Source: Candidatus Protoclostridium gallicola (GTDB taxonomy: Bacteria > Bacillota > Clostridia > Christensenellales > Pumilibacteraceae). Taken from it: DNA of 64,000 nucleotides. The notes beneath the pieces were generated by a model. That model made no database searches. It saw only the letters and a list, made by a program, of their open reading frames with translations, and had not been told where the DNA came from. Made by a program: the position numbers and the translations under genes. Location of the stretch: contig CAJFLE010000001.1 in assembly GCA_904387375.1 (NCBI GenBank), positions 1-64,000 on the forward strand, given 5' to 3'. Below are positions 1 through 64,000 of this stretch, in pieces (the first letter of the stretch is position 1; every line of letters starts with the position of its first letter).

Positions 1-1
1 A

Positions 2-79
2 TTTCGCGGGAAATCCGTACGGCGAAGCCGCACGTCCCCGAAGATTGCCTTACGGCATCGAGGGGGATTTCACGCGAAA
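2..79. repeat. Long imperfect inverted repeat with two internal hairpins (three-way-junction-like); possible structured RNA or interspersed palindromic element
   Basis: TTTCGCGGGAAATCC (2-16) pairs with GGATTTCACGCGAAA (65-79), 14 of 15 pairs. Inner arms CGTaCGGCgaaGCCGcACG and TGCCttacGGCA. Confidence 0.5.
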
Positions 80-195
80 GAACGCAAAAGATCCCGCAGA
101 CGCGTCTGCCAATTGCGCACGCCCGTGGCGAGCGTTAGCGGTGCGCAATGGATCGGATATATTTTAATATAAAAGCAAAAAAAAGTAAATATTAT

Positions 196-223
196 TTGAC
201 TTAAATTTCCGAATATGTTAAAT
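196..223 (+). promoter_or_regulatory. Putative sigma-A promoter of tig (TTGACT-16-TTAAAT)
   Basis: Consensus-like hexamers upstream of the tig RBS (aaggag). Confidence 0.45.
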
Positions 224-276
224 TATTAGCTGAACTTTTTTTAACGGAAAACGAAAAGCATCCACAAGGAGCAGAA

Positions 277-1713
277 ATGAAGTACACTTTAAGCAAAGAA
301 AAGAGCGAAATCACGCTGAAATTCGAAGCGACGGAAGCGGAGTGGCAGGACGCCGAAACGAGGGCGTACCGCGAAACGAAGGGCAAGTACAGAGTGCCCG
401 GATTCCGTCAGGGACACGCGCCCAAGCATATGATAGAGTCCATGTACGGCGCGGGCGTGTTCGCCGACGACGCCATGGATATCCTGATCCAGGACGGCTA
501 CGAGAAGTTCCTCGGCGAGCACGAGGACATCGTGCCTCTCGACCGCCCGAGCGCGTCCGTCGATTCCTTCGACGGCAAGAAATTCGCGTTCTCTCTCAGA
601 TTCCCCGTGACGCCCGAAGTCGAGCTCGGCAAATACAAGGGTGTGGAAGTCGAAAAGGCGGAGTATACCGTCAGCGATGATCAGGTGGAAGAAGAGCTTA
701 AACGCGCGGTGGAAAGAAGCGCGCGCTTCGAGGATAAGGACACCGAGGCGGAGAACGGCGACGTCGTCAACCTCGACTATAAAGGCACCGTGGACGGCGT
801 GGCGTTCGACGGCGGTACGGCGGAAAAATACAGCCTGACGCTCGGCTCGCACACCTTCATCCCCGGATTCGAGGAACAGCTCGTCGGCGTGAAAAAGGGC
901 GACGAGAAGGACGTCAAAGTCAGATTCCCCGACGATTACCATGCCGACGAACTCAAAGGCAAGGAAGCCGTGTTCGCATGCAAGATCAACGGCGTGTCCG
1001 CGAAGAAGGTGCCGGCAATGGACGACGCGTGGGCGAAAGAGGTATCCGAATTCGACACTCTCGACGCTTACCGCGCCAGCATAAAGGACAACATGATAAA
1101 GCAGGGCGAGAGCCGCGCGCGCACCGAGAACGAGAACAACATCATCAACGCCATCGTGGACGCGTCGAGCGCGGATATCCCCGAAGTGCTCATTCAGAAC
1201 TATCTCGGCGACATGCTGCGCGACATCGAAATGCGCCTGTACTATCAGGGCATGAAGCTGGAAGACTATTTCAGATACACCGGCACGACGGAAGAGGACT
1301 TCCGCAAGGAGCGTCACGACGACGCCCGCCGCGGCGCGCTGACCCGCCTCTGCCTCGAAGAGATCATAAAGCGCGAGAACATCACGGCCACCGACGAGGA
1401 AGCGGAGAAGAAGTACGACGAGACAATGCCCGCTCCCGCCGACGGCAGCGAGAAGCGCAAGCCCGACGAGCGCGAACTCGGCTATCTCAAAAACGAAATA
1501 GTCATGGAAAAGCTCATGAATATGCTCGTGGATAACGCCGTGTTTACCGAGAAGAAAGCGGAAGGCGAAAAGCCCGCAGCAAAGAAAACGGCCGCTAAGA
1601 AGCCCGCGGCCAAAAAGACCGCTGCCGGCGCTTCGTCCAAAACCGCCGCAAAGAAAACCACGGCAAAGAAAGCCACTTCCGAGGAAAAAGCGGAGGAAAA
1701 ACCCGCCGAGTGA
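277..1713 (+). CDS. tig: Trigger factor with a Lys/Ala-rich C-terminal extension
   Basis: Trigger factor N-domain (RVPGFRQGHAP), FKBP domain (GDVVNLDYKGTVDGVAFDGG), followed by clpP and clpX. Confidence 0.95.
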   Translation: MKYTLSKEKSEITLKFEATEAEWQDAETRAYRETKGKYRVPGFRQGHAPKHMIESMYGAGVFADDAMDILIQDGYEKFLGEHEDIVPLDRPSASVDSFDGKKFAFSLRFPVTPEVELGKYKGVEVEKAEYTVSDDQVEEELKRAVERSARFEDKDTEAENGDVVNLDYKGTVDGVAFDGGTAEKYSLTLGSHTFIPGFEEQLVGVKKGDEKDVKVRFPDDYHADELKGKEAVFACKINGVSAKKVPAMDDAWAKEVSEFDTLDAYRASIKDNMIKQGESRARTENENNIINAIVDASSADIPEVLIQNYLGDMLRDIEMRLYYQGMKLEDYFRYTGTTEEDFRKERHDDARRGALTRLCLEEIIKRENITATDEEAEKKYDETMPAPADGSEKRKPDERELGYLKNEIVMEKLMNMLVDNAVFTEKKAEGEKPAAKKTAAKKPAAKKTAAGASSKTAAKKTTAKKATSEEKAEEKPAE

Positions 1714-1783
1714 TCCGGAAGCGGAATAAAAAGAGGACGATACGGATATAGTTTATTCAGACATTAAGGAGGTCTGCCGACAA

Positions 1784-2380
1784 ATGTATATAAGAAACGA
1801 TCTTGTGCCCATGGTCGTCGAACAGACGAACCGCGGCGAGCGCTCGTATGACCTTTACTCCCGCATGCTCGAAGACCGTATAGTCTTTCTTAACGGCGAG
1901 GTCAACGACGTGAGCGCGAACATAGTCATCGCGCAGCTCATATATCTCGAAGCCAAGGATCCGGATAAAGACATCAGCCTGTACATCAATTCTCCCGGCG
2001 GTTCTGTTTCCGCCGGCATGGGCATATACGACACGATGAACTTCATCAAGCCCGACGTGTCCACGATCTGCGTGGGCATGGCGGCGTCGATGGGCGCGTT
2101 CCTGCTCAGCTCGGGCGCGAAGGGCAAGCGCATAAGCCTTCCCAACAGCGAGATCATGATCCATCAGCCCCTCGGCGGCGCCCAGGGTCAGGCGACGGAC
2201 ATCATGATTCAGGCCGAGCATATAATGAGAATCAAGAAGAAGATGAACGAAATCCTGTCCGCCAACAGCGGGCAGCCGCTCGAAAAGATCGAGCGCGACG
2301 TCGAACGCGACCATTATATGAGCGCGCAGGAAGCGCTCGAATACGGTCTGATCGACAAGATATTCGAAAAGAGAGGCTGA
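1784..2380 (+). CDS. clpP: ATP-dependent Clp protease proteolytic subunit
   Basis: ClpP motifs [42 protein letters not shown]. Confidence 0.97.
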
Positions 2381-2381
2381 T

Positions 2382-3707
2382 TTGGAAATTTACGGAGAAG
2401 TCAGACACTGCGAATTCTGCGGCAAGACGGAGAACGAAGTCGGCAAGCTCATAAGCGCGCCCAGCGGCGTGTGCATCTGCAACGACTGCGTCGATCTTTG
2501 CTGCGATCTCCTGTACGACGAGCCGTCCGGCGCTCCCGGCGCCGAGCCGCTTCCCGATCTTCCCACGCCCATGGAAATAAAAGCCGCGCTCGACGAGTAC
2601 ATCGTCGGCCAGGACGAGGCTAAAAAGGCGCTGTCCGTCGCGGTTTACAACCACTACAAGCGTATCAACTTCAACTCCCGCGGCGCGAAGAAGGGCGACA
2701 AGTCCGAACGCGCCGAGCATGCGGAGCATAAGGCGGAAGGGGAAGAGACCCGCTCGGGGCTCAAAGACAGGAAGGGCGAGATAGAACTGAAAAAGAGCAA
2801 CATACTCATGCTCGGCCCGACGGGCTGCGGCAAGACGCTGCTCGCTCAGACGCTGTCCCGCATTCTCAACGTGCCTTTCGCCGTCGCGGACGCCACCACG
2901 CTCACCGAAGCGGGCTACGTAGGCGAGGACGTCGAGAACATTCTGCTCAAACTCATACAGAGCGCGGACTACGATATCCCGCGCGCGGAAATAGGCATCG
3001 TATACATCGACGAGATAGACAAGATCTCGCGCAAGAGCGAGAACACGTCCATCACGCGCGACGTGTCCGGCGAGGGCGTGCAGCAGGCGCTGCTCAAAAT
3101 AATAGAGAGCACCGTCGCCAACGTGCCCCCTCAGGGCGGCCGCAAGCACCCCCAGCAGGAGTGCCTGCAGATAGACACGACCAATATCCTTTTCATCTTT
3201 GGCGGCGCGTTCGTCGGGCTGGAAAAGATAGTCGAGCAGCGTAAGGACGGCAGCTCGATGGGCTTCGGCGGCAGCGTCAAGAGCAAGCACGACGTCAGCG
3301 TGGGCGAGGCGCTCCGCGAGGTTCAGCCCCAGGATCTCATCAAATTCGGGCTTATCCCCGAATTCGTGGGCAGGGTGCCCGTGACCGTTAGCCTGAACGC
3401 GCTCGACCGCAACGCGCTCGTAAACATTCTCACGCAGCCCAAGGACGCGCTCGTCAAACAGTACGAAAAGCTGTTCGAGATCGACGGCATCAAGCTGGAA
3501 TTCGAACAGGGCGCGATCGAGGCCATAGCCGACAAGGCGATAGCGCTCGACACCGGTGCGCGCGGACTGCGCACGATAATAGAAAACGCGATGATGAACC
3601 TTATGTTCACCAGCCCGTCGGACAAGGAAATCGAAAAGATAATCATCACCAGAGATTTCATGAACGGCACCGGCGATCCGGTCATCATAAGAAAAAAGGC
3701 CGCGTAA
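2382..3707 (+). CDS. clpX: ATP-dependent Clp protease ATP-binding subunit ClpX (TTG start)
   Basis: N-terminal Cys4 zinc domain, Walker A GPTGCGKT, Walker [11 protein letters not shown]. Confidence 0.97.
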
Positions 3708-3723
3708 TCATCTTTCAGAACTC

Positions 3724-3757
3724 AAAAACGCTTCCGGAATTTTCCGGAAGCGTTTTT
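3724..3757. terminator. Bidirectional intrinsic terminator between clpX and the convergent SIMPL gene
   Basis: AAAAACGCTTCCGGAA tt TTCCGGAAGCGTTTTT. Confidence 0.85.
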
Positions 3758-3761
3758 CGCA

Positions 3762-4424
3762 TTATTTAATTTCCGCGTCGGCGGCGAACACGGCGCGCAC
3801 CTGCGCGGTAAAAGTCACAGTGGTCGTGCCGAACGCGTCCGCGCCGTAAGTCTCCGAGCAGTATTCTTCGCTCAGCCTCAGAGGTCTGCCAGACGCGCCC
3901 AGCGCCGCGGCCTTTGCGCAGGCGTCCTCCGCCGCTGCCGCCAGCGCTCTGCTTTCGTATCTGCCGCTTTCCGAGCAGCCGTACGATACGTTGATATATC
4001 CGCCCAGCCCCGCGTCGGCGAGCGCGGCTTTTATCTCGCTTACGCGCGCCACCTCGTGCGTCGTCACCGTCACGTACGCCCGGGCGTAGCAGCCCGTGCC
4101 GTTATATACCGGCCCGCTTCCGTTATCCGTCACCCGTACGGTGCCGAACGGCGCCGCCGCGGCGCGTATGGCTGCCGCTTTCTCCGCGCACAGCGCCGCC
4201 GCTTCGCCCGCGGTGTTTCCGACGCATTCCGCCTGCCCGCCGATCACGCACGTGTCCGCCTCCGCGGTTATCTCCGCGCTGCCGATAACCTCGATCTTTG
4301 CCGCCGCCGGCACCGCCGCGGCTTCCGCATAATTCGGCGCCGCCGCCGTCGCGGTGAGCGCGCACGCCCCGGTCGCCGCCAGCACGAGCGCCGATAAAAT
4401 GAGCAGTATCGCTTTCTTTTTCAT
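3762..4424 (-). CDS. SIMPL-domain (DUF541) protein with signal peptide
   Basis: N-terminal signal sequence MKKKAILLILSALVLAATGACA; SIMPL-like IEVIGSAEITAEADTCVI. Confidence 0.7.
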   Translation of the reverse strand: MKKKAILLILSALVLAATGACALTATAAAPNYAEAAAVPAAAKIEVIGSAEITAEADTCVIGGQAECVGNTAGEAAALCAEKAAAIRAAAAPFGTVRVTDNGSGPVYNGTGCYARAYVTVTTHEVARVSEIKAALADAGLGGYINVSYGCSESGRYESRALAAAAEDACAKAAALGASGRPLRLSEEYCSETYGADAFGTTTVTFTAQVRAVFAADAEIK

Positions 4425-4562
4425 GAAAAATCACCTCCGTTAAGCGTTTCGTTTAGTTTGCCATAATTTTCCTTTTATATGCGCACAGCCCGTATTTTAA
4501 CGCCTGTTTCATATCTCTTTCGTATACTTTCGGAAAATTACTAAGAGACGGAGGATGATAAA

Positions 4563-5198
4563 ATGAAAACCGTAACCGTTAAAGGAATAGGAAAAATCAG
4601 CCGCAGGCCGGACGAGGCGACGCTGAATCTCACCGTCGAGGCCGCTGAAAAGACGTATGCCGGGGCTTCCGCGGCTGCCGATAAGCGTACGGGCGCGCTG
4701 AAAACGGCGCTCGCTTCGGCAGGCTTTGCCGCCGATCTTCTCCGGACGTCGTCGTACTCCGTGGACGCGGCGTACGAAAACGTGCGCGGCTCGGACGGCG
4801 TCTGCGAGCGCAGACAGGTCGGATACAGATGCACGCACCGCCTGACGCTGACGTTCCCGCTTTCGCGCGAAAGACTCGCCGCGGCGCTGAACGCTGCGGC
4901 AGACAGCGGGGCATGCAGCGAATGCACCGTTCGCTTTTCGCTGTCCGACGGGGAAGAGGCCGTGCGCGAAGCGCTTGCCTCCGCCTGCCGCGACGCCGCG
5001 GAGCGCGCCGGTACGATCGCCCGCGCCTGCGGAGCCGCGCTCGGCAGCATAACCGAAGTCGTGCAGGATTCCGCGCGCCGCCCCTTGCAATCGGACACCG
5101 TGTTCCGCCCGCAGCTTATGCGCGCCGCCGCTGCCGACATAACGCCCGACGACGTGCGTACGGAAGAGAGCGTCACGATCACCTGGGAGCTTCTCTAA
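4563..5198 (+). CDS. SIMPL-domain (DUF541) protein without signal peptide
   Basis: MKTVTVKGIGKISRRPDEATLNLTVEA..., typical of the SIMPL/DUF541 family; RBS ggagg upstream. Confidence 0.75.
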   Translation: MKTVTVKGIGKISRRPDEATLNLTVEAAEKTYAGASAAADKRTGALKTALASAGFAADLLRTSSYSVDAAYENVRGSDGVCERRQVGYRCTHRLTLTFPLSRERLAAALNAAADSGACSECTVRFSLSDGEEAVREALASACRDAAERAGTIARACGAALGSITEVVQDSARRPLQSDTVFRPQLMRAAAADITPDDVRTEESVTITWELL

Positions 5199-5355
5199 AA
5201 GAAATAATATAACCGATTGCGCAAGCCGTTCCGGAAATCTGTTTCCGGGGCGGCTTTTACTCTGCCGGGTTGTGGATAACCCGCGGGCGCGTACCGCCCG
5301 AAACGCCGAAAAATAGTAGCATAAAATTGACAAACGGGAAATTTTGCAAAAACAC

Positions 5356-5388
5356 TTGACATCGGGGGGGGGTGTAGTAAAATATAAT
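5356..5388 (+). promoter_or_regulatory. Putative promoter with a 9-nt poly-G tract in the spacer
   Basis: TTGACA (5356-5361) - TC G9 TGTAG... - TAAAAT (5378-5383, spacing 16) or TATAAT (5383-5388, spacing 21). Confidence 0.65.
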
Positions 5389-5473
5389 CCCCGACAGGTG
5401 GAAAAGCCCGAAAATTTTTCAGAATTCGACACATAAACAGGTTTTTTCGCGCTGTCGGGCTGATATACTTACC

Positions 5474-6223
5474 TTGCCCATGGAAAAGACGAAGAGAAAA
5501 AAGAACGACCTTGCCGCCGTGATAATCATGATCGTGCTGGCAGTCATACTGATTCCGGTGCTGGCGGTGAACCTGACCCTCATAATAAAGGGCAGCATCG
5601 ATCCGGATAACCCGCCGTCGGTGTTCGGCGTCGCGCCGCTCGCGGTGACGTCGGGATCCATGGAAGGCGACGAGCCGGACAGCTTCGGCGAAGGCTCGCT
5701 GATCTTTGTCAGACTGCTCTCGGAAGAAGAGAAGCAGACGCTCGAAGAGGGCGACATAGTCACATTCCGTGCGTCCGGATCATACGTAACTCACCGGATA
5801 GTGTCGCGCAACTTCGACGGGGAAACGCTGACGTCCGTCGTTACGCGCGGCGACGCCAACGACGCGACCGACGGCGCGATTCCGCTGGAAAATATAGTCG
5901 GTATATGTACCGCGAGCGCGGCCGGTCTCGGCGGCTTCACGATGTTTCTGCAGACGCCGGGCGGCATACTCGTCTTCGTGGGCGTGCCCGTGCTGCTGTT
6001 CATAATATACGACGTTACGCGTATCATACTGCATAACCGCCGCGTCAAGGCGGAAAACGCGTCCGCGTCCGCGGACGAAAGCGCCGCCGCGCTCGCCGAA
6101 AAGGACGAGGAAATCCGCCGCCTGCGCAGCCTTCTCGGGGATAAGGAATCGGCGCCGCAGGATTCCGCGCCCGACTATTCCGGAAGCGCGCCGCCCGGAC
6201 CTCGCGACGACGGCAATACATAA
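5474..6223 (+). CDS. Signal peptidase I, SipW/ER type (Ser-His)
   Basis: TSGSMEGDEPD catalytic Ser box, YVTHRIV His box, GDANDATDG, C-terminal TM. Confidence 0.85.
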   Translation: MPMEKTKRKKNDLAAVIIMIVLAVILIPVLAVNLTLIIKGSIDPDNPPSVFGVAPLAVTSGSMEGDEPDSFGEGSLIFVRLLSEEEKQTLEEGDIVTFRASGSYVTHRIVSRNFDGETLTSVVTRGDANDATDGAIPLENIVGICTASAAGLGGFTMFLQTPGGILVFVGVPVLLFIIYDVTRIILHNRRVKAENASASADESAAALAEKDEEIRRLRSLLGDKESAPQDSAPDYSGSAPPGPRDDGNT

Positions 6224-6329
6224 CGCGCCGCGGCGGAGAATAAGAATTAAAAGAATATTACGGGGGTAAATACGGCGCCCGCGCCACCCGGGAGCCGCTT
6301 TTGCATAAAAAATAACAAGGAGATTCGCT

Positions 6330-7019
6330 ATGACAAACAAGAAAAAAATCGTGTCCAGAATCCTGCTCGTCATCGTCGCGCTGACCCTTATCAGTTTTTG
6401 CTTCATAGGTACGACGCTTGCGAGATATGCGAGCGAGAATTCCGGCAGCGCAAGCACCGGCGTAGCAAAGTGGGCGGTTGCTTTCACCGGCGACGCCACC
6501 GAAACGGAAGGAGAACCGCAGACCGCGTCGTTCGGTAATTTGTCTCCGGCACAGGAGGCATATGCCGACACGCCGAGAACCAATTCCACAGGCGGTAAGA
6601 AAATAGCCGAAATCGCAAACACGGGTGCGGTCGACGCGTACATAACGCTGACCGTCGGCGGGGAAACTCTTGCCGGCCCTGGTTCGTATTCCGATCCCAC
6701 GGAAGACGAGGTCAAGGCGCTGTTCGATATCAAACTGTATTACGCTACTTCCGATCTTGGTGATTCCGTAGAAAGCCCTTCTTCTGAGGGAAGCCTGACG
6801 GCGATTACTTCGGGCACTCAGATCGGGACGGCTCTTGCGGCAACGAGCGGAACGTTCTACATATACGGCGAAGTGATATGGTCGTCCGCAGACGCTGAGA
6901 GCAGCGGCGATCAGGGTGCAGCGGCCGATGCGCTCGATACGTGGGTAGGCGAAAACGTCACAAGCGTTTCGTACGAGATTTCGTACACCGCGGTGCAGGC
7001 GAGCGAACAGCCCGCCTGA
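6330..7019 (+). CDS. SipW-dependent-type signal peptide protein (TasA/camelysin-like)
   Basis: N-terminal TM followed by TTLARYASENSGSAS; adjacent to SipW-type peptidases. Confidence 0.65.
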   Translation: MTNKKKIVSRILLVIVALTLISFCFIGTTLARYASENSGSASTGVAKWAVAFTGDATETEGEPQTASFGNLSPAQEAYADTPRTNSTGGKKIAEIANTGAVDAYITLTVGGETLAGPGSYSDPTEDEVKALFDIKLYYATSDLGDSVESPSSEGSLTAITSGTQIGTALAATSGTFYIYGEVIWSSADAESSGDQGAAADALDTWVGENVTSVSYEISYTAVQASEQPA

Positions 7020-7110
7020 CAGGCTTCCTCTTTTACAACAGGAATAAAAATAAGTCATTCCGGCGTTTGGCGTGGCGGCGCGGGCATGACGTACATGACC
7101 GCGCCGTGCG

Positions 7111-7138
7111 CCATGCGGAGCCGGAAAGCTCCGCATGG
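7111..7138 (+). other. Perfect 11-bp stem hairpin in an intergenic spacer of the SipW locus
   Basis: CCATGCGGAGC cggaaa GCTCCGCATGG, no T-tract. Confidence 0.7.
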
Positions 7139-7184
7139 ATAGGGCGGCGGTTCGACGCGGGAACTCCCGCACCGACATACAGCC

Positions 7185-8795
7185 ATGGAAGACGGAAAAG
7201 ACAGCGCAAACGAAAGCCGGGAAGAAATCCGCAGAACCGAAACGGCGGATACCTTGCCCGCGCCCGAATCTGCTGCAGATAATCTGCGGCAGAAAGATAC
7301 GCCCGCGTCCGCTCCGACGTCGGACATTCCGACCGAAGCCGCGACCGCCGAACACGAAACAACCGAGCCTGCGGCCGACACTGCCGCCGAAGGCGCTTTA
7401 AGCGCGCCCGCAAGCGAGCCGGCGGAAAATTCCGACGGCGTTTTGCCGAGCGCCGAAAAACGCGACTTCCGTGAAATCACGGACGCGGCGGCGGTAAAAC
7501 GCCGTACTTTTTCGTCGCGCATGGGCGACGCCGGATACGTCGCCGGCAGGCGGTACGACGCGGTTAAGAACGCGTTTCTTTGCTGGAAATCGTCCGGCCG
7601 CAGTCCTCAGCCGGTGCGTTCGCGTTTTACTTCCGGCTGCGAAACATTCTATTCGGGCAGACGCATATTCGGCAAACTGTATCTCGTAGGCGGTTATCTC
7701 CGCCTTTTCCTCGCGCTCGATCCCAAAGCGTACGCGGCGGAAAAGTATCATCATAAAGATTATTCCGAAGTGGCGCGGTACTCCAAGTGCCCGCTTATGA
7801 TCAAGCTGTCGTCGGACAGACAGGTAAAAAACGCGCTTGCGCTCATTTCTGACGTTATGACCGCGGCGGGTTTTGCGCGCGACGAAAACTACGTTCCCAA
7901 AGATCAGGCGAACGTATTCAAAAAATCGCGCGCCGCGAAAACCAGGATAGTATACGTGCCCGCTCGGGACGACGAAACGGCTGCGGCCGTAGCGCCCGGG
8001 CAGGGAACCGACGAAAGCGAGGCCGTCGTTCCGGCGGCGGACGCGCGGCTGCCGGTGCGCGCCGGGGTGTATAACTCCGAGGGCGACCGCATAGGCAGAG
8101 TGCGTCGCAGCGTATGGTATGACGAAGATGGAAGCGAGGTAGGCGCGTTCACCCGCACCGACGAAGCGGTGTACTTCGGCGCAGGCGGCGAACGCAAGGG
8201 TTACGTCGACGGCAACGACAACGTGCTGACCCTGTCCGGCGGCTATATGGCGACGCTGAAGCGTATGAGCCGTCTGCCGCTCCTGCTCCTCGTTATTATT
8301 CTCGCGCTGCTGACGGCGCTGTCCGTACTGCTTGCGGCATATCTGATGAGCCGCAGCGGCGGGGACTATGCTCCGGTGCTGTTCGTCGCGGACGCGGAGG
8401 GGCTGAGCTGGGACGAAACGGAAAACCTGCCCGTGTTCATGAACGAACGCTTCGGCGATACGGTAATCGCTCCCGGCATGGAAGGCTCGTACTCGTTTAC
8501 GCTGAAAAACGAAAACGCCGACGCGCTGGATTTTTCGCTTACGTTCTCCGAATCGAACGAGTACGGCATAGACATAGCTTACCGGCTGCGCCGCGACGGC
8601 GCATACATTTCGCAGGACGAATACGTGTCCGCCGCGGAGCTCGGCGTGCGCGATATGTCGATCGAGTCCGGCTCGTCCACCGTGTTCACGCTCGACTGGA
8701 CGTGGCGCGACAGCGACGAGGCCGACACCGCCGCGGGCGAGGCGGGCGCGACGTACACGCTGACCATAACGTTCACCGCGTCCGTACGCGGCTGA
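7185..8795 (+). CDS. Single-pass membrane protein with extracellular TasA/camelysin-like C-terminal domain
   Basis: Long hydrophilic N-terminus, TM LPLLLLVIILALLTALSVLLAAYL, C-terminal beta-rich domain; same operon as SipW. Confidence 0.6.
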   Translation: MEDGKDSANESREEIRRTETADTLPAPESAADNLRQKDTPASAPTSDIPTEAATAEHETTEPAADTAAEGALSAPASEPAENSDGVLPSAEKRDFREITDAAAVKRRTFSSRMGDAGYVAGRRYDAVKNAFLCWKSSGRSPQPVRSRFTSGCETFYSGRRIFGKLYLVGGYLRLFLALDPKAYAAEKYHHKDYSEVARYSKCPLMIKLSSDRQVKNALALISDVMTAAGFARDENYVPKDQANVFKKSRAAKTRIVYVPARDDETAAAVAPGQGTDESEAVVPAADARLPVRAGVYNSEGDRIGRVRRSVWYDEDGSEVGAFTRTDEAVYFGAGGERKGYVDGNDNVLTLSGGYMATLKRMSRLPLLLLVIILALLTALSVLLAAYLMSRSGGDYAPVLFVADAEGLSWDETENLPVFMNERFGDTVIAPGMEGSYSFTLKNENADALDFSLTFSESNEYGIDIAYRLRRDGAYISQDEYVSAAELGVRDMSIESGSSTVFTLDWTWRDSDEADTAAGEAGATYTLTITFTASVRG

Positions 8796-8805
8796 AAGGA
8801 GCGCG

Positions 8806-9375
8806 ATGAAAGCTCTTCGCGCGGTAAAATATACGGTGCGTGCGCTGCTGATAGCGCTTGTCGGCATTCTTCTCGCGTATAACATATACGTGCTCGTGGC
8901 GCGCTACGCTTTCGGCATAGGTATGCCCACGGTGTTCGGCGTCGGTTTCGCGTCCGTAGGCTCGGGCAGCATGGAACCAGAACTCGGCGTCGGCGACTTC
9001 ATCGTGACGCGCGCGCAGGACTCGTACGAACGCGGCGACATAATCACGTTTTACGACTCCGCCCGCGGTCAGTACGTCACGCACCGCATTATTCTCGTGT
9101 CCGGCGACACGTACGCCACGCAGGGCGACGCCAACGACGCGCCCGACCCGTTCAGCGTGCCTCTGTCGGCGGTCGTGGGAAAAGTGGTGCTCTCCGTGCC
9201 CGGGCTGGGCTCGTTCGTGAGCTTCATGCAGACGCCGGGCGGAATGTTCGCCGCCGCGGGCGTCGGAATACTCGCCTGGGTCGTCACGGACGTAATAAGC
9301 GGCGCTATAGACAAAAAGAAAAGCAAAAAGCAAAAAGGAAAGGAAGACGGGAACGACGGCAGGGCGGACGGCTGA
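8806..9375 (+). CDS. Signal peptidase I, SipW/ER type (second copy)
   Basis: GSGSMEPELGVGDFI, YVTHRII, QGDANDAPD, C-terminal TM and KKKSKKQKGK tail. Confidence 0.88.
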   Translation: MKALRAVKYTVRALLIALVGILLAYNIYVLVARYAFGIGMPTVFGVGFASVGSGSMEPELGVGDFIVTRAQDSYERGDIITFYDSARGQYVTHRIILVSGDTYATQGDANDAPDPFSVPLSAVVGKVVLSVPGLGSFVSFMQTPGGMFAAAGVGILAWVVTDVISGAIDKKKSKKQKGKEDGNDGRADG

Positions 9376-9404
9376 ACGCCGCTCCGCCGTAAGCGGAAAC
9401 AGTA

Positions 9405-10910
9405 ATGAAAGAGGAAACGAAAAAGATACCGCTCGTAAAATATCTTTGTTATATCCTCGCCGTGAGCGTGCTTTTCACGGGAGTCACTTTGTCGCGCTAT
9501 ACTTCGGGTACGAGCGGCGACATTTCTTCCACGCTCGGCCGCTTCGTCTGTTCTTACGAAATAGAAAACATTTCCGCGCTGTCCATGGCGAACGGCGATT
9601 ATTGGCTGAGCAGCGGTAATTCGCAGAACGCTCAGACGACTTACCGCACCCTGCGTTATACGGTAAGCAATTACGTCGCCGGAGCGGACGGCGCGCCCGA
9701 ACGCATCAGCGACGTCGATCTTCAGCCGTCGCTCCGCATCCGTATCCCCGGCGAGTTCGCCGACAATCTCGTGTTCCAGTTCGCCGAGGTTAACGGCAGC
9801 ACATATAATTACGTCACCCCGCAGTACGTCATGTCCGACTTCATATACGGTATCGGAGAAACGTCGGGCTATAAAGACTGGGATGCTGCCGAGGAAGATA
9901 CTCTCGACACTTCGCAGTCGACGGATTACCAGACGCAGGGCGGGCGCGACGAAATCCTGACCGTCACCGGCGGCCTTTCCGTATCTGGCGACGGCGTTGC
10001 CGAGGGGACGATTACGGCGAAGGCGGACGGATATACGGGCGGCGGGGCAGGCTCGGGCAACGCGGTTACGATATCCGCCGAGGCGAGTACGGAGAGATAT
10101 TCCGTCGGCTTCATGCGCGGGGAAAGCCAGACCGATCTGACAACGCAGCTGTATCTCGATCTCGAAAAAGAGATTTCCGTGTACACCGTCGATTTTGCGC
10201 TTCCGTCCGCATATCTGCCTGCCTATATCGCTGCCGAAAAGACTTTCGTACTCTATATCACGCTTGCCCGCCGTATTACGGGCAGCGACTACGGCGTAAG
10301 CTGGTCGGCGGAAACGTCCGGCGGCGCTGAAACGGCAGCCGCGGACGGCTACGATTATCTGCTGACGCCTCCGACCGCGGATAACGCCGATACGTATACT
10401 TTCTGCGGCGCAAAAGTGCTCGGTTATCACTTCAACGCATCGGCCTCCACGGTGGGCGCCGACGGCTCGGCGCGGGCTTCCACCACCGTCCGCGTCACGA
10501 AAACATACGATTATGCGGGCGGCGCGTCCGTAAGCTATTCCCACGTCGCGCCGATAAGCGAAAACGCCGCGGAGTACGTACACCCGATAGAGCATTTCTA
10601 TACTCTTTCCGGCGGTGCGTTTACGGAGTATGACGGTAATACCGACATCGTTTCCGTGAATACGAATTCCGTGCTCGGGCTTTGCACCAATTTCTACGAA
10701 AATTATGACTCCGTGTCCGATTCGATATATTACATATCGCTCGTCGGGCTGACCGATAACCCTAAATATTCGTCATACACGGGCGCGTCGTCGGGCGGCG
10801 CTCCCGATTACGGCATATATTCGTCGCTCAGCAAGGAATATCACACCGAAATAAACGTCCTGTTCGTGCAGGCGTCGGAATCGCCTGATGCGGAAGGAGG
10901 AAGCGTATGA
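9405..10910 (+). CDS. SipW-dependent-type signal peptide surface protein
   Basis: LCYILAVSVLFTGVTLSRYTSGTSGDIS signal; large secreted beta-rich protein. Confidence 0.6.
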   Translation: MKEETKKIPLVKYLCYILAVSVLFTGVTLSRYTSGTSGDISSTLGRFVCSYEIENISALSMANGDYWLSSGNSQNAQTTYRTLRYTVSNYVAGADGAPERISDVDLQPSLRIRIPGEFADNLVFQFAEVNGSTYNYVTPQYVMSDFIYGIGETSGYKDWDAAEEDTLDTSQSTDYQTQGGRDEILTVTGGLSVSGDGVAEGTITAKADGYTGGGAGSGNAVTISAEASTERYSVGFMRGESQTDLTTQLYLDLEKEISVYTVDFALPSAYLPAYIAAEKTFVLYITLARRITGSDYGVSWSAETSGGAETAAADGYDYLLTPPTADNADTYTFCGAKVLGYHFNASASTVGADGSARASTTVRVTKTYDYAGGASVSYSHVAPISENAAEYVHPIEHFYTLSGGAFTEYDGNTDIVSVNTNSVLGLCTNFYENYDSVSDSIYYISLVGLTDNPKYSSYTGASSGGAPDYGIYSSLSKEYHTEINVLFVQASESPDAEGGSV

Positions 10911-13900
10911 AGCTGAAAAACGCATTGGCATGTATACTGCTCCTTCTCGCGACCGCGGCCATGTTCACGTTCGCGCTCACGTTCGCGCGGTATTCGGAAG
11001 AGCTCGGCTCGTCGGGCAGTTACGGCAGCAATCTCGATTTCATCGTGTCCGATCAGGTGGAAGTTACGAACTCCGACGAATTTTTCTCGGCTATCGAAAA
11101 CGGCTACTCCAACATCAAGATTTCAGACGACGCCGACAGTTCCATAATCATCACTGGCGGCGTCAGCGACGTCACGTCCGACCTCATTATCGACCTCAAC
11201 GGGCACGAGCTTCAGCGTAACAACCGGGAGCCCATGCTCAACGTCGTGGACGGCATACGCCTGACCATCGTGGATACTTCCGCGGAGCAGACGGGCTGTT
11301 TCTATAATCCCGTCGGCAGCGTGCTCCGCGTGGGCGGCGGCACTCTTACCGTAAACGCCGGACTGTTCGAAAGCGGTCCGAGGAACGGCCGAGGGCATGA
11401 CGAAAAGGCGAAGACGAAACCGAGCGAATACGCCGAAAATAACGACGGCTGGCGCACCGCTGCCGGAGCGTACGTATCGCAGGACGGCTCATTCACCCTT
11501 TACGAGAAAAACGGTACCGACTATACGCCGTCGGACAGCGTCTCTATGCCCGTGATTATCCCCGCCGTCATGAAACAGACGTACACAGACGGCGACGGAG
11601 CGCAGCAGACCCGCAACCTCGTAAACGGCAATATGTACTTCGCGTCGGCATACGACGGCACCTATATCCCGGAGGACACGTACCTCTATTTCACGCTGTC
11701 CGATTCCGACGCCGCCAACGAGCAGCTCGTCGTAAGCGGCAGCGCCGACTTTTATTACTCGTATTATATGCGCTATACCGAAGGGACGGGAGGCAATCCC
11801 GGCAGCTATTCGTACGTCGGGGCGTCTTCGTCGGACGAGGACGACACCCTCGTCACGATATACGGATATAAAGGCGTAAAAAGTTCTTCCGGCTCGGCAA
11901 ATTATGCCGCGGTACAGATGAACAGCGGCAATATATTCGTGCGCGGCGGCGAGTATCAGACGTATTTCGGCGCCGACTCGACGTATTGCATATACGCTTC
12001 CGGCGGTTATATGGCAGTCGAAGACGGCTCGTTCAGCGCGCTGGAAAACGGCGTCTGCGTCAACTGTTCCTATACCGCCGCCGCGGACGGCGACTACCTC
12101 CGCGTCGCCTCCGGCTCCTTCTATTCCGAGCGCGGCGATACCGTTCAGGTATCCGGCGGCAATATGTACGTCACCGGCGGCGCTTTCGAGAAAAACGCGA
12201 CCGGTTACGCTGCCACGCAGCTTGACGATACGTATACCAACAATTCCGCCATTGCCATAAGCGGCGGCACGCTCGAGGTGGGCGGCGACTCCGGGATAGG
12301 TTTCACGCTGTCCGGCAGTTATGTGCGCGGCATTACGTCGACGGGCGCGAATTCGTCCGTCACCGCCGAGGACTGCTCTTTCGAATTCACGTCGGCGGGC
12401 GCCGTCGGCACGGGCAGCATGGGCATATACGCCGAAAGCGGCACGGTGAACGCGAGCGGCTGCACGTTCGTCATGCCCGGAACAAACAGCCGCGGCATAT
12501 CCGCGGCGGGCGGCACCGTGAATATAAACGGCGAATACAGTTACTTCTATATTGACGAAATCGACGGCTGCTACGGCGTTTATGCCGCGTCGAACGGCGC
12601 CGTTACCGTCAACGTCGAGGCGGCGCAGTTCTTCATGGGACAGAACGCGACAGCCTCGGCCAATACCGCAAGCGAGACCGGGATTAACGGCGCGGGCGTG
12701 TATATGGATGCCGCCGGCGGAACCATTAAGCTCGGCGACGCGCTGTTCGTCACGAGCGGCAATTCCGTCAGCGCCGTATACGCGGAGCAAGGAAGCGTAA
12801 AGCAGGACGACGGCAAACTCGTGCTTATCACGGGCGCAAAAATTCCGGAAAACGGTTATACGTCCGGCGAAACCAAGTTTCAAAACCTGGACAGCTATAC
12901 GAATGAAATCGATCTCATCGGAGAAAATCGTGTCGCTTACGCCAATGCCGAATATGCGTACGGTATATATTCGGGCGGCGGTACGGTGGAACTGAATGAC
13001 GTCTACGCAGCAGTGTTCGGCGGCTATTCCGCCGGTTTGCTGTCCATGGGCGGTAATATAACGGTCGGCGGCGACATTGACGTCACCGTTGCGATTAACG
13101 AATCCTCGGCTTATAGCGGCGCGAATTATCTTTCGAGCACCGCCATAAGCACCGAGAACGGAAATATAACCGTAGACGGAACGGCCGACATAGACACCAA
13201 CGGACTCGGCATTACCGCGCGCGCCACGTCTGCGTCCTCCGGCAATATAACGCTGAACGGCAACGTCGATATTTCTTCTTCGCGCGGCACGGCAATCTAC
13301 GTCAACGGCGGCAATCTGACGCTGGGCAATAAAGATCAGACCGAACCGACTACCGCCGACATTAAGAGCACGACATCCACGGCTTATTCGTGGGTGACTC
13401 CTCCCGGCGTTTCCGGCGACGCGCATACCACTTACCACGGCGTGTACGTGCAGGGCGGCTCGCTTACCGCAAACGGTACGTTCAACGTCTCCCACACAGG
13501 AGTGGAGAACGATAATCAGGCGGAGAATTTGCGTCAGGAACAACGCGGCGATTGGTGGAACGGTTATTATAATGTCAATATTGCGGATAATCAGAATACT
13601 TTATACATAGATTTTGTTACAAAGAGTTTCGCCGTATATGTTTCCGGTACAGGCAACGATGCCGTAAAAATACAATCCGGTACGATTACGAATGAAATCG
13701 GCGGCGGGGTATACGTATCGGGCAGCAGCTCTACGCAGGTTACCCTCGGCTCCGAAGGCAGTGCGGATAATTCGCTGCTGACGGTTTCCGCCGCGCAGGG
13801 ACTGGACGGAGCCGATCCGAATACCGATGATTCTCTGATTGCAAACGGATTTATAAACTGGCAGGAAAATAACTGGGACTATAAGCAGAGCAGCATGGGC

Positions 13901-14659
13901 GGCTCGGCCGTGGAAGTAGCAGGCGGCACGTTAACAATATATAACGGATCGTATTCCACCGAGCAGGGCAACGGCATTCTCGTTAAAAACGGAACGGCGA
14001 ACATCTCCGGCGGCGTATACGGCGGACAGGACGTGTATGAAGCAAACGGCGGCGGCGCCGTTGCCGGTCCCGCGGCGTCATACAGCTTCAAGATTTTCGG
14101 CGGAACTGCTAATATCTCCGGCGGTAAGTTCGACAGCAACGGCAGCGGCGCGTTTATCATGGGCACTTCGTCAGGCTCCTGGGGAACGGCAAATATTTCC
14201 GGAGGTTCGTTCAGCGTCACCGGTCAGGCAGGAATAAGCGTATACGAATACGGCGAACTGACCGTGTCCGGTAGTACCGTAGTGAGCGGCGCAGCTGCCG
14301 GACTCGTTATAGAAAGTTCGGATAACCCTTGTACAGTGACCATCGAAGGCGGCACGTTTACGGGTACGAGAACAAGCAACGGCGACGGAATTTGGTGCGG
14401 CAGCACGAACGTAACTCTTACCGTTTCCGGCGGCACGTTTACCGGACAGTCGCGTTCCGGACTTTACTTCAACAGCTACGAAAACAACGGCGACGATTCG
14501 CCGGTAAGTCTCTCCGGCGGCACTTTCCATGTAAATACGTGGAATACGAGTTGGTGGGCCAATAATACAGGAGCGATCGGCAATGCGGGCACGAACATCG
14601 TTGCTGCCGGACACAGCGCTTCGGCCTCTTTCGATACGCAGACAGTAACGATAAACTGA
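10907..14659 (+). CDS. Large (1250 aa) secreted beta-helix repeat surface protein
   Basis: Signal MKLKNALACILLLLATAAMFTFALTFARYSEELGSSGS; many SGGT(F/L)-type repeats; 4-nt overlap with the upstream gene. Confidence 0.7.
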   Translation: MKLKNALACILLLLATAAMFTFALTFARYSEELGSSGSYGSNLDFIVSDQVEVTNSDEFFSAIENGYSNIKISDDADSSIIITGGVSDVTSDLIIDLNGHELQRNNREPMLNVVDGIRLTIVDTSAEQTGCFYNPVGSVLRVGGGTLTVNAGLFESGPRNGRGHDEKAKTKPSEYAENNDGWRTAAGAYVSQDGSFTLYEKNGTDYTPSDSVSMPVIIPAVMKQTYTDGDGAQQTRNLVNGNMYFASAYDGTYIPEDTYLYFTLSDSDAANEQLVVSGSADFYYSYYMRYTEGTGGNPGSYSYVGASSSDEDDTLVTIYGYKGVKSSSGSANYAAVQMNSGNIFVRGGEYQTYFGADSTYCIYASGGYMAVEDGSFSALENGVCVNCSYTAAADGDYLRVASGSFYSERGDTVQVSGGNMYVTGGAFEKNATGYAATQLDDTYTNNSAIAISGGTLEVGGDSGIGFTLSGSYVRGITSTGANSSVTAEDCSFEFTSAGAVGTGSMGIYAESGTVNASGCTFVMPGTNSRGISAAGGTVNINGEYSYFYIDEIDGCYGVYAASNGAVTVNVEAAQFFMGQNATASANTASETGINGAGVYMDAAGGTIKLGDALFVTSGNSVSAVYAEQGSVKQDDGKLVLITGAKIPENGYTSGETKFQNLDSYTNEIDLIGENRVAYANAEYAYGIYSGGGTVELNDVYAAVFGGYSAGLLSMGGNITVGGDIDVTVAINESSAYSGANYLSSTAISTENGNITVDGTADIDTNGLGITARATSASSGNITLNGNVDISSSRGTAIYVNGGNLTLGNKDQTEPTTADIKSTTSTAYSWVTPPGVSGDAHTTYHGVYVQGGSLTANGTFNVSHTGVENDNQAENLRQEQRGDWWNGYYNVNIADNQNTLYIDFVTKSFAVYVSGTGNDAVKIQSGTITNEIGGGVYVSGSSSTQVTLGSEGSADNSLLTVSAAQGLDGADPNTDDSLIANGFINWQENNWDYKQSSMGGSAVEVAGGTLTIYNGSYSTEQGNGILVKNGTANISGGVYGGQDVYEANGGGAVAGPAASYSFKIFGGTANISGGKFDSNGSGAFIMGTSSGSWGTANISGGSFSVTGQAGISVYEYGELTVSGSTVVSGAAAGLVIESSDNPCTVTIEGGTFTGTRTSNGDGIWCGSTNVTLTVSGGTFTGQSRSGLYFNSYENNGDDSPVSLSGGTFHVNTWNTSWWANNTGAIGNAGTNIVAAGHSASASFDTQTVTIN

Positions 14660-14675
14660 ACCCCTACTTACATAA

Positions 14676-14716
14676 TAAGGAACGCCGCGCTTCGAAACGG
14701 TGTTCCTTATTTTATT
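14676..14716 (+). terminator. Intrinsic terminator of the SipW-type locus
   Basis: TAAGGAACGCCG cgcttcgaaa CGGTGTTCCTTA then TTTTATT. Confidence 0.75.
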
Positions 14717-14743
14717 GCAATTCGTTATTTTTTATGGTATAAT
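14715..14743 (+). promoter_or_regulatory. lon promoter, predicted leaderless
   Basis: TTGCAA-17-TATAAT with the ATG 6 nt after the -10. Confidence 0.7.
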
Positions 14744-14749
14744 CTGCGT

Positions 14750-17071
14750 ATGGACGAAAACAAAATCGTGGAAAATTACGAAAGCGTGATGCCGAACGCG
14801 GATAAACGGTTCATACTCGTGCCGTGCGACGGCGCGGTGGTGTTCCCGGGGCATCTTCTGTCTTTCAATATAAACGCCGAGGGGGCGGTGCGCGCGCTCA
14901 TGCAGGCGGTGGAAACGAACAGGGAAGTGTTCTTTTCTTATTGCGGCGGCGAGCCTTCGCCGGATACCGTGTCGCGCGTCGGCACTCTCGCGCGCATAAA
15001 ACAGCTTATCAAAAATTCTCGCGGCGGGCTGAGCGTTATCGCGCTCGGTCTTACGCGCATGGAAATCGGCGCGTACATATCGACGTCGCCGCTTTTCGAG
15101 GTTACGCTTGCGCCGTTCCCGGAAAAGCAGGACGACCCCATTATGCTCATAGCGGTCAAGAACGCCGTCCGCGCCGCGCTCGACCGTTCCTCGCACATCA
15201 GCCCCAAACTGCTGGAAAAGGAACCCTCGCTCGACGATCTCGACGATTTCGTGGGCGAAATGGCTGCGGCTTATTATGACAGCGACGAGGAGCGGCAGGC
15301 GCTGCTCGAGCTTCCGTCGCGCTACGAACAGCTGCACAACATACTCTTCCATATCGAGCGGCAGTGCGAACTCGCCTCGCTGCAAAAGGATATCGAAGTC
15401 AAGGTGCGCAAGAGCATAGACAAGAGCCAGCACGAGTATTACCTGCGCGAGCAGATCAAAGTGCTGCACCGCGAGCTGGGCGACGACGAGGACGAACTCG
15501 AATCGTACCGCAGCCGCCTCGCGGACAAGAAACTGCCCGACTACGCTCGCGAAAAGGCGGAAAAGGAAATCGCAAAAATGAGCCGTATGTCGCCCACGTC
15601 GCCCGAAAGCGCCGTGTCGCGCGGCTATCTCGACCTCATACTCGAACTGCCGTGGGAAGAGGAAACCGAGGAAAAAAACGATCTCTCCGACGTGCGCCGC
15701 ATTCTGGACGAGGACCACTACGGTCTGGAAAAGGTCAAGCGCCGCATAGTGGAATACCTCGCCGTGTGCGCTTTGAAGAAGGATATGAAAGCGCCCATAC
15801 TGTGCTTCGTGGGACCTCCGGGCGTGGGCAAGACGTCCATCGTCCGTTCCATAGCCCGCGCCGCAGGCCGCAGGCTCGTGACCATGTCGCTGGGCGGCGT
15901 GCGCGACGAAGCGGAGATCCGCGGTCACAGGCGCACGTACATAGGTTCGCTGCCCGGGCGCATAATCTCGGGAATGCGCGACGCCGGCGTCCGCAATCCG
16001 GTCTTCCTGCTCGACGAAATCGATAAGATGTCGTCGGATTTCCGCGGCGATCCGTCCTCCGCGCTGCTCGAAGTGCTCGACGCCAATCAGAACGACAAAT
16101 TCAAGGACCACTATCTCGAAATGCCGTACGACCTGTCGCACGTCATGTTCGTGACGACGGCGAACTCCATCGACACCATAGACCCGCCGCTGCTCGACCG
16201 CATGGAAGTGATCGAGCTGACCGGCTACACCTTCAACGAAAAGCTGGAAATAGCGAAAAAATATCTTGTGCCCAAGCAGTGCGAGGCCAACGGCGTGCCC
16301 GCCGCAAAGGTATCGTTCACGGACGAGGCGCTCGTGCGCATAGCGCAGCGCTACACGCGCGAGAGCGGCGTGCGCAATCTCGAACGCGAGATCGGCTCGG
16401 TTATCCGCAAAATAGCCGTCTCCGTCGCTGAGGGCAAAAAGAAGCGCGTATATAAAATCACCGCCGACTCGCTGCCCGACTATCTCGGCAAGGAAAAGTT
16501 CTCCGAGAGCGAAAGCTCTTCCTCCGACGCGGTGGGCGAGGTGACCGGACTGGCGTGGACGAGCGCGGGCGGCACTACGCTCGACGTCGAGGTGGCGGTG
16601 CTGCCCGGCGGCAAGGGCGAAGTCAAACTGACCGGCAATCTCGGCGACGTCATGAAGGAATCCGCCATGACGGCCATGTCGCTCGTGCGCTCCCGCGCAG
16701 AGAGTCTCGGCATAGATCCCGCGGTATTCGGCGACTGCGACGTGCACATCCACGTCCCCGAAGGCGCTACGCCCAAGGACGGCCCCAGCGCGGGCATAAC
16801 GCTTGCCACCGCGATCGCGAGCGCGCTGTCCGGCAGGCCCGCCGCGGGCGACGCTGCAATGACGGGAGAAGTGACTCTGCGCGGCAAAGTGCTCGCCATA
16901 GGCGGGCTGAAAGAGAAATCGCTCGCGGCGCTCCGCAGCGGCAAAAAGCGGCTCATAATCCCCAGGGAAAACGAAAAGGACATGGACGAAATACCCGCCG
17001 AGGTTAAGGAGCACGTGACCGTGCTGCCCGTTTCCACCGTCGACGAGGTGTTCGCTCTCGCGCTCAGATGA
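14750..17071 (+). CDS. lon: ATP-dependent protease Lon (LonA)
   Basis: Walker A GPPGVGKT, catalytic Ser motif [15 protein letters not shown], KxxAA-type C-terminus. Confidence 0.96.
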
Positions 17072-17676
17072 TCAGGACCGCCGAATTCATAAAGTCCGTC
17101 GCGGACATAAAAACGTACAAAGAGGAAAGCCTGCGTTTTTCCTGCCCCGAGATATGCGTCGCGGGAAGGTCGAACGTGGGCAAATCCTCGTTCATAAACA
17201 TGCTTACGGGCAGGAAGAAGCTCGCGAAAACGTCCTCCACGCCCGGACGTACGCGCCTGCTTAATCTTTTCGATATAGACGGCGGAAGATTCGTCCTCGT
17301 CGATCTGCCAGGCTACGGCTACGCCAAGGCTGCCAAAAGCGAAATAGAAAAGTGGAGCAGACTCACCGACGGCTATTTCGCCGCTACCGAAACGCTGGCG
17401 CATACCCTCGCGCTCGTGGATATCCGCCACGAACCGACCGCGCTCGACAAACAGATGATAGCGTATCTCTACGCGGCGGGAAGGCCGTTCACCGTCGTGG
17501 CCACTAAGGCGGACAAGCTGTCCCGTCCGAAGCAGCAGCACGCGCGGCTCGCAATAGCGAAGGCTCTGAAAATAGGCGCCGACAACGTCATACTGACGTC
17601 CTCCGAAACGGGACAGGGCAGGGACGAAGTGCTCGCCCGCATAGAACAAGTAATAACGCCTCCGAATATGATGTAG
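17068..17676 (+). CDS. engB: Ribosome biogenesis GTP-binding protein YsxC/EngB
   Basis: G1 GRSNVGKSS, G3 DLPGYGYAK, G4 TKADKL; adjacent to lon as in Firmicutes. Confidence 0.95.
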   Translation: MIRTAEFIKSVADIKTYKEESLRFSCPEICVAGRSNVGKSSFINMLTGRKKLAKTSSTPGRTRLLNLFDIDGGRFVLVDLPGYGYAKAAKSEIEKWSRLTDGYFAATETLAHTLALVDIRHEPTALDKQMIAYLYAAGRPFTVVATKADKLSRPKQQHARLAIAKALKIGADNVILTSSETGQGRDEVLARIEQVITPPNMM

Positions 17677-17696
17677 AAAACGGAGGTGTTTTTATT

Positions 17697-18236
17697 ATGT
17701 CATGCTGTAACGACAGGCGCAAAATAGCCATCCGCGTGACGCGCATTTTCGACGGCGCGCGGCGCAGGCGCAGGCGCGAAATTACCCTCGCGCTGTCCGA
17801 TTTTCAGCCGCCCGCTCCCGAACCGCCGCTAACTTACATATCCGCCGATTTTTCCGGCGCCGCTCGCATCACGTCGCAGTCGGTCATGGCGATAGAGGGC
17901 AGTACGCGCAGCCGCATATCCGTCGGCTTCGAGTTTCCCGTGCTTGTGCGCTTCGTCGCCGCGGACGGCACCCAGGGCTGGGCGCGCTCGTCCGTGACCG
18001 ATTCCATAGACCTGATGCTCACGCTGCCAACCTGCCCGTATACGATAGAAACGGAAGTCGCTTTCGCCTCGCGCATAGGCACGATAGACGGCTCGTCCGC
18101 GGACATTATCGGCTGCACGCTGACGATCGTCAAGATACTCACCGAATGCGACGTCGCCGTGCCGGTATGCTGTTTCTCGTATCCCGACGCCGAACTGACC
18201 GAGGACATCGCCTGCAACGCGCTTTTCGGCGATTAA
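17697..18236 (+). CDS. Hypothetical protein with N-terminal MSCCND
   Basis: ORF with RBS (ggaggtg); no family recognised. Confidence 0.55.
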   Translation: MSCCNDRRKIAIRVTRIFDGARRRRRREITLALSDFQPPAPEPPLTYISADFSGAARITSQSVMAIEGSTRSRISVGFEFPVLVRFVAADGTQGWARSSVTDSIDLMLTLPTCPYTIETEVAFASRIGTIDGSSADIIGCTLTIVKILTECDVAVPVCCFSYPDAELTEDIACNALFGD

Positions 18237-18240
18237 ATCA

Positions 18241-18269
18241 TTGATTTTTGCCCGCCGTTCTGATATAAT
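18241..18269 (+). promoter_or_regulatory. Promoter TTGATT-17-TATAAT, predicted leaderless metallophosphoesterase transcript
   Basis: ATG begins 6 nt after the -10 hexamer. Confidence 0.65.
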
Positions 18270-18275
18270 AACGGC

Positions 18276-18974
18276 ATGAACGTTTTTGCGATAAGCGATT
18301 TTCATCTGTCTATAAACAATCCCAAGCCGATGAATATTTTCGGACCCGTCTGGGACGGTTATCTCGAAAGTATAGAAAAAAGCTGGGCGGAAAACGTGAC
18401 GGACGAAGATCTCGTGCTTATCGCCGGCGATCTTTCTTGGGCCATGACGCTGGACGACGCGAAAGCCGACCTCGATTATTTCGCGCGCTTTTCGGGCTAT
18501 AAAGTATTCGTGCGCGGCAATCACGACTATTGGTGGAAATCCATTTCCGCCGTTCGCGCCTGCCTGCCGCCCCGCACATACGCCGTGCAGAACGACGCCG
18601 TGAAAATAGGAGACTGCGTGGTGTGCGGATCGCGGCTGTGGACGACGCCCGAACCGAACAAACCGCAGCCGGACGAGGACAGGAAGATCTACGACCGCGA
18701 GCTGCTGCGCCTTAAAATGTCGCTCGAAGCCGCCGCGCGCCTGCGCGGGGAAGGCGACCGCCTGCTCGTAATGACGCACTATCCGCCATTCAACAGCACC
18801 TTCCGCGCCACTCCGTTCACCGACGCGATAGCCGATTACAACCCCGACGCCGTCGTGTACGGTCATCTCCACGGCTCGGGCAGCCGCGCCGAACGCCTCG
18901 TCGACATCGGCGGCGTGAAGTATTACCTGACCAGCTGCGACCTCGTCGGCAACAAACTCGTGCGTATTTTATAG
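18276..18974 (+). CDS. Calcineurin-like metallophosphoesterase
   Basis: ISDFHLS, GDLSW, RGNHDYWW, THYPP, YGHLHG motifs. Confidence 0.93.
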   Translation: MNVFAISDFHLSINNPKPMNIFGPVWDGYLESIEKSWAENVTDEDLVLIAGDLSWAMTLDDAKADLDYFARFSGYKVFVRGNHDYWWKSISAVRACLPPRTYAVQNDAVKIGDCVVCGSRLWTTPEPNKPQPDEDRKIYDRELLRLKMSLEAAARLRGEGDRLLVMTHYPPFNSTFRATPFTDAIADYNPDAVVYGHLHGSGSRAERLVDIGGVKYYLTSCDLVGNKLVRIL

Positions 18975-19039
18975 CGTGCGTTTTGCGCCGACATCGTCGG
19001 ATAATGCCGCGCCCGGAAGCAAATAAATAATCGATATAT

Positions 19040-19074
19040 GCAAAAAGCTCTCCCGGCAGGGAAGAGCTTTTTGC
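19040..19074. terminator. Bidirectional intrinsic terminator
   Basis: GCAAAAAGCTCT...AGAGCTTTTTGC hairpin with T-tract on both strands. Confidence 0.8.
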
Positions 19075-19089
19075 GCTATTGCAATTGCA

Positions 19090-19458
19090 TTATTTTCTTG
19101 CTTTCGGCTTATACGCCGTAAGTTCGTAACTCATGTTCAGCAGCGTGAGCAGTTCGTCGTCCGGAGCCGCGCCGAGCACGACGCTTATCCAGTGCGTCTT
19201 GTTCATGTGATAGGCGGGCAGCACGCTCCGTCCGTCGCACGCCATCGCGCTCACTGCCGGGTCGCATTTGAGATTGACTATATCGATCTCGCCGCCGTCC
19301 AGTCCCAGCCGCTTTGCCTGCACGTTCATGATCACCGCGTACCACTTGCGGTTTTCCCTGTGCCGCAGCACGGCGAAGCCGGGTTCGTCCTCCCACGGAT
19401 ATTCGGGCTGCGTACCGAACGTGTCGGCGGCATAAGAGAGCAGCGCCCGTCTGTCCAT
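19090..19458 (-). CDS. MmcQ/YjbR family protein
   Basis: [46 protein letters not shown]...HMNKTHWISVVL, typical YjbR. Confidence 0.85.
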   Translation of the reverse strand: MDRRALLSYAADTFGTQPEYPWEDEPGFAVLRHRENRKWYAVIMNVQAKRLGLDGGEIDIVNLKCDPAVSAMACDGRSVLPAYHMNKTHWISVVLGAAPDDELLTLLNMSYELTAYKPKARK

Positions 19459-22400
19459 TATTTGCCGCAGCCGCAATAACGGTCGCAGTCTTCGGCGGAC
19501 GCGCAGGACGCGCATACGCTCTCGTCTTCGGTCTCGTCGGGAGCCGCGCAGCCTCCGGCGCCGCATCCGCAGTTTTCCGCCGTTTCGGTGGCTGCGGCTT
19601 CTTTCAGCGCCTCGTATTCGGCGGTCAGCGCCGGATCTTCCGGCTCGCCTTTTTCCTCGCGCATATTGCGGAACGCGACTGACATCATGAGCTTTATGCG
19701 GTTGACCTGATTGACTTCGCTCGCGCCCGGGTCGTAGTCCACGGCCACTATATTGGCTTTGGGATTGAGATCCTTGAGCGCTTTCATGACGCCCTTGCCG
19801 GTGACGTGGTTGGGCAGGCAGGCGAAGGGCTGAACGCAGATGATGTTGTTCACGCCCTCGTCGAAGAGGTCGAGCATTTCGGCGGTCAGGAACCAGCCCT
19901 CGCCGGCAAGGTTGCACAGCGATACGACCTTGCTCGCTTTCTCCGCCATGACTCGGATATTGGTAGGGTGTCCGAACTTGGTGCCTTCGAGCGCGGTCAT
20001 CATGGGCTTGCGGAAGTGCTCCACGAGGTTGATGAGCATGCTGTTGGCAAACTTGTGCGACCATTTGCCGTCGAGGTAATCGTGCTTTATGGTCGAGTTC
20101 TGGAATCCGAACATGAAGAAGTCGAGCATGTCGGGGCAGACCGCTTCGCCGCCCTCGGCTTCTATAAGATCCACGGCGTGGTTGTTGGCGCCGTAATGAT
20201 ATTTGACGAGTATCTCGCCGACCAGGCCGACGCGCGGCTTTTCGACGTCGTAAACGGGCAGTTCGTTGAACTCCTTGACCATGTTGTGGCAGTTCTTGCC
20301 GAACGTCGAACGGTCGCATCTGCTCAGATCGTTTGCGATTATGTCCACCCACTTGTCGAACAGCTTGTTCGCGCTGCCCTTGACCTTCTCGTAAGGCCGC
20401 GTGCGGTAGAGCAGGCGCATCGCGAGGTCGCCGTACATCGTCGAGTATATGAACTGGAACATCAGCTGCAGATCGATGGGGAAGCCTGCATGCTTTTCCA
20501 GTCCCACGAAGTTGAGCGAGATGACGGGCACCTGCGGCATACCGATGGCTTTGAGCGCCTTTCTTATCAGCGTTATGTAGTTGGACGCGCGGCACGGTCC
20601 GCCCGTCTGCGACATTATGAGCGCAGTCTTGTTCGGGTCGTATTTGCCTGTCAGCAGCTCTTCGATGAGACTGCCGACGGTAATTATGGTGGGGTAGCAC
20701 GCGTCGTTGTTGACGTATTTAAGCCCGACGTCGATCGCCGATTTGCTTTCCTTGACGAGCACGACGTTATAGCCGCACGCCGACACGGCGGGCTTATAGA
20801 ATTTCATGTGTATGTCGGAGAGGTTGGGCGCGATGATCGTGTAGCCTTCCTTCCGCATATCCTTGGTGAATTCCTTGAACCAGTGATAGTCCTGCGGTTC
20901 GCAGTGCGTGATCTTCTTTTCCGCGCGCTCTTCCATGACCGCCATGAGCGAGCGCATGCGTATACGCGCCGCGCCGAGGTTGTTGACCTCGTCTATTTTG
21001 AGCACGGTATACAGCTTGTTGGCGGCGAGCATGAGCTCCTGCACCTGATCGGTAGTGATCGCGTCGCAGCCGCAGCCGAAGGAGTTCAGCTGCACTATTT
21101 CGAGATTGTCCTTGCGCCGTACGAAATTGGCGGCGGCATACAGCCTCGAATGGTACATCCACTGGTCGAGCACGCGTATGGGGCGCTCCGTTTTGGAGAG
21201 GTGCGACACGCTGTCCTCGGTCAGCACGGCGAAGCCGTAGGAGTTTATCATCTCGGGTATGCCGTGGTTGACTTCGGGGTCGAGGTGGTATGGACGGCCG
21301 GCGAGCACTATGCCGAACTTGCCCGTTTCGTCGAGCAGACGCACGGTCTCTTCGCCCATTTTCTTTATGTCGTCCTTGAACTTCCTGTCCTCTTCGTAGG
21401 CCGCTTCCACCGCTTTTCTGACTTCCTTTTTGGGAATATCGGGGAACTCTTCGGCAAGGCGCTCGTACATGCGCTTGGGCGTCGCGATGGGCAGGAACGG
21501 GCACATGAACTTGACGTCGCTGCCGAACACCTCGCCCATATTGTTGCGTATGACGTCGGGGTAGGTGGCGACGACGGGGCAGTTGTAGTGGTTGTCCGCC
21601 GTCGGATCCTCGATCTGCTCGTACGGCATGCCGGGATAGAAGATGAACTTCACGCCCTGCTTGACGAGCGCGGCGACGTGGCCGTGCACGAGCTTGGCGG
21701 GGTAGCACACCGATTCGCTGGGCATGGTGTCTATGCCCATGTCGTAGATCGCGCGGGTGGAACGGGGCGAGAGTACGACGCGGTATCCGAGCTTGGTGAA
21801 AAACGTGAACCAGAACGGATAGTTTTCGTACATGTTCAGCGCCCTGGGCAGACCGACGGTGCCGCGTTTCGCTTCCGCCGCGGGCAGCGGCTTATAATAA
21901 GCGAACAGTCTGTTGTATTTTTCCTTGAACAGGTTGGGCAGCGGCCTGGGCTTTTCGATGTGGACGTTTTCATCCTCCGCGCCGCGCTCGCAGCGGTTGT
22001 TCGTTATGAACCGGCGGCCGTCCGAGAATTCGGTGACCGTGAGCAGGCAGTTGTTGCCGCATTTGCCGCACCGCTTCGTATGTTTTTCGAAGGAGAACGC
22101 TTCCAGCTCGTCTTTGGACAGTATGGTCGAGCGCGTGCCTTCCTTGTATGTATTTCTGCTTATGATAGCGCAGCCGTACGCGCCCATCAGTCCTGCCTGC
22201 GCGGGGCGTATCACGTCGCGTCCGCTGACTATCTCGAAGGCGCGCAGCACCGATTCGTTGAGGAAGGTGCCGCCCTGGACGATGACTTTATCGCCCATTT
22301 CCGAGAAGTCGCGCATTTTTATGACCTTGAACAGCGCGTTCTTGACGACGGAATACGCGAGGCCGGCGGATATGTCGCCCACGCTCGCGCCCTCTTTCTG

Positions 22401-23864
22401 CGCCTGCTTGACGCGGCTGTTCATGAAGACGGTGCAGCGCGAACCGAGGTCGACGGGGGAGGAGGATTCCAGTCCCTTTTTCGCGAACTCTTCGGCGGTC
22501 ATGCCCAGCGCGGCGGCAAAGGTTTCGATGAAACTGCCGCAGCCGGACGAGCACGCTTCGTTGAGCAGCACGTCGGTTACCACGCCGTCCTTGATCTTGA
22601 TGCACTTCATGTCCTGCCCGCCGATGTCGAGAATGAACTGCACTCCGGGCAGTATGACGTTGGACGCCGTCTGATGCGCCATCGTTTCTATCTCTCCGCG
22701 GTCGAGTTTGAGCGCGTTTTTGATGAGATTTTCGCCGTAGCCCGTGCAGCATGCGCGGCCGATGTACGCGTCCTCGGGCATCAGCTCGTATATTTCTTTG
22801 AGTATTCCGGATATGGTTTTGAGCGGGTCGCCGCCGTTGGAGCCGTACCACGAATAGAGCAGCGCTCCGTCCTTGTCTATGAGCGCGGCCTTGGTCGTCG
22901 TCGAGCCTGCGTCCACGCCGAGGAAGCAGGGGCCTTTATGCAGTTTTATGTCAGCGAACGCGATTTCCGTCTTTGCGTGGCGGGCGCGGAACGCTTCCAG
23001 CTCCTCGGGCGAGTCGAACAGCGGGCGCAGTCTCTGCACCTCGTGGCTCTCCATGGTTTTGAGCCGTTCCAGCCCCTCGCGGATCTCGTCGGCGGTGAAC
23101 GACTTGGTTGCGGACAGCGCCGCGCCTATGGCGTTGAATACCTGCGAGTTTTCGGGGAATATCGCTTCCTCCGGCTGCAGCGTTTCGACGAAGCGCGCGC
23201 CGAGCTCGGACAGGAAGTGCAGGGGACCGCCGAGGAATGCGACGTGTCCTTTGATGGGCTTGCCGCACGCCAGGCCGGAGATCGTCTGATTGACGACGGA
23301 CTGGAACACGCTTGCCGCGATGTCCTCTTTCGCCGCGCCGTCGTTGATGAGCGGCTGTATGTCCGACTTGGCGAAAACGCCGCACCGCGACGCGATGGGG
23401 TATATGGTCTTATGGCCCTTCGCGTATTCGTTGAGCCCTTTCGCGTCCGTGCCGAGCAGGTTCGCCATCTGGTCGATGAAAGCGCCGGTACCGCCCGCGC
23501 AGGTGCCGTTCATGCGCTGCTCCACGCCGCCTTTGAGATACGTTATCTTTGCGTCCTCGCCGCCCAGCTCTATCGCGACGTCGGTCTGCGGTATGTACTT
23601 CCTGATGGCCTCGATGCCGGCGATGACCTCCTGAATGAATGGGATATTCAGCCAGTTGGACACGGAAATACCGCCGCTGCCCGTCACCGCGAGCGCGAAT
23701 CTGTCGTAACTCTTCACCGCCCGCGAAAGCACGGTGACGATTGTGGATTTTATGTCCGAATAATGCCGGTCGTAGCTCGAGTGCAACAAGTTGCCGTTTT
23801 CGTCTATGACCGCGGTTTTTATCGTTGTGGACCCTACGTCCAAGCCTATTCTGTATTTTTCCAT
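19458..23864 (-). CDS. 2-hydroxyacyl-CoA dehydratase activase-related fusion protein (two BcrAD/BadFG ATPase domains, DUF2229-like and HgdB-like regions, Cys-rich tail)
   Basis: [10 protein letters not shown] and [15 protein letters not shown] motifs, [29 protein letters not shown]. Confidence 0.88.
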
Positions 23865-23918
23865 AACTCTTCGATTATAATTGGTAAAGATAAATTAAAG
23901 GTTAAATTTGCAGAATAT

Positions 23919-23947
23919 ATTATATATAATTGCGTGTATTTTGTCAA
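23919..23947 (-). promoter_or_regulatory. Promoter of the activase gene (TTGACA-17-TATAAT)
   Basis: Perfect consensus hexamers on the minus strand. Confidence 0.75.
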
Positions 23948-24040
23948 CCCCATTTTCCGGACTTGCCGCATACAATTACTGTAACGCGAAAAATCGTTGA
24001 CATTTGCCTGACGCAGTGTTATGACGGAAAAGCCCGAAGA

Positions 24041-24066
24041 GAAAAAAGGCGGGAAGACGTCCCGCC
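24041..24066 (-). terminator. Intrinsic terminator of the GNAT gene
   Basis: GGCGGG aagacgt CCCGCC with an A-tract on the + strand (U-tract on the minus transcript). Confidence 0.65.
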
Positions 24067-24072
24067 GCGAAA

Positions 24073-24600
24073 TTATCCGAAATTTTCCGCCCCGTACACC
24101 TCGCGGTGCAGGGTCTTTTTCATTGCGCCGAATTCTTCTTCCGTAACCGCTCCGTCCGTGGTCATTATCATGAGCGGAATCGCGTTTCTGCCCGCCGAAA
24201 TGGGCGGCTGCGTGTACGGGTAACGATTAAGCGTGAAACCGTTTCTTTCATAGAATGCTATGCGTCTTTTCGCCGTTTCCGTTTCGGGCGGCTCGACTTC
24301 CAGGCATATCCGCTTTTTTACGGTTTCTTTCAGTTCGCCGAGCATGCGCGAACCTATGCCGCCGCCGCGGAAATCCTCGGCCACGGCAAAGTGCTCGACG
24401 AAGGCGAATCCGGGAAAATCGTATACGGTAATGAACGCTCCGACGCGTCCGTTTTTGCTCGGCGTGACGTAAATCACGTAATTTTCGCGGCTTAACCTTT
24501 CTTTCTGTTCATCGTGCGGACGTATCTCGTCGGCGGGGAAGCTGCTTTCCATTATGCCGTATACTCCGTCGAACTCTTCGCTTCGCATCTTTCTCAGCAT
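24073..24600 (-). CDS. GNAT family N-acetyltransferase
   Basis: VEHFAVAEDFRGGGIGSRMLGEL acetyl-CoA binding motif. Confidence 0.88.
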   Translation of the reverse strand: MLRKMRSEEFDGVYGIMESSFPADEIRPHDEQKERLSRENYVIYVTPSKNGRVGAFITVYDFPGFAFVEHFAVAEDFRGGGIGSRMLGELKETVKKRICLEVEPPETETAKRRIAFYERNGFTLNRYPYTQPPISAGRNAIPLMIMTTDGAVTEEEFGAMKKTLHREVYGAENFG

Positions 24601-25028
24601 TTTTTACCTCCGAAATCTATCAGGTTGAGCCCGATCTCCTCGCTGTAGCGCCTGTCGGTCGCGCCGTCGATTATATCGATAATCATCTCGCACGTCGCGC
24701 TGACCAGCGCCCTGTTTAAGTGCCCGCCGAAGACTTCGCCTTTGCCGTTTCCCGCGCTCATGTGCAGATGACAGTAGAACTCTCCGTTCATTCTGTCTAT
24801 CGTCCCGGAGAGCGACACGATCTCGAAACTGCCCTCGAATTCGTTGGCGTGATACCGCTTTGTCTCCGTGTCGAAAACGCCGGCGGTGAAGCGGTTTACG
24901 GCGCCTATCGCGCTTACCTTCGCCAGCGCGACGTTTTCCTTTTCGGCAATCTCTCTGACCGCGGCGAGTATCTCTTCGCCTCTGTCTATTCTTGCGACTA
25001 TCGTTTTTCCGAACCTTTTGTATTCCAT
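24594..25028 (-). CDS. PPC/DUF296 domain DNA-binding-like protein
   Basis: ARIDRGEEILAAVREIAEKENVALAKVSAIGAVNRFTAGVFD...FYCHLHMSAGNGKGEVFGGHL. Confidence 0.85.
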   Translation of the reverse strand: MEYKRFGKTIVARIDRGEEILAAVREIAEKENVALAKVSAIGAVNRFTAGVFDTETKRYHANEFEGSFEIVSLSGTIDRMNGEFYCHLHMSAGNGKGEVFGGHLNRALVSATCEMIIDIIDGATDRRYSEEIGLNLIDFGGKKC

Positions 25029-25111
25029 AAAAAGATTATACCATACCGCGGCCGTTTTATCAAGAGAAAAACGGGCGTGGGGAAGCGCGCGCCGCTGCTC
25101 TGCCGTAATGA

Positions 25112-25150
25112 AAAAGCGCATGACGCTCATTACCGGCGTTATGCGCTTTT
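25112..25150 (-). terminator. Intrinsic terminator of the DUF898-like gene
   Basis: AAAAGCGCATgACGC...GCGTtATGCGCTTTT hairpin. Confidence 0.7.
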
Positions 25151-25153
25151 CGC

Positions 25154-26254
25154 TTATATTACCTTGATTTGTTGATAGCCGTCTTGTATGTGCGTGTGTT
25201 TGTTTACCCAACGCAATACGCGCAGATTACGGAACAATGCGTATATTCCGAGCGTAATCAATGTTAATAAAGTCCACAATATCCATTTCCCGAGTATTTG
25301 TACGCCGTTTCCGTCAAACTTCATTTTTCGTCCGTCGATTACCATGCGCTTTTGTATAAAACGGTTTTTCCAACATATCGCCAACGGCTTCAACAGCCAC
25401 AGGGTGACGAGCGTGAACAGGAAACAGCCGAGTTTTACGAGTAAAAGCGCAATTGCGTTTCCTTTCCACGTTCCGCCAAGGAACGGCAGTTCGCCCGCAA
25501 TGTGCAAATGCGACGCTTTCCATTGCAATAATTTTTTTGGAATGAATAACGCGAATATCAGAACCGTGGGGATACAGAGCAGAAGCCAGCAAACCCACTT
25601 TCCGAGCAATTGCGATACTTTGCCGTCGAACGAAAGACGTTTCCCGTCGTAAAGCGAATGTTTGTATTGCCAACGTAAAACCCATATATACGCAGCCGGG
25701 AAGCAAATACCCGCCGTGCAAACAGTTACCAAGGCGCCGAGCAATATCCAGCCGAGTTTTTGCAAGAGCCAACCGTCGAAACCGCCTTCGCCGCCGTTTT
25801 CTGCTTGCTCTTTCGGCGGGTTTTGTTCGTGTTCGCTTTTAAGCCGCTCGCATTCGTCAAAATAGTGATCGGTCGTCTGTATTATCCACTCGCGGTCTTT
25901 TAATCCGCGCCTCTTTTTGAATTCCGCTTTTAACGCCTTTTCATCCTGACCAAGATATTTTGCTATATTGCAGGTGCGACTTGCAACATTTTTATATCGT
26001 AAGCGAAAGGTTATTTTATTCAGCGTACAATATAGCAATACGGATAAAGTGATTGCAAACGGAACTATCATAATTATTCCGATACTTTTTGCTTGCCCCA
26101 TCGGGTCAAATGAACTGATACCGATTCCAAAAAACACAAATAAAAGAAATCCGAAAGCGATTGCGCTTATAACGGTTAAAATTGTTCTGACCTTTTGTTT
26201 TATGCGGAAAATCTTATCCAATGACTTTTCAAACTTTTCTCCGTATTTGCTCAT
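25154..26254 (-). CDS. Multi-pass membrane protein with YjgN/DUF898-like repeats
   Basis: Repeated G(K/R)xLxFDGxxxQLLGKWxxWxLL units and long TM segments; RBS aaggag before MSKYGEK; AT-rich relative to flanks. Confidence 0.65.
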   Translation of the reverse strand: MSKYGEKFEKSLDKIFRIKQKVRTILTVISAIAFGFLLFVFFGIGISSFDPMGQAKSIGIIMIVPFAITLSVLLYCTLNKITFRLRYKNVASRTCNIAKYLGQDEKALKAEFKKRRGLKDREWIIQTTDHYFDECERLKSEHEQNPPKEQAENGGEGGFDGWLLQKLGWILLGALVTVCTAGICFPAAYIWVLRWQYKHSLYDGKRLSFDGKVSQLLGKWVCWLLLCIPTVLIFALFIPKKLLQWKASHLHIAGELPFLGGTWKGNAIALLLVKLGCFLFTLVTLWLLKPLAICWKNRFIQKRMVIDGRKMKFDGNGVQILGKWILWTLLTLITLGIYALFRNLRVLRWVNKHTHIQDGYQQIKVI

Positions 26255-26270
26255 ATTAACTCCTTGCGGC

Positions 26271-26298
26271 TTGCAGTTTAAGTGTACTTTTACTGCTT
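26271..26298 (-). promoter_or_regulatory. Crossover-like site 1 (imperfect 28-bp palindrome, central GT on + strand)
   Basis: TTGCAGTTTAAGT-GT-ACTTTTACTGCTT; reverse complement matches site 2 with few mismatches. Confidence 0.55.
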
Positions 26299-26302
26299 TC
26301 TT

Positions 26303-26331
26303 TTGCTTGCTTCGGTTTCTGCTTTTATGAT
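26303..26331 (+). promoter_or_regulatory. Putative promoter between the two crossover-like sites
   Basis: TTGCTT-17-TATGAT, currently reading toward the recombinase. Confidence 0.55.
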
Positions 26332-26385
26332 ACAATAAAGCAAGTAAATGCGCCGAATTTGTACCGGATACATAATTTTCCGGCG

Positions 26386-26413
26386 TTGCAGTAAAAGTAC
26401 ACTTTTACTGCAA
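26386..26413 (+). promoter_or_regulatory. Crossover-like site 2 (perfect 13-2-13 palindrome, central AC), followed by a T-tract
   Basis: TTGCAGTAAAAGT-AC-ACTTTTACTGCAA. Confidence 0.6.
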
Positions 26414-26493
26414 TTTTTTTGTTTTTGCTCGTTTAAGGTAGTCTTTTTGCCGTTTATCCGCTATGCTTATGAAAAAACAAAGGAGCAAACCAA

Positions 26494-27105
26494 ATGGAAT
26501 ACGCATACGCGCGGGTATCGGCAAAAGACCAGAATTTGCAGCGGCAGATTGCCGCGCTTAGTGAGTTCGGTATAGAAAAAAGCCGCATTTTCTCCGAGAA
26601 GAAAAGCGGCAAAGACTTTGAACGTAAGGAATATAAACGCTTATTAAAAAAACTCACAAGCGGCGATCTGCTCGTCATAAAGTCCATTGACCGGTTAGGG
26701 CGCAATTACAGTCAGATTATCGAGGAATGGAACAGAATAACGAATATAATCGGCGCAGACATACTCGTGTTGGATATGCCGCTTTTAGACACCCGCACGA
26801 AGGCGGATACTTTGGTCGGCAAGTTCATTTCGGATATTGTGCTGCAAGTATTATCCTTTGTGGCGGAGAATGAGAGGGAAGGCATAAAGGCGCGGCAAGC
26901 CGAGGGGATAAAGATTGCGCATCAAAAGGGCGTTCGTTTCGGCCGCCCTTCGTTCGTCTATTCTGAAGAATTTTTATCCGTCGCTGACGACTATCTTTGC
27001 AAACGTATCAAATTGAAAACCGCGTTGCAGATATTGAATATAAATCAAAGCAATTTTTTCTATCATATCTACAAGATAAAGAAAAACAAGAGCGTTTTAC
27101 AATAG
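26494..27105 (+). CDS. Serine recombinase (resolvase/invertase family)
   Basis: YARVSAKDQNLQRQI catalytic Ser motif, SIDRLGRNYSQI, C-terminal HTH; RBS aaaggag. Confidence 0.93.
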   Translation: MEYAYARVSAKDQNLQRQIAALSEFGIEKSRIFSEKKSGKDFERKEYKRLLKKLTSGDLLVIKSIDRLGRNYSQIIEEWNRITNIIGADILVLDMPLLDTRTKADTLVGKFISDIVLQVLSFVAENEREGIKARQAEGIKIAHQKGVRFGRPSFVYSEEFLSVADDYLCKRIKLKTALQILNINQSNFFYHIYKIKKNKSVLQ

Positions 27106-27117
27106 CCGCATTATAAA

Positions 27118-27150
27118 AACAAGGGACGCTACGATGGGCGTCCCTTGTTT
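27118..27150. terminator. Bidirectional intrinsic terminator between recombinase and tRNA-Leu
   Basis: AACAAGGGACGC tacgatgg GCGTCCCTTGTT. Confidence 0.8.
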
Positions 27151-27233
27151 TGGTGCGGTTGACAGGAGTTGAACCTGCACGATTTCTCACTAGAACCTGA
27201 ATCTAGCGCGTCTGCCAATTCCGCCACAACCGC
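27151..27233 (-). tRNA. tRNA-Leu (anticodon CAG), CCA encoded
   Basis: GCGGTTG...CTAGATTCAGGTTCTAG...GGTTCAACTCCTGTCAACCGCACCA cloverleaf on the minus strand. Confidence 0.95.
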
Positions 27234-27462
27234 AAGCCTTAGAAGTATAGCACAAGCGCATTCGATTGTCAAACGAAAACCGTATTTTTTCGCGGTCTGA
27301 GACAAAATTTTTGCGCTTTTTCTTGCGGTTTGCCCGGCCGTTTTATGAAAAACGCCGGGAAGTAAAAATGCATATTTTTCGATGTAGTATGCTTGAAATA
27401 TGCGATTATATCGCTAAAAATCATTGAAAATCAGCTTATTATGTCTGACATAATATGTAATT

Positions 27463-28689
27463 TCAGCGTTTGAAGGGCAGGAAATCGCCCACATCCTTAT
27501 TTACGAATATATCCTGTTCTGCGTGGCAGGCGCGTATAACCGAATTTTTTCCGTATTTCAGCCGCAGCCTGTCTATCGTGCGGTCGAGCTTTTCGCACTT
27601 AGCCGAGGTCAGACTGTCGTCGAAAAAGGACAGCTGCTGCGGTTCGCATTCGCCGACGAGCATATAAGTCGAAACGTCCACGGAGCGCAGCGGCGCGCCG
27701 TCGTAAAAGGAAAACAGCAGCTCGAGCGCGGCCGCGGCTATGTCGTCCGACGACGAGACGGGATAGGGCAGCGCCTTCTGTCTGCTCTGTCTGGTCAGTT
27801 CGCTCGACCGCGCGCTGACCGCCACGCCCTTGGCTCTGAATCCGTATTTTCTCAGCCTTGCGGCAACGAGTTCGGACAGGTAGTATACGAGCGTGCGTAT
27901 ATCGTCCTCGGTGCGCAGATCGCGCAGCGCGGTCAGTCCGTGCCCGACGCTTTTCGCGTCGCGCCGCCGCACCGCTTCGCGCACCTCTCCGGCGTCCTCT
28001 CCGCGCGCGGTGCGCCGCAGATCCGCGCCCGGTTTTCCCAGCATCCGTTTTATAACGCGCTCGTCGCTCTCGGCGAGATCGCCGATGGTCAGTATGTTCA
28101 TCGAACGCAGTTTCGCTTCGGTGCTGCGCCCGACTCCGCACAGTTCCGCGGCGGGCAGCGGCCATACCTTGCCGCGGAAATTGTCGCGGTCGATGACCGT
28201 CGTGCCGTCCGGCTTTTTCATGTCGCTGCCCAGCTTGGCGAACATTTTCGTGAAACTCACGCCCACGCTCGCCGTTATCCCCAGTTCGCGCTTTACCTGC
28301 TGCCGCAGATTGTCCGCTATCGCGCTGCCTCCGCCCAGCAGTTTTGCCGTCTGCGTGCAGTCCAGCCAGCATTCGTCCGGACCGAACGGCTCGACATAGC
28401 ACGAATAATTGTTGCATATCCCGAACATGCGTTTGGAAATTTTGTCGTATTTGTCGAAATGCGGGGGAAGGAAGACTATGCCCGGCGCTTTCATCTGCGC
28501 TTCCCATACCGTGTCGCCCGTCTTTACGCCGTATTTTTTCGCTATCTGATTCTTTGCCAGCACGACGCCGTGCCGCTTGGCGGGATCGCCCGCAACCGCG
28601 ACGGGCAGACCGCGCAGCTCCGGCCTCTCGGCGCATTCCACGCTCGCGTAAAAATTATTCATGTCTATGTGCAGATACAGCGCTTCCAT
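27463..28689 (-). CDS. dinB: DNA polymerase IV (Y-family)
   Basis: HIDMNNFYASVECAERPEL, YVEPFGPDECWLD, GITASVGVSFTKMFAKLGSDMKKP. Confidence 0.95.
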   Translation of the reverse strand: MEALYLHIDMNNFYASVECAERPELRGLPVAVAGDPAKRHGVVLAKNQIAKKYGVKTGDTVWEAQMKAPGIVFLPPHFDKYDKISKRMFGICNNYSCYVEPFGPDECWLDCTQTAKLLGGGSAIADNLRQQVKRELGITASVGVSFTKMFAKLGSDMKKPDGTTVIDRDNFRGKVWPLPAAELCGVGRSTEAKLRSMNILTIGDLAESDERVIKRMLGKPGADLRRTARGEDAGEVREAVRRRDAKSVGHGLTALRDLRTEDDIRTLVYYLSELVAARLRKYGFRAKGVAVSARSSELTRQSRQKALPYPVSSSDDIAAAALELLFSFYDGAPLRSVDVSTYMLVGECEPQQLSFFDDSLTSAKCEKLDRTIDRLRLKYGKNSVIRACHAEQDIFVNKDVGDFLPFKR

Positions 28690-28706
28690 ACGTCACGGCC
28701 TCTCAA

Positions 28707-28718
28707 AAACAAACGTTC
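28707..28718. promoter_or_regulatory. Candidate LexA/SOS box upstream of dinB
   Basis: GAAC-GTTT-GTTT on the minus strand, resembling the Bacillus LexA box GAAC-N4-GTTC. Confidence 0.4.
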
Positions 28719-28819
28719 TATATTGTGTATATATTTTACTCCGTCTGTGCGGGAAAGTCAACCGATAGAACGTATTTTCTAAAAATTTACGGAAATTGCC
28801 TGAACTCCCGCACTTTCGC

Positions 28820-28848
28820 TTGACAAAGCGCCCGCGCGGCAATAAAAT
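28820..28848 (+). promoter_or_regulatory. uvrB promoter (TTGACA-17-TAAAAT)
   Basis: Consensus hexamers upstream of uvrB. Confidence 0.7.
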
Positions 28849-28884
28849 GTATGAAAAGGTAAAATATCGGAAAGAAGAACGATA

Positions 28885-30855
28885 ATGGATAAATTCGAAG
28901 TTGTATCGCCGTATAAGCCGACGGGCGACCAGCCGCAGGCAATTGACAGCATTGCGGAGGGGATAGAGAACGGGCTGCGCCATCAGGTGCTGCTCGGCGT
29001 CACCGGCAGCGGCAAAACGTATACCATGGCAAAGATAATAGAGCGGATCAACCGGCCCGCTCTCGTTCTCGCGCACAACAAAACGCTGGTGGGTCAGCTC
29101 TGCAACGAGTTCCGCGAACTGTTTCCGAACAACCGCGTGGAATATTTCGTGTCCTATTACGATTACTTCCAGCCCGAGGCGTATATCGTGCCCACCGACA
29201 CTTATATAGAGAAAGATCTCGCCATAAACGACGAGCTGGACAAACTCCGCCACTCGGCGACGTGCAGCCTTGCCGAGCGCCGCGACACCATCGTGGTTGC
29301 GAGCGTTTCGTGCATATACGGCCTCGGCGCGCCCGGCGAATACTACCGCATGTCCGTTTCGCTCCGTCCGGGTCAGGAGATTTCCCGCGACGCGCTCATC
29401 CGCCGCCTCGTGGAAATCAACTACACGCGTTCGGACACCGATTTCGAGCGTACCAATTTCCGCGTCAAGGGCGACGTCGTGGATATATTCCCGGCGTCCA
29501 GTTCCGAGCGCGCCGTGCGCGTGGAGTTTTTCGGCGACGAAATCGAACAGCTGTCCGAAATAGAAGCGCTGACGGGCAGGGTGCTCTCCCGGCTCAAGCA
29601 TGCGGCGATTTTCCCCGCGTCGCACTACGCCGTCGAACAGGCGACCATGCGCAGCGCGCTGGAAAACATCTCGCACGATCTCGACGAACGCATAAAGTTT
29701 TTCGAGGATCAGGGCAAGCAGATAGAGGCGTACCGCATAAAGCAGCGCACCAACTACGATATGGAGATGATGCGCGAAATAGGGTACTGTTCGGGCATCG
29801 AGAATTACTCGCGTTACTTCGACGGCCGCGCGCCCGGACAGCCGCCGTATACGCTTCTCGACTATTTTCCCGACGACTTCATAATGTTCATAGACGAAAG
29901 CCATATGAGCCTGCCGCAGCTGCGCGCGATGTACAACGGCGACAGGGCGCGCAAAAAGAATCTCGTCGATTACGGCTTCCGTCTGCCTGCGGCTTTCGAC
30001 AACCGCCCGCTCAATTTCGACGAATTCAACGAGCGTATCCCGCAGGTCGTGTATGTTTCCGCCACGCCCGGACCGTACGAGCTGTCCAAGGCGGATAATA
30101 TCGCCGAGCTCGTCATACGCCCGACCGGACTCGTCGATCCGCCCGTCGAGGTGCGTCCGGTGACCGGACAGATCGACGACCTGCTCGGCGAACTGAAAGC
30201 TACCATTGCCGCGGGCGGCCGCACGCTCGTCACCACGCTTACCAAAAAGATGAGCGAGAACCTTACCGACTTTCTGGCGGAGCAGGGCATAAAGGTGCGC
30301 TATCTCCATTCGGACATAGATACCATGGAGCGCATGGAGCTTATAATGGGACTGCGCCGGGGAGACTTCGACGTGCTCGTCGGCATCAACCTGCTGCGCG
30401 AGGGTCTCGACCTGCCCGAAGTCCGGCTCGTCGCCATACTCGACGCGGACAAGGAGGGGTTCCTGCGCAGCGAATCGTCGCTCATACAGACCATAGGCCG
30501 CGCCGCCCGTAACTCCGAAAGCAAGGTCATAATGTACGCCGACACGATCACCGGCTCCATGCGGAGGGCAATAGACGAAACCAACCGCCGCCGCGAAAAA
30601 CAGACGGCGTACAATAAAGAGCACGGCATCACTCCCAAGACGATTGTTAAAAAAATAGCCAATTCTCTCGAAATAACCACGAAAGCTACGTCTGACATAG
30701 CAGAGGGAGATATAGGAAAACAGATCGAATCGCTCCAGTCTCTCATGAAGGCCGCGTCGGCCGCGCTCGATTTCGAGACCGCGATAAAACTCCGCGACCG
30801 CATAGGCGAACTGAAACGTCTGGAACGAGAAGTGAACAAGCAGAAGAACAGATAG
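28885..30855 (+). CDS. uvrB: UvrABC system protein B
   Basis: [10 protein letters not shown] Walker [12 protein letters not shown]-like motif, C-terminal UVR motif. Confidence 0.97.
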
Positions 30856-30864
30856 GAGGAAATC

Positions 30865-31380
30865 ATGATTTACACGGCGCATTACGATTCGCCGCTCGGC
30901 GGTATGACTATGGCGTGCGACGGAATCGCTCTCGTCGGCTTATGGTTCGACGGACAGAAATATTTCGGCGCGCCAGGCGGCGCGGAGGAGAACGCGGATA
31001 TTCCCGTTTTCCGCGAAACGATGAAATGGCTGGACGTTTATTTTGCGGGAGAAAATCCCGGTTTCGTTCCGCAGCTTTCCCTGAACGGTTCGCCGTTCCG
31101 CCGCGCGGTGTGGGACCGCCTGCTCGGAATTCCGTACGGAAGCACGGTTACGTACGGCGAAATCGCGGAGGAACTCGGCCGCCGTTACGGCCGCCGCATG
31201 TCGGCGCAGGCGGTCGGCGGAGCGGTGGGGCACAATCCGGTTTCGCTTATCGTGCCGTGCCACCGCGTCGTAGGTTCGGACGGCAGCCTGACGGGCTATG
31301 CCGGCGGCGTGGATAAAAAACTGCGCCTGCTCGCGCTGGAAGGCGCGGACGTGTCCGCATTGAAAATGCCGGATATGTGA
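30865..31380 (+). CDS. ogt: Methylated-DNA--protein-cysteine S-methyltransferase
   Basis: NPVSLIVPCHRVVGSDGSLTGYAGG active-site motif. Confidence 0.95.
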   Translation: MIYTAHYDSPLGGMTMACDGIALVGLWFDGQKYFGAPGGAEENADIPVFRETMKWLDVYFAGENPGFVPQLSLNGSPFRRAVWDRLLGIPYGSTVTYGEIAEELGRRYGRRMSAQAVGGAVGHNPVSLIVPCHRVVGSDGSLTGYAGGVDKKLRLLALEGADVSALKMPDM

Positions 31381-31393
31381 AATTTGGGGCGGA

Positions 31394-31822
31394 ATGATGA
31401 GTAAATTTGCGTATATGCGAAAACCGATTTGTCTGACAATTGCGTCTTTGTGCTTTTGTTGTCTGTGCATTCTCGGTCCGGCATGTTCTTATGAACGGCC
31501 GCCGGAGCGGCTGCCTTACGGGGCGGTGCTTTTCGATAAAGCTGAAAGACGGGCGACGGAAGATTTTTTGACGGAAAACCGTACAAACAGTCCTGCCGAA
31601 GACGACGATGACGAATTGCCCGATGAGAGAATCCTGATAATGGATTCGGAGGAGGAATTCGATTCCGCGTTCGATTCGTTTCCGGAGGAAGTGGCGTTCC
31701 CGCACGATATACTGGTCGTATATTTCTTTGCCGATATTTATTACGGTTTCGAATGTAAATTGCTTTGCCCACTCAGCGCTGTCTGGTCACAAAATTATCC
31801 GATTGCGATTATGAGAATATAA
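31394..31822 (+). CDS. Hypothetical lipoprotein-like secreted protein
   Basis: Hydrophobic N-terminus with CLCILGPACSYE lipobox-like sequence. Confidence 0.45.
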   Translation: MMSKFAYMRKPICLTIASLCFCCLCILGPACSYERPPERLPYGAVLFDKAERRATEDFLTENRTNSPAEDDDDELPDERILIMDSEEEFDSAFDSFPEEVAFPHDILVVYFFADIYYGFECKLLCPLSAVWSQNYPIAIMRI

Positions 31823-31870
31823 AAGTCGATATAAGTTACGACTGATGCCGGCGGTTTCCGGACTGCCGCA

Positions 31871-31910
31871 AAAGCAAAACGCCTTCCGTCGAAGGAAGGC
31901 GTTTTGCTTT
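31871..31910. terminator. Bidirectional intrinsic terminator
   Basis: AAAGCAAAACGCCTTCC gtcgaa GGAAGGCGTTTTGCTTT (17-bp perfect stem). Confidence 0.9.
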
Positions 31911-31926
31911 ATGTTTTATGAAATTT

Positions 31927-32892
31927 TTACGCTTTGCCTGCGCAGCCGAGCACGTCGACGAGCTTATGACGCACAAGCTCCTTGATGTTTGCTCTTGCGG
32001 GCTTGAGGTATTCTCTGGGGTCGAACTTGTCCGGATGCTCTGCGAAGAACTTTCTGATCGTTCCGGTCATTGCCAGACGGAGGTCGGAGTCGATGTTGAT
32101 CTTGCAGACGGAAAGCTTTGCGGCTTCGCGCAGCTGATCCTCGGGCACGCCGATTGCGTCCGGCATCTTTCCGCCGAACTCGTTGACCATCTTCACGTAT
32201 TCCTGGGGAACGGAAGACGAGCCGTGAAGCACGATGGGGAAGTTGGGCAGTCTCTTGCTCACTTCTTTGAGGATGTCGAAACGAAGCGCGGGGGGAACGA
32301 GCACGCCTTCCGCGTTTCTCGTGCACTGCTCGGGCTTGAACTTATATGCGCCGTGGCTGGTGCCGATGGCGATTGCGAGGGAGTCGACGCCCGTCTTGGA
32401 AACGAATTCTTCCACTTCCTCGGGCTTCGTGTACGAGCCTTCGCCTTCGACGACGACTTCGTCCTCGATACCCGACAGGGTGCCGAGCTCGCCTTCGACG
32501 ACCACGCCGTGATCGTGAGCGTACTCGACGACTTTCTTGGTCAGCGCGATGTTATCCTGGAAGGACTTGGACGAACCGTCGATCATGACGGACGTGAAAC
32601 CGCCGTCGATGCACGCCTTGCAGGTCTCGAAATCGGGACCGTGGTCGAGGTGCAGAACGATGGGAATATCGGGGCACTCGATTACGGCAGCCTCGACGAG
32701 CTTGACGAGGTAGGTGTGGTTGGCGTAAGCGCGGGCGCCTTTGGACACCTGAAGGATAACGGGAGCTTTCTCTTCCTGGCACGCTTCGGTGATGCCCTGG
32801 ACGATCTCCATGTTGTTGACGTTGAAAGCGCCGATCGCATAGCCGCCGGCATACGCTTTCTTGAACATTTCGGTACTTGTTACTAAAGGCAT
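31927..32892 (-). CDS. fba: Class II fructose-bisphosphate aldolase
   Basis: LHLDHGPDFETCKACIDGGFTSVMIDGS, GTSHGAYKF, LHGSSSVPQ motifs. Confidence 0.95.
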   Translation of the reverse strand: MPLVTSTEMFKKAYAGGYAIGAFNVNNMEIVQGITEACQEEKAPVILQVSKGARAYANHTYLVKLVEAAVIECPDIPIVLHLDHGPDFETCKACIDGGFTSVMIDGSSKSFQDNIALTKKVVEYAHDHGVVVEGELGTLSGIEDEVVVEGEGSYTKPEEVEEFVSKTGVDSLAIAIGTSHGAYKFKPEQCTRNAEGVLVPPALRFDILKEVSKRLPNFPIVLHGSSSVPQEYVKMVNEFGGKMPDAIGVPEDQLREAAKLSVCKINIDSDLRLAMTGTIRKFFAEHPDKFDPREYLKPARANIKELVRHKLVDVLGCAGKA

Positions 32893-33068
32893 AAAAACCC
32901 TCCATAGAAATTGTTTTTTGCTTTATAAGCCGTTCTGCAAAGATTATACTACGAAACGGCTCAAATTTCCACTGTTTTGACGCCATATTTGAAATTTTTT
33001 TGATAGACATTCGCCGCAAATGGGGTTATAATATATATGTAAAAGACAATATACGGAGATGTAACATT

Positions 33069-34184
33069 ATGCTCGACCCCAGAATAACAAGACTTGCGAC
33101 CAATCTCGTAAACTACTCCGTCGCCGCAAAACCGGGCGACAAGGTACTGATCGAGGCCACCGACGTAGACACCGCAATGGTGACCGAACTCATTAAGGCG
33201 GTATACGCCGCAGGCGCCTATCCCTTCGTGGAAACGTATAAGGGCAAGGTCAACGCCGCGCTCATATCCGGCACTTCGGAAGAACACAGCCGCCTGCTCG
33301 CCGAATACGCGAAGTACCGCATGGAGCGCATGGACTGCTATATAGGCGTGCGCGGCAACGAAAACGCCTTCGATATGTCCGGCGTGCCCGACTCCAAAAA
33401 CGAAATATACAAAAGGCTGTATTCCTATCCGGTGCATCACGAGATCCGCGTGAACACGACGCGCTGGGTAGTGCTGCGCTGGCCCAACGATTCCATGGCG
33501 CAGCTGTCCGGCGTGCCTACCGACGAGTTCGAAAAGCATTACTTCGACGTGTGCTGCATGGATTATGCGAAGATGGACAAGGCCATGGACGCGCTCAAAG
33601 CGCTTATGGACAGGACGGACAAAGTGCGCCTCGTCGCCGGGGGCACCGACCTGACCTTCTCCATAAAGGGCATACCCGCGGTCAAATGCTCCGGGCACAT
33701 GAACATACCCGACGGCGAGGTGTACACCGCGCCCGTAAAGGACAGCGTCAACGGCCGCATAACGTACAACGTGCCTTCCATCGAAAACGGCGTGAAATAC
33801 GAGAACGTTTCGCTGCGCTTCGAAAAGGGTAAGATCGTGGAAGCCACGGGCAATTATCCGGATAAGATCAACGCCATATTCGACACCGACCCGGGCGCGC
33901 GCTACGTCGGCGAATTCGCGCTGGGCGTCAACCCGTTCATAACCAAACCCATGGGCGACATACTCTTCGACGAGAAGATATCCGGTTCGATTCATTTCAC
34001 TCCCGGCTGCTGCTACGAAGACGCATATAACGGCAATCAGTCCGCGGTGCATTGGGATCTCGTGCTCGTCATGACTCCGGAGTACGGCGGCGGCGAGATC
34101 TGGTTCGACGACGTGCTGATCCGCAAGGACGGACTGTTCGTGCTGCCCGAACTCGAATGCCTCAATCCGGATAATCTGAAATAA
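33069..34184 (+). CDS. Aminopeptidase, M29 family
   Basis: VLIEATDVDTAMVTELIKAVY, GRITYNVPS..., metal ligands in M29 arrangement. Confidence 0.9.
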   Translation: MLDPRITRLATNLVNYSVAAKPGDKVLIEATDVDTAMVTELIKAVYAAGAYPFVETYKGKVNAALISGTSEEHSRLLAEYAKYRMERMDCYIGVRGNENAFDMSGVPDSKNEIYKRLYSYPVHHEIRVNTTRWVVLRWPNDSMAQLSGVPTDEFEKHYFDVCCMDYAKMDKAMDALKALMDRTDKVRLVAGGTDLTFSIKGIPAVKCSGHMNIPDGEVYTAPVKDSVNGRITYNVPSIENGVKYENVSLRFEKGKIVEATGNYPDKINAIFDTDPGARYVGEFALGVNPFITKPMGDILFDEKISGSIHFTPGCCYEDAYNGNQSAVHWDLVLVMTPEYGGGEIWFDDVLIRKDGLFVLPELECLNPDNLK

Positions 34185-34192
34185 ACTCTTAT

Positions 34193-34207
34193 CGATAATT
34201 ATTATCG
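34193..34207. promoter_or_regulatory. Fur-family 7-1-7 operator, distal
   Basis: CGATAAT-T-ATTATCG. Confidence 0.7.
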
Positions 34208-34225
34208 TTATCATGCCTTAAATCG

Positions 34226-34254
34226 TTGACATAAACGGATTATTATGATATATT
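34226..34254 (+). promoter_or_regulatory. Promoter of the Fur-family regulator (TTGACA-17-TATATT)
   Basis: Consensus hexamers between two 7-1-7 motifs. Confidence 0.8.
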
Positions 34255-34256
34255 AT

Positions 34257-34271
34257 TGATAATAATTATCA
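34257..34271. promoter_or_regulatory. Fur-family 7-1-7 operator, overlapping the start region
   Basis: TGATAAT-A-ATTATCA, identical to the classical Bacillus Fur-family 7-1-7 core. Confidence 0.8.
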
Positions 34272-34273
34272 TT

Positions 34274-34672
34274 ATGAAAAGAAATACCGTACAAAAACGA
34301 CAGGTCGTGGACATAATGCGGCGGCTGGGCAACCACCCGAGCGCAGAAATGGTGTACGACGCCGTCCATATAGAGCATCCGAGTATAAGCAAGGCCACCG
34401 TTTACAGAATATTGAAGGACGAGGCCGAGCAGGGCACGCTCAGGAACATAGACGTTCCGGGCGGGGTGCACCGCTACGACCACCGCACCGACGACCACTG
34501 GCACATCCGCTGCCGCAGGTGCGGGCGTATCTGCGACGTGGAACTTTCCGACGTGCGCCTGCCCGAGGCGGTCGCGCCCGAAGGATGGAACGTCGAAAAT
34601 ATGTCCGTCATCATGAGCGGATTGTGCGCGGACTGCCGCGATGCCGAACTCCGCGAAGCGAAAAGCGAATAA
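34274..34672 (+). CDS. Fur family transcriptional regulator (PerR-like)
   Basis: Winged helix ISKATVYRILKDEAEQG, H(W)HIRCRRCG, CADC metal site; followed by rubrerythrin. Confidence 0.9.
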   Translation: MKRNTVQKRQVVDIMRRLGNHPSAEMVYDAVHIEHPSISKATVYRILKDEAEQGTLRNIDVPGGVHRYDHRTDDHWHIRCRRCGRICDVELSDVRLPEAVAPEGWNVENMSVIMSGLCADCRDAELREAKSE

Positions 34673-34693
34673 ATCAACCGGGAGGTTAAAAAT

Positions 34694-35236
34694 ATGAAGG
34701 AACTCAAGGGGACCAAGACGGAAATGAATCTCTGGACCGCTTTTGCGGGGGAGAGTCAGGCGAGGACGAAATACACGTATTACGCTTCGCAGGCGAAGAA
34801 GGACGGCTTCGTACAGATAGCCAACATCTTCGAGGAGACGGCAAACAACGAAAAAGAACACGCCAAACTGTGGTTCAAGTATCTGCACGGCGGCAAGATT
34901 CCTTCCACCGCGGAGAATCTCAAAGACGCCGCGGACGGCGAGAACTACGAGTGGACGGATATGTACGCCAAGTTCGCCAAGGAAGCGAGGGAAGAGGGCT
35001 TCGACGAGATCGCGGCCAAGTTCGAAGGCGTGGGCGCCGTCGAGAGAGAGCATGAAAAACGCTACCTCAAACTGCTTGCCAACGTCAACGGCAAGCTCGT
35101 GTTTACCAAGGACGGCGACGCTATATGGCAGTGCCTCAACTGCGGCCACGTCGTTATCGGCAAGAGCGCTCCCGAAATCTGCCCCGTCTGCAATCATCCG
35201 CAGTCGTATTTCCAGCTCCGCGCCGAAAATTACTGA
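34694..35236 (+). CDS. Rubrerythrin
   Basis: [18 protein letters not shown]...C-terminal rubredoxin [23 protein letters not shown]. Confidence 0.95.
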
Positions 35237-35328
35237 TAAATATGAATAATCCGAAAAACGGCTTCCGCGCGGGCGGCGGCCGTTTTCGCTTGTCAAACCG
35301 CCGCGCGCGGTGATATAATCATACGGAT

Positions 35329-36102
35329 ATGACAGATACTCATTGCCACATTACGGACGAAAGATACGACGCCGGAGAGATTATACGAGCCATGGAAAGC
35401 GACGGGCTGGAAGCGCTCGTAACCGTGGGCTACGATACCGCGTCGTCGCTGAAGGCGGCGGAGCTTGCCGCGCGTCATCCGCGCGTTTATGCCGCCGTCG
35501 GCCTGCACCCGAGCGAGCTGGATCACGAACCGGATTATGACGGGGTGCTGCCTCTTCTCTCGCAGCCCGGCGTCGTGGCTTACGGCGAGATCGGACTCGA
35601 TTACCACTGGGACGACGGTCCGGACAGGGAAACGCAGAAGAGGCGTTTCGCCGAGCAGCTCGAAATCGCGATCGGCGCGCGCCTGCCCGTCATCGTGCAT
35701 TCCCGCGACTGCGACGGCGACATGCTGCCGCTGCTGAAAAGTTTCGCGCCGCGCCTGACGGCCGGACTGGTCATGCACTGCTTTTCCTCGTCCGCCGAGC
35801 TTGCGAGAGAATACGTGAAACTCGGGTTTTATATCTCTTTCGCCGGTCCTGTGACGTTCAGAAACGCCAGGAAAGGCGACGTCATACGCGCCGTCCCAGA
35901 CGAACTGCTCCTTGCTGAAACGGACTGCCCGTATCTGACGCCGGTGCCGCACCGCGGCGAAGTCAACTATCCGAAGTACGTGCGCTATACGATAGAAAAG
36001 CTCGCGGAAGAGCGCGGGCGCACGTTCGGAGAAATCGAAGAGCTGACGTCGCGCAATGCCCGCCGGCTGTTTGCGAAAATGAACGCGGAGGAAAAAATAT
36101 GA
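35329..36102 (+). CDS. tatD: TatD family DNase
   Basis: TDTHCHITDERYD, GEIGLDYHWD, VIVHSRDCDGD, ETDCPYLTPVPHRG. Confidence 0.95.
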   Translation: MTDTHCHITDERYDAGEIIRAMESDGLEALVTVGYDTASSLKAAELAARHPRVYAAVGLHPSELDHEPDYDGVLPLLSQPGVVAYGEIGLDYHWDDGPDRETQKRRFAEQLEIAIGARLPVIVHSRDCDGDMLPLLKSFAPRLTAGLVMHCFSSSAELAREYVKLGFYISFAGPVTFRNARKGDVIRAVPDELLLAETDCPYLTPVPHRGEVNYPKYVRYTIEKLAEERGRTFGEIEELTSRNARRLFAKMNAEEKI

Positions 36103-36542
36103 GATCGGTGATTCAGCGCGTGCTTTCCGCACGCCTGTCAGTGGACGGAAAAACGGTGAGCGAAATCGGGAAAGGCCTCGTCGTATACTTCGGCGTGGGG
36201 CGCGGCGACTGCGAAACGGACTGCGACGTCACCGTGCGCAAAATAGCAAACATGCGCATATTCGGGGACGGCGAAGGCAAGATGAACAGGTCCGCGCTGG
36301 GCGAGGGGCTGGAAGTACTGTTCGTTTCCCAGTTCACGCTGTACGCGGACTGCCGCAGGGGCAACCGTCCCGGCTTCTCGGACGCCGAGGAACCCGCTCG
36401 CGCCGCCGCGCTGTACGACTATGCGGCGGACGCACTCGCACGCACCGGACTGACCGTGAAAAAAGGCGTGTTCGGCGCGGATATGCGCATAGAACAGGTG
36501 AACGACGGCCCCGTAACGATCATCTACGACACCCGCGCGTAA
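36099..36542 (+). CDS. dtd: D-aminoacyl-tRNA deacylase
   Basis: MRSVIQRVLSARLSVDG, LFVSQFTLYADCRRGNRPGFSDA, VNDGPVTIIYDT. Confidence 0.96.
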   Translation: MRSVIQRVLSARLSVDGKTVSEIGKGLVVYFGVGRGDCETDCDVTVRKIANMRIFGDGEGKMNRSALGEGLEVLFVSQFTLYADCRRGNRPGFSDAEEPARAAALYDYAADALARTGLTVKKGVFGADMRIEQVNDGPVTIIYDTRA

Positions 36543-36605
36543 TATGCCGTATTATGTGTTAATTAAACGTATTCGCAAAAATCCTCAAATTCTTTAACGC
36601 ACGCA

Positions 36606-36635
36606 TTGACAAGCGCACGGCAGTTGTGTTATACT
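36606..36635 (+). promoter_or_regulatory. Promoter TTGACA-18-TATACT, 7 nt from the GTG start
   Basis: Consensus hexamers immediately upstream of a start codon lacking an RBS. Confidence 0.7.
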
Positions 36636-36642
36636 GTCTAAT

Positions 36643-37776
36643 GTGGCGAAACTTAAGACAGAACTGAGCGGAAAAGGCTCGAATATACGTGTTGAAAGGG
36701 AGTATGCTAAGCGCATAGGGGTGCGTTCGCCTACCACGCTGAGTAAAGCCCGGCTGGACGAGGCGGTGCGCCGCCGCGAGCTAGAGCTCGGCATTACGCG
36801 CGAAAAATATAATATATACGACTTTACCGCAGACGAACGCCGCTCCCTCGGCTCGGCCGCTTACGTAAAAACGAGCATTCAGATGCTTACCGGTTTCTTC
36901 AAGCCGTTCCCGGAGGGCGACGGCATTTTGCGGCGCGATCCGTTTTCCGTCATTCCGGAGAACGATGTATACGTTTCCTTAGGGCTTGCCGAAAAATACG
37001 GTATGCTTCCCGGAGACCGGGTGGTAGGCGACGTCGGAGTCGTTCCGTACAACCACCGCGTCCGCGTGCTGAAAAACGTCAGATATATCAATGAGGAACC
37101 GTCGACGCGCCGCTCTGAGCGCATTCCTTTCGATAATATTCCGGCGGTCGTTCCGTCTTCGAGGATCAGAATTTACGGCAACAACGCCGTGCTTGGCATA
37201 GTTCAGGATATATTGTGTCTGGGGCAGGGACAGTCGCTGGTGATTTCCGGCCTGAACGAAAGCAATGCCGTAATTGCCGAAAACGCCGCGGTTGATCTTC
37301 TCAAAGGGCTTTATATGTCGTTCGAGGGCAACGTGTTCGGTATATTCGACGGCGTTTCCGAAAAATGCAGATATTCTCTGTCGTCCGTCGTAAATCCCGA
37401 AACGATGATTATAGACGGTGAGCCGGACGAATACGCATTTCTTCTCGAAATGATGAAGCGCTCGGTGGAACGCAAAGCGCCGGCAGCCGCCGTATTGTAT
37501 ATGCCCGGCAGCTGCGCCGGAGAATTCGCCGCCGCCGCGAAAGCCACGTCTGACGCGTCGCTGACCGTCATAATCCTGACTGACGAGTCTGTGCCTTCTC
37601 AGGCGCGTATGCGGCTGAAAGGCGGTCTCGTGGAAGTGAAATCGCTTGTCAACGAAGGCTCGGCGTACGTATGCGGCGAGCAAAGGCACAGAAAAATATT
37701 CCGCGTGCTTTCGGCCGTCGGCGACGGTACTCCGGACGAAGTGCTCGCAAAATTTACGGAGCTTGTCGAGGAATGA
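36643..37776 (+). CDS. Degenerate Rho-like protein lacking Walker A/B motifs
   Basis: GFFKPF...VIPENDVYVSLGLAEKYGMLPGDRVVGDV resembles the Rho RNA-binding domain; ILCLGQGQSLVISGLNESNAVIAENAA replaces APIGKGQRGLIVAPPKAGKT. Confidence 0.65.
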   Translation: MAKLKTELSGKGSNIRVEREYAKRIGVRSPTTLSKARLDEAVRRRELELGITREKYNIYDFTADERRSLGSAAYVKTSIQMLTGFFKPFPEGDGILRRDPFSVIPENDVYVSLGLAEKYGMLPGDRVVGDVGVVPYNHRVRVLKNVRYINEEPSTRRSERIPFDNIPAVVPSSRIRIYGNNAVLGIVQDILCLGQGQSLVISGLNESNAVIAENAAVDLLKGLYMSFEGNVFGIFDGVSEKCRYSLSSVVNPETMIIDGEPDEYAFLLEMMKRSVERKAPAAAVLYMPGSCAGEFAAAAKATSDASLTVIILTDESVPSQARMRLKGGLVEVKSLVNEGSAYVCGEQRHRKIFRVLSAVGDGTPDEVLAKFTELVEE

Positions 37777-38564
37777 AGATTTCTTATCTCGGTGACAAAT
37801 ATACGCATACCTATGCCGCCGCGGCGAAGATGATGGATGAGGGCGACGAACTCGTCGGCTGCCCTACGATTTATTCGTCCATAGAAGCGGCGGCGGAAGG
37901 CCGGACCGACCGGGCGATAGCTCCGATCGAGAACTCGTGCGGCGGCAGCATTCCCGACACGCTTGACGCACTCTGGGCGCTCCCTCTGTACATAGTCGGG
38001 GAAACGGTGCTCGCGGTGCCTCAGCATCTCGTAGGGCTGAAAGGCGCGAAAAAGAGCGACATCAAAGTCATCTATTCGCATCCGCAGGCAATCACGCAGT
38101 GTAACGATTATCTGCGCGCCAATTTCTCCGACACCGACGTAATCGCGGTGTCCAGTACTGCGCAGGCGCTTTCTCTCGTGACCGATACGTCGATGGCAGC
38201 CATAGCGCGCACGTCGGGCGACGGACAGGAGATAATCGAGGCGGAAATAGAGGACGTTAAGAACAACGCAACGCGCTTCGTGCTCCTTGCCGGCGAACCC
38301 GGTACGTCGGGCGACAAATGCAGCGTGGTATTCGAAACGCGCAACAAACCGGGCGCGCTCGTCGAAGCCCTCGGGCTGTTCGGCGAATACGGCCTGAATA
38401 TGACGAAGATAGAATCGCGTCCGCACAAATCCAAGCTGGGAAGATACATATTCTTCGTGGATTTCGATTCGCGCATGGGCGGCGACAAGCTGGACGAACT
38501 GCTCGGCGCGCTTGCAAAGCGCACGCTTGCGCTCAAATTCCTCGGGCAATACCCGACGGTATAA
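37773..38564 (+). CDS. pheA: Prephenate dehydratase with ACT domain
   Basis: AIAPIENSCGGSIPDTLDAL, IYSHPQAITQCNDYL, C-terminal ACT ESRPHKSKLGRYIFFVDF. Confidence 0.95.
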   Translation: MKISYLGDKYTHTYAAAAKMMDEGDELVGCPTIYSSIEAAAEGRTDRAIAPIENSCGGSIPDTLDALWALPLYIVGETVLAVPQHLVGLKGAKKSDIKVIYSHPQAITQCNDYLRANFSDTDVIAVSSTAQALSLVTDTSMAAIARTSGDGQEIIEAEIEDVKNNATRFVLLAGEPGTSGDKCSVVFETRNKPGALVEALGLFGEYGLNMTKIESRPHKSKLGRYIFFVDFDSRMGGDKLDELLGALAKRTLALKFLGQYPTV

Positions 38565-38626
38565 CAAAATCGTATAAAATATCGTGCCGCGCCGGAAGGA
38601 CGCGGACATGCGAAAAAGGAAATAAA

Positions 38627-41461
38627 ATGGGACTGTTCAAATGGATCATGGGCGGCGACAACCGCAGACACATCAAGAAACTCAGAAAGATCGTTGACAA
38701 GATCAACGCTCTCGAGCCGACATACAAAGCCATGTCGGACGACGAACTCAAAGGCATGACGCAGAAATTCCGCGAAAGAATCGCGGCAGGCGCCACTTTG
38801 GATTCGCTCATTCCGGAGGCGTTCGCCGTCGTGCGCGAAGCGTCGGTCCGCGTCACCGGTCTCCGCCACTACGACGTGCAGATGATGGGCGGCATAGTGC
38901 TTCATCAGGGCCGTATCGCCGAGATGAAAACGGGTGAAGGTAAGACGCTTACCGAAACGCTGCCCGCATACCTCAACGCACTGAGCGGCAAGGGCGTGCA
39001 CATCGTCACCGTCAACGACTACCTCGCAAAGCGAGACGCAGAGTGGATGGGTAAGATACCCCGCTTCCTCGGCATGACCGTCGGCGTCGTATATCCCAAC
39101 CAGAGCCGCGACGAGAAACGCCGCGCTTATGCCTGCGACATCACCTACGGTACCAACAACGAATTCGGTTTCGACTACCTGCGCGACAACATGGTCGTCT
39201 ACGAAAACCAGAAGATGCAGCGCGGTCACAATTTCTGTATCGTCGACGAGGTCGACTCCATTCTCATCGACGAAGCCAGAACGCCTCTCATCATAAGCGG
39301 CAAGGGCAAGGATTCGAGTACTCTCTACCAGTCCTGCCAGCGTTTCGTGCGCCGCCTGCGCGAGTCCACCAACGTCGACGACGAAGGCAAGGTCATCAAT
39401 CCCAACGAGGAGCCTGACGGCGACTACGACATAGACAAGAAGAAGCGCGCGATCTCGCTGACCGTCAACGGTATCATCCGCGCCGAGCGTGATTTCGGTA
39501 TCGAAAACCTCGCCGATGCCGAGCACAGCGAGCTCAACCACTATATAAACAACGCGCTGCGCGCAAACTATATCATGAAAAAGGACGTCGACTACATCGT
39601 CAAGGACGGCGAGATCATCATAGTCGACGAATTCACCGGCCGTCTTATGCCGGGCCGGCGTTACAGCGACGGTCTGCATCAGGCGATCGAGGCCAAGGAA
39701 AACGTCAAGATCCAGAGCGAGAACATGACGCTCGCGACCATAACGTTCCAGAACTATTTCCGTCTTTACACCAAACTTTCGGGCATGACCGGTACGGCAA
39801 AGACGGAGGAAACGGAGTTCAAGGGCATATACGGCCTCGACGTCGTCGTCATTCCGCCCAATATTCCCAGCCGCCGCGTGGACGAAACGGATAAGGTCTT
39901 CGCCAGCATAGACGCGAAACTGCGCGCCGTCGTCGCGGACATAGAGGAATGCACGGGCAGGGGACAGCCCGTTCTCGTCGGTACGACCAACGTCGAAAAG
40001 AGCGAGGAGCTGTCCAGAATGCTCCGCAAAAAGAAAATAATCCACAACGTCCTGAACGCGAAGAACCACGAGAAGGAAGCTGACATCGTCGCTCAGGCCG
40101 GACGTTTCGGCGCGGTTACGATCGCGACCAACATGGCCGGACGAGGCACCGACATACTGCTCGGCGGCAACGCGGAATATCTCGCGCGCAACAAGATGAA
40201 GAAGGACGGCATTCCCGACGAGATCATCGAGCTTGCGATATCGCACATGAACATCGACCCCGAAGCCGTGTTCGCTGTGCCCAGCGCCGAGCGCAACGCG
40301 TCGGGTGCGGAAGTGCTCGAAGCGCGCGAAACGTATAACAGACTGCATAAGGAATTCAAGCAGCAGACGGATAAGGAAAAGGTGGAGGTCGAGGCCGTGG
40401 GCGGTCTGCGCATCATCGGCACCGAGCGCCACGAGTCCCGCCGTATAGACAACCAGCTCCGCGGCCGTGCCGGCCGTCAGGGCGACCCCGGTTCGTCCGT
40501 GTTCTATCTGTCCGTCGACGACGAGATGATCAAACTGTTCGGCGGCGAGCGTATCAAGCGCCTTGCCGAATACATTTCGGGCGAGGACGAAACTCCCATC
40601 GAATCGCGCATGCTGTCCGGCGCCATCGAGATGGCTCAGAAGCGTCTCGAAGGCATCAACTACAGCCGCCGTCTCAACGTCCTCGAATACGACAACGTCA
40701 TGAACACCCAGCGTAAGATCATTTACGACGAGAGAAACAAAGTGCTGCGCGGCGAAAGCGTGCACGAACAGATTCTCAAGATGATAAAGGATCAGGCGCT
40801 CAAAGTCGTAAAACAGCACACCAATCCCAAAACGGACTGGAACGAGTGGGACAACGACGGTCTCAACCGCGATATAGCTCAGAAGCTCGCCATCGTGCCT
40901 AAAGGACAGGTATATCTGTCGGATACGACGCTCAGCGCGCTGTCCGCGGAAGAAGTGGGCGAGAAGGTCGCCGGCGAAGTGCTGGCGCGCTATGACGATA
41001 TATGCAATCAGGCGGCGGAAGTCGGATTCAATATGGCCGAGTTCGAGCGCAACCTCTTCCTGCGCGTCATAGACAATCAGTGGATGGCTCATATCGACGA
41101 AATGGACGATCTGCGCCGCAACGTCGGTCTGTACGCTTACGGACAGCAGAATCCCGTCATGGTCTACAAGAAAGAAGGCTACGAGATGTTCGAGGAGATG
41201 ACGGGACGTATTCAGGAGCATATCGTCGGCAACCTGACGCATATCTCCGAGATCAAGAAGGACGAAAAGGTGCAGAAGCGCCGTCAGGTGGGCGAGGAAG
41301 TGCGCGCCACCGCGGACGACGGTTCGACGTTCACCGAATCGAAAGAAACTATAGTAAAGAGCAAGCTGCCGTCCCGAAACGACCCGTGCCCCTGCGGAGC
41401 ATGCTGGCCGGACGGTACGCCCAAGAAGTATAAGGATTGCTGCGGAAAGAATGCTGGCTGA
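38627..41461 (+). CDS. secA: Protein translocase subunit SecA
   Basis: GIVLHQGRIAEMKTGEGKTLT, DEVDSILIDEARTPLIIS, GRAGRQGDPGSS, SEC-C tail. Confidence 0.98.
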   Translation: MGLFKWIMGGDNRRHIKKLRKIVDKINALEPTYKAMSDDELKGMTQKFRERIAAGATLDSLIPEAFAVVREASVRVTGLRHYDVQMMGGIVLHQGRIAEMKTGEGKTLTETLPAYLNALSGKGVHIVTVNDYLAKRDAEWMGKIPRFLGMTVGVVYPNQSRDEKRRAYACDITYGTNNEFGFDYLRDNMVVYENQKMQRGHNFCIVDEVDSILIDEARTPLIISGKGKDSSTLYQSCQRFVRRLRESTNVDDEGKVINPNEEPDGDYDIDKKKRAISLTVNGIIRAERDFGIENLADAEHSELNHYINNALRANYIMKKDVDYIVKDGEIIIVDEFTGRLMPGRRYSDGLHQAIEAKENVKIQSENMTLATITFQNYFRLYTKLSGMTGTAKTEETEFKGIYGLDVVVIPPNIPSRRVDETDKVFASIDAKLRAVVADIEECTGRGQPVLVGTTNVEKSEELSRMLRKKKIIHNVLNAKNHEKEADIVAQAGRFGAVTIATNMAGRGTDILLGGNAEYLARNKMKKDGIPDEIIELAISHMNIDPEAVFAVPSAERNASGAEVLEARETYNRLHKEFKQQTDKEKVEVEAVGGLRIIGTERHESRRIDNQLRGRAGRQGDPGSSVFYLSVDDEMIKLFGGERIKRLAEYISGEDETPIESRMLSGAIEMAQKRLEGINYSRRLNVLEYDNVMNTQRKIIYDERNKVLRGESVHEQILKMIKDQALKVVKQHTNPKTDWNEWDNDGLNRDIAQKLAIVPKGQVYLSDTTLSALSAEEVGEKVAGEVLARYDDICNQAAEVGFNMAEFERNLFLRVIDNQWMAHIDEMDDLRRNVGLYAYGQQNPVMVYKKEGYEMFEEMTGRIQEHIVGNLTHISEIKKDEKVQKRRQVGEEVRATADDGSTFTESKETIVKSKLPSRNDPCPCGACWPDGTPKKYKDCCGKNAG

Positions 41462-42545
41462 CGATCTCAAAGTAAAAATCAAGGAGCTGAAAACCAAGTT
41501 CGACGGCATTGAGGCCGCGTCGGATATTCCCGCGCTGACCGCGAAATACGAACAGCTGCGCAAGGAGCAGGAGGATCCGGAGCTTTATTCCGATCTCAAA
41601 CGCGCCGAGCGCATAAACAGGGAGGCCAAAAACGCGGGCGACAAGCTGGAAGCCGTCACGAAAATGAAGACGGATCTCACCGATCTCGAAGGCCTGCTCG
41701 ACATGGCTGCGGAAGAGAACGACGAAGCCTCGCTCGCCGAGGTGGCGTCGGAGCTGGAAAAGCTGGAAGAGCCGCTCGAACGTCTGCATATACAGACGCT
41801 GCTCAAAGGCGAATACGATTCCTGCAACGCCATACTGACGCTGCATTCGGGCGCCGGCGGCACCGAGGCGCAGGACTGGACGAGCATGCTTTACCGCATG
41901 TATCAGATGTTCTGCGATAAGATGGGATATTCGTACGAGGAACTCGATTTTCTTCCCGGCGACGAAGCGGGCATAAAAACGGTCACGTTCAAAGTGACGG
42001 GCGAAAACGCATACGGCTATCTCAAAGCGGAAAAGGGCGTGCACAGACTCGTACGCATATCGCCGTTCGACTCCAACGCCCGCCGTCATACGTCGTTCGC
42101 CAGCCTCGAAGTCATGCCCGAGATAGAAAACGACACCGAGATAAAGATCGAGGACAAGGATCTCCGCATAGACACTTACAGGAGCAGCGGCGCCGGCGGC
42201 CAGCACATAAACAAGACGGACTCCGCCGTGCGCATAACGCACATTCCTACGGGTATAGTCACGAGCTGCCAGACGCAGCGCAGCCAGACGCAGAACAAAG
42301 AGTACGCCATGCGTATGCTTATGAGCAAACTCGTCGAGCTGCGTTTGCAGGAGCAGATGGCCAAAGCGCAGGATATTAAGGGCGAACTCAAAAAGATAGA
42401 GTGGGGCAGTCAGATCCGCTCGTACGTGTTCTGTCCGTATACGCTCGTCAAGGACCACCGCACCGGTTACGAAACCAGCAACGTGCAGGCGGTCATGGAC
42501 GGCAACATATTCGATTTTATCTGCGACTATCTTCGCAAATCGTAA
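41451..42545 (+). CDS. prfB: Peptide chain release factor 2 (no programmed frameshift in the ORF)
   Basis: RSSGAGGQHINKTDSAVRITH, SPF motif VRISPFDSNARRHTSFAS. Confidence 0.95.
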   Translation: MLADDLKVKIKELKTKFDGIEAASDIPALTAKYEQLRKEQEDPELYSDLKRAERINREAKNAGDKLEAVTKMKTDLTDLEGLLDMAAEENDEASLAEVASELEKLEEPLERLHIQTLLKGEYDSCNAILTLHSGAGGTEAQDWTSMLYRMYQMFCDKMGYSYEELDFLPGDEAGIKTVTFKVTGENAYGYLKAEKGVHRLVRISPFDSNARRHTSFASLEVMPEIENDTEIKIEDKDLRIDTYRSSGAGGQHINKTDSAVRITHIPTGIVTSCQTQRSQTQNKEYAMRMLMSKLVELRLQEQMAKAQDIKGELKKIEWGSQIRSYVFCPYTLVKDHRTGYETSNVQAVMDGNIFDFICDYLRKS

Positions 42546-42550
42546 TACGG

Positions 42551-42582
42551 AAAGCGCGGCGGCCACGGGCTGCCGCGCTTTT
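42551..42582 (+). terminator. Intrinsic terminator after prfB
   Basis: AAAGCGCGGCgGCcacgGGCtGCCGCGCTTTT. Confidence 0.75.
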
Positions 42583-42654
42583 GCGTCGTTTCCCGAACGT
42601 CCGGCGGGACTGCGCCATACAATGAGAGAGTAAACGATCGCAGGAAGGTGAAAA

Positions 42655-43443
42655 ATGGACGGCACGGTAATGACCGTTATTGGAATATCGATAATATTCG
42701 TGATGACCTCGCTCGGCTCGGCGCTGGTGTTTTTCTTCCGCGCCGAATCGAAGAAGGCGAACACGCTGTTTCTCGGCTTCGCTTCCGGCATTATGATAGC
42801 GGCGTCCGTGTGGTCGCTGCTGCTGCCGTCGATAGAACAGGCGGGCGAAACTTTCGGCGCGCTCGCGTTTATTCCCGCGGCGGTCGGTTTTGTCGTCGGC
42901 GGTCTGTTCCTCGTGCTGCTCGACAAAGTCGTCCCGCATTTCCACAGCGGCACGAACGAGGAAGAAGGCCCGCATACCGCGCTGTCCAAACCGGTCAAGA
43001 TGATGCTGGCCGTGACCATACACAATATCCCGGAAGGTCTCGCCGTCGGATTCGCTTTCGGCGCCGCGGCGTCGTCGGGCGAGCCTGCGTCGTTCGTGTC
43101 CGCGCTCGGTCTTGCCGTGGGCATAGGCATACAGAATTTTCCCGAAGGCGCGGCGGTGTCGCTGCCCATGCGCGGAGTCACAGGCAGCCGCGGCAAGGCG
43201 TTCGCATACGGTATGATCAGCGGCGTCGTCGAACCGATATTCGCGATAGCCGGCTATTTTCTCGCGTCGCAGCTCATCGTACTGCAGCCGTGGCTGCTCG
43301 CGTTTGCCGCCGGCGCGATGATATTCGTCGTGGCCGAGGATCTGATCCCAGACGCGCGCATGGACGAACATCCGCATCTCGGGACGTGGGGCGTCATGAT
43401 AGGTTTCGTCGTCATGATGATACTCGACGTAGCTCTCGGGTGA
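42655..43443 (+). CDS. ZIP family metal transporter
   Basis: HNIPEGLAVGFAFG and IGIQNFPEGAAVSLPMR signature motifs. Confidence 0.93.
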   Translation: MDGTVMTVIGISIIFVMTSLGSALVFFFRAESKKANTLFLGFASGIMIAASVWSLLLPSIEQAGETFGALAFIPAAVGFVVGGLFLVLLDKVVPHFHSGTNEEEGPHTALSKPVKMMLAVTIHNIPEGLAVGFAFGAAASSGEPASFVSALGLAVGIGIQNFPEGAAVSLPMRGVTGSRGKAFAYGMISGVVEPIFAIAGYFLASQLIVLQPWLLAFAAGAMIFVVAEDLIPDARMDEHPHLGTWGVMIGFVVMMILDVALG

Positions 43444-43500
43444 ATAAATAGCGCCGTGCCGGGTATTATTGCGGTACGACGCTTAGGGAGGAAATTTATA

Positions 43501-43698
43501 ATGAAAATAAGATACAACGAAGACAAAGAGCTTGTGGAGCGCATCAAGGAAGGACTCAAAGCCAAGGATGGCTACTGCCCGTGCCGGATCGCGCGTACGC
43601 CGGAGAATAAGTGCATGTGCAAGGAATTCCGCGATCAGATAGCCGATCCGAATTACGAAGGCTACTGCCACTGCATGCTCTATTATAAGGAAAAGTAA
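43501..43698 (+). CDS. Ferredoxin-thioredoxin reductase catalytic-domain-like protein
   Basis: CPCRIARTPENKCMCKEF...GYCHCMLYYKE (CPC/CMC/CHC pattern). Confidence 0.85.
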   Translation: MKIRYNEDKELVERIKEGLKAKDGYCPCRIARTPENKCMCKEFRDQIADPNYEGYCHCMLYYKEK

Positions 43699-43701
43699 GA
43701 T

Positions 43702-44763
43702 TTACTCTTCGCCGCCGAAAAACCGTTCGTTGAACAGAACGCTGGGGTGGGAGGGGCGTATGCTTTTCGCCAGCTCGTGATACTTTACGGCGCGCGCTTT
43801 GTCGCCGAGCCTGTAATAACAGCAGCTGAGTTCTATGTACGGAATGAGGTCCATGCAGTCCGGCTCCCGGAACACGCCCGCCGCGCCTCCTTCGCAGTTC
43901 AGCGCCGCCATATACCAGAACGCGGCCTGTCTGTCGTCGGTGTTGCGGTACAGCGCGGCGAGTCTGCACACCGTTTCGGCGCGCGGCGCCCCGTAAGCGA
44001 ACGAACGGCACAGCGCTGCGGCGGCTTCGTCCCGCCTTCCGAGCGCAGACAGGCAGTCGGACAGCGCCTCGCACGCCTCCACGCCGACAGACGGCGGACA
44101 GGTTTTCAGACAGTCTGACAGCACGCACGCCGCTTCCTCGTACAGCCTGTGATCTTTGAGCTCGCGGCCGTAATACAGTTTGTTGCGGTCGTCCAGCATC
44201 GTGCCCTCGGACAGTTTTTTCTGATAGATTCTGAGATTGCGCCATGCGTCGCCGGGCGCGATTTTTTTGTGGTCGATTTCTATATCGGTATATACGACTT
44301 TGCCGCGCGGAACTATGCACTCGTGCACGAATCCCGTCCACTGCGGCTGCGTTTCGCGCCTGAGTATGCGCTCGCGGTAGAACGAAAAGGCAGGCGCGCC
44401 GTTTTCTCCGCGCGACATGACGTATTTGCACATGACTGTATCTATCGGGTCGCCGTCCAGCGACGCTTTGAGCTCGAGCAGTTTTCCGATGTTTTCGTCG
44501 CTCACGACGTCGTCCGCGTCCAGCCACATGACATATTCCTTCGTCGCTTTGGAAAACGCGAAGTTGCGCGCCGCGGCGAAGTCGTCGCACCACTCGAAAT
44601 CGAAAATATTCCCGGTGTAGCGCTCGCAGACGCGCTTTGTTCCGTCGCACGATCCGGTGTCCGCGATAACTATTTCGTCCGCGAATTTTTCGGCGCATGA
44701 AAGGCATCTGCCTATCACGCTTTCCTCGTTTCTGACTATCATGCATAACGATATTTCCGCCAT
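43702..44763 (-). CDS. Glycosyltransferase family 2 with TPR-like C-terminus
   Basis: ISLCMIVRNEESVIGRCL, ADTGSCDGTKRV, YVMWLDADDVVSDEN. Confidence 0.92.
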   Translation of the reverse strand: MAEISLCMIVRNEESVIGRCLSCAEKFADEIVIADTGSCDGTKRVCERYTGNIFDFEWCDDFAAARNFAFSKATKEYVMWLDADDVVSDENIGKLLELKASLDGDPIDTVMCKYVMSRGENGAPAFSFYRERILRRETQPQWTGFVHECIVPRGKVVYTDIEIDHKKIAPGDAWRNLRIYQKKLSEGTMLDDRNKLYYGRELKDHRLYEEAACVLSDCLKTCPPSVGVEACEALSDCLSALGRRDEAAAALCRSFAYGAPRAETVCRLAALYRNTDDRQAAFWYMAALNCEGGAAGVFREPDCMDLIPYIELSCCYYRLGDKARAVKYHELAKSIRPSHPSVLFNERFFGGEE

Positions 44764-44855
44764 GGTTAACCTCCGCGCGCATGTGCGCATATAGTGGAAT
44801 AGATATTACGCCGTTCTCTTTTTCCGGGAGCGCGGCGCGCACACCGGAGGTAAGA

Positions 44856-45461
44856 ATGAACTGCAATTGCTGTAACAGAAGCGGCTGTCCGGGCGCTTCT
44901 CCCGCCGTCGTATCGTTTTGTCCTATGGGGCCTATGGGACCTGCCGGCCCGGTCGGAGCAACCGGAGCCACGGGCGCGACGGGGCCGACCGGAGCCACCG
45001 GTCCGGCAGGCAGCGGCGGGGGACTGACCGCATACGGCGGCGCTTATTCCGCCGCGGCGCAGACGCTCGTTCTGACCGGTTCCGTTGCCGTACCGCTCGG
45101 TTCGTCCATGCCCGGAACGGGCGTAAGCGTATCGGCGGGCGCCGTCACCGTGAACGCGGCGGGGGACTACGAAGTTTTCTATGCGCTGACCGTTACGTCG
45201 TCGGTGCCCGTAACCCTTGCCGCCGCCGTTACCGTAAACGGAACGGAGATTGCGCAGACGCGTTCCGTCATGCCGGCCGCACGCACGGATGCCGCCACAT
45301 TATCTTATGTCGCGAGGCCCGCAGGTAGTACCGTTCTTTCGCTTGCCGGCGGCTCTGCCATCGCTCTGACGCTCCGTGCCGAAAATACTGCGTCGCCCGT
45401 AACCGTTTCTGTGGGCGGCAATGCCGATGCGTTTTTGATTATTAAGCGCCTAAATTCCTGA
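44856..45461 (+). CDS. Collagen-like (GXY repeat) Cys-rich exosporium/BclA-type protein
   Basis: MNCNCCNRSGCPG..., GPMGPAGPVGATGATGATGPTGATGPAG, C-terminal BclA-like beta domain; RBS ggagg. Confidence 0.8.
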   Translation: MNCNCCNRSGCPGASPAVVSFCPMGPMGPAGPVGATGATGATGPTGATGPAGSGGGLTAYGGAYSAAAQTLVLTGSVAVPLGSSMPGTGVSVSAGAVTVNAAGDYEVFYALTVTSSVPVTLAAAVTVNGTEIAQTRSVMPAARTDAATLSYVARPAGSTVLSLAGGSAIALTLRAENTASPVTVSVGGNADAFLIIKRLNS

Positions 45462-45643
45462 TAATTTATATATTTTATGTCTGACATAGTATGAAAATTC
45501 GACAAAATCGGGCTGTTTTTGACCTGAATGGGTCGCCGGCCGCCCGATTTTATTTTTTATCTGCCCTTGCGATTACTCTTGACCGCGGCGGGAAAAAATG
45601 ATAGAATATACGTCGAGAAAATAATGATGACGGAAATTAAGCA

Positions 45644-46510
45644 ATGAAAAACAATCTTACGGCGCAGATTATTTACAGGTCGGCGTATATAGTCGCGGCC
45701 TGCTTCGGACTGCTGGTTTCGATCGGATTCTGGTCGATAGGCACGGGGGAAGCCAACCCGAACGTGAATCCGTTTTTCTTTACGGATTTCTTCAACTGGG
45801 CGATCGTAATGTCGCTTGTGGCTACGATAGGCGCGCTCCGCGACAACATAGCCTCGGCGCGCGGCGGAGAAACGCATGCGTACTCCGAGCGTTATCCTCT
45901 TCTGAAATTCTGCACGATGAGCAGTATGCTTTTCGCATTTCTGCTCGGCGCGTTTTTCGTCGACAGAGTGGGCGCGCACCGTCTGACCGATTCGGACTCT
46001 TTCGGCGCTTTCTTTCCCGGTATCGCCACGCCCGGCTACTGGCTCGATCTGTCCGCGTTCCTGCCCAGGTTCGTGCTGCCGCTCGCGTATATGATAATGT
46101 TCGCGCTCTTTGAGCCGCGCATGAAATCGCGTTCCATATATTCCACGCTCGGCATCGTTCCGCCCACGATTTTCTATTTCTTCGATCTGTTCTACGGCAT
46201 GATAATGAGCGCCGTATACGGCGGGGCGGACAAACTCGTCGAAGCGGGAATGTACGGCATCGCGTACCCCTATTTCTTTCAGGATTCGGCGTACACGTTC
46301 ACCGGCTGGTGGTGGATCATCCTCTGGCCGACAATATTCGGCGTGTCGCTCGTGATTCTCAATAACGCCGTGTTTTTCCTTACGCGCACTTACCGCGGCG
46401 ATGACGGGAAGCTGAAACTCGACCGCAAGACCAAACCGGCCGAAGAGGAACTTCACGACTGCATTCATGCGGTCAAAATCCGCCGCGCCGCCAAAAAAGC
46501 CGCGAAGTGA
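45644..46510 (+). CDS. Hypothetical multi-pass membrane protein
   Basis: Multiple TM segments; promoter TTGACC-17-TAGAAT upstream. Confidence 0.7.
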   Translation: MKNNLTAQIIYRSAYIVAACFGLLVSIGFWSIGTGEANPNVNPFFFTDFFNWAIVMSLVATIGALRDNIASARGGETHAYSERYPLLKFCTMSSMLFAFLLGAFFVDRVGAHRLTDSDSFGAFFPGIATPGYWLDLSAFLPRFVLPLAYMIMFALFEPRMKSRSIYSTLGIVPPTIFYFFDLFYGMIMSAVYGGADKLVEAGMYGIAYPYFFQDSAYTFTGWWWIILWPTIFGVSLVILNNAVFFLTRTYRGDDGKLKLDRKTKPAEEELHDCIHAVKIRRAAKKAAK

Positions 46511-46628
46511 ATTTTCTTGAGTCCGGGCGCAAAATTGGTTCCGCAATCGCTTGATTTTTGCGCGCCGTTATGTTATTATAATCGGGCTGTCGAAGTTTTA
46601 CCGCAATAAACGAGAGCGCTCGCACCGT

Positions 46629-46719
<91 letters not shown>

Positions 46720-46753
46720 AAGCCCGGATCTGAAGATTCAGGGCTTTTTTATT
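46720..46753 (+). terminator. Intrinsic terminator after tRNA-Ser
   Basis: AAGCCCggatctgaagattcaGGGCTTTTTT. Confidence 0.7.
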
Positions 46754-46777
46754 TGAAGAACACCGGAGGAACGGTTT

Positions 46778-47527
46778 TTGCTTAAAAGTATCGTAAAATC
46801 TCATGCCTTTCGTATCGCCTTGGCGATAGTCTGCGCGACAGTGCTCTGCGCTGCGTTTTCGGCATGCTCGGGCGCGCGGTATTTCGTGACCCTTGTGGAC
46901 GGCGACGAAATCGTGACCACGATACTGACGGATACTTCCGGCCGCGCCGAAGTGCCGTCGCCCGAAAAGGACGGGTACGTATTCGACGGCTGGTATCTGG
47001 ACGCGCAGCTGCAGGATAAATTCGAGTCCGGCGATGTGCTGCGCGCGGATACGACGCTGTACTGCGGATGGACGAGCAACCGCTATACCGTGACGTTCGA
47101 TGCGGCAGGCGGGAATATCTCCGGTCAGACGAGTATGGTCATCGCTTCGGGAGACATTGTCGAATTACCGGTTCCGACGAAAGACGGCTATCGTTTCGTT
47201 TGCTGGACGTGCGACGGCGAGGACGTCGATCCGACAGCGGCGTTCGAACGCGCTTCCGACGTTATTTATACGGCAAAGTGGGCTCCGAACGTTTATACGC
47301 TGACTTATCATCCGGACGGCGGTATCGTCATCGGTGACGGAGAAAAATTCGTCGGCGATGTAGTGACGCAGCCTGCTGTATACGGCGAACCGCTCACGCC
47401 GTTTACCGCGGAAAAAAATGGGAATACGTTTGCCGGATGGCGCATCGACGGCACGTCGGAAATGCTCGCAGGATATTACGAATCGTGGAGCGGCAGCGAT
47501 ATCGAAGTAACCGCCGTGTGGCGGTAA
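46778..47527 (+). CDS. Lipoprotein with InlB B-type (Listeria-Bacteroides) repeats
   Basis: Signal with FSACSG lipobox; repeats DGYVFDGWYLDAQ, YTVTFDAAGGNISG, DGYRFVCWTCDG. Confidence 0.8.
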   Translation: MLKSIVKSHAFRIALAIVCATVLCAAFSACSGARYFVTLVDGDEIVTTILTDTSGRAEVPSPEKDGYVFDGWYLDAQLQDKFESGDVLRADTTLYCGWTSNRYTVTFDAAGGNISGQTSMVIASGDIVELPVPTKDGYRFVCWTCDGEDVDPTAAFERASDVIYTAKWAPNVYTLTYHPDGGIVIGDGEKFVGDVVTQPAVYGEPLTPFTAEKNGNTFAGWRIDGTSEMLAGYYESWSGSDIEVTAVWR

Positions 47528-47540
47528 GAGGCCGAAGATC

Positions 47541-48149
47541 ATGAATTATCTCGTACTCGACGTTGAAACGCCGAACAGCAAAAACGACAGCATCTGCTCC
47601 ATAGGCGTGCAGCTGCTGACCGAAGACAAAATAACCGACGAGTGGTATACTCTCGTCGATCCGGAGGATGCGTTCGAGGATTTCAATATCTCGATACACC
47701 ACATCACGCCGGAAATGGTGGAGGGCGCGCCCAGATTCGAAGAGGTGTGGGAGCGTCTGGCTCCGTATTGCGGCAGCCGCGTGTTCGTGGCGCACAACGC
47801 CGAATTCGATCTGACAGTGCTCGCCAAGGCGCTGGAAAAACGGGGTATGAAACTGCCGGATATAACGTATCTGTGCACCGTCGATCTCGGCCGCCGCATA
47901 CACTACAATTACGGCAACGTCAAAGGCGACCTCGTGCTGTCCAATCTGGCGAACAATCTCGGCGTCGAGCTGACCGAACATCACAACGCCCTGTACGACA
48001 CCCGCGCATGCTCGGGCATTTTTCTCCGCCTGCGCGAGATTTACGATTTCGATCCAGCTGCGTTCGTCCGCCGTTTCCGTTATCCCAAGCACGCGAAAAA
48101 AACTTTTTTTGCCCGCGGCCGCCGCGAAAACAATATAAAATCCGTATAA
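47541..48149 (+). CDS. 3'-5' exonuclease (DnaQ/epsilon-like)
   Basis: YLVLDVET ExoI, VFVAHNAEFDLTVL ExoII, EHHNALYDTRAC ExoIII. Confidence 0.92.
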   Translation: MNYLVLDVETPNSKNDSICSIGVQLLTEDKITDEWYTLVDPEDAFEDFNISIHHITPEMVEGAPRFEEVWERLAPYCGSRVFVAHNAEFDLTVLAKALEKRGMKLPDITYLCTVDLGRRIHYNYGNVKGDLVLSNLANNLGVELTEHHNALYDTRACSGIFLRLREIYDFDPAAFVRRFRYPKHAKKTFFARGRRENNIKSV

Positions 48150-48166
48150 TAACGACGTTTCAGAAT

Positions 48167-48197
48167 CGCCGTCCGGACATATCCGGACGGCGCTTTT
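48167..48197 (+). terminator. Intrinsic terminator
   Basis: CGCCGTCCGGA...TCCGGACGGCG then CTTTT. Confidence 0.75.
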
Positions 48198-48279
48198 GCT
48201 GTATGTGAGAATTTTGCGAAAACCGCGTGAAAAAGGGAATTTGTGTAAGAATTGCAATGTCAGAAGAAAAATTTAACAA

Positions 48280-48310
48280 TTCACAAGCGGGGGGGGGGTA
48301 GTGATACAAT
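48280..48310 (+). promoter_or_regulatory. Putative promoter with a 10-nt poly-G tract in the spacer
   Basis: TTCACA (48280-48285) - AGC G10 TAGTGA - TACAAT (48305-48310). Confidence 0.6.
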
Positions 48311-48370
48311 GAACTTGAATCGAGGTGGTACGAACCGCCGGAATTCGAATTTTTTGTAGGAGGAAGTATA

Positions 48371-51300
48371 ATGATCAAAAAGACGGGCTTATGGCGCGGC
48401 TTGTTATTCGTATTTACGATTTTACTTGCCGTATTCATTGCCGCCGCTCTCGTGATGGAAGCATTCCGTTTCCAGATCGACGATTTCCTCGGGACGAGGA
48501 GTCAGGTCATAGAGACGACAGACGACGGCACGCTTTGGACTGCGTTCACGCCCGATGAGGATGTGCTGAACGATGATGGCACGACGAATACCGATAAACT
48601 TATACAAAAATTTATCGATTTCGGTCGTAAGCAGGCTGCGGGAGGAGCGGTGCTGCTGAAAAACAAGGAGGATGCTTCGGGCAATACGGCCTTGCCGCTT
48701 GCTTCGGGCTCCGACGTGACTTTGCTCGGAATGCGCAGCCACGTAATGCTGCAGGGCGCCGGCTTCGGTATGCCCATCCGCGGGCCGGTAATCACGTTCG
48801 AGGAAGCGCTCAGTGAAAGCCGCACCGACTTCACCAATCCTGACAATAAAGCGTCCTCGGACAGAAACGATTATTCGACGATGTCCGATTTCGATTTCGA
48901 AGGCGCGGGATATCATCTCAATCAGACGATGGTGACGGCATACGACACGCTGCACGGACAGGAGAAATATTCTTCTCTGACGCCGACCGGCCCCAGGCAG
49001 AACGCGAACTTTGATCCTCTCGAACCTTCTCTCGCCGAAGTGACCGAGGCTGCTGGTGGTGAATCTGCCATGACCGCAAGTTTCGGCGAGTACGGCGACG
49101 CGGCAATCGTGGTTGTCGGACGTCCGAGCGGCGAGAGTTCGGACTATCGTCCCGGCGGAGTCGCCAGAGATGATGCGGGCAATTCCACTACCGGAGCGGA
49201 AGAGCCTCTCGAACTGACTACCAACGAGAAGGATATGATAGAACTTGCGAAAGATAATTTCGACAAGGTTATCGTGCTCGTCAATACGACTTCGGCTATG
49301 GAAATAGACGAACTTGCCGAAGACGACGATATCGATTCCATTCTTTGGATAGGGCATCCCGGTAACTACGGTACGCTCGGCGTGGCCGATATACTTACCG
49401 GCAAAGCCAATCCCTCGGGCGGTCTTGCCGATATATACGCGGCAAAAGGCATGTCGCATCCTGCAATGATGAACATGGGCGATTATGCCTATTCGAACGG
49501 CGACCAGATCACGAGAACGATAAGAAGCGGAGGTCAGTCGAAATACGTGGTCGAGCCGGAAGGCATATATGTGGGTTATCGCTATTACGAAACTCGTTAT
49601 AACGACATAATCGAAAATCGCGGCAATGCAGATTCGACAACCGGAGCGGTAGCTTCGTCGGGCAACTGGAATTATACCGATGAAGTGACGTACGGTTTCG
49701 GTTACGGAATGTCGTATACTACTTTCGATTACGAGCTTGTCAAGACGACGCCGGTTATCGACAGAGCAAATCATACCTTCATGATTGATTTCGAAGTCAA
49801 GGTAACCAACACCGGTTCGCGCGACGGCGCGGCGAATATCCAGATTTACGGACAGGCGCCTTATAAGACGGGCGGTCTGGAAAAATCGGCTATTCAGCTG
49901 CTTAATTACGATAAGACCGACGTTATCAAACCGGGAGCGGCTAATGCCGTAACGATGACCGTACGCGTAGACATGCAGAACATAGCAAGCTACGATATGA
50001 ACCACGACAACGGCGACGATACGAAGGGCACATACATACTCGACGAAGGCGATTACTATTTCGCAATAGGCAACGGCGCTCACGACGCACTCAACAACGT
50101 GCTCGCAAAGCAGGGCAGAACCGTTGCAAATACGTCGGGCAAGATGGACTACGATGGCGACGCAGATGTAGTTTACGAGTTATCGTATGATTACAACCGC
50201 GACGGAGATACGGACGACGTGGACGATGATCTGTTTGCCGTGACGAAGGCAAAGACCAGAGTGTCCAATCATCTCGAATACGCCGACTGGAACTATTACG
50301 AGCCGGGCAAAGTGGAGCATTTCTCCAGAAGTGACTGGAGCGGTACCTATCCCGTCGAGTATGCAAATCTTACTGCGCCCGCGTCCATGATGGATCATCT
50401 CAACGGCAAATACTACACCATCAAGACCGACGACGATACGTCGGATATTAAATTCGGCGTGGACAACGGCATGAACTTTGCGGATCTCGCGTTCTTCGAA
50501 TTTGACGATCCCGCATGGAACGATCTGCTCGATCAGATCAGCCTCGAAGACGCAATGGGCATTATCGCATGCTGCGGCAATAACTTCCGCGATATGCCTT
50601 CCATAGGATTTACGACGGCATCGCTGACCGAGAACTCGGGCAACGGCGTCGACCTGCAGCTCTTCCAGTACAGAGTGGACGGCGCTCCCTGGCAGGTGGA
50701 CGAGGACGATAATAATGCGAACTACGAGCTCGAAGTGTTCGGCTGCGGCCCGCTTGTCGCTTCTTCGTTCGATCCCGACCTTCAGCGCGAACTTGGCGAG
50801 ATGGTAGGTTTGCAGGCGGTTATCGTCAGCCTTCCCATACTGTGGGGCCCCGGACTCAATACTCACCGCCATCCTTACAACGGACGCAACGGCGATTACT
50901 ACTCCGAAGATCCCGTGCTTTGCGGCGTCATCGCAATGGAATTCTCCATGGGCGCGCTGGATTACGGTCTTATCGCCGCTCCCAAGCACTTCGCGTTCAA
51001 CGACCAGGAGACCAACCGTAACGGTATCGCTCCGTTCATGACCGAGCAGCGTGCGAGAGAGGTCGAACTCCGCGCCTTCCAGATCGCAGTCGAGGCTACC
51101 AAGTACGACGAGATCGAGGGCAAGGACGTCGGTATGCTCGGACTCATGTGCTCGTTCAGCAAGATAGGCGCCGTAGAGTGCACGGCAAGCCGCGGACTCA
51201 TGACGGATATTCTGCAGAACGAGTGGGGCTTCCACGGCTATGCGGTCACCGATATTTCCGACGACTTCGATATCTATACCGCGGTGGCATATGCCGGCAC

Positions 51301-51625
51301 GACGGGCTACGATGTCCGTGCCGGATATACTCCCAGCGGCTTTGACAGATATCAGAGCATGGCGGACGGAGTAACGCCCAGCCCCGAACTGTATGAGGGT
51401 GACGCCGAGCTGCTTACTTCCATAAAGAGAGCAGCCAAGAACGTGCTGTGGGCGTTCTGCCAGAGTAACCTCATGAACGGATATAACTCCACGTCCCATG
51501 CGGTTTGGAATATGACGTGGTGGAGAGGTCTGTACATCGCCGCGATTATCGTATTCGGCGTGCTTGCTGCCGGATCCCTTGCGATGTATGTAATTTCCGA
51601 AGTAAAGAAAAAGGAGGAAAAATAA
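48371..51625 (+). CDS. Glycoside hydrolase family 3 protein, permuted domain order, TM helix at both ends
   Basis: GH3_C-like region then FnIII-like region then GH3 N barrel (LIAAPKHFAFNDQETNRNG, GFHGYAVTDISDDF). Confidence 0.88.
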   Translation: MIKKTGLWRGLLFVFTILLAVFIAAALVMEAFRFQIDDFLGTRSQVIETTDDGTLWTAFTPDEDVLNDDGTTNTDKLIQKFIDFGRKQAAGGAVLLKNKEDASGNTALPLASGSDVTLLGMRSHVMLQGAGFGMPIRGPVITFEEALSESRTDFTNPDNKASSDRNDYSTMSDFDFEGAGYHLNQTMVTAYDTLHGQEKYSSLTPTGPRQNANFDPLEPSLAEVTEAAGGESAMTASFGEYGDAAIVVVGRPSGESSDYRPGGVARDDAGNSTTGAEEPLELTTNEKDMIELAKDNFDKVIVLVNTTSAMEIDELAEDDDIDSILWIGHPGNYGTLGVADILTGKANPSGGLADIYAAKGMSHPAMMNMGDYAYSNGDQITRTIRSGGQSKYVVEPEGIYVGYRYYETRYNDIIENRGNADSTTGAVASSGNWNYTDEVTYGFGYGMSYTTFDYELVKTTPVIDRANHTFMIDFEVKVTNTGSRDGAANIQIYGQAPYKTGGLEKSAIQLLNYDKTDVIKPGAANAVTMTVRVDMQNIASYDMNHDNGDDTKGTYILDEGDYYFAIGNGAHDALNNVLAKQGRTVANTSGKMDYDGDADVVYELSYDYNRDGDTDDVDDDLFAVTKAKTRVSNHLEYADWNYYEPGKVEHFSRSDWSGTYPVEYANLTAPASMMDHLNGKYYTIKTDDDTSDIKFGVDNGMNFADLAFFEFDDPAWNDLLDQISLEDAMGIIACCGNNFRDMPSIGFTTASLTENSGNGVDLQLFQYRVDGAPWQVDEDDNNANYELEVFGCGPLVASSFDPDLQRELGEMVGLQAVIVSLPILWGPGLNTHRHPYNGRNGDYYSEDPVLCGVIAMEFSMGALDYGLIAAPKHFAFNDQETNRNGIAPFMTEQRAREVELRAFQIAVEATKYDEIEGKDVGMLGLMCSFSKIGAVECTASRGLMTDILQNEWGFHGYAVTDISDDFDIYTAVAYAGTTGYDVRAGYTPSGFDRYQSMADGVTPSPELYEGDAELLTSIKRAAKNVLWAFCQSNLMNGYNSTSHAVWNMTWWRGLYIAAIIVFGVLAAGSLAMYVISEVKKKEEK

Positions 51626-52063
51626 ATGTTGGAATTCCTCAGAAAACAGAGAGTTTCGTTCTATCTCTGCGTAGTTGCCGCGCTGCTTACACTCGTGGGA
51701 CTGATAGTATTCGCGGTCAGCAACGGAGTGGAAAATTATGATATGTCGGGCGCCGCGGGCATCATAGTCGCGCAGGTTGCGGCGATGCTGCTGCTCGGAG
51801 GGGCTGCGTTCGGCATGGCAAAATACGGCGACAAGCCGTGGGTATCCGCATGTATGTTCGTTGCGGTAGCGCTGCTCAGCCTTTCGTTCGCGTTCGCGCT
51901 TGTCAACAGAGTGGATCTTGCTGCGTCGCTGTTCACTTACGACTGGTCCAACGCAACCGGCTGGCAGGCGTTCACGACCGGTATAGCAAGCATGGTCATA
52001 TTCCTCGTTGCCGCAGTGGCCGTGACAGTAGGGGCGTTCTTCAAGCTCGGCCCCAAGGAATAA
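51626..52063 (+). CDS. Hypothetical four-TM membrane protein downstream of GH3
   Basis: Hydrophobic small ORF 1 nt after the GH3 stop, probably same operon. Confidence 0.65.
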   Translation: MLEFLRKQRVSFYLCVVAALLTLVGLIVFAVSNGVENYDMSGAAGIIVAQVAAMLLLGGAAFGMAKYGDKPWVSACMFVAVALLSLSFAFALVNRVDLAASLFTYDWSNATGWQAFTTGIASMVIFLVAAVAVTVGAFFKLGPKE

Positions 52064-52113
52064 AAAGCCGTATGAGTTCCGGCGATTCTTCTCCCATTCG
52101 TCGCCGGAAGCGA

Positions 52114-52146
52114 AAAGCGCCGTCGGATAATATCCGGCGGCGCTTT
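52114..52146. terminator. Bidirectional intrinsic terminator
   Basis: AAAGCGCCGTCGGATA a TATCCGGCGGCGCTTT. Confidence 0.8.
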
Positions 52147-52169
52147 CACTATATAAATTGTATAAATCG

Positions 52170-52574
52170 TCAGTCGTCGTATTCGCAGTCGAGGAACAGG
52201 CAGAATTTGTCCGACGCTTTGCCCGACCCGACGATAAAATATTCGAGTTCGAGTTTCAGCCCCGTCTCGCGTTCCTCTATAAACACGCGTTCGGGTACGA
52301 CGCGCATTTCTATGCTGCCGTACGGCGTGGATATGCCGAAAGGGTGTTCTTTGCCTTCCTGCAGAATGATCGCGTATTCCTCTTCGCCTTCGCGCGAAAC
52401 GGATACTATGCCGTCGGATATTCCGATGGTATACAGCGCGCCGTCCTGCCCGTAGCGCACGTTCCAGCTGTTGCCTATGCGCAGCAGCTTGCCGGGCAGT
52501 ATAAGCACCGGCTCGCTGCCGTCCGGTTCCTTGATTCTTATGGTTACGTTTCTTTCTTCGCTGTTCATATCCAT
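52170..52574 (-). CDS. DUF1934 (YwiB-like) protein
   Basis: Calycin-like small protein, STPYGSIEMRVVPERVFIEERETGLKLELEYFI. Confidence 0.65.
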   Translation of the reverse strand: MDMNSEERNVTIRIKEPDGSEPVLILPGKLLRIGNSWNVRYGQDGALYTIGISDGIVSVSREGEEEYAIILQEGKEHPFGISTPYGSIEMRVVPERVFIEERETGLKLELEYFIVGSGKASDKFCLFLDCEYDD

Positions 52575-52638
52575 TCAATTATACATATACCGCGGGGAGT
52601 TGTCAAGTTCCGCGTCGGGCGGAATTTCGCGCCGCAGT

Positions 52639-52667
52639 ACATAAAAGCGACATTAACCGCCATAATA
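52639..52667 (+). promoter_or_regulatory. Possible sigma-G-type promoter of spoVT
   Basis: ACATA-17-CATAATA, close to the sigma-G consensus gHATR-N17/18-CATWHTA. Confidence 0.4.
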
Positions 52668-52672
52668 ACCGT

Positions 52673-53209
52673 ATGAAAACGAACGGTATCATAAGAAAAG
52701 TTGACGGTCTGGGACGCGTCGTGATCCCGCGCGAATACAGAAAACTGCATCGCATATCCCTCGGCGATCCCATGGAGATTTCCTGCCTGGAAAGCGGGGA
52801 AATAGTGCTCCGTAAAATGGACATGACGCTGTCCCTCGAAGAGCTGTCGGTGGGCGCGCTGCGCGTACTCGCCGAAAATACCGAAGGCACCGTGCTCGTG
52901 TCCAACCTGGAAAAGTGGCTGGGCGGCAACGGAGCGGACAAGGGCATGTTCATAGGCAAAGACCTGCCCGGCGAAATACGCAGCCGCATATCCCGCCGCG
53001 AGGATTATTCGGTGTTCGACGTCACCGAAATAAAGGGGCTGGACGTAAAACCCGGACGCAAGCTCGCCATGGTCTCGGAACCGATTGCCGGCGACAGCGA
53101 CGTTTTCGGCGCGCTGTTCGTGGTGCGCACCGACGCGGTAAGCGAAAAGGACATAGCGCTGATTAAGACCGCCGCCGTGATTCTTGGCAATTCTTTGCAA
53201 AAATTTTAA
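52673..53209 (+). CDS. spoVT: Stage V sporulation protein T (AbrB-like N-terminus, GAF-like C-terminus)
   Basis: MKTNGIIRKVDGLGRVVIPREYRKLHRISLGDPMEI. Confidence 0.92.
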   Translation: MKTNGIIRKVDGLGRVVIPREYRKLHRISLGDPMEISCLESGEIVLRKMDMTLSLEELSVGALRVLAENTEGTVLVSNLEKWLGGNGADKGMFIGKDLPGEIRSRISRREDYSVFDVTEIKGLDVKPGRKLAMVSEPIAGDSDVFGALFVVRTDAVSEKDIALIKTAAVILGNSLQKF

Positions 53210-53228
53210 GCAAATCCGGTTCTATCGC

Positions 53229-53257
53229 TTGCATATCGGTTTGCTTTGTGATATAAT
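53229..53257 (+). promoter_or_regulatory. secG promoter (TTGCAT-17-TATAAT)
   Basis: Consensus hexamers upstream of secG. Confidence 0.7.
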
Positions 53258-53295
53258 ATGAAAGATTTTGCGATAATCACGGAGTTAATCTGAAT

Positions 53296-53601
53296 ATGCT
53301 GTTTAATTTATTTTCGATAGCCCAGGAGGCGGCGAACGTACTGCACGTTCTCCGCACCGTACTGCTCATAACCGAAGCGGTGCTTGCAATCGCGCTTATA
53401 GTAACCATCTTTTTCCAGCCCGCTAACACGACGGGCGTAAGCGCCATAGACAATACCGAAACCTATTACACCAGACACAAGAAGAGATCTACCGAAGGTA
53501 TCATGAAGACGGCGACGACGGTCATAGCAATTATCATGGCAGTCATCGCGGTGGTGTTCTTCATCACTCTCTGCTTCGACAGAAGCGGCGGTATTCTGTA
53601 A
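53296..53601 (+). CDS. secG: Preprotein translocase subunit SecG
   Basis: Two TM segments; position immediately upstream of rnr. Confidence 0.8.
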   Translation: MLFNLFSIAQEAANVLHVLRTVLLITEAVLAIALIVTIFFQPANTTGVSAIDNTETYYTRHKKRSTEGIMKTATTVIAIIMAVIAVVFFITLCFDRSGGIL

Positions 53602-53654
53602 AAATTCAACAGGGCAGCGGCAAGATACAACCGCTGCCTTTTTTGTTTGCGATT

Positions 53655-55616
53655 ATGAAGAAAGATAAAGATAGAAAGAAGAAACGCCGCGCCGGGGATG
53701 CGCGGAAAGAGAAGAAAAGAAAGGGGAAGCCCGAAGGCAAGCTCGTCAGCGGCGTATACCGCGGCACGGGCAAGGGCTTCGCGTTCCTGACGCCGGACGA
53801 CGGCGGGGAGGATATATTCATTCCTCCCAAGGGACTGGGCGGCGCGCTCAACGGCGACCGTGTGACGGCGTACGTGCGCACCGACAAGGAAACGGGCAAG
53901 CGAGAGGCTTCGGTTAAGGAAGTGACCCAGCAGACGACGGTGTATGTCGTGGGCACTTATGCCGAAACCAGGGACGGCCGCCCCGCCATAGTGCCCGACG
54001 ACGGCAAGGTCTGCCGCATATTCATCGTCGAGGACATGGGCGGACTCAAACCCAAGCCCGGATATAAAGTGGTCGGTCAGCCGCTCGAACGCGACGGCGA
54101 CACTCTTTTCGGCACGCTTATAGAAGTGCTGGGCGAGCCTAACGTCATGGGCGTGGACATATTGTCGATCGCTCGCGCTTACGGCCTGAGCGAGGAGTTC
54201 CCGCCCGAAGTGGAGGCCGCCGCCCGCGACTCCGCTTTCGAAGTGAGCGAAGAGGAAAAAGCCGGCCGCGAGGACTTCCGCGGCGACACCGTGGTGACGA
54301 TAGACGGGCTGGACGCCAAGGATCTGGACGACGCGATCTGCGTCAAGCGCAAGGGCAAGGGCTACGAGCTGTACGTGCACATCGCCGATGTGTCGCATTA
54401 CGTGCGCGAAGGCGGCGTCATCGACAAGGAAGCGTTCAAACGCGGCACGAGCGTATACTTCCCGGGCTGCGTGTTCCCCATGCTCCCGCGCGAACTGTCC
54501 AACGGTATATGCTCGCTCAATCCGCAGGTGGACAGGCTCACGCTTTCCTGCATAATGGACATAGACGGCAGGGGAAAGATAACTTCGGCGCGCGTGACCA
54601 AAGGCCTTATAAAGACCAAACGCCGCATGAATTACGATAACGTCGCGGCCATTCTCGAAGGCGACGAGGCCGAACGCGCGGAGAACGCCGACGTGTGCGA
54701 AATGCTGGATACGGCGAAAGAGCTTGCCGTGCTGCTGAACGAACGCAGGACGGCGCGCGGCAGCATAGAGTTCGACCTGCCCGAAGCGAAGATAATACTG
54801 GACGACAAGGGCGTATGCACCGACGTGCAGCTGTACGAGCACAAGATCAGCCACATGGTCGTGGAAGAGTTCATGCTCGCCGCCAACGAATCGATCGCCG
54901 CCATGTTCGACAAAATGAAGGCGCCCTTCGTGTACCGCGTGCATGAAGCGCCTCCGCCCGAAAAGGAGCTCGCTTTCATCGATTATCTCGAAGCGCTGGG
55001 CATAAATTTCTCGGGCGGAACGCCCGCCGATTACGCCGCGCTTATGGAATCGGTCAAGGGCACGCCCAACGAGCGCGCCGTCAGTCGTATAGGTCTGCGC
55101 TCCATGTCCAAAGCCAAGTACATGACCAAGGACGCCGGACACTTCGGCCTCGCACTCAGATATTACTGCCACTTTACGTCGCCCATACGCCGCTATCCCG
55201 ATTTGCAGATCCACCGCATAATCTCGGCATATCTCGCCAAGGGCGGCGCGTATATCAAGCGTTATGCGAAAATCGTGACCGAAGCCGCCTCGCAGAGCTC
55301 GGTGCGCGAGCAGATCGCGCTTGCGGCGGAACGCCGTGCCGACGATATGAAGAAAGCGGAGTATATGAAAACGAAAGTGGGCGAGGAGTTCGACGCGACC
55401 GTATCGTCCGTGACCGAGTGGGGGCTGTTCGTGGAACTGCCCAACTGTATCGAAGGTCTGATCCGCAAGGAAGCGCTGGGCGAAGACGCCGAGTATAACG
55501 AAAAGCTGCATGTCATGAAAGTGGGCGACGCCGTCTGGACTATAGGCGCGTCCGTGCGGGTGAAGTGCGATTCGGTGGAAAACGGCAAGATCAATTTCGT
55601 TCCCGCGGAAAAATAA
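53655..55616 (+). CDS. rnr: Ribonuclease R
   Basis: RNB domain TIDGLDAKDLDDAICV, YCHFTSPIRRYPDLQIHR, C-terminal S1. Confidence 0.96.
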   Translation: MKKDKDRKKKRRAGDARKEKKRKGKPEGKLVSGVYRGTGKGFAFLTPDDGGEDIFIPPKGLGGALNGDRVTAYVRTDKETGKREASVKEVTQQTTVYVVGTYAETRDGRPAIVPDDGKVCRIFIVEDMGGLKPKPGYKVVGQPLERDGDTLFGTLIEVLGEPNVMGVDILSIARAYGLSEEFPPEVEAAARDSAFEVSEEEKAGREDFRGDTVVTIDGLDAKDLDDAICVKRKGKGYELYVHIADVSHYVREGGVIDKEAFKRGTSVYFPGCVFPMLPRELSNGICSLNPQVDRLTLSCIMDIDGRGKITSARVTKGLIKTKRRMNYDNVAAILEGDEAERAENADVCEMLDTAKELAVLLNERRTARGSIEFDLPEAKIILDDKGVCTDVQLYEHKISHMVVEEFMLAANESIAAMFDKMKAPFVYRVHEAPPPEKELAFIDYLEALGINFSGGTPADYAALMESVKGTPNERAVSRIGLRSMSKAKYMTKDAGHFGLALRYYCHFTSPIRRYPDLQIHRIISAYLAKGGAYIKRYAKIVTEAASQSSVREQIALAAERRADDMKKAEYMKTKVGEEFDATVSSVTEWGLFVELPNCIEGLIRKEALGEDAEYNEKLHVMKVGDAVWTIGASVRVKCDSVENGKINFVPAEK

Positions 55617-55649
55617 AACGAACGTTCGTAAAGATTTTCAGGCTTCAGA

Positions 55650-55678
55650 GAGATCCGGCAATCCGGGTCTCTTTTTTC
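55650..55678 (+). terminator. Intrinsic terminator after rnr
   Basis: GAGAtCCGGcaatCCGGgTCTC then T-tract. Confidence 0.75.
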
Positions 55679-55793
55679 GTTACGTTTTAATATTTGTTTG
55701 GAAAAAATGGGAAAAAAATGGTCGTTAGGGGTTGACTTTGGTTAGATTGTATGTTAATATATACATAACGATACCGAGAAAGGAGGGAGAGCC

Positions 55794-56231
55794 GTGTTTC
55801 TGACAGGCAGGAGCAGTCATCAGCTCGACGACAAAGGCAGAATAAGAATACCGGCCAAGTTCAAAGACGCGCTCGGCCCCAATCCTTATATTACCGTCGG
55901 AAAGGATCACTGTCTTTACATTTTCCCCAGAGATACCGCCGAGAAAATACTGACCGGCAGGTTCGAAGGCGTGGACGGCTATTCCGACGATCCGCAGCTC
56001 GACGTCATGCGTAAGATATTCTCTCGCGGCGACTTCGTGGAAGAGGACAAACAGGGCAGAATAACGCTCCCGTCCTATCTGCTGGAATACGGCGGTATCA
56101 CCAAGAATGTCATCAGCATAGGAGTGCGCGACCGCGTGGAGCTTTGGGCGGAGGACGTATGGCAGGCTTACGACAGCTCCATAAACCTCGACGATATTTT
56201 CAAGAGCGTCGGCACGTCCGCGGCAAACTGA
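55794..56231 (+). CDS. mraZ: Transcriptional regulator MraZ (GTG start)
   Basis: SSHQLDDKGRIRIPAKFKDALG, DKQGRITLPSYLLEYGGI. Confidence 0.96.
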   Translation: MFLTGRSSHQLDDKGRIRIPAKFKDALGPNPYITVGKDHCLYIFPRDTAEKILTGRFEGVDGYSDDPQLDVMRKIFSRGDFVEEDKQGRITLPSYLLEYGGITKNVISIGVRDRVELWAEDVWQAYDSSINLDDIFKSVGTSAAN

Positions 56232-56232
56232 T

Positions 56233-57156
56233 ATGTTTTATCACACATCCGTCATGCCGGCGGAAGTGCTCGAAGCGCTCCGCGTAAAAGCCGGCGGCCT
56301 GTACTTCGACGGTACGCTGGGCGGCGGCGGACATTCGCTGGAAATACTCAGGCGCGGCGGCCGCGTGATCGCGACTGACCTCGACGGCGACGCCATAGCA
56401 TACGCCTCGGCGCTGTTCGACGGGGAAGGCTTCGCGGGCAGATACGAACTCATCCGCGGCAACTTCAAAAACTTTTCCGCGTTTATGGACGAACGCGGCG
56501 TCGCGAGCATCGACGGCGCGCTGCTCGATCTCGGCGTTTCTTCGCACCAGTTCGACGAACCGTCGCGCGGATTTTCGTACAGGTTCGACGCACGTCTGGA
56601 CATGCGTATGAACACCGATCAGGAACTTTCCGCATACGACGTTGTCAACGGCTATACCGCGGCGGAGCTGACGAGAATACTGTACGAGTACGGCGAAGAA
56701 CCTTTTGCGAAAAGGATAGCCGCAAATATAGTAAGAGAACGCGAAAAATCGCCCGTGGAAACGACGGGCAGACTGACGGAAATAATAGAGCGGAGCGTGC
56801 CGCACCGCAAGGGCGGACACCCCGCAAAACAGACCTTCCAGGCGCTGCGCATAGAAGTGAACGGCGAGCTGGACGGACTGGGCAGGGCGGTGGAAGACAT
56901 TGCCCGCAGACTGAAAACGGGCGGACGGATATGCGTGCTCACGTTCCATTCTCTGGAAGACCGGATCGTGAAACGCACGCTCCGGACCATGGCGACGGAC
57001 TGTCTGTGCGACAAGTCGCTGCCGGTATGCGTGTGCGGACACAAAGCCGAAGTGAAACTCGTGAAAGTAAACGGAAACGGCAGAGCCGGCGCAGAGGAGC
57101 TGAAACGTAACTCGCGAAGCAGCAGCGCAACTCTCAGAGTTGCGGAAAGAATATAA
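56233..57156 (+). CDS. rsmH: 16S rRNA (cytosine(1402)-N(4))-methyltransferase
   Basis: YHTSVMPAEVLEAL, DGTLGGGGHSLEIL, LTFHSLEDRIVKRTLR. Confidence 0.97.
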   Translation: MFYHTSVMPAEVLEALRVKAGGLYFDGTLGGGGHSLEILRRGGRVIATDLDGDAIAYASALFDGEGFAGRYELIRGNFKNFSAFMDERGVASIDGALLDLGVSSHQFDEPSRGFSYRFDARLDMRMNTDQELSAYDVVNGYTAAELTRILYEYGEEPFAKRIAANIVREREKSPVETTGRLTEIIERSVPHRKGGHPAKQTFQALRIEVNGELDGLGRAVEDIARRLKTGGRICVLTFHSLEDRIVKRTLRTMATDCLCDKSLPVCVCGHKAEVKLVKVNGNGRAGAEELKRNSRSSSATLRVAERI

Positions 57157-57202
57157 CATAATGAACCGCAATTTGTAATATAATTCAAGGCAGGGAAATA
57201 AA

Positions 57203-57937
57203 ATGGTAACGAGCAAAAGACGCATCGAAAGAGATGAGGACAGATACGGCGGCTTCGCTGCAGGCGATACCTATATCGAAGACGCGACGACTGAAAGGGA
57301 ATTCAGCGACGATATACTTCAGATGCGCAGCTATGTTGCCGCGCCGGAGCGCAGGGAAAGGACGGAAACCGTCCGCCCCGCGGAACCGGAAGCTCCCGCT
57401 CCGAAAAAAGCCGAACCCGAGGTCAGACCGGTCGAGAGACCGGCGCGTGCCGAGGAAACGTTCGCAAGACCGGAGCAGCCGCCTGAAAGAAAGAACATAC
57501 GCGATCTCATGCCAAAGATCGTAAGCCGTAAGCGCAGCGCGGAAATCGAGCGTCCCGCCGAAACTCCCGTCGTGCACGAGAAAAAGCTGCCCGCGTCAGC
57601 CAAGAAGGCGCTTATCATATACATGACCGTAGTGCTTGCGGTCGTGATCGGCATAATCGCGACGGGCGTCGCCGTAAGCAGCGTTTCCGCGCAGGTGGCG
57701 GACTTCGAGTCGACAATAGCGCAGCAGGAAGAAACGATCGCAAGCCAGCGCGAGGATCTTGCGGTACTGTCCGACGACGGAGCGATCACCGCTCGTGCCG
57801 AAGAACTCGGCATGGTTGCGATCGAAGAAGACGACATCGGCAGCTACGACAGGCTGGAGATCGGCGGCAATACCGAAGACGAAAGCGGGGTGTTCGACAA
57901 TATCCGCGACTGGTTCAATTCGGTATTCGGAGGCTGA
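57203..57937 (+). CDS. FtsL/DivIC-like septum formation protein with long charged N-terminus
   Basis: Single TM followed by a coiled coil ending LGMVAIEEDDIG; position between rsmH and PBP. Confidence 0.7.
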   Translation: MVTSKRRIERDEDRYGGFAAGDTYIEDATTEREFSDDILQMRSYVAAPERRERTETVRPAEPEAPAPKKAEPEVRPVERPARAEETFARPEQPPERKNIRDLMPKIVSRKRSAEIERPAETPVVHEKKLPASAKKALIIYMTVVLAVVIGIIATGVAVSSVSAQVADFESTIAQQEETIASQREDLAVLSDDGAITARAEELGMVAIEEDDIGSYDRLEIGGNTEDESGVFDNIRDWFNSVFGG

Positions 57938-57942
57938 TCTGA

Positions 57943-59850
57943 TTGTATCAAAGCAACGGCATATCAAAGATACGAAAGAGGTTATTGATAGTAATAATAT
58001 CAATAGCCTTTTTGTTTTGCCTGCTTGCGGGCAGGCTGTTTTTTCTGCAGATAATTCAGGGCGGCTTTCTGTCGTCAAAGGCGACCGATCAGTGGTACCG
58101 CGACATTCCGCTTAACGCGCCCCGCGGAATAATATACGACGCGGGCGGAGAAGTGCTCGCAGACAACGAAACGGTATATACCGTGTATCTGCGTCCCAAC
58201 GCCGTGACCGACGATGACGCCGTCGTCGAGCTGCTGTCGTCCGAACTTAACATCGGCGCCGGGTCCGTGGAAGAAAAACTGGCGCAGAGCAGCAGCGAGG
58301 TGACTGTCGCAAGGCGCGTCGGAGCGGACGCCGCCGCGGCCATAGACGATGCCGGGCTTGCCGGCGTATACTGCGTGGCCGGATATACGCGCAGCTATCC
58401 GCACGGCAGCATGCTGTCCAAAGTCATAGGCTTTACCAATATAGATAACGTCGGGCAGAACGGCCTGGAGGGTTATTACGACCGCTATCTCGCCGGCGTG
58501 GACGGCTATCTGTACTCGGACGCGGACATAGCCGGCCGTGAGATAGAGGACGGCGTGACGCGGTACGTGCCCGCCGTGCCCGGCTGCGATCTTACGCTTA
58601 CCGTGGACTCTGACATTCAGGCGTTTGCAGAGAGCGCAGTGGTCGCGGCGCAGCTGGAATGGGGCGCGAAGTCTTGCTCTGCCATAGTAATGGACGTAAA
58701 CACGGGCGGCATAAAGGCGATGGCGTCTTATCCTTCATACGATCTCAACGACATTCCGCGCGACGACATAGATCTGCTCAACGAGCTGTCTAAAAATTCG
58801 CTCGTGACCGACGTGTACGAGCCGGGTTCGACATTTAAGATTTTCACTACCGCCGCCGCACTGGAAAACGGCGTCGCCGGCGACGACAGCAGATATTACT
58901 GCAACGGCAGCATGACGGTGGACGGCCAGCGCATACGCTGCTGGCGTACGATAGGCCACGGTTCGCAGACGCTTGCCGAAGGCGTGTGCAACAGCTGCAA
59001 CGTCGTGTTCATGAATCTCGCGCTGTCGCTGGGTACGGAACGCCTTTACGATACGCTGGAATCCTTCGGGTTCGGCAGCAAGACGGGCATCGACTTTTTC
59101 GGTGAAAGCAGCGGCATAATGATGAGCGAGAGCAGCGTCAAGAACGTCGATCTCGCGCGCATAGGTTTCGGGCAGGCGGTAGCGGTCACTCCCGTGCAGC
59201 TCATAAGCGGAGTGTGCGCGGCGGTCAACGGCGGCACGCTGTACGAACCGTATTTTCTCGAAAAAGTGACGGGCACGGACGGCAGAACGGTATACGAGCA
59301 CTCTCCCGAGGTGCGCGGCAATCCCGTAAGCGCTGAAACGAGCGCGAAGCTGCGCGAACTGCTTGTCGGCGTCGTGGAAAACGGCGGCGGTTCAAAGGCC
59401 GCGGTGAGCGGCATAAAGGTGGGCGGCAAGACGGGTACGGCTCAGAAATACGAGGACGGGCACGTGGCGCAGGGCAAGTACGTATCTTCCTTCGTCGGAT
59501 TCGCTCCCGCCGACGATCCGGAATACGCCGTGCTGTTCATCGTCGACGAACCGTCCGGATATACGTATTACGGCAGTCTGACCGCGGCGCCTTACGCCGG
59601 CATAATCTTTTCCCGCATCGCCGACGCCGAAGGCTGGCAGCGCTTTGACGAAGCCGCCGTCACATATATCGAAATGCCCGAGGTTACCGGAATGGACGCC
59701 GCGGCTGCCGTCGCCCTGCTCGAAGATATGGGGCTGGAAGTCGAACTCGTCGGCAGCGGCACGGTGCTGTCCACGACTCCCGCGGCAGGACTGCAGGTCG
59801 CCGTAGGCGACGTCGTGCTCGTGCGGGCGGAGGGCGGCGACACGTCGTAG
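57943..59850 (+). CDS. Penicillin-binding protein 2-type transpeptidase (FtsI/SpoVD-like) with PASTA domain
   Basis: YEPGSTFKIFT active site, SCNVVF, GKTGTAQK, C-terminal PASTA EMPEVTGMDAAAAV. Confidence 0.92.
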   Translation: MYQSNGISKIRKRLLIVIISIAFLFCLLAGRLFFLQIIQGGFLSSKATDQWYRDIPLNAPRGIIYDAGGEVLADNETVYTVYLRPNAVTDDDAVVELLSSELNIGAGSVEEKLAQSSSEVTVARRVGADAAAAIDDAGLAGVYCVAGYTRSYPHGSMLSKVIGFTNIDNVGQNGLEGYYDRYLAGVDGYLYSDADIAGREIEDGVTRYVPAVPGCDLTLTVDSDIQAFAESAVVAAQLEWGAKSCSAIVMDVNTGGIKAMASYPSYDLNDIPRDDIDLLNELSKNSLVTDVYEPGSTFKIFTTAAALENGVAGDDSRYYCNGSMTVDGQRIRCWRTIGHGSQTLAEGVCNSCNVVFMNLALSLGTERLYDTLESFGFGSKTGIDFFGESSGIMMSESSVKNVDLARIGFGQAVAVTPVQLISGVCAAVNGGTLYEPYFLEKVTGTDGRTVYEHSPEVRGNPVSAETSAKLRELLVGVVENGGGSKAAVSGIKVGGKTGTAQKYEDGHVAQGKYVSSFVGFAPADDPEYAVLFIVDEPSGYTYYGSLTAAPYAGIIFSRIADAEGWQRFDEAAVTYIEMPEVTGMDAAAAVALLEDMGLEVELVGSGTVLSTTPAAGLQVAVGDVVLVRAEGGDTS

Positions 59851-59934
59851 ACCGCGCGAAATTTGACTACTTTTGCACGCCGCGGGACACGGGTCTTCAA
59901 ATGATTTATAATGGTGCAGGCAAGGAGATAAAAC

Positions 59935-61335
59935 ATGCTGCTCGGTAAAATATTTGGAAACGGATCGGATATGGAAATCAGGGGCATCGGCTACGGCGGC
60001 AAGTGCGCCGAGGGCGACCTCTATTTCTGCCTGCATGACGGCGACCGCCTCGCGCGCGACATAGTTTTCGCCCGGGAGCGCGGCGCCGCCGCAATAGCGG
60101 CGGGGAGCGAAGTGCGGTCGGACATTCCGTCGTTCGTCTGCGAAGACGTGCGCGCAAAGTTCGCGCTCGCGTCGGCGGCCTTTTACGGCAATCCCTCGGA
60201 CAGGCTCACTCTCGTGGGCGTGACGGGCACCAACGGCAAAACCACGACGACGCACATCATAAAAAGCATCATGGAAGCGGCGGGGCACAAGGTAGGACTT
60301 ATAGGTACGAACGGAGTATCGCTTGCGGGCGACGAGTCCGCTCCCACGCTGACTACGCCAGACCCTCCCGAACTGCACCGCACGCTCGCGGACATGCTTG
60401 CCCGCGGAGCCGACACCGTAGTCATGGAGGTGTCGGCGCACGCCCTCGCGCTGAAAAAGACGGAAGGCATACGCTTCGCCGTGTCAGCGTTCACCAATCT
60501 GACGCAGGATCATCTCGACTTTTTCGGCAGCATGGAAAAGTATGCCGCCGCGAAAAAATCGCTGTTCGATCCCGCGCGCTCGGCCGCGGCCGCGATCAAC
60601 GTAGACGACGAAACGGGCATAGAGATAGCCCGTTCCGCAATGATCCCCGTGGTCACTTACGGCTGCGAAAACCCCAGCGACGTGTTCGGCATAGACTACC
60701 GCGCGAGCGAAAAGGGCTGCCGCTTTGTGGCCAACGTCATGGACGACATCATGGTGCTGGACTACTGCGCACCCGGCAGATTCAATATGAGCAACGTGCT
60801 GTGCGCCGCCGCCGTGGCGAAAATGCTGGGCGTTGGCGCGCCTGCGATAAAGCGCGGAGTGAAAAACGTCCGCAGAGTGGACGGACGTTTCGAAATAATA
60901 AGCCGCGGCGGCAAGCGCGTCGTCGTGGATTACGCGCATACCCCGGACGGCCTGGGTAAAATACTGCGCGCCGTGCGCGAGATAACCGACGGCCGCGTCA
61001 TCGCGGTGTTCGGCTGCGGCGGCGACCGCGATACGGGTAAGCGCGCCGTGATGGGCGAGATAGCGGACGAGCTTGCCGATTTCGCCGTGATCACGAGCGA
61101 CAACCCACGCTCCGAAGATCCGGTCGGCATAATGAATCAGATCGCCTCCGGGTTCGTCTCGCACAATTATAAGATGATATCCGACCGCCGCGAGGGCATA
61201 AAATACGCGCTGGATATGTGCGGCGCGGGCGATACCGTGGTCGTGGCCGGCAAAGGTCACGAGAAAACGCAGGAAACGGCGGGCGTGAAAACGAGATTCT
61301 CCGACGCGGAAACGGTGAAGGAACTCCTGGGATGA
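59935..61335 (+). CDS. murE: UDP-N-acetylmuramoyl-tripeptide synthetase MurE
   Basis: GVTGTNGKTTTTHII, DYAHTPDGLGKIL, TSDNPRSEDP. Confidence 0.95.
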   Translation: MLLGKIFGNGSDMEIRGIGYGGKCAEGDLYFCLHDGDRLARDIVFARERGAAAIAAGSEVRSDIPSFVCEDVRAKFALASAAFYGNPSDRLTLVGVTGTNGKTTTTHIIKSIMEAAGHKVGLIGTNGVSLAGDESAPTLTTPDPPELHRTLADMLARGADTVVMEVSAHALALKKTEGIRFAVSAFTNLTQDHLDFFGSMEKYAAAKKSLFDPARSAAAAINVDDETGIEIARSAMIPVVTYGCENPSDVFGIDYRASEKGCRFVANVMDDIMVLDYCAPGRFNMSNVLCAAAVAKMLGVGAPAIKRGVKNVRRVDGRFEIISRGGKRVVVDYAHTPDGLGKILRAVREITDGRVIAVFGCGGDRDTGKRAVMGEIADELADFAVITSDNPRSEDPVGIMNQIASGFVSHNYKMISDRREGIKYALDMCGAGDTVVVAGKGHEKTQETAGVKTRFSDAETVKELLG

Positions 61336-62318
61336 TACGCGTCCTGATCGGCTTCGTGCTTTCGCTGCTGCTTGCCGCCGCGCTCATGCCTTTCGTGATA
61401 AGGCTTGCGGACAGGCTTAAGGCGAAGCAGCCCATTCTGCACTACGTAAAGAGCCATTCGGTCAAAAGCGGCACGCCCACCATGGGCGGCATGGGAATAA
61501 TAGCCGCCGCGGCGCTGCCGTTCGCGGTGCTGCTGCGGGGCGAAAGCTCGGCGGCGATCGTCTGCCTTATCGTGACCGCGGGATACGGCATCGTGGGATT
61601 TACCGACGATTTCATAAAAGTGCATTTCCGCCATAACGAAGGGCTGAGCGCACGCTGGAAACTCGCGTTGCAGTTCGTAATCGCCTGCCTGATTTCGGCA
61701 TACGCTTTTTTCGGCACGTCTGCGGGCGGGCGCATATATATCCCGTTCGTGAATACCGCCGTTGATCTGTCGTATTTCGCGCTCGCGTATTACGTATTCG
61801 TCTTTCTCGCGTTCACCAATTCCGTCAACCTTACCGACGGGCTGGACGGTCTGGCCGGCAGCGTCACTGCGGTGTTTCTGACCGTGTTCGCACTGCTGAT
61901 GCTGATAGTCTGCGCGTTCGAGCCGACGGACGGGCAGGTGAACGAACTGCTGCTGATGTCCTGTTTCTGCGGCGCGCTGTGCGGCTTTCTGTGTTTCAAC
62001 AGATATCCGGCGCGCATATTCATGGGCGACACCGGCTCTCTCGCGCTGGGCGGTCTGCTCGCGTCGCTGTCCGTGCTGACCGGCCTGTCGCTGTCCGCCG
62101 CGATCATAGGCATAATGTACGTTGCGAGCTCCGTGTCCGTCATCGTGCAGGTGGCGTGGTTCAAGCTGACCGGAAAACGCGTGTTTCTCATGGCGCCGCT
62201 GCACCACCATTTCGAGCAGAAGGGCGTGCACGAGAATCACATAGTGGCGGGGTATACGGCGGCGACCGCGGTTGCAGGCGCGTCGGTCATACTGCTTTCC
62301 GTTATTTTTACCGTATGA
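61332..62318 (+). CDS. mraY: Phospho-N-acetylmuramoyl-pentapeptide transferase
   Basis: SGTPTMGGMGII, NLTDGLDGLAG, APLHHHFEQKG. Confidence 0.97.
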   Translation: MIRVLIGFVLSLLLAAALMPFVIRLADRLKAKQPILHYVKSHSVKSGTPTMGGMGIIAAAALPFAVLLRGESSAAIVCLIVTAGYGIVGFTDDFIKVHFRHNEGLSARWKLALQFVIACLISAYAFFGTSAGGRIYIPFVNTAVDLSYFALAYYVFVFLAFTNSVNLTDGLDGLAGSVTAVFLTVFALLMLIVCAFEPTDGQVNELLLMSCFCGALCGFLCFNRYPARIFMGDTGSLALGGLLASLSVLTGLSLSAAIIGIMYVASSVSVIVQVAWFKLTGKRVFLMAPLHHHFEQKGVHENHIVAGYTAATAVAGASVILLSVIFTV

Positions 62319-62354
62319 CGGTATTTCCCGACTTTTGCCGTCATAATATTTATT

Positions 62355-63605
62355 ATGACGTTTTGCGGTAAAAAAGGGCTGGTGCTGGGCAGCGGCACGA
62401 GCGGCAGAGGCGCGATGCTGGCGCTGAAAAAACTGGGCGCGGAAGCGATTCAGGCGGACACCGAATATCTGCCCGAAGAAATAACCGGCTGCGATTTCGC
62501 CGTCGTAAGTCCGGGCATCAGACACGATCATCCGGTATATAAATACGCGCGCGTGCACGATATGCCCGTATACGGCGAGATCGGCCTGGGTGCGATGCTT
62601 AACAAGGCTCCGGTCATAGGCGTGACCGGCACCAACGGCAAGACCACGACGGTGAGCATGCTGGGCAGCATATACGAAGCGGCCGGCGTTCGCGCCGATG
62701 TGTGCGGCAACATAGGCCGCTCGTTTGCCGAAGCGGCGTGCGAGGGCGGCTGCGACCGCGTCATTCTCGAACTGTCCAGTTTTCAGCTTCTGCAGGCTGC
62801 GCCTTTGAAAGTGCACATAGCCTGCATAACCAATCTGTCCGCCGATCATCTCGACTATCACGGCAATATGCTCGAATACCGCCATGCAAAACTGAAAATA
62901 GCGGACGGCCAGACGCCCGAAGATTTTCTCATAGTGCCCGAAAAGCTCAACCTCGTCGGCATGCGCGGCAGTCCCACGCTGCTCGTGTTCGGCCGCGACT
63001 GCTACGAAAAGGAGGGGCGGCTGTACGTCATGGGCGCTCCCTTCATGCGCGCGGACGAACTGAAAGCCGGGGGCAGGCACAACGTGCAGAACGCGCTCAA
63101 CGCCGCGCTCGCCGCGTTTGCTGACGGCATTCCTCCCGCCGCGATCCGCGACGGACTGATGTCGTTCGTGCCGGGAGATTACCGCATATCTCCGGCGGGC
63201 GTGTATAACGGCTGCGCGTTCTATAACGATTCCAAGGGCACGAACATAGGCGCGACGCTTGCCGCCGCGAGGTGCATGACTGGCAGTACCGCTCTCATAG
63301 CGGGCGGCAGCGACAAGGGCTACGACTACGACGAATTGTTCCGCGGCCTGCCGGGAAACGTGACGGCGGTGTTCGTCACCGGCGGCAACAGCGCGGGAAT
63401 ACTCGAAAGCGCCGCGCGCATGGGCTATGCGGGCGCGGTGGCTTGCGACAGTCTCGGCGACGCTGTAAGGCGCGCCGCGTCCGGCGGATTCGACAGCGTA
63501 TTGTTTTCGCCGGCGTCGGCAAGTTTCGACAGATACGCGAATTACGAGGAGCGTGGCAGAGCGTTTGAAAGCGAAGTCAAAAAACTTTTCGGCAGTACTT
63601 CCTGA
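62355..63605 (+). CDS. murD: UDP-N-acetylmuramoylalanine--D-glutamate ligase
   Basis: GVTGTNGKTTTVSMLGSI, NDSKGTNIGATLAA, LFSPASASFDRYANYEERGRAF. Confidence 0.96.
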   Translation: MTFCGKKGLVLGSGTSGRGAMLALKKLGAEAIQADTEYLPEEITGCDFAVVSPGIRHDHPVYKYARVHDMPVYGEIGLGAMLNKAPVIGVTGTNGKTTTVSMLGSIYEAAGVRADVCGNIGRSFAEAACEGGCDRVILELSSFQLLQAAPLKVHIACITNLSADHLDYHGNMLEYRHAKLKIADGQTPEDFLIVPEKLNLVGMRGSPTLLVFGRDCYEKEGRLYVMGAPFMRADELKAGGRHNVQNALNAALAAFADGIPPAAIRDGLMSFVPGDYRISPAGVYNGCAFYNDSKGTNIGATLAAARCMTGSTALIAGGSDKGYDYDELFRGLPGNVTAVFVTGGNSAGILESAARMGYAGAVACDSLGDAVRRAASGGFDSVLFSPASASFDRYANYEERGRAFESEVKKLFGSTS

Positions 63606-64000
63606 CAGGTCGGCGCATTTCGACGTGCCGCTCACGGCCGTAACGGTCGCTCTGCTTGCGTTCGGCGTGCTTATGGTATATTCCGCCTCCATGTACAGCG
63701 GCGAAGTAAACTACGGCAACGAGTTTTTTTTCATGTACAAGCAGATCTTCGGCGCGATAGGCGGGCTTGCTGCGATGTTCGCGATGACGGTCGTCGACTA
63801 TCACAAGCTCGCCAAGGCGCGCTTCGTCATACTTGCGGTAAGTATACTGCTCCTTGCGCTCGTGCTCATACCCGGCGTCGGAATAGAAAATTACGGCGCC
63901 CGCCGCTGGCTCAACCTCGGCGTCATAACGCTGCAGTCCAGCGAGGTCGCCAAGGTGGGGTACGTCATATTCGCCGCGGCGTATATGTCCAGAAACAGCA
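63553..64000 (+). CDS. ftsW: FtsW/RodA/SpoVE family lipid II flippase/polymerase, truncated by window end
   Basis: GVLMVYSAS, GARRWLNLGVITLQSSEVAKVGYV; GTG start overlapping the murD 3' end. Confidence 0.88.
   Translation, partial: MAERLKAKSKNFSAVLPDRSAHFDVPLTAVTVALLAFGVLMVYSASMYSGEVNYGNEFFFMYKQIFGAIGGLAAMFAMTVVDYHKLAKARFVILAVSILLLALVLIPGVGIENYGARRWLNLGVITLQSSEVAKVGYVIFAAAYMSRNS

Follow-up and report, generated by a model that had tools for sequence, protein, structure and literature searches.

Our analysis identified, in a window of 64,000 nucleotides (the whole stretch of DNA analysed), a module that is explained best as a horizontally moving phase-variation system with an invertible promoter, and we consider this explanation as a whole highly probable. 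The anatomy of the module, its conservation and the occurrence of both promoter orientations in relatives, including two pairs at the same locus, are shown by the data.

Two palindromic recombination sites, whose centres lie 115 bp apart, flank a promoter between a gene for a DUF898 membrane protein and a small serine recombinase gene (Table 1). Inverted crossover sites around a promoter are one criterion for an inverton, and it is met at this locus. The original prediction, made from sequence alone, had proposed two 28-bp near-palindromes at this distance with GT and AC centres in inverted orientation, and direct reading of the sequence confirmed them at their proposed positions. Palindromes on their own are nothing unusual: the window has 24 with arms matching at 9/11 positions or more, versus 14.5 expected. 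By contrast, none of 60 simulated 64-kb windows contained a pair matching at 20/24 positions or more and separated by 200 bp or less. A search allowing up to three mismatches revealed this site pair as the sole one in the 1.8-Mb genome, that is, no second cassette is present by this search.

Table 1. Features of the module and its target gene in the window.
Feature	Position	Strand	Remarks
Target gene, 366-aa DUF898 (PF05987) membrane protein	25157..26254	-	L008 has this gene in the same place, with the promoter directed at it
Target RBS/leader CTCCTTGCGGC	26260..26270	-	Part of module; kept beside site 1 in L007, L010, L011 and L017 whatever the target
Recombination site 1	26271..26298	.	28-mer around core 26273-26296, GCAGTTTAAGT-GT-ACTTTTACTGC; arms match 9/11; degenerate outer half, TTTAAGT; central 2-bp overlap GT (26284-26285)
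Invertible segment between the crossover points, 113 bp	26286..26398	.	Matches L007, L008, L010 and L034 on the opposite strand only; flanks match on the same strand
Invertible promoter TTGCTT-18-TACAAT	26307..26336	+	TTGCTT 26307-26312, TACAAT 26331-26336; faces recombinase now (inferred OFF for DUF898); matches promoters of flipped relatives
Recombination site 2, perfect palindrome	26386..26413	.	28-mer around core 26388-26411, GCAGTAAAAGT-AC-ACTTTTACTGC; arms match 11/11; central 2-bp overlap AC (26399-26400)
Hairpin of site 2 with T7, a probable terminator insulating recombinase in OFF orientation	26385..26420	+	T7 run at 26414-26420, right after site 2; -15.9 kcal/mol, z -4.6; T-run mostly kept in subclade
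Small serine recombinase, 203 aa	26494..27105	+	Catalytic resolvase domain, long E helix, C-terminal three-helix DNA-binding domain

Comparison with relatives revealed that the DNA between the sites occurs in either orientation. Between the palindromes, the window and its relative L007 share 69 of 93 positions when one segment is flipped and 47 of 107 when it is not, and alignment of the spacers yields z=19.5 flipped as compared to 0.8 as is. BLASTN analysis gave the same picture: the flanks match L007 on the plus strand with 90-97% identity, the region 26271-26413 on the minus strand with 79%. The spacers of relatives split into two orientation classes, and pairs with a common target gene fall on opposite sides. 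That is, the window and L008, which share the DUF898 gene, align with z=8.1 flipped versus 1.1 as is, and L010 and L017, both preceding a Big_2 lipoprotein gene, with 8.0 versus -0.8.

Both orientations at one locus, a further inverton criterion, were found at two loci within a single assembly, G253. Its contigs C22 and C24 have a unique 32-bp target-side flank in common, and their 96-bp spacers are 100% identical once flipped; contigs C3 and C26 represent a second locus with another unique common flank and opposite spacer orientations. The exact 96-bp spacer is present in four G253 cassettes and reversed in a fifth. Contig ends overlap by 55 bp for C22/C24, C3/C26 and C25/C9, which would fit de Bruijn contigs broken at a branch. 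Counted by eye, most G253 cassettes point away from their target (about 12 OFF, 3 ON). In another genome, G394, the orientation of cassette C6 is opposite to that of C16, C23, C32 and C80. Contig breaks in G394 were dropped as evidence for mixed orientation, as they are confounded by near-identical repeated spacers; the claim of inversion at the same locus rests on the unique-flank pairs of G253. In a tree of 17 recombinases, the subclade of the window was too poorly resolved for counting flips. For the window's own locus there is a single assembly, and only the orientation facing the recombinase was seen. Taken together, the flipped alignments, the opposite spacers within genomes and the same-locus pairs make inversion between the two sites very likely, albeit without experimental demonstration.

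The adjacent recombinase carries a PF00239 domain, in which Ser9, Arg7, Arg67 and Arg70 are invariant among 23 aligned relatives, thereby meeting the inverton criterion of intact catalytic residues. Among proteins of solved structure, it scores best with Sin (112 bits) and gamma-delta (74 bits), whereas Gin reaches 50 bits. An AlphaFold model displays a catalytic domain, an E helix and a three-helix C-terminal domain, and Foldseek ranks gamma-delta, Sin and Tn3 resolvases first. Local confidence of the model is fair and confidence in domain arrangement poor (pTM 0.45), and it served fold assignment only. With the NCBIfam Mpi model NF009949, the protein reaches 42.1 bits and misses the 272-bit cut-off. 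Closest homology to Hin/Gin was likewise not met, and the original label 'Hin/Gin-type' failed in this respect. By these tests the enzyme falls outside the Hin/Gin and Mpi families, yet it would act like an invertase, an activity that is inferred. As to the arrangement typical of Sin/Tn3-type resolvases, we saw just two full palindromes, in inverted orientation, and no accessory site.

Alignment to flipped relatives favours the promoter register listed in Table 1, whose position coincides with near-consensus promoters of these relatives, e.g. TTGCCC-18-TATAAT in L007. The register predicted originally, TTGCTT-17-TATGAT (26303-26308 and 26326-26331), also exists and was corrected accordingly; neither was rated a strong sigma-70 site in the window by a consensus scanner. 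The orientation proposed for the promoter held, that is, it faces the recombinase and a flip would aim it at DUF898. Support was also obtained for the idea that site 2 and T7 act as attenuator: they form the best terminator-like element of the region, although the role as terminator is inferred. The leftward transcript of site 1 folds only weakly (-7.2, z -1.4). Most subclade members retain the T-run behind site 2, and none has one leftward of site 1. Because a probable terminator with T-run at site 2 contrasts with a weak fold lacking a T-run at site 1, we infer, without expression data, that the rightward promoter is OFF and the leftward promoter ON for the target, and that site 2 insulates the recombinase. 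L014 and L024 have a weaker T-run and, as judged by eye, a separate GC hairpin with T-run between site 2 and recombinase. In the window, the promoter is directed rightward at the recombinase, and beyond the window's subclade the same holds for each of the ten examined cassettes that adjoin a recombinase (L014, L019, L021, L024, L038, L046, L062, L066, L068, L186).

Two regularities went beyond the original prediction. The central dinucleotides vary (GT/AC, AG/CT, CT/AG, AT/AT) yet are reverse-complementary in 28 of 28 cassette groups. Of the two recombinases in G253, the first adjoins a GT/AC cassette and the second a CT/AG cassette, and the differing dinucleotides would keep the two systems apart. 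Moreover, centre-to-centre spacings form a ladder of 95/105/115/126/136 bp that fits whole helical turns: 94-95 bp in G354 and G225; 104-105 bp in G033, G009, G207, G320, G043, G433 and L024; 114-117 bp in the window subclade, G394, G253, G402 and L021; 126 bp in one degenerate G209 cassette; and 135-137 bp in G209, G331 and L026. With one value per genome, the resultant is 0.93 at 10.5 bp and the best period 10.55, although kinship makes this figure overstate independence. For the five distinct classes, including the lone 126-bp cassette, P is about 1e-5 relative to random spacings of 90-140 bp. Single cassettes are about one turn off the rest of their own genome in G354 (95 to 105) and G209 (136 to 126). 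We read this spacing as a putative need for both sites to lie on the same face of the helix and to synapse across a short loop. The distance of 115 bp, originally the main caution, thus appears as part of a conserved ladder, though the loop remains short.

Recombinase relatives are numerous in Clostridia; cassette-adjacent recombinases are 55-95% identical, and the layout is kept. Within the window's subclade the recombinases are 86-97% identical in protein sequence although their genomes belong to different families. DNA homology between the window and L007 (90%) is limited to 26260-27108, which covers target leader, site 1, promoter, site 2 and recombinase. Since homology stops at these borders while the subclade spans families, the module moves without its target gene. 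As part of the best explanation, it is very likely self-contained, ~850 bp in size, and transferred horizontally between families. DUF898, the target named in the original prediction, holds for the window and L008 only; elsewhere the targets are BspA-type LRR proteins, Big_2 lipoproteins or large secreted proteins, so that a surface protein gene is almost always located on the target side. Genomes of genus g87 contain 11-41 sites each, as compared to no match with a reversed control pattern. Orphan cassettes without resolvase are numerous and placed before surface genes. Scans of IMG/VR with the recombinase and the two-site pattern returned one distant relative and no cassette; therefore, the module is not notably viral.

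Several alternatives have to be weighed. The palindromes could serve as operators or terminators only, with the recombinase or another factor autoregulating divergent promoters without inversion. Perfect palindromes overlap the promoter region, and site 2 with T7 scores as terminator. However, this scenario, which the original prediction had named as its refutation, leaves unexplained why spacers are homologous only when flipped, with the breaks located at the sites, and why overlap dinucleotides are complementary, and it is contradicted by the opposite orientations in C22/C24 and C3/C26. We therefore regard it as very unlikely. Equally remote is the possibility that the pair represents the res site (site I plus accessory) of a Sin/Tn3-like resolvase for dimer or cointegrate resolution, with inversions as by-products. 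Res sites sit just upstream of the resolvase gene, and the closest solved relatives are indeed Sin and gamma-delta. Yet both palindromes are full crossover-type sites in inverted orientation with matched overlap dinucleotides, and many orphan cassettes precede surface genes without any resolvase; moreover, promoters occur in either orientation.

Inversion could also result from RecA-type recombination, as the sites are inverted repeats. However, 24-28 bp is short for homologous recombination, and recombinase linkage, dinucleotide covariation and helical spacing indicate a site-specific synapse, which all but rules out this option. A less remote but still unlikely variant is bistable feedback, in which the rightward orientation drives the recombinase so that OFF cells make more enzyme and flip back. 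The uniform rightward orientation in the window and the ten other cassettes favours it, but the site-2 terminator intervenes in the window, an extra hairpin does so in L014 and L024, and orphan cassettes without downstream recombinase are built alike.

The phase-variation module with invertible promoter thus remains the preferred explanation. In its putative mechanism, the recombinase would bind each palindrome as a dimer, and the sites, 11 helical turns apart, would meet via a short DNA loop. Cleavage would leave a 2-bp overlap (GT/AC), and religation would invert the 113-bp segment. Transcription from a leftward promoter would then pass the weak hairpin of site 1 and reach the gene for the cell-envelope target, here DUF898 (ON); from a rightward promoter, it would terminate at the perfect hairpin and T7 of site 2 (OFF), the state of this assembly. 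That this recombinase carries out the flip, how the flip affects transcription, that site 2 acts as terminator and that the segment flips in this species are all inferred, as there are no experiments. Against the explanation stand the single orientation available for the species, without reads, a promoter weak by consensus, a loop short for a serine recombinase, the lack of biochemical evidence connecting this enzyme with the sites, and G394, which has about 20 cassettes yet no recognisable recombinase in its assembly. A bolder reading is a short-loop inversion machine without Hin-type enhancer, in which spacing fixed to whole turns (95, 105, 115, 126, 136 bp) rather than overlap sequence would limit the reaction to inversion, and which, recombinase included, moves between families and plugs in before unrelated surface genes. 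Taken jointly, we lean slightly against these propositions. If true, they would explain the self-complementary AT overlaps, unable to encode direction, in several genomes.

We place the system among serine-recombinase phase-variation switches, as a variant for which we found no previous description in the open-access literature searched; subscription papers were mostly outside the search, and an earlier description is not excluded. The Bacteroides fragilis master invertases Mpi, Tsr0667 and Tsr19 flip short promoter segments before surface genes and serve local and distant loci (PMC4747536); Mpi is named serine-type (PMC5903667). The module shares short promoter inversion ahead of surface genes, but has near-perfect 24-28-bp palindromes at helical-turn spacings, resides in Clostridia and targets single lipoprotein or secreted genes. 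With Hin/Gin it has in common a serine recombinase, inverted palindromic sites and a 2-bp overlap, the latter being well known for these enzymes. However, Hin depends on an enhancer that is bound by Fis and located about 100 bp away from one of its sites (PMC3798978), for which a segment of 113 bp in all leaves little room, and the protein is farther from Gin than from Sin. Sin and gamma-delta/Tn3, the closest solved relatives in sequence and fold, resolve direct repeats using accessory sites, in contrast to the two-site inversion arrangement found here. The Clostridioides difficile RecV switches (flg, cwpV) likewise provide clostridial surface phase variation by small inversions, but RecV is a tyrosine recombinase (PMC5903667) whereas the present enzyme is serine-type. 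Largely uncultured gut Clostridia thereby gain a phase-variation system with candidate enzyme, site code and target class, and phase variation explains breaks at some surface-protein loci in these assemblies. Helical ladder and matched overlaps allow a direct test of whether a serine recombinase can invert DNA without an enhancer, and owing to its ~850-bp size and intact transfer the module could serve as a compact genetic switch.

Some additional observations concern related loci. In genomes of family f6 (G354, G301, G253, G386, G394, G402, G433, G209), the number of recombination sites is 11-41. Large secreted proteins follow most of the cassettes examined in G253 and G394, which amounts to a repertoire of phase-variable surface proteins whose switches are mostly OFF; the G394 assembly is 94% complete, and many of its contigs end within repeated spacers. 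The window's genome also encodes a 64%-identical recombinase paralogue on contig 8 (L004; G000:C8:134933-135526), which has a single upstream palindrome, no convincing second site that we could find and a divergent gene reading like a response regulator, as well as a truncated copy comprising residues 71-200 with 87% identity (L005; G000:C1:266851-267240). At L018/L039 (G039, same genus), the promoter faces a lipoprotein gene, site 2 is cut mid-way and about 46 codons are missing from the start of the recombinase gene; this is likely a locked-ON derivative. Finally, a tRNA gene lies on the opposite strand with its 3' end close to the end of the recombinase gene (Leu, 27151-27233 in the window). 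A tRNA neighbour (Ala, Leu or Val) is also present in L006, L007, L012, L016, L022 and L030, and tRNA ends are possible points of entry for the module or the region around it.
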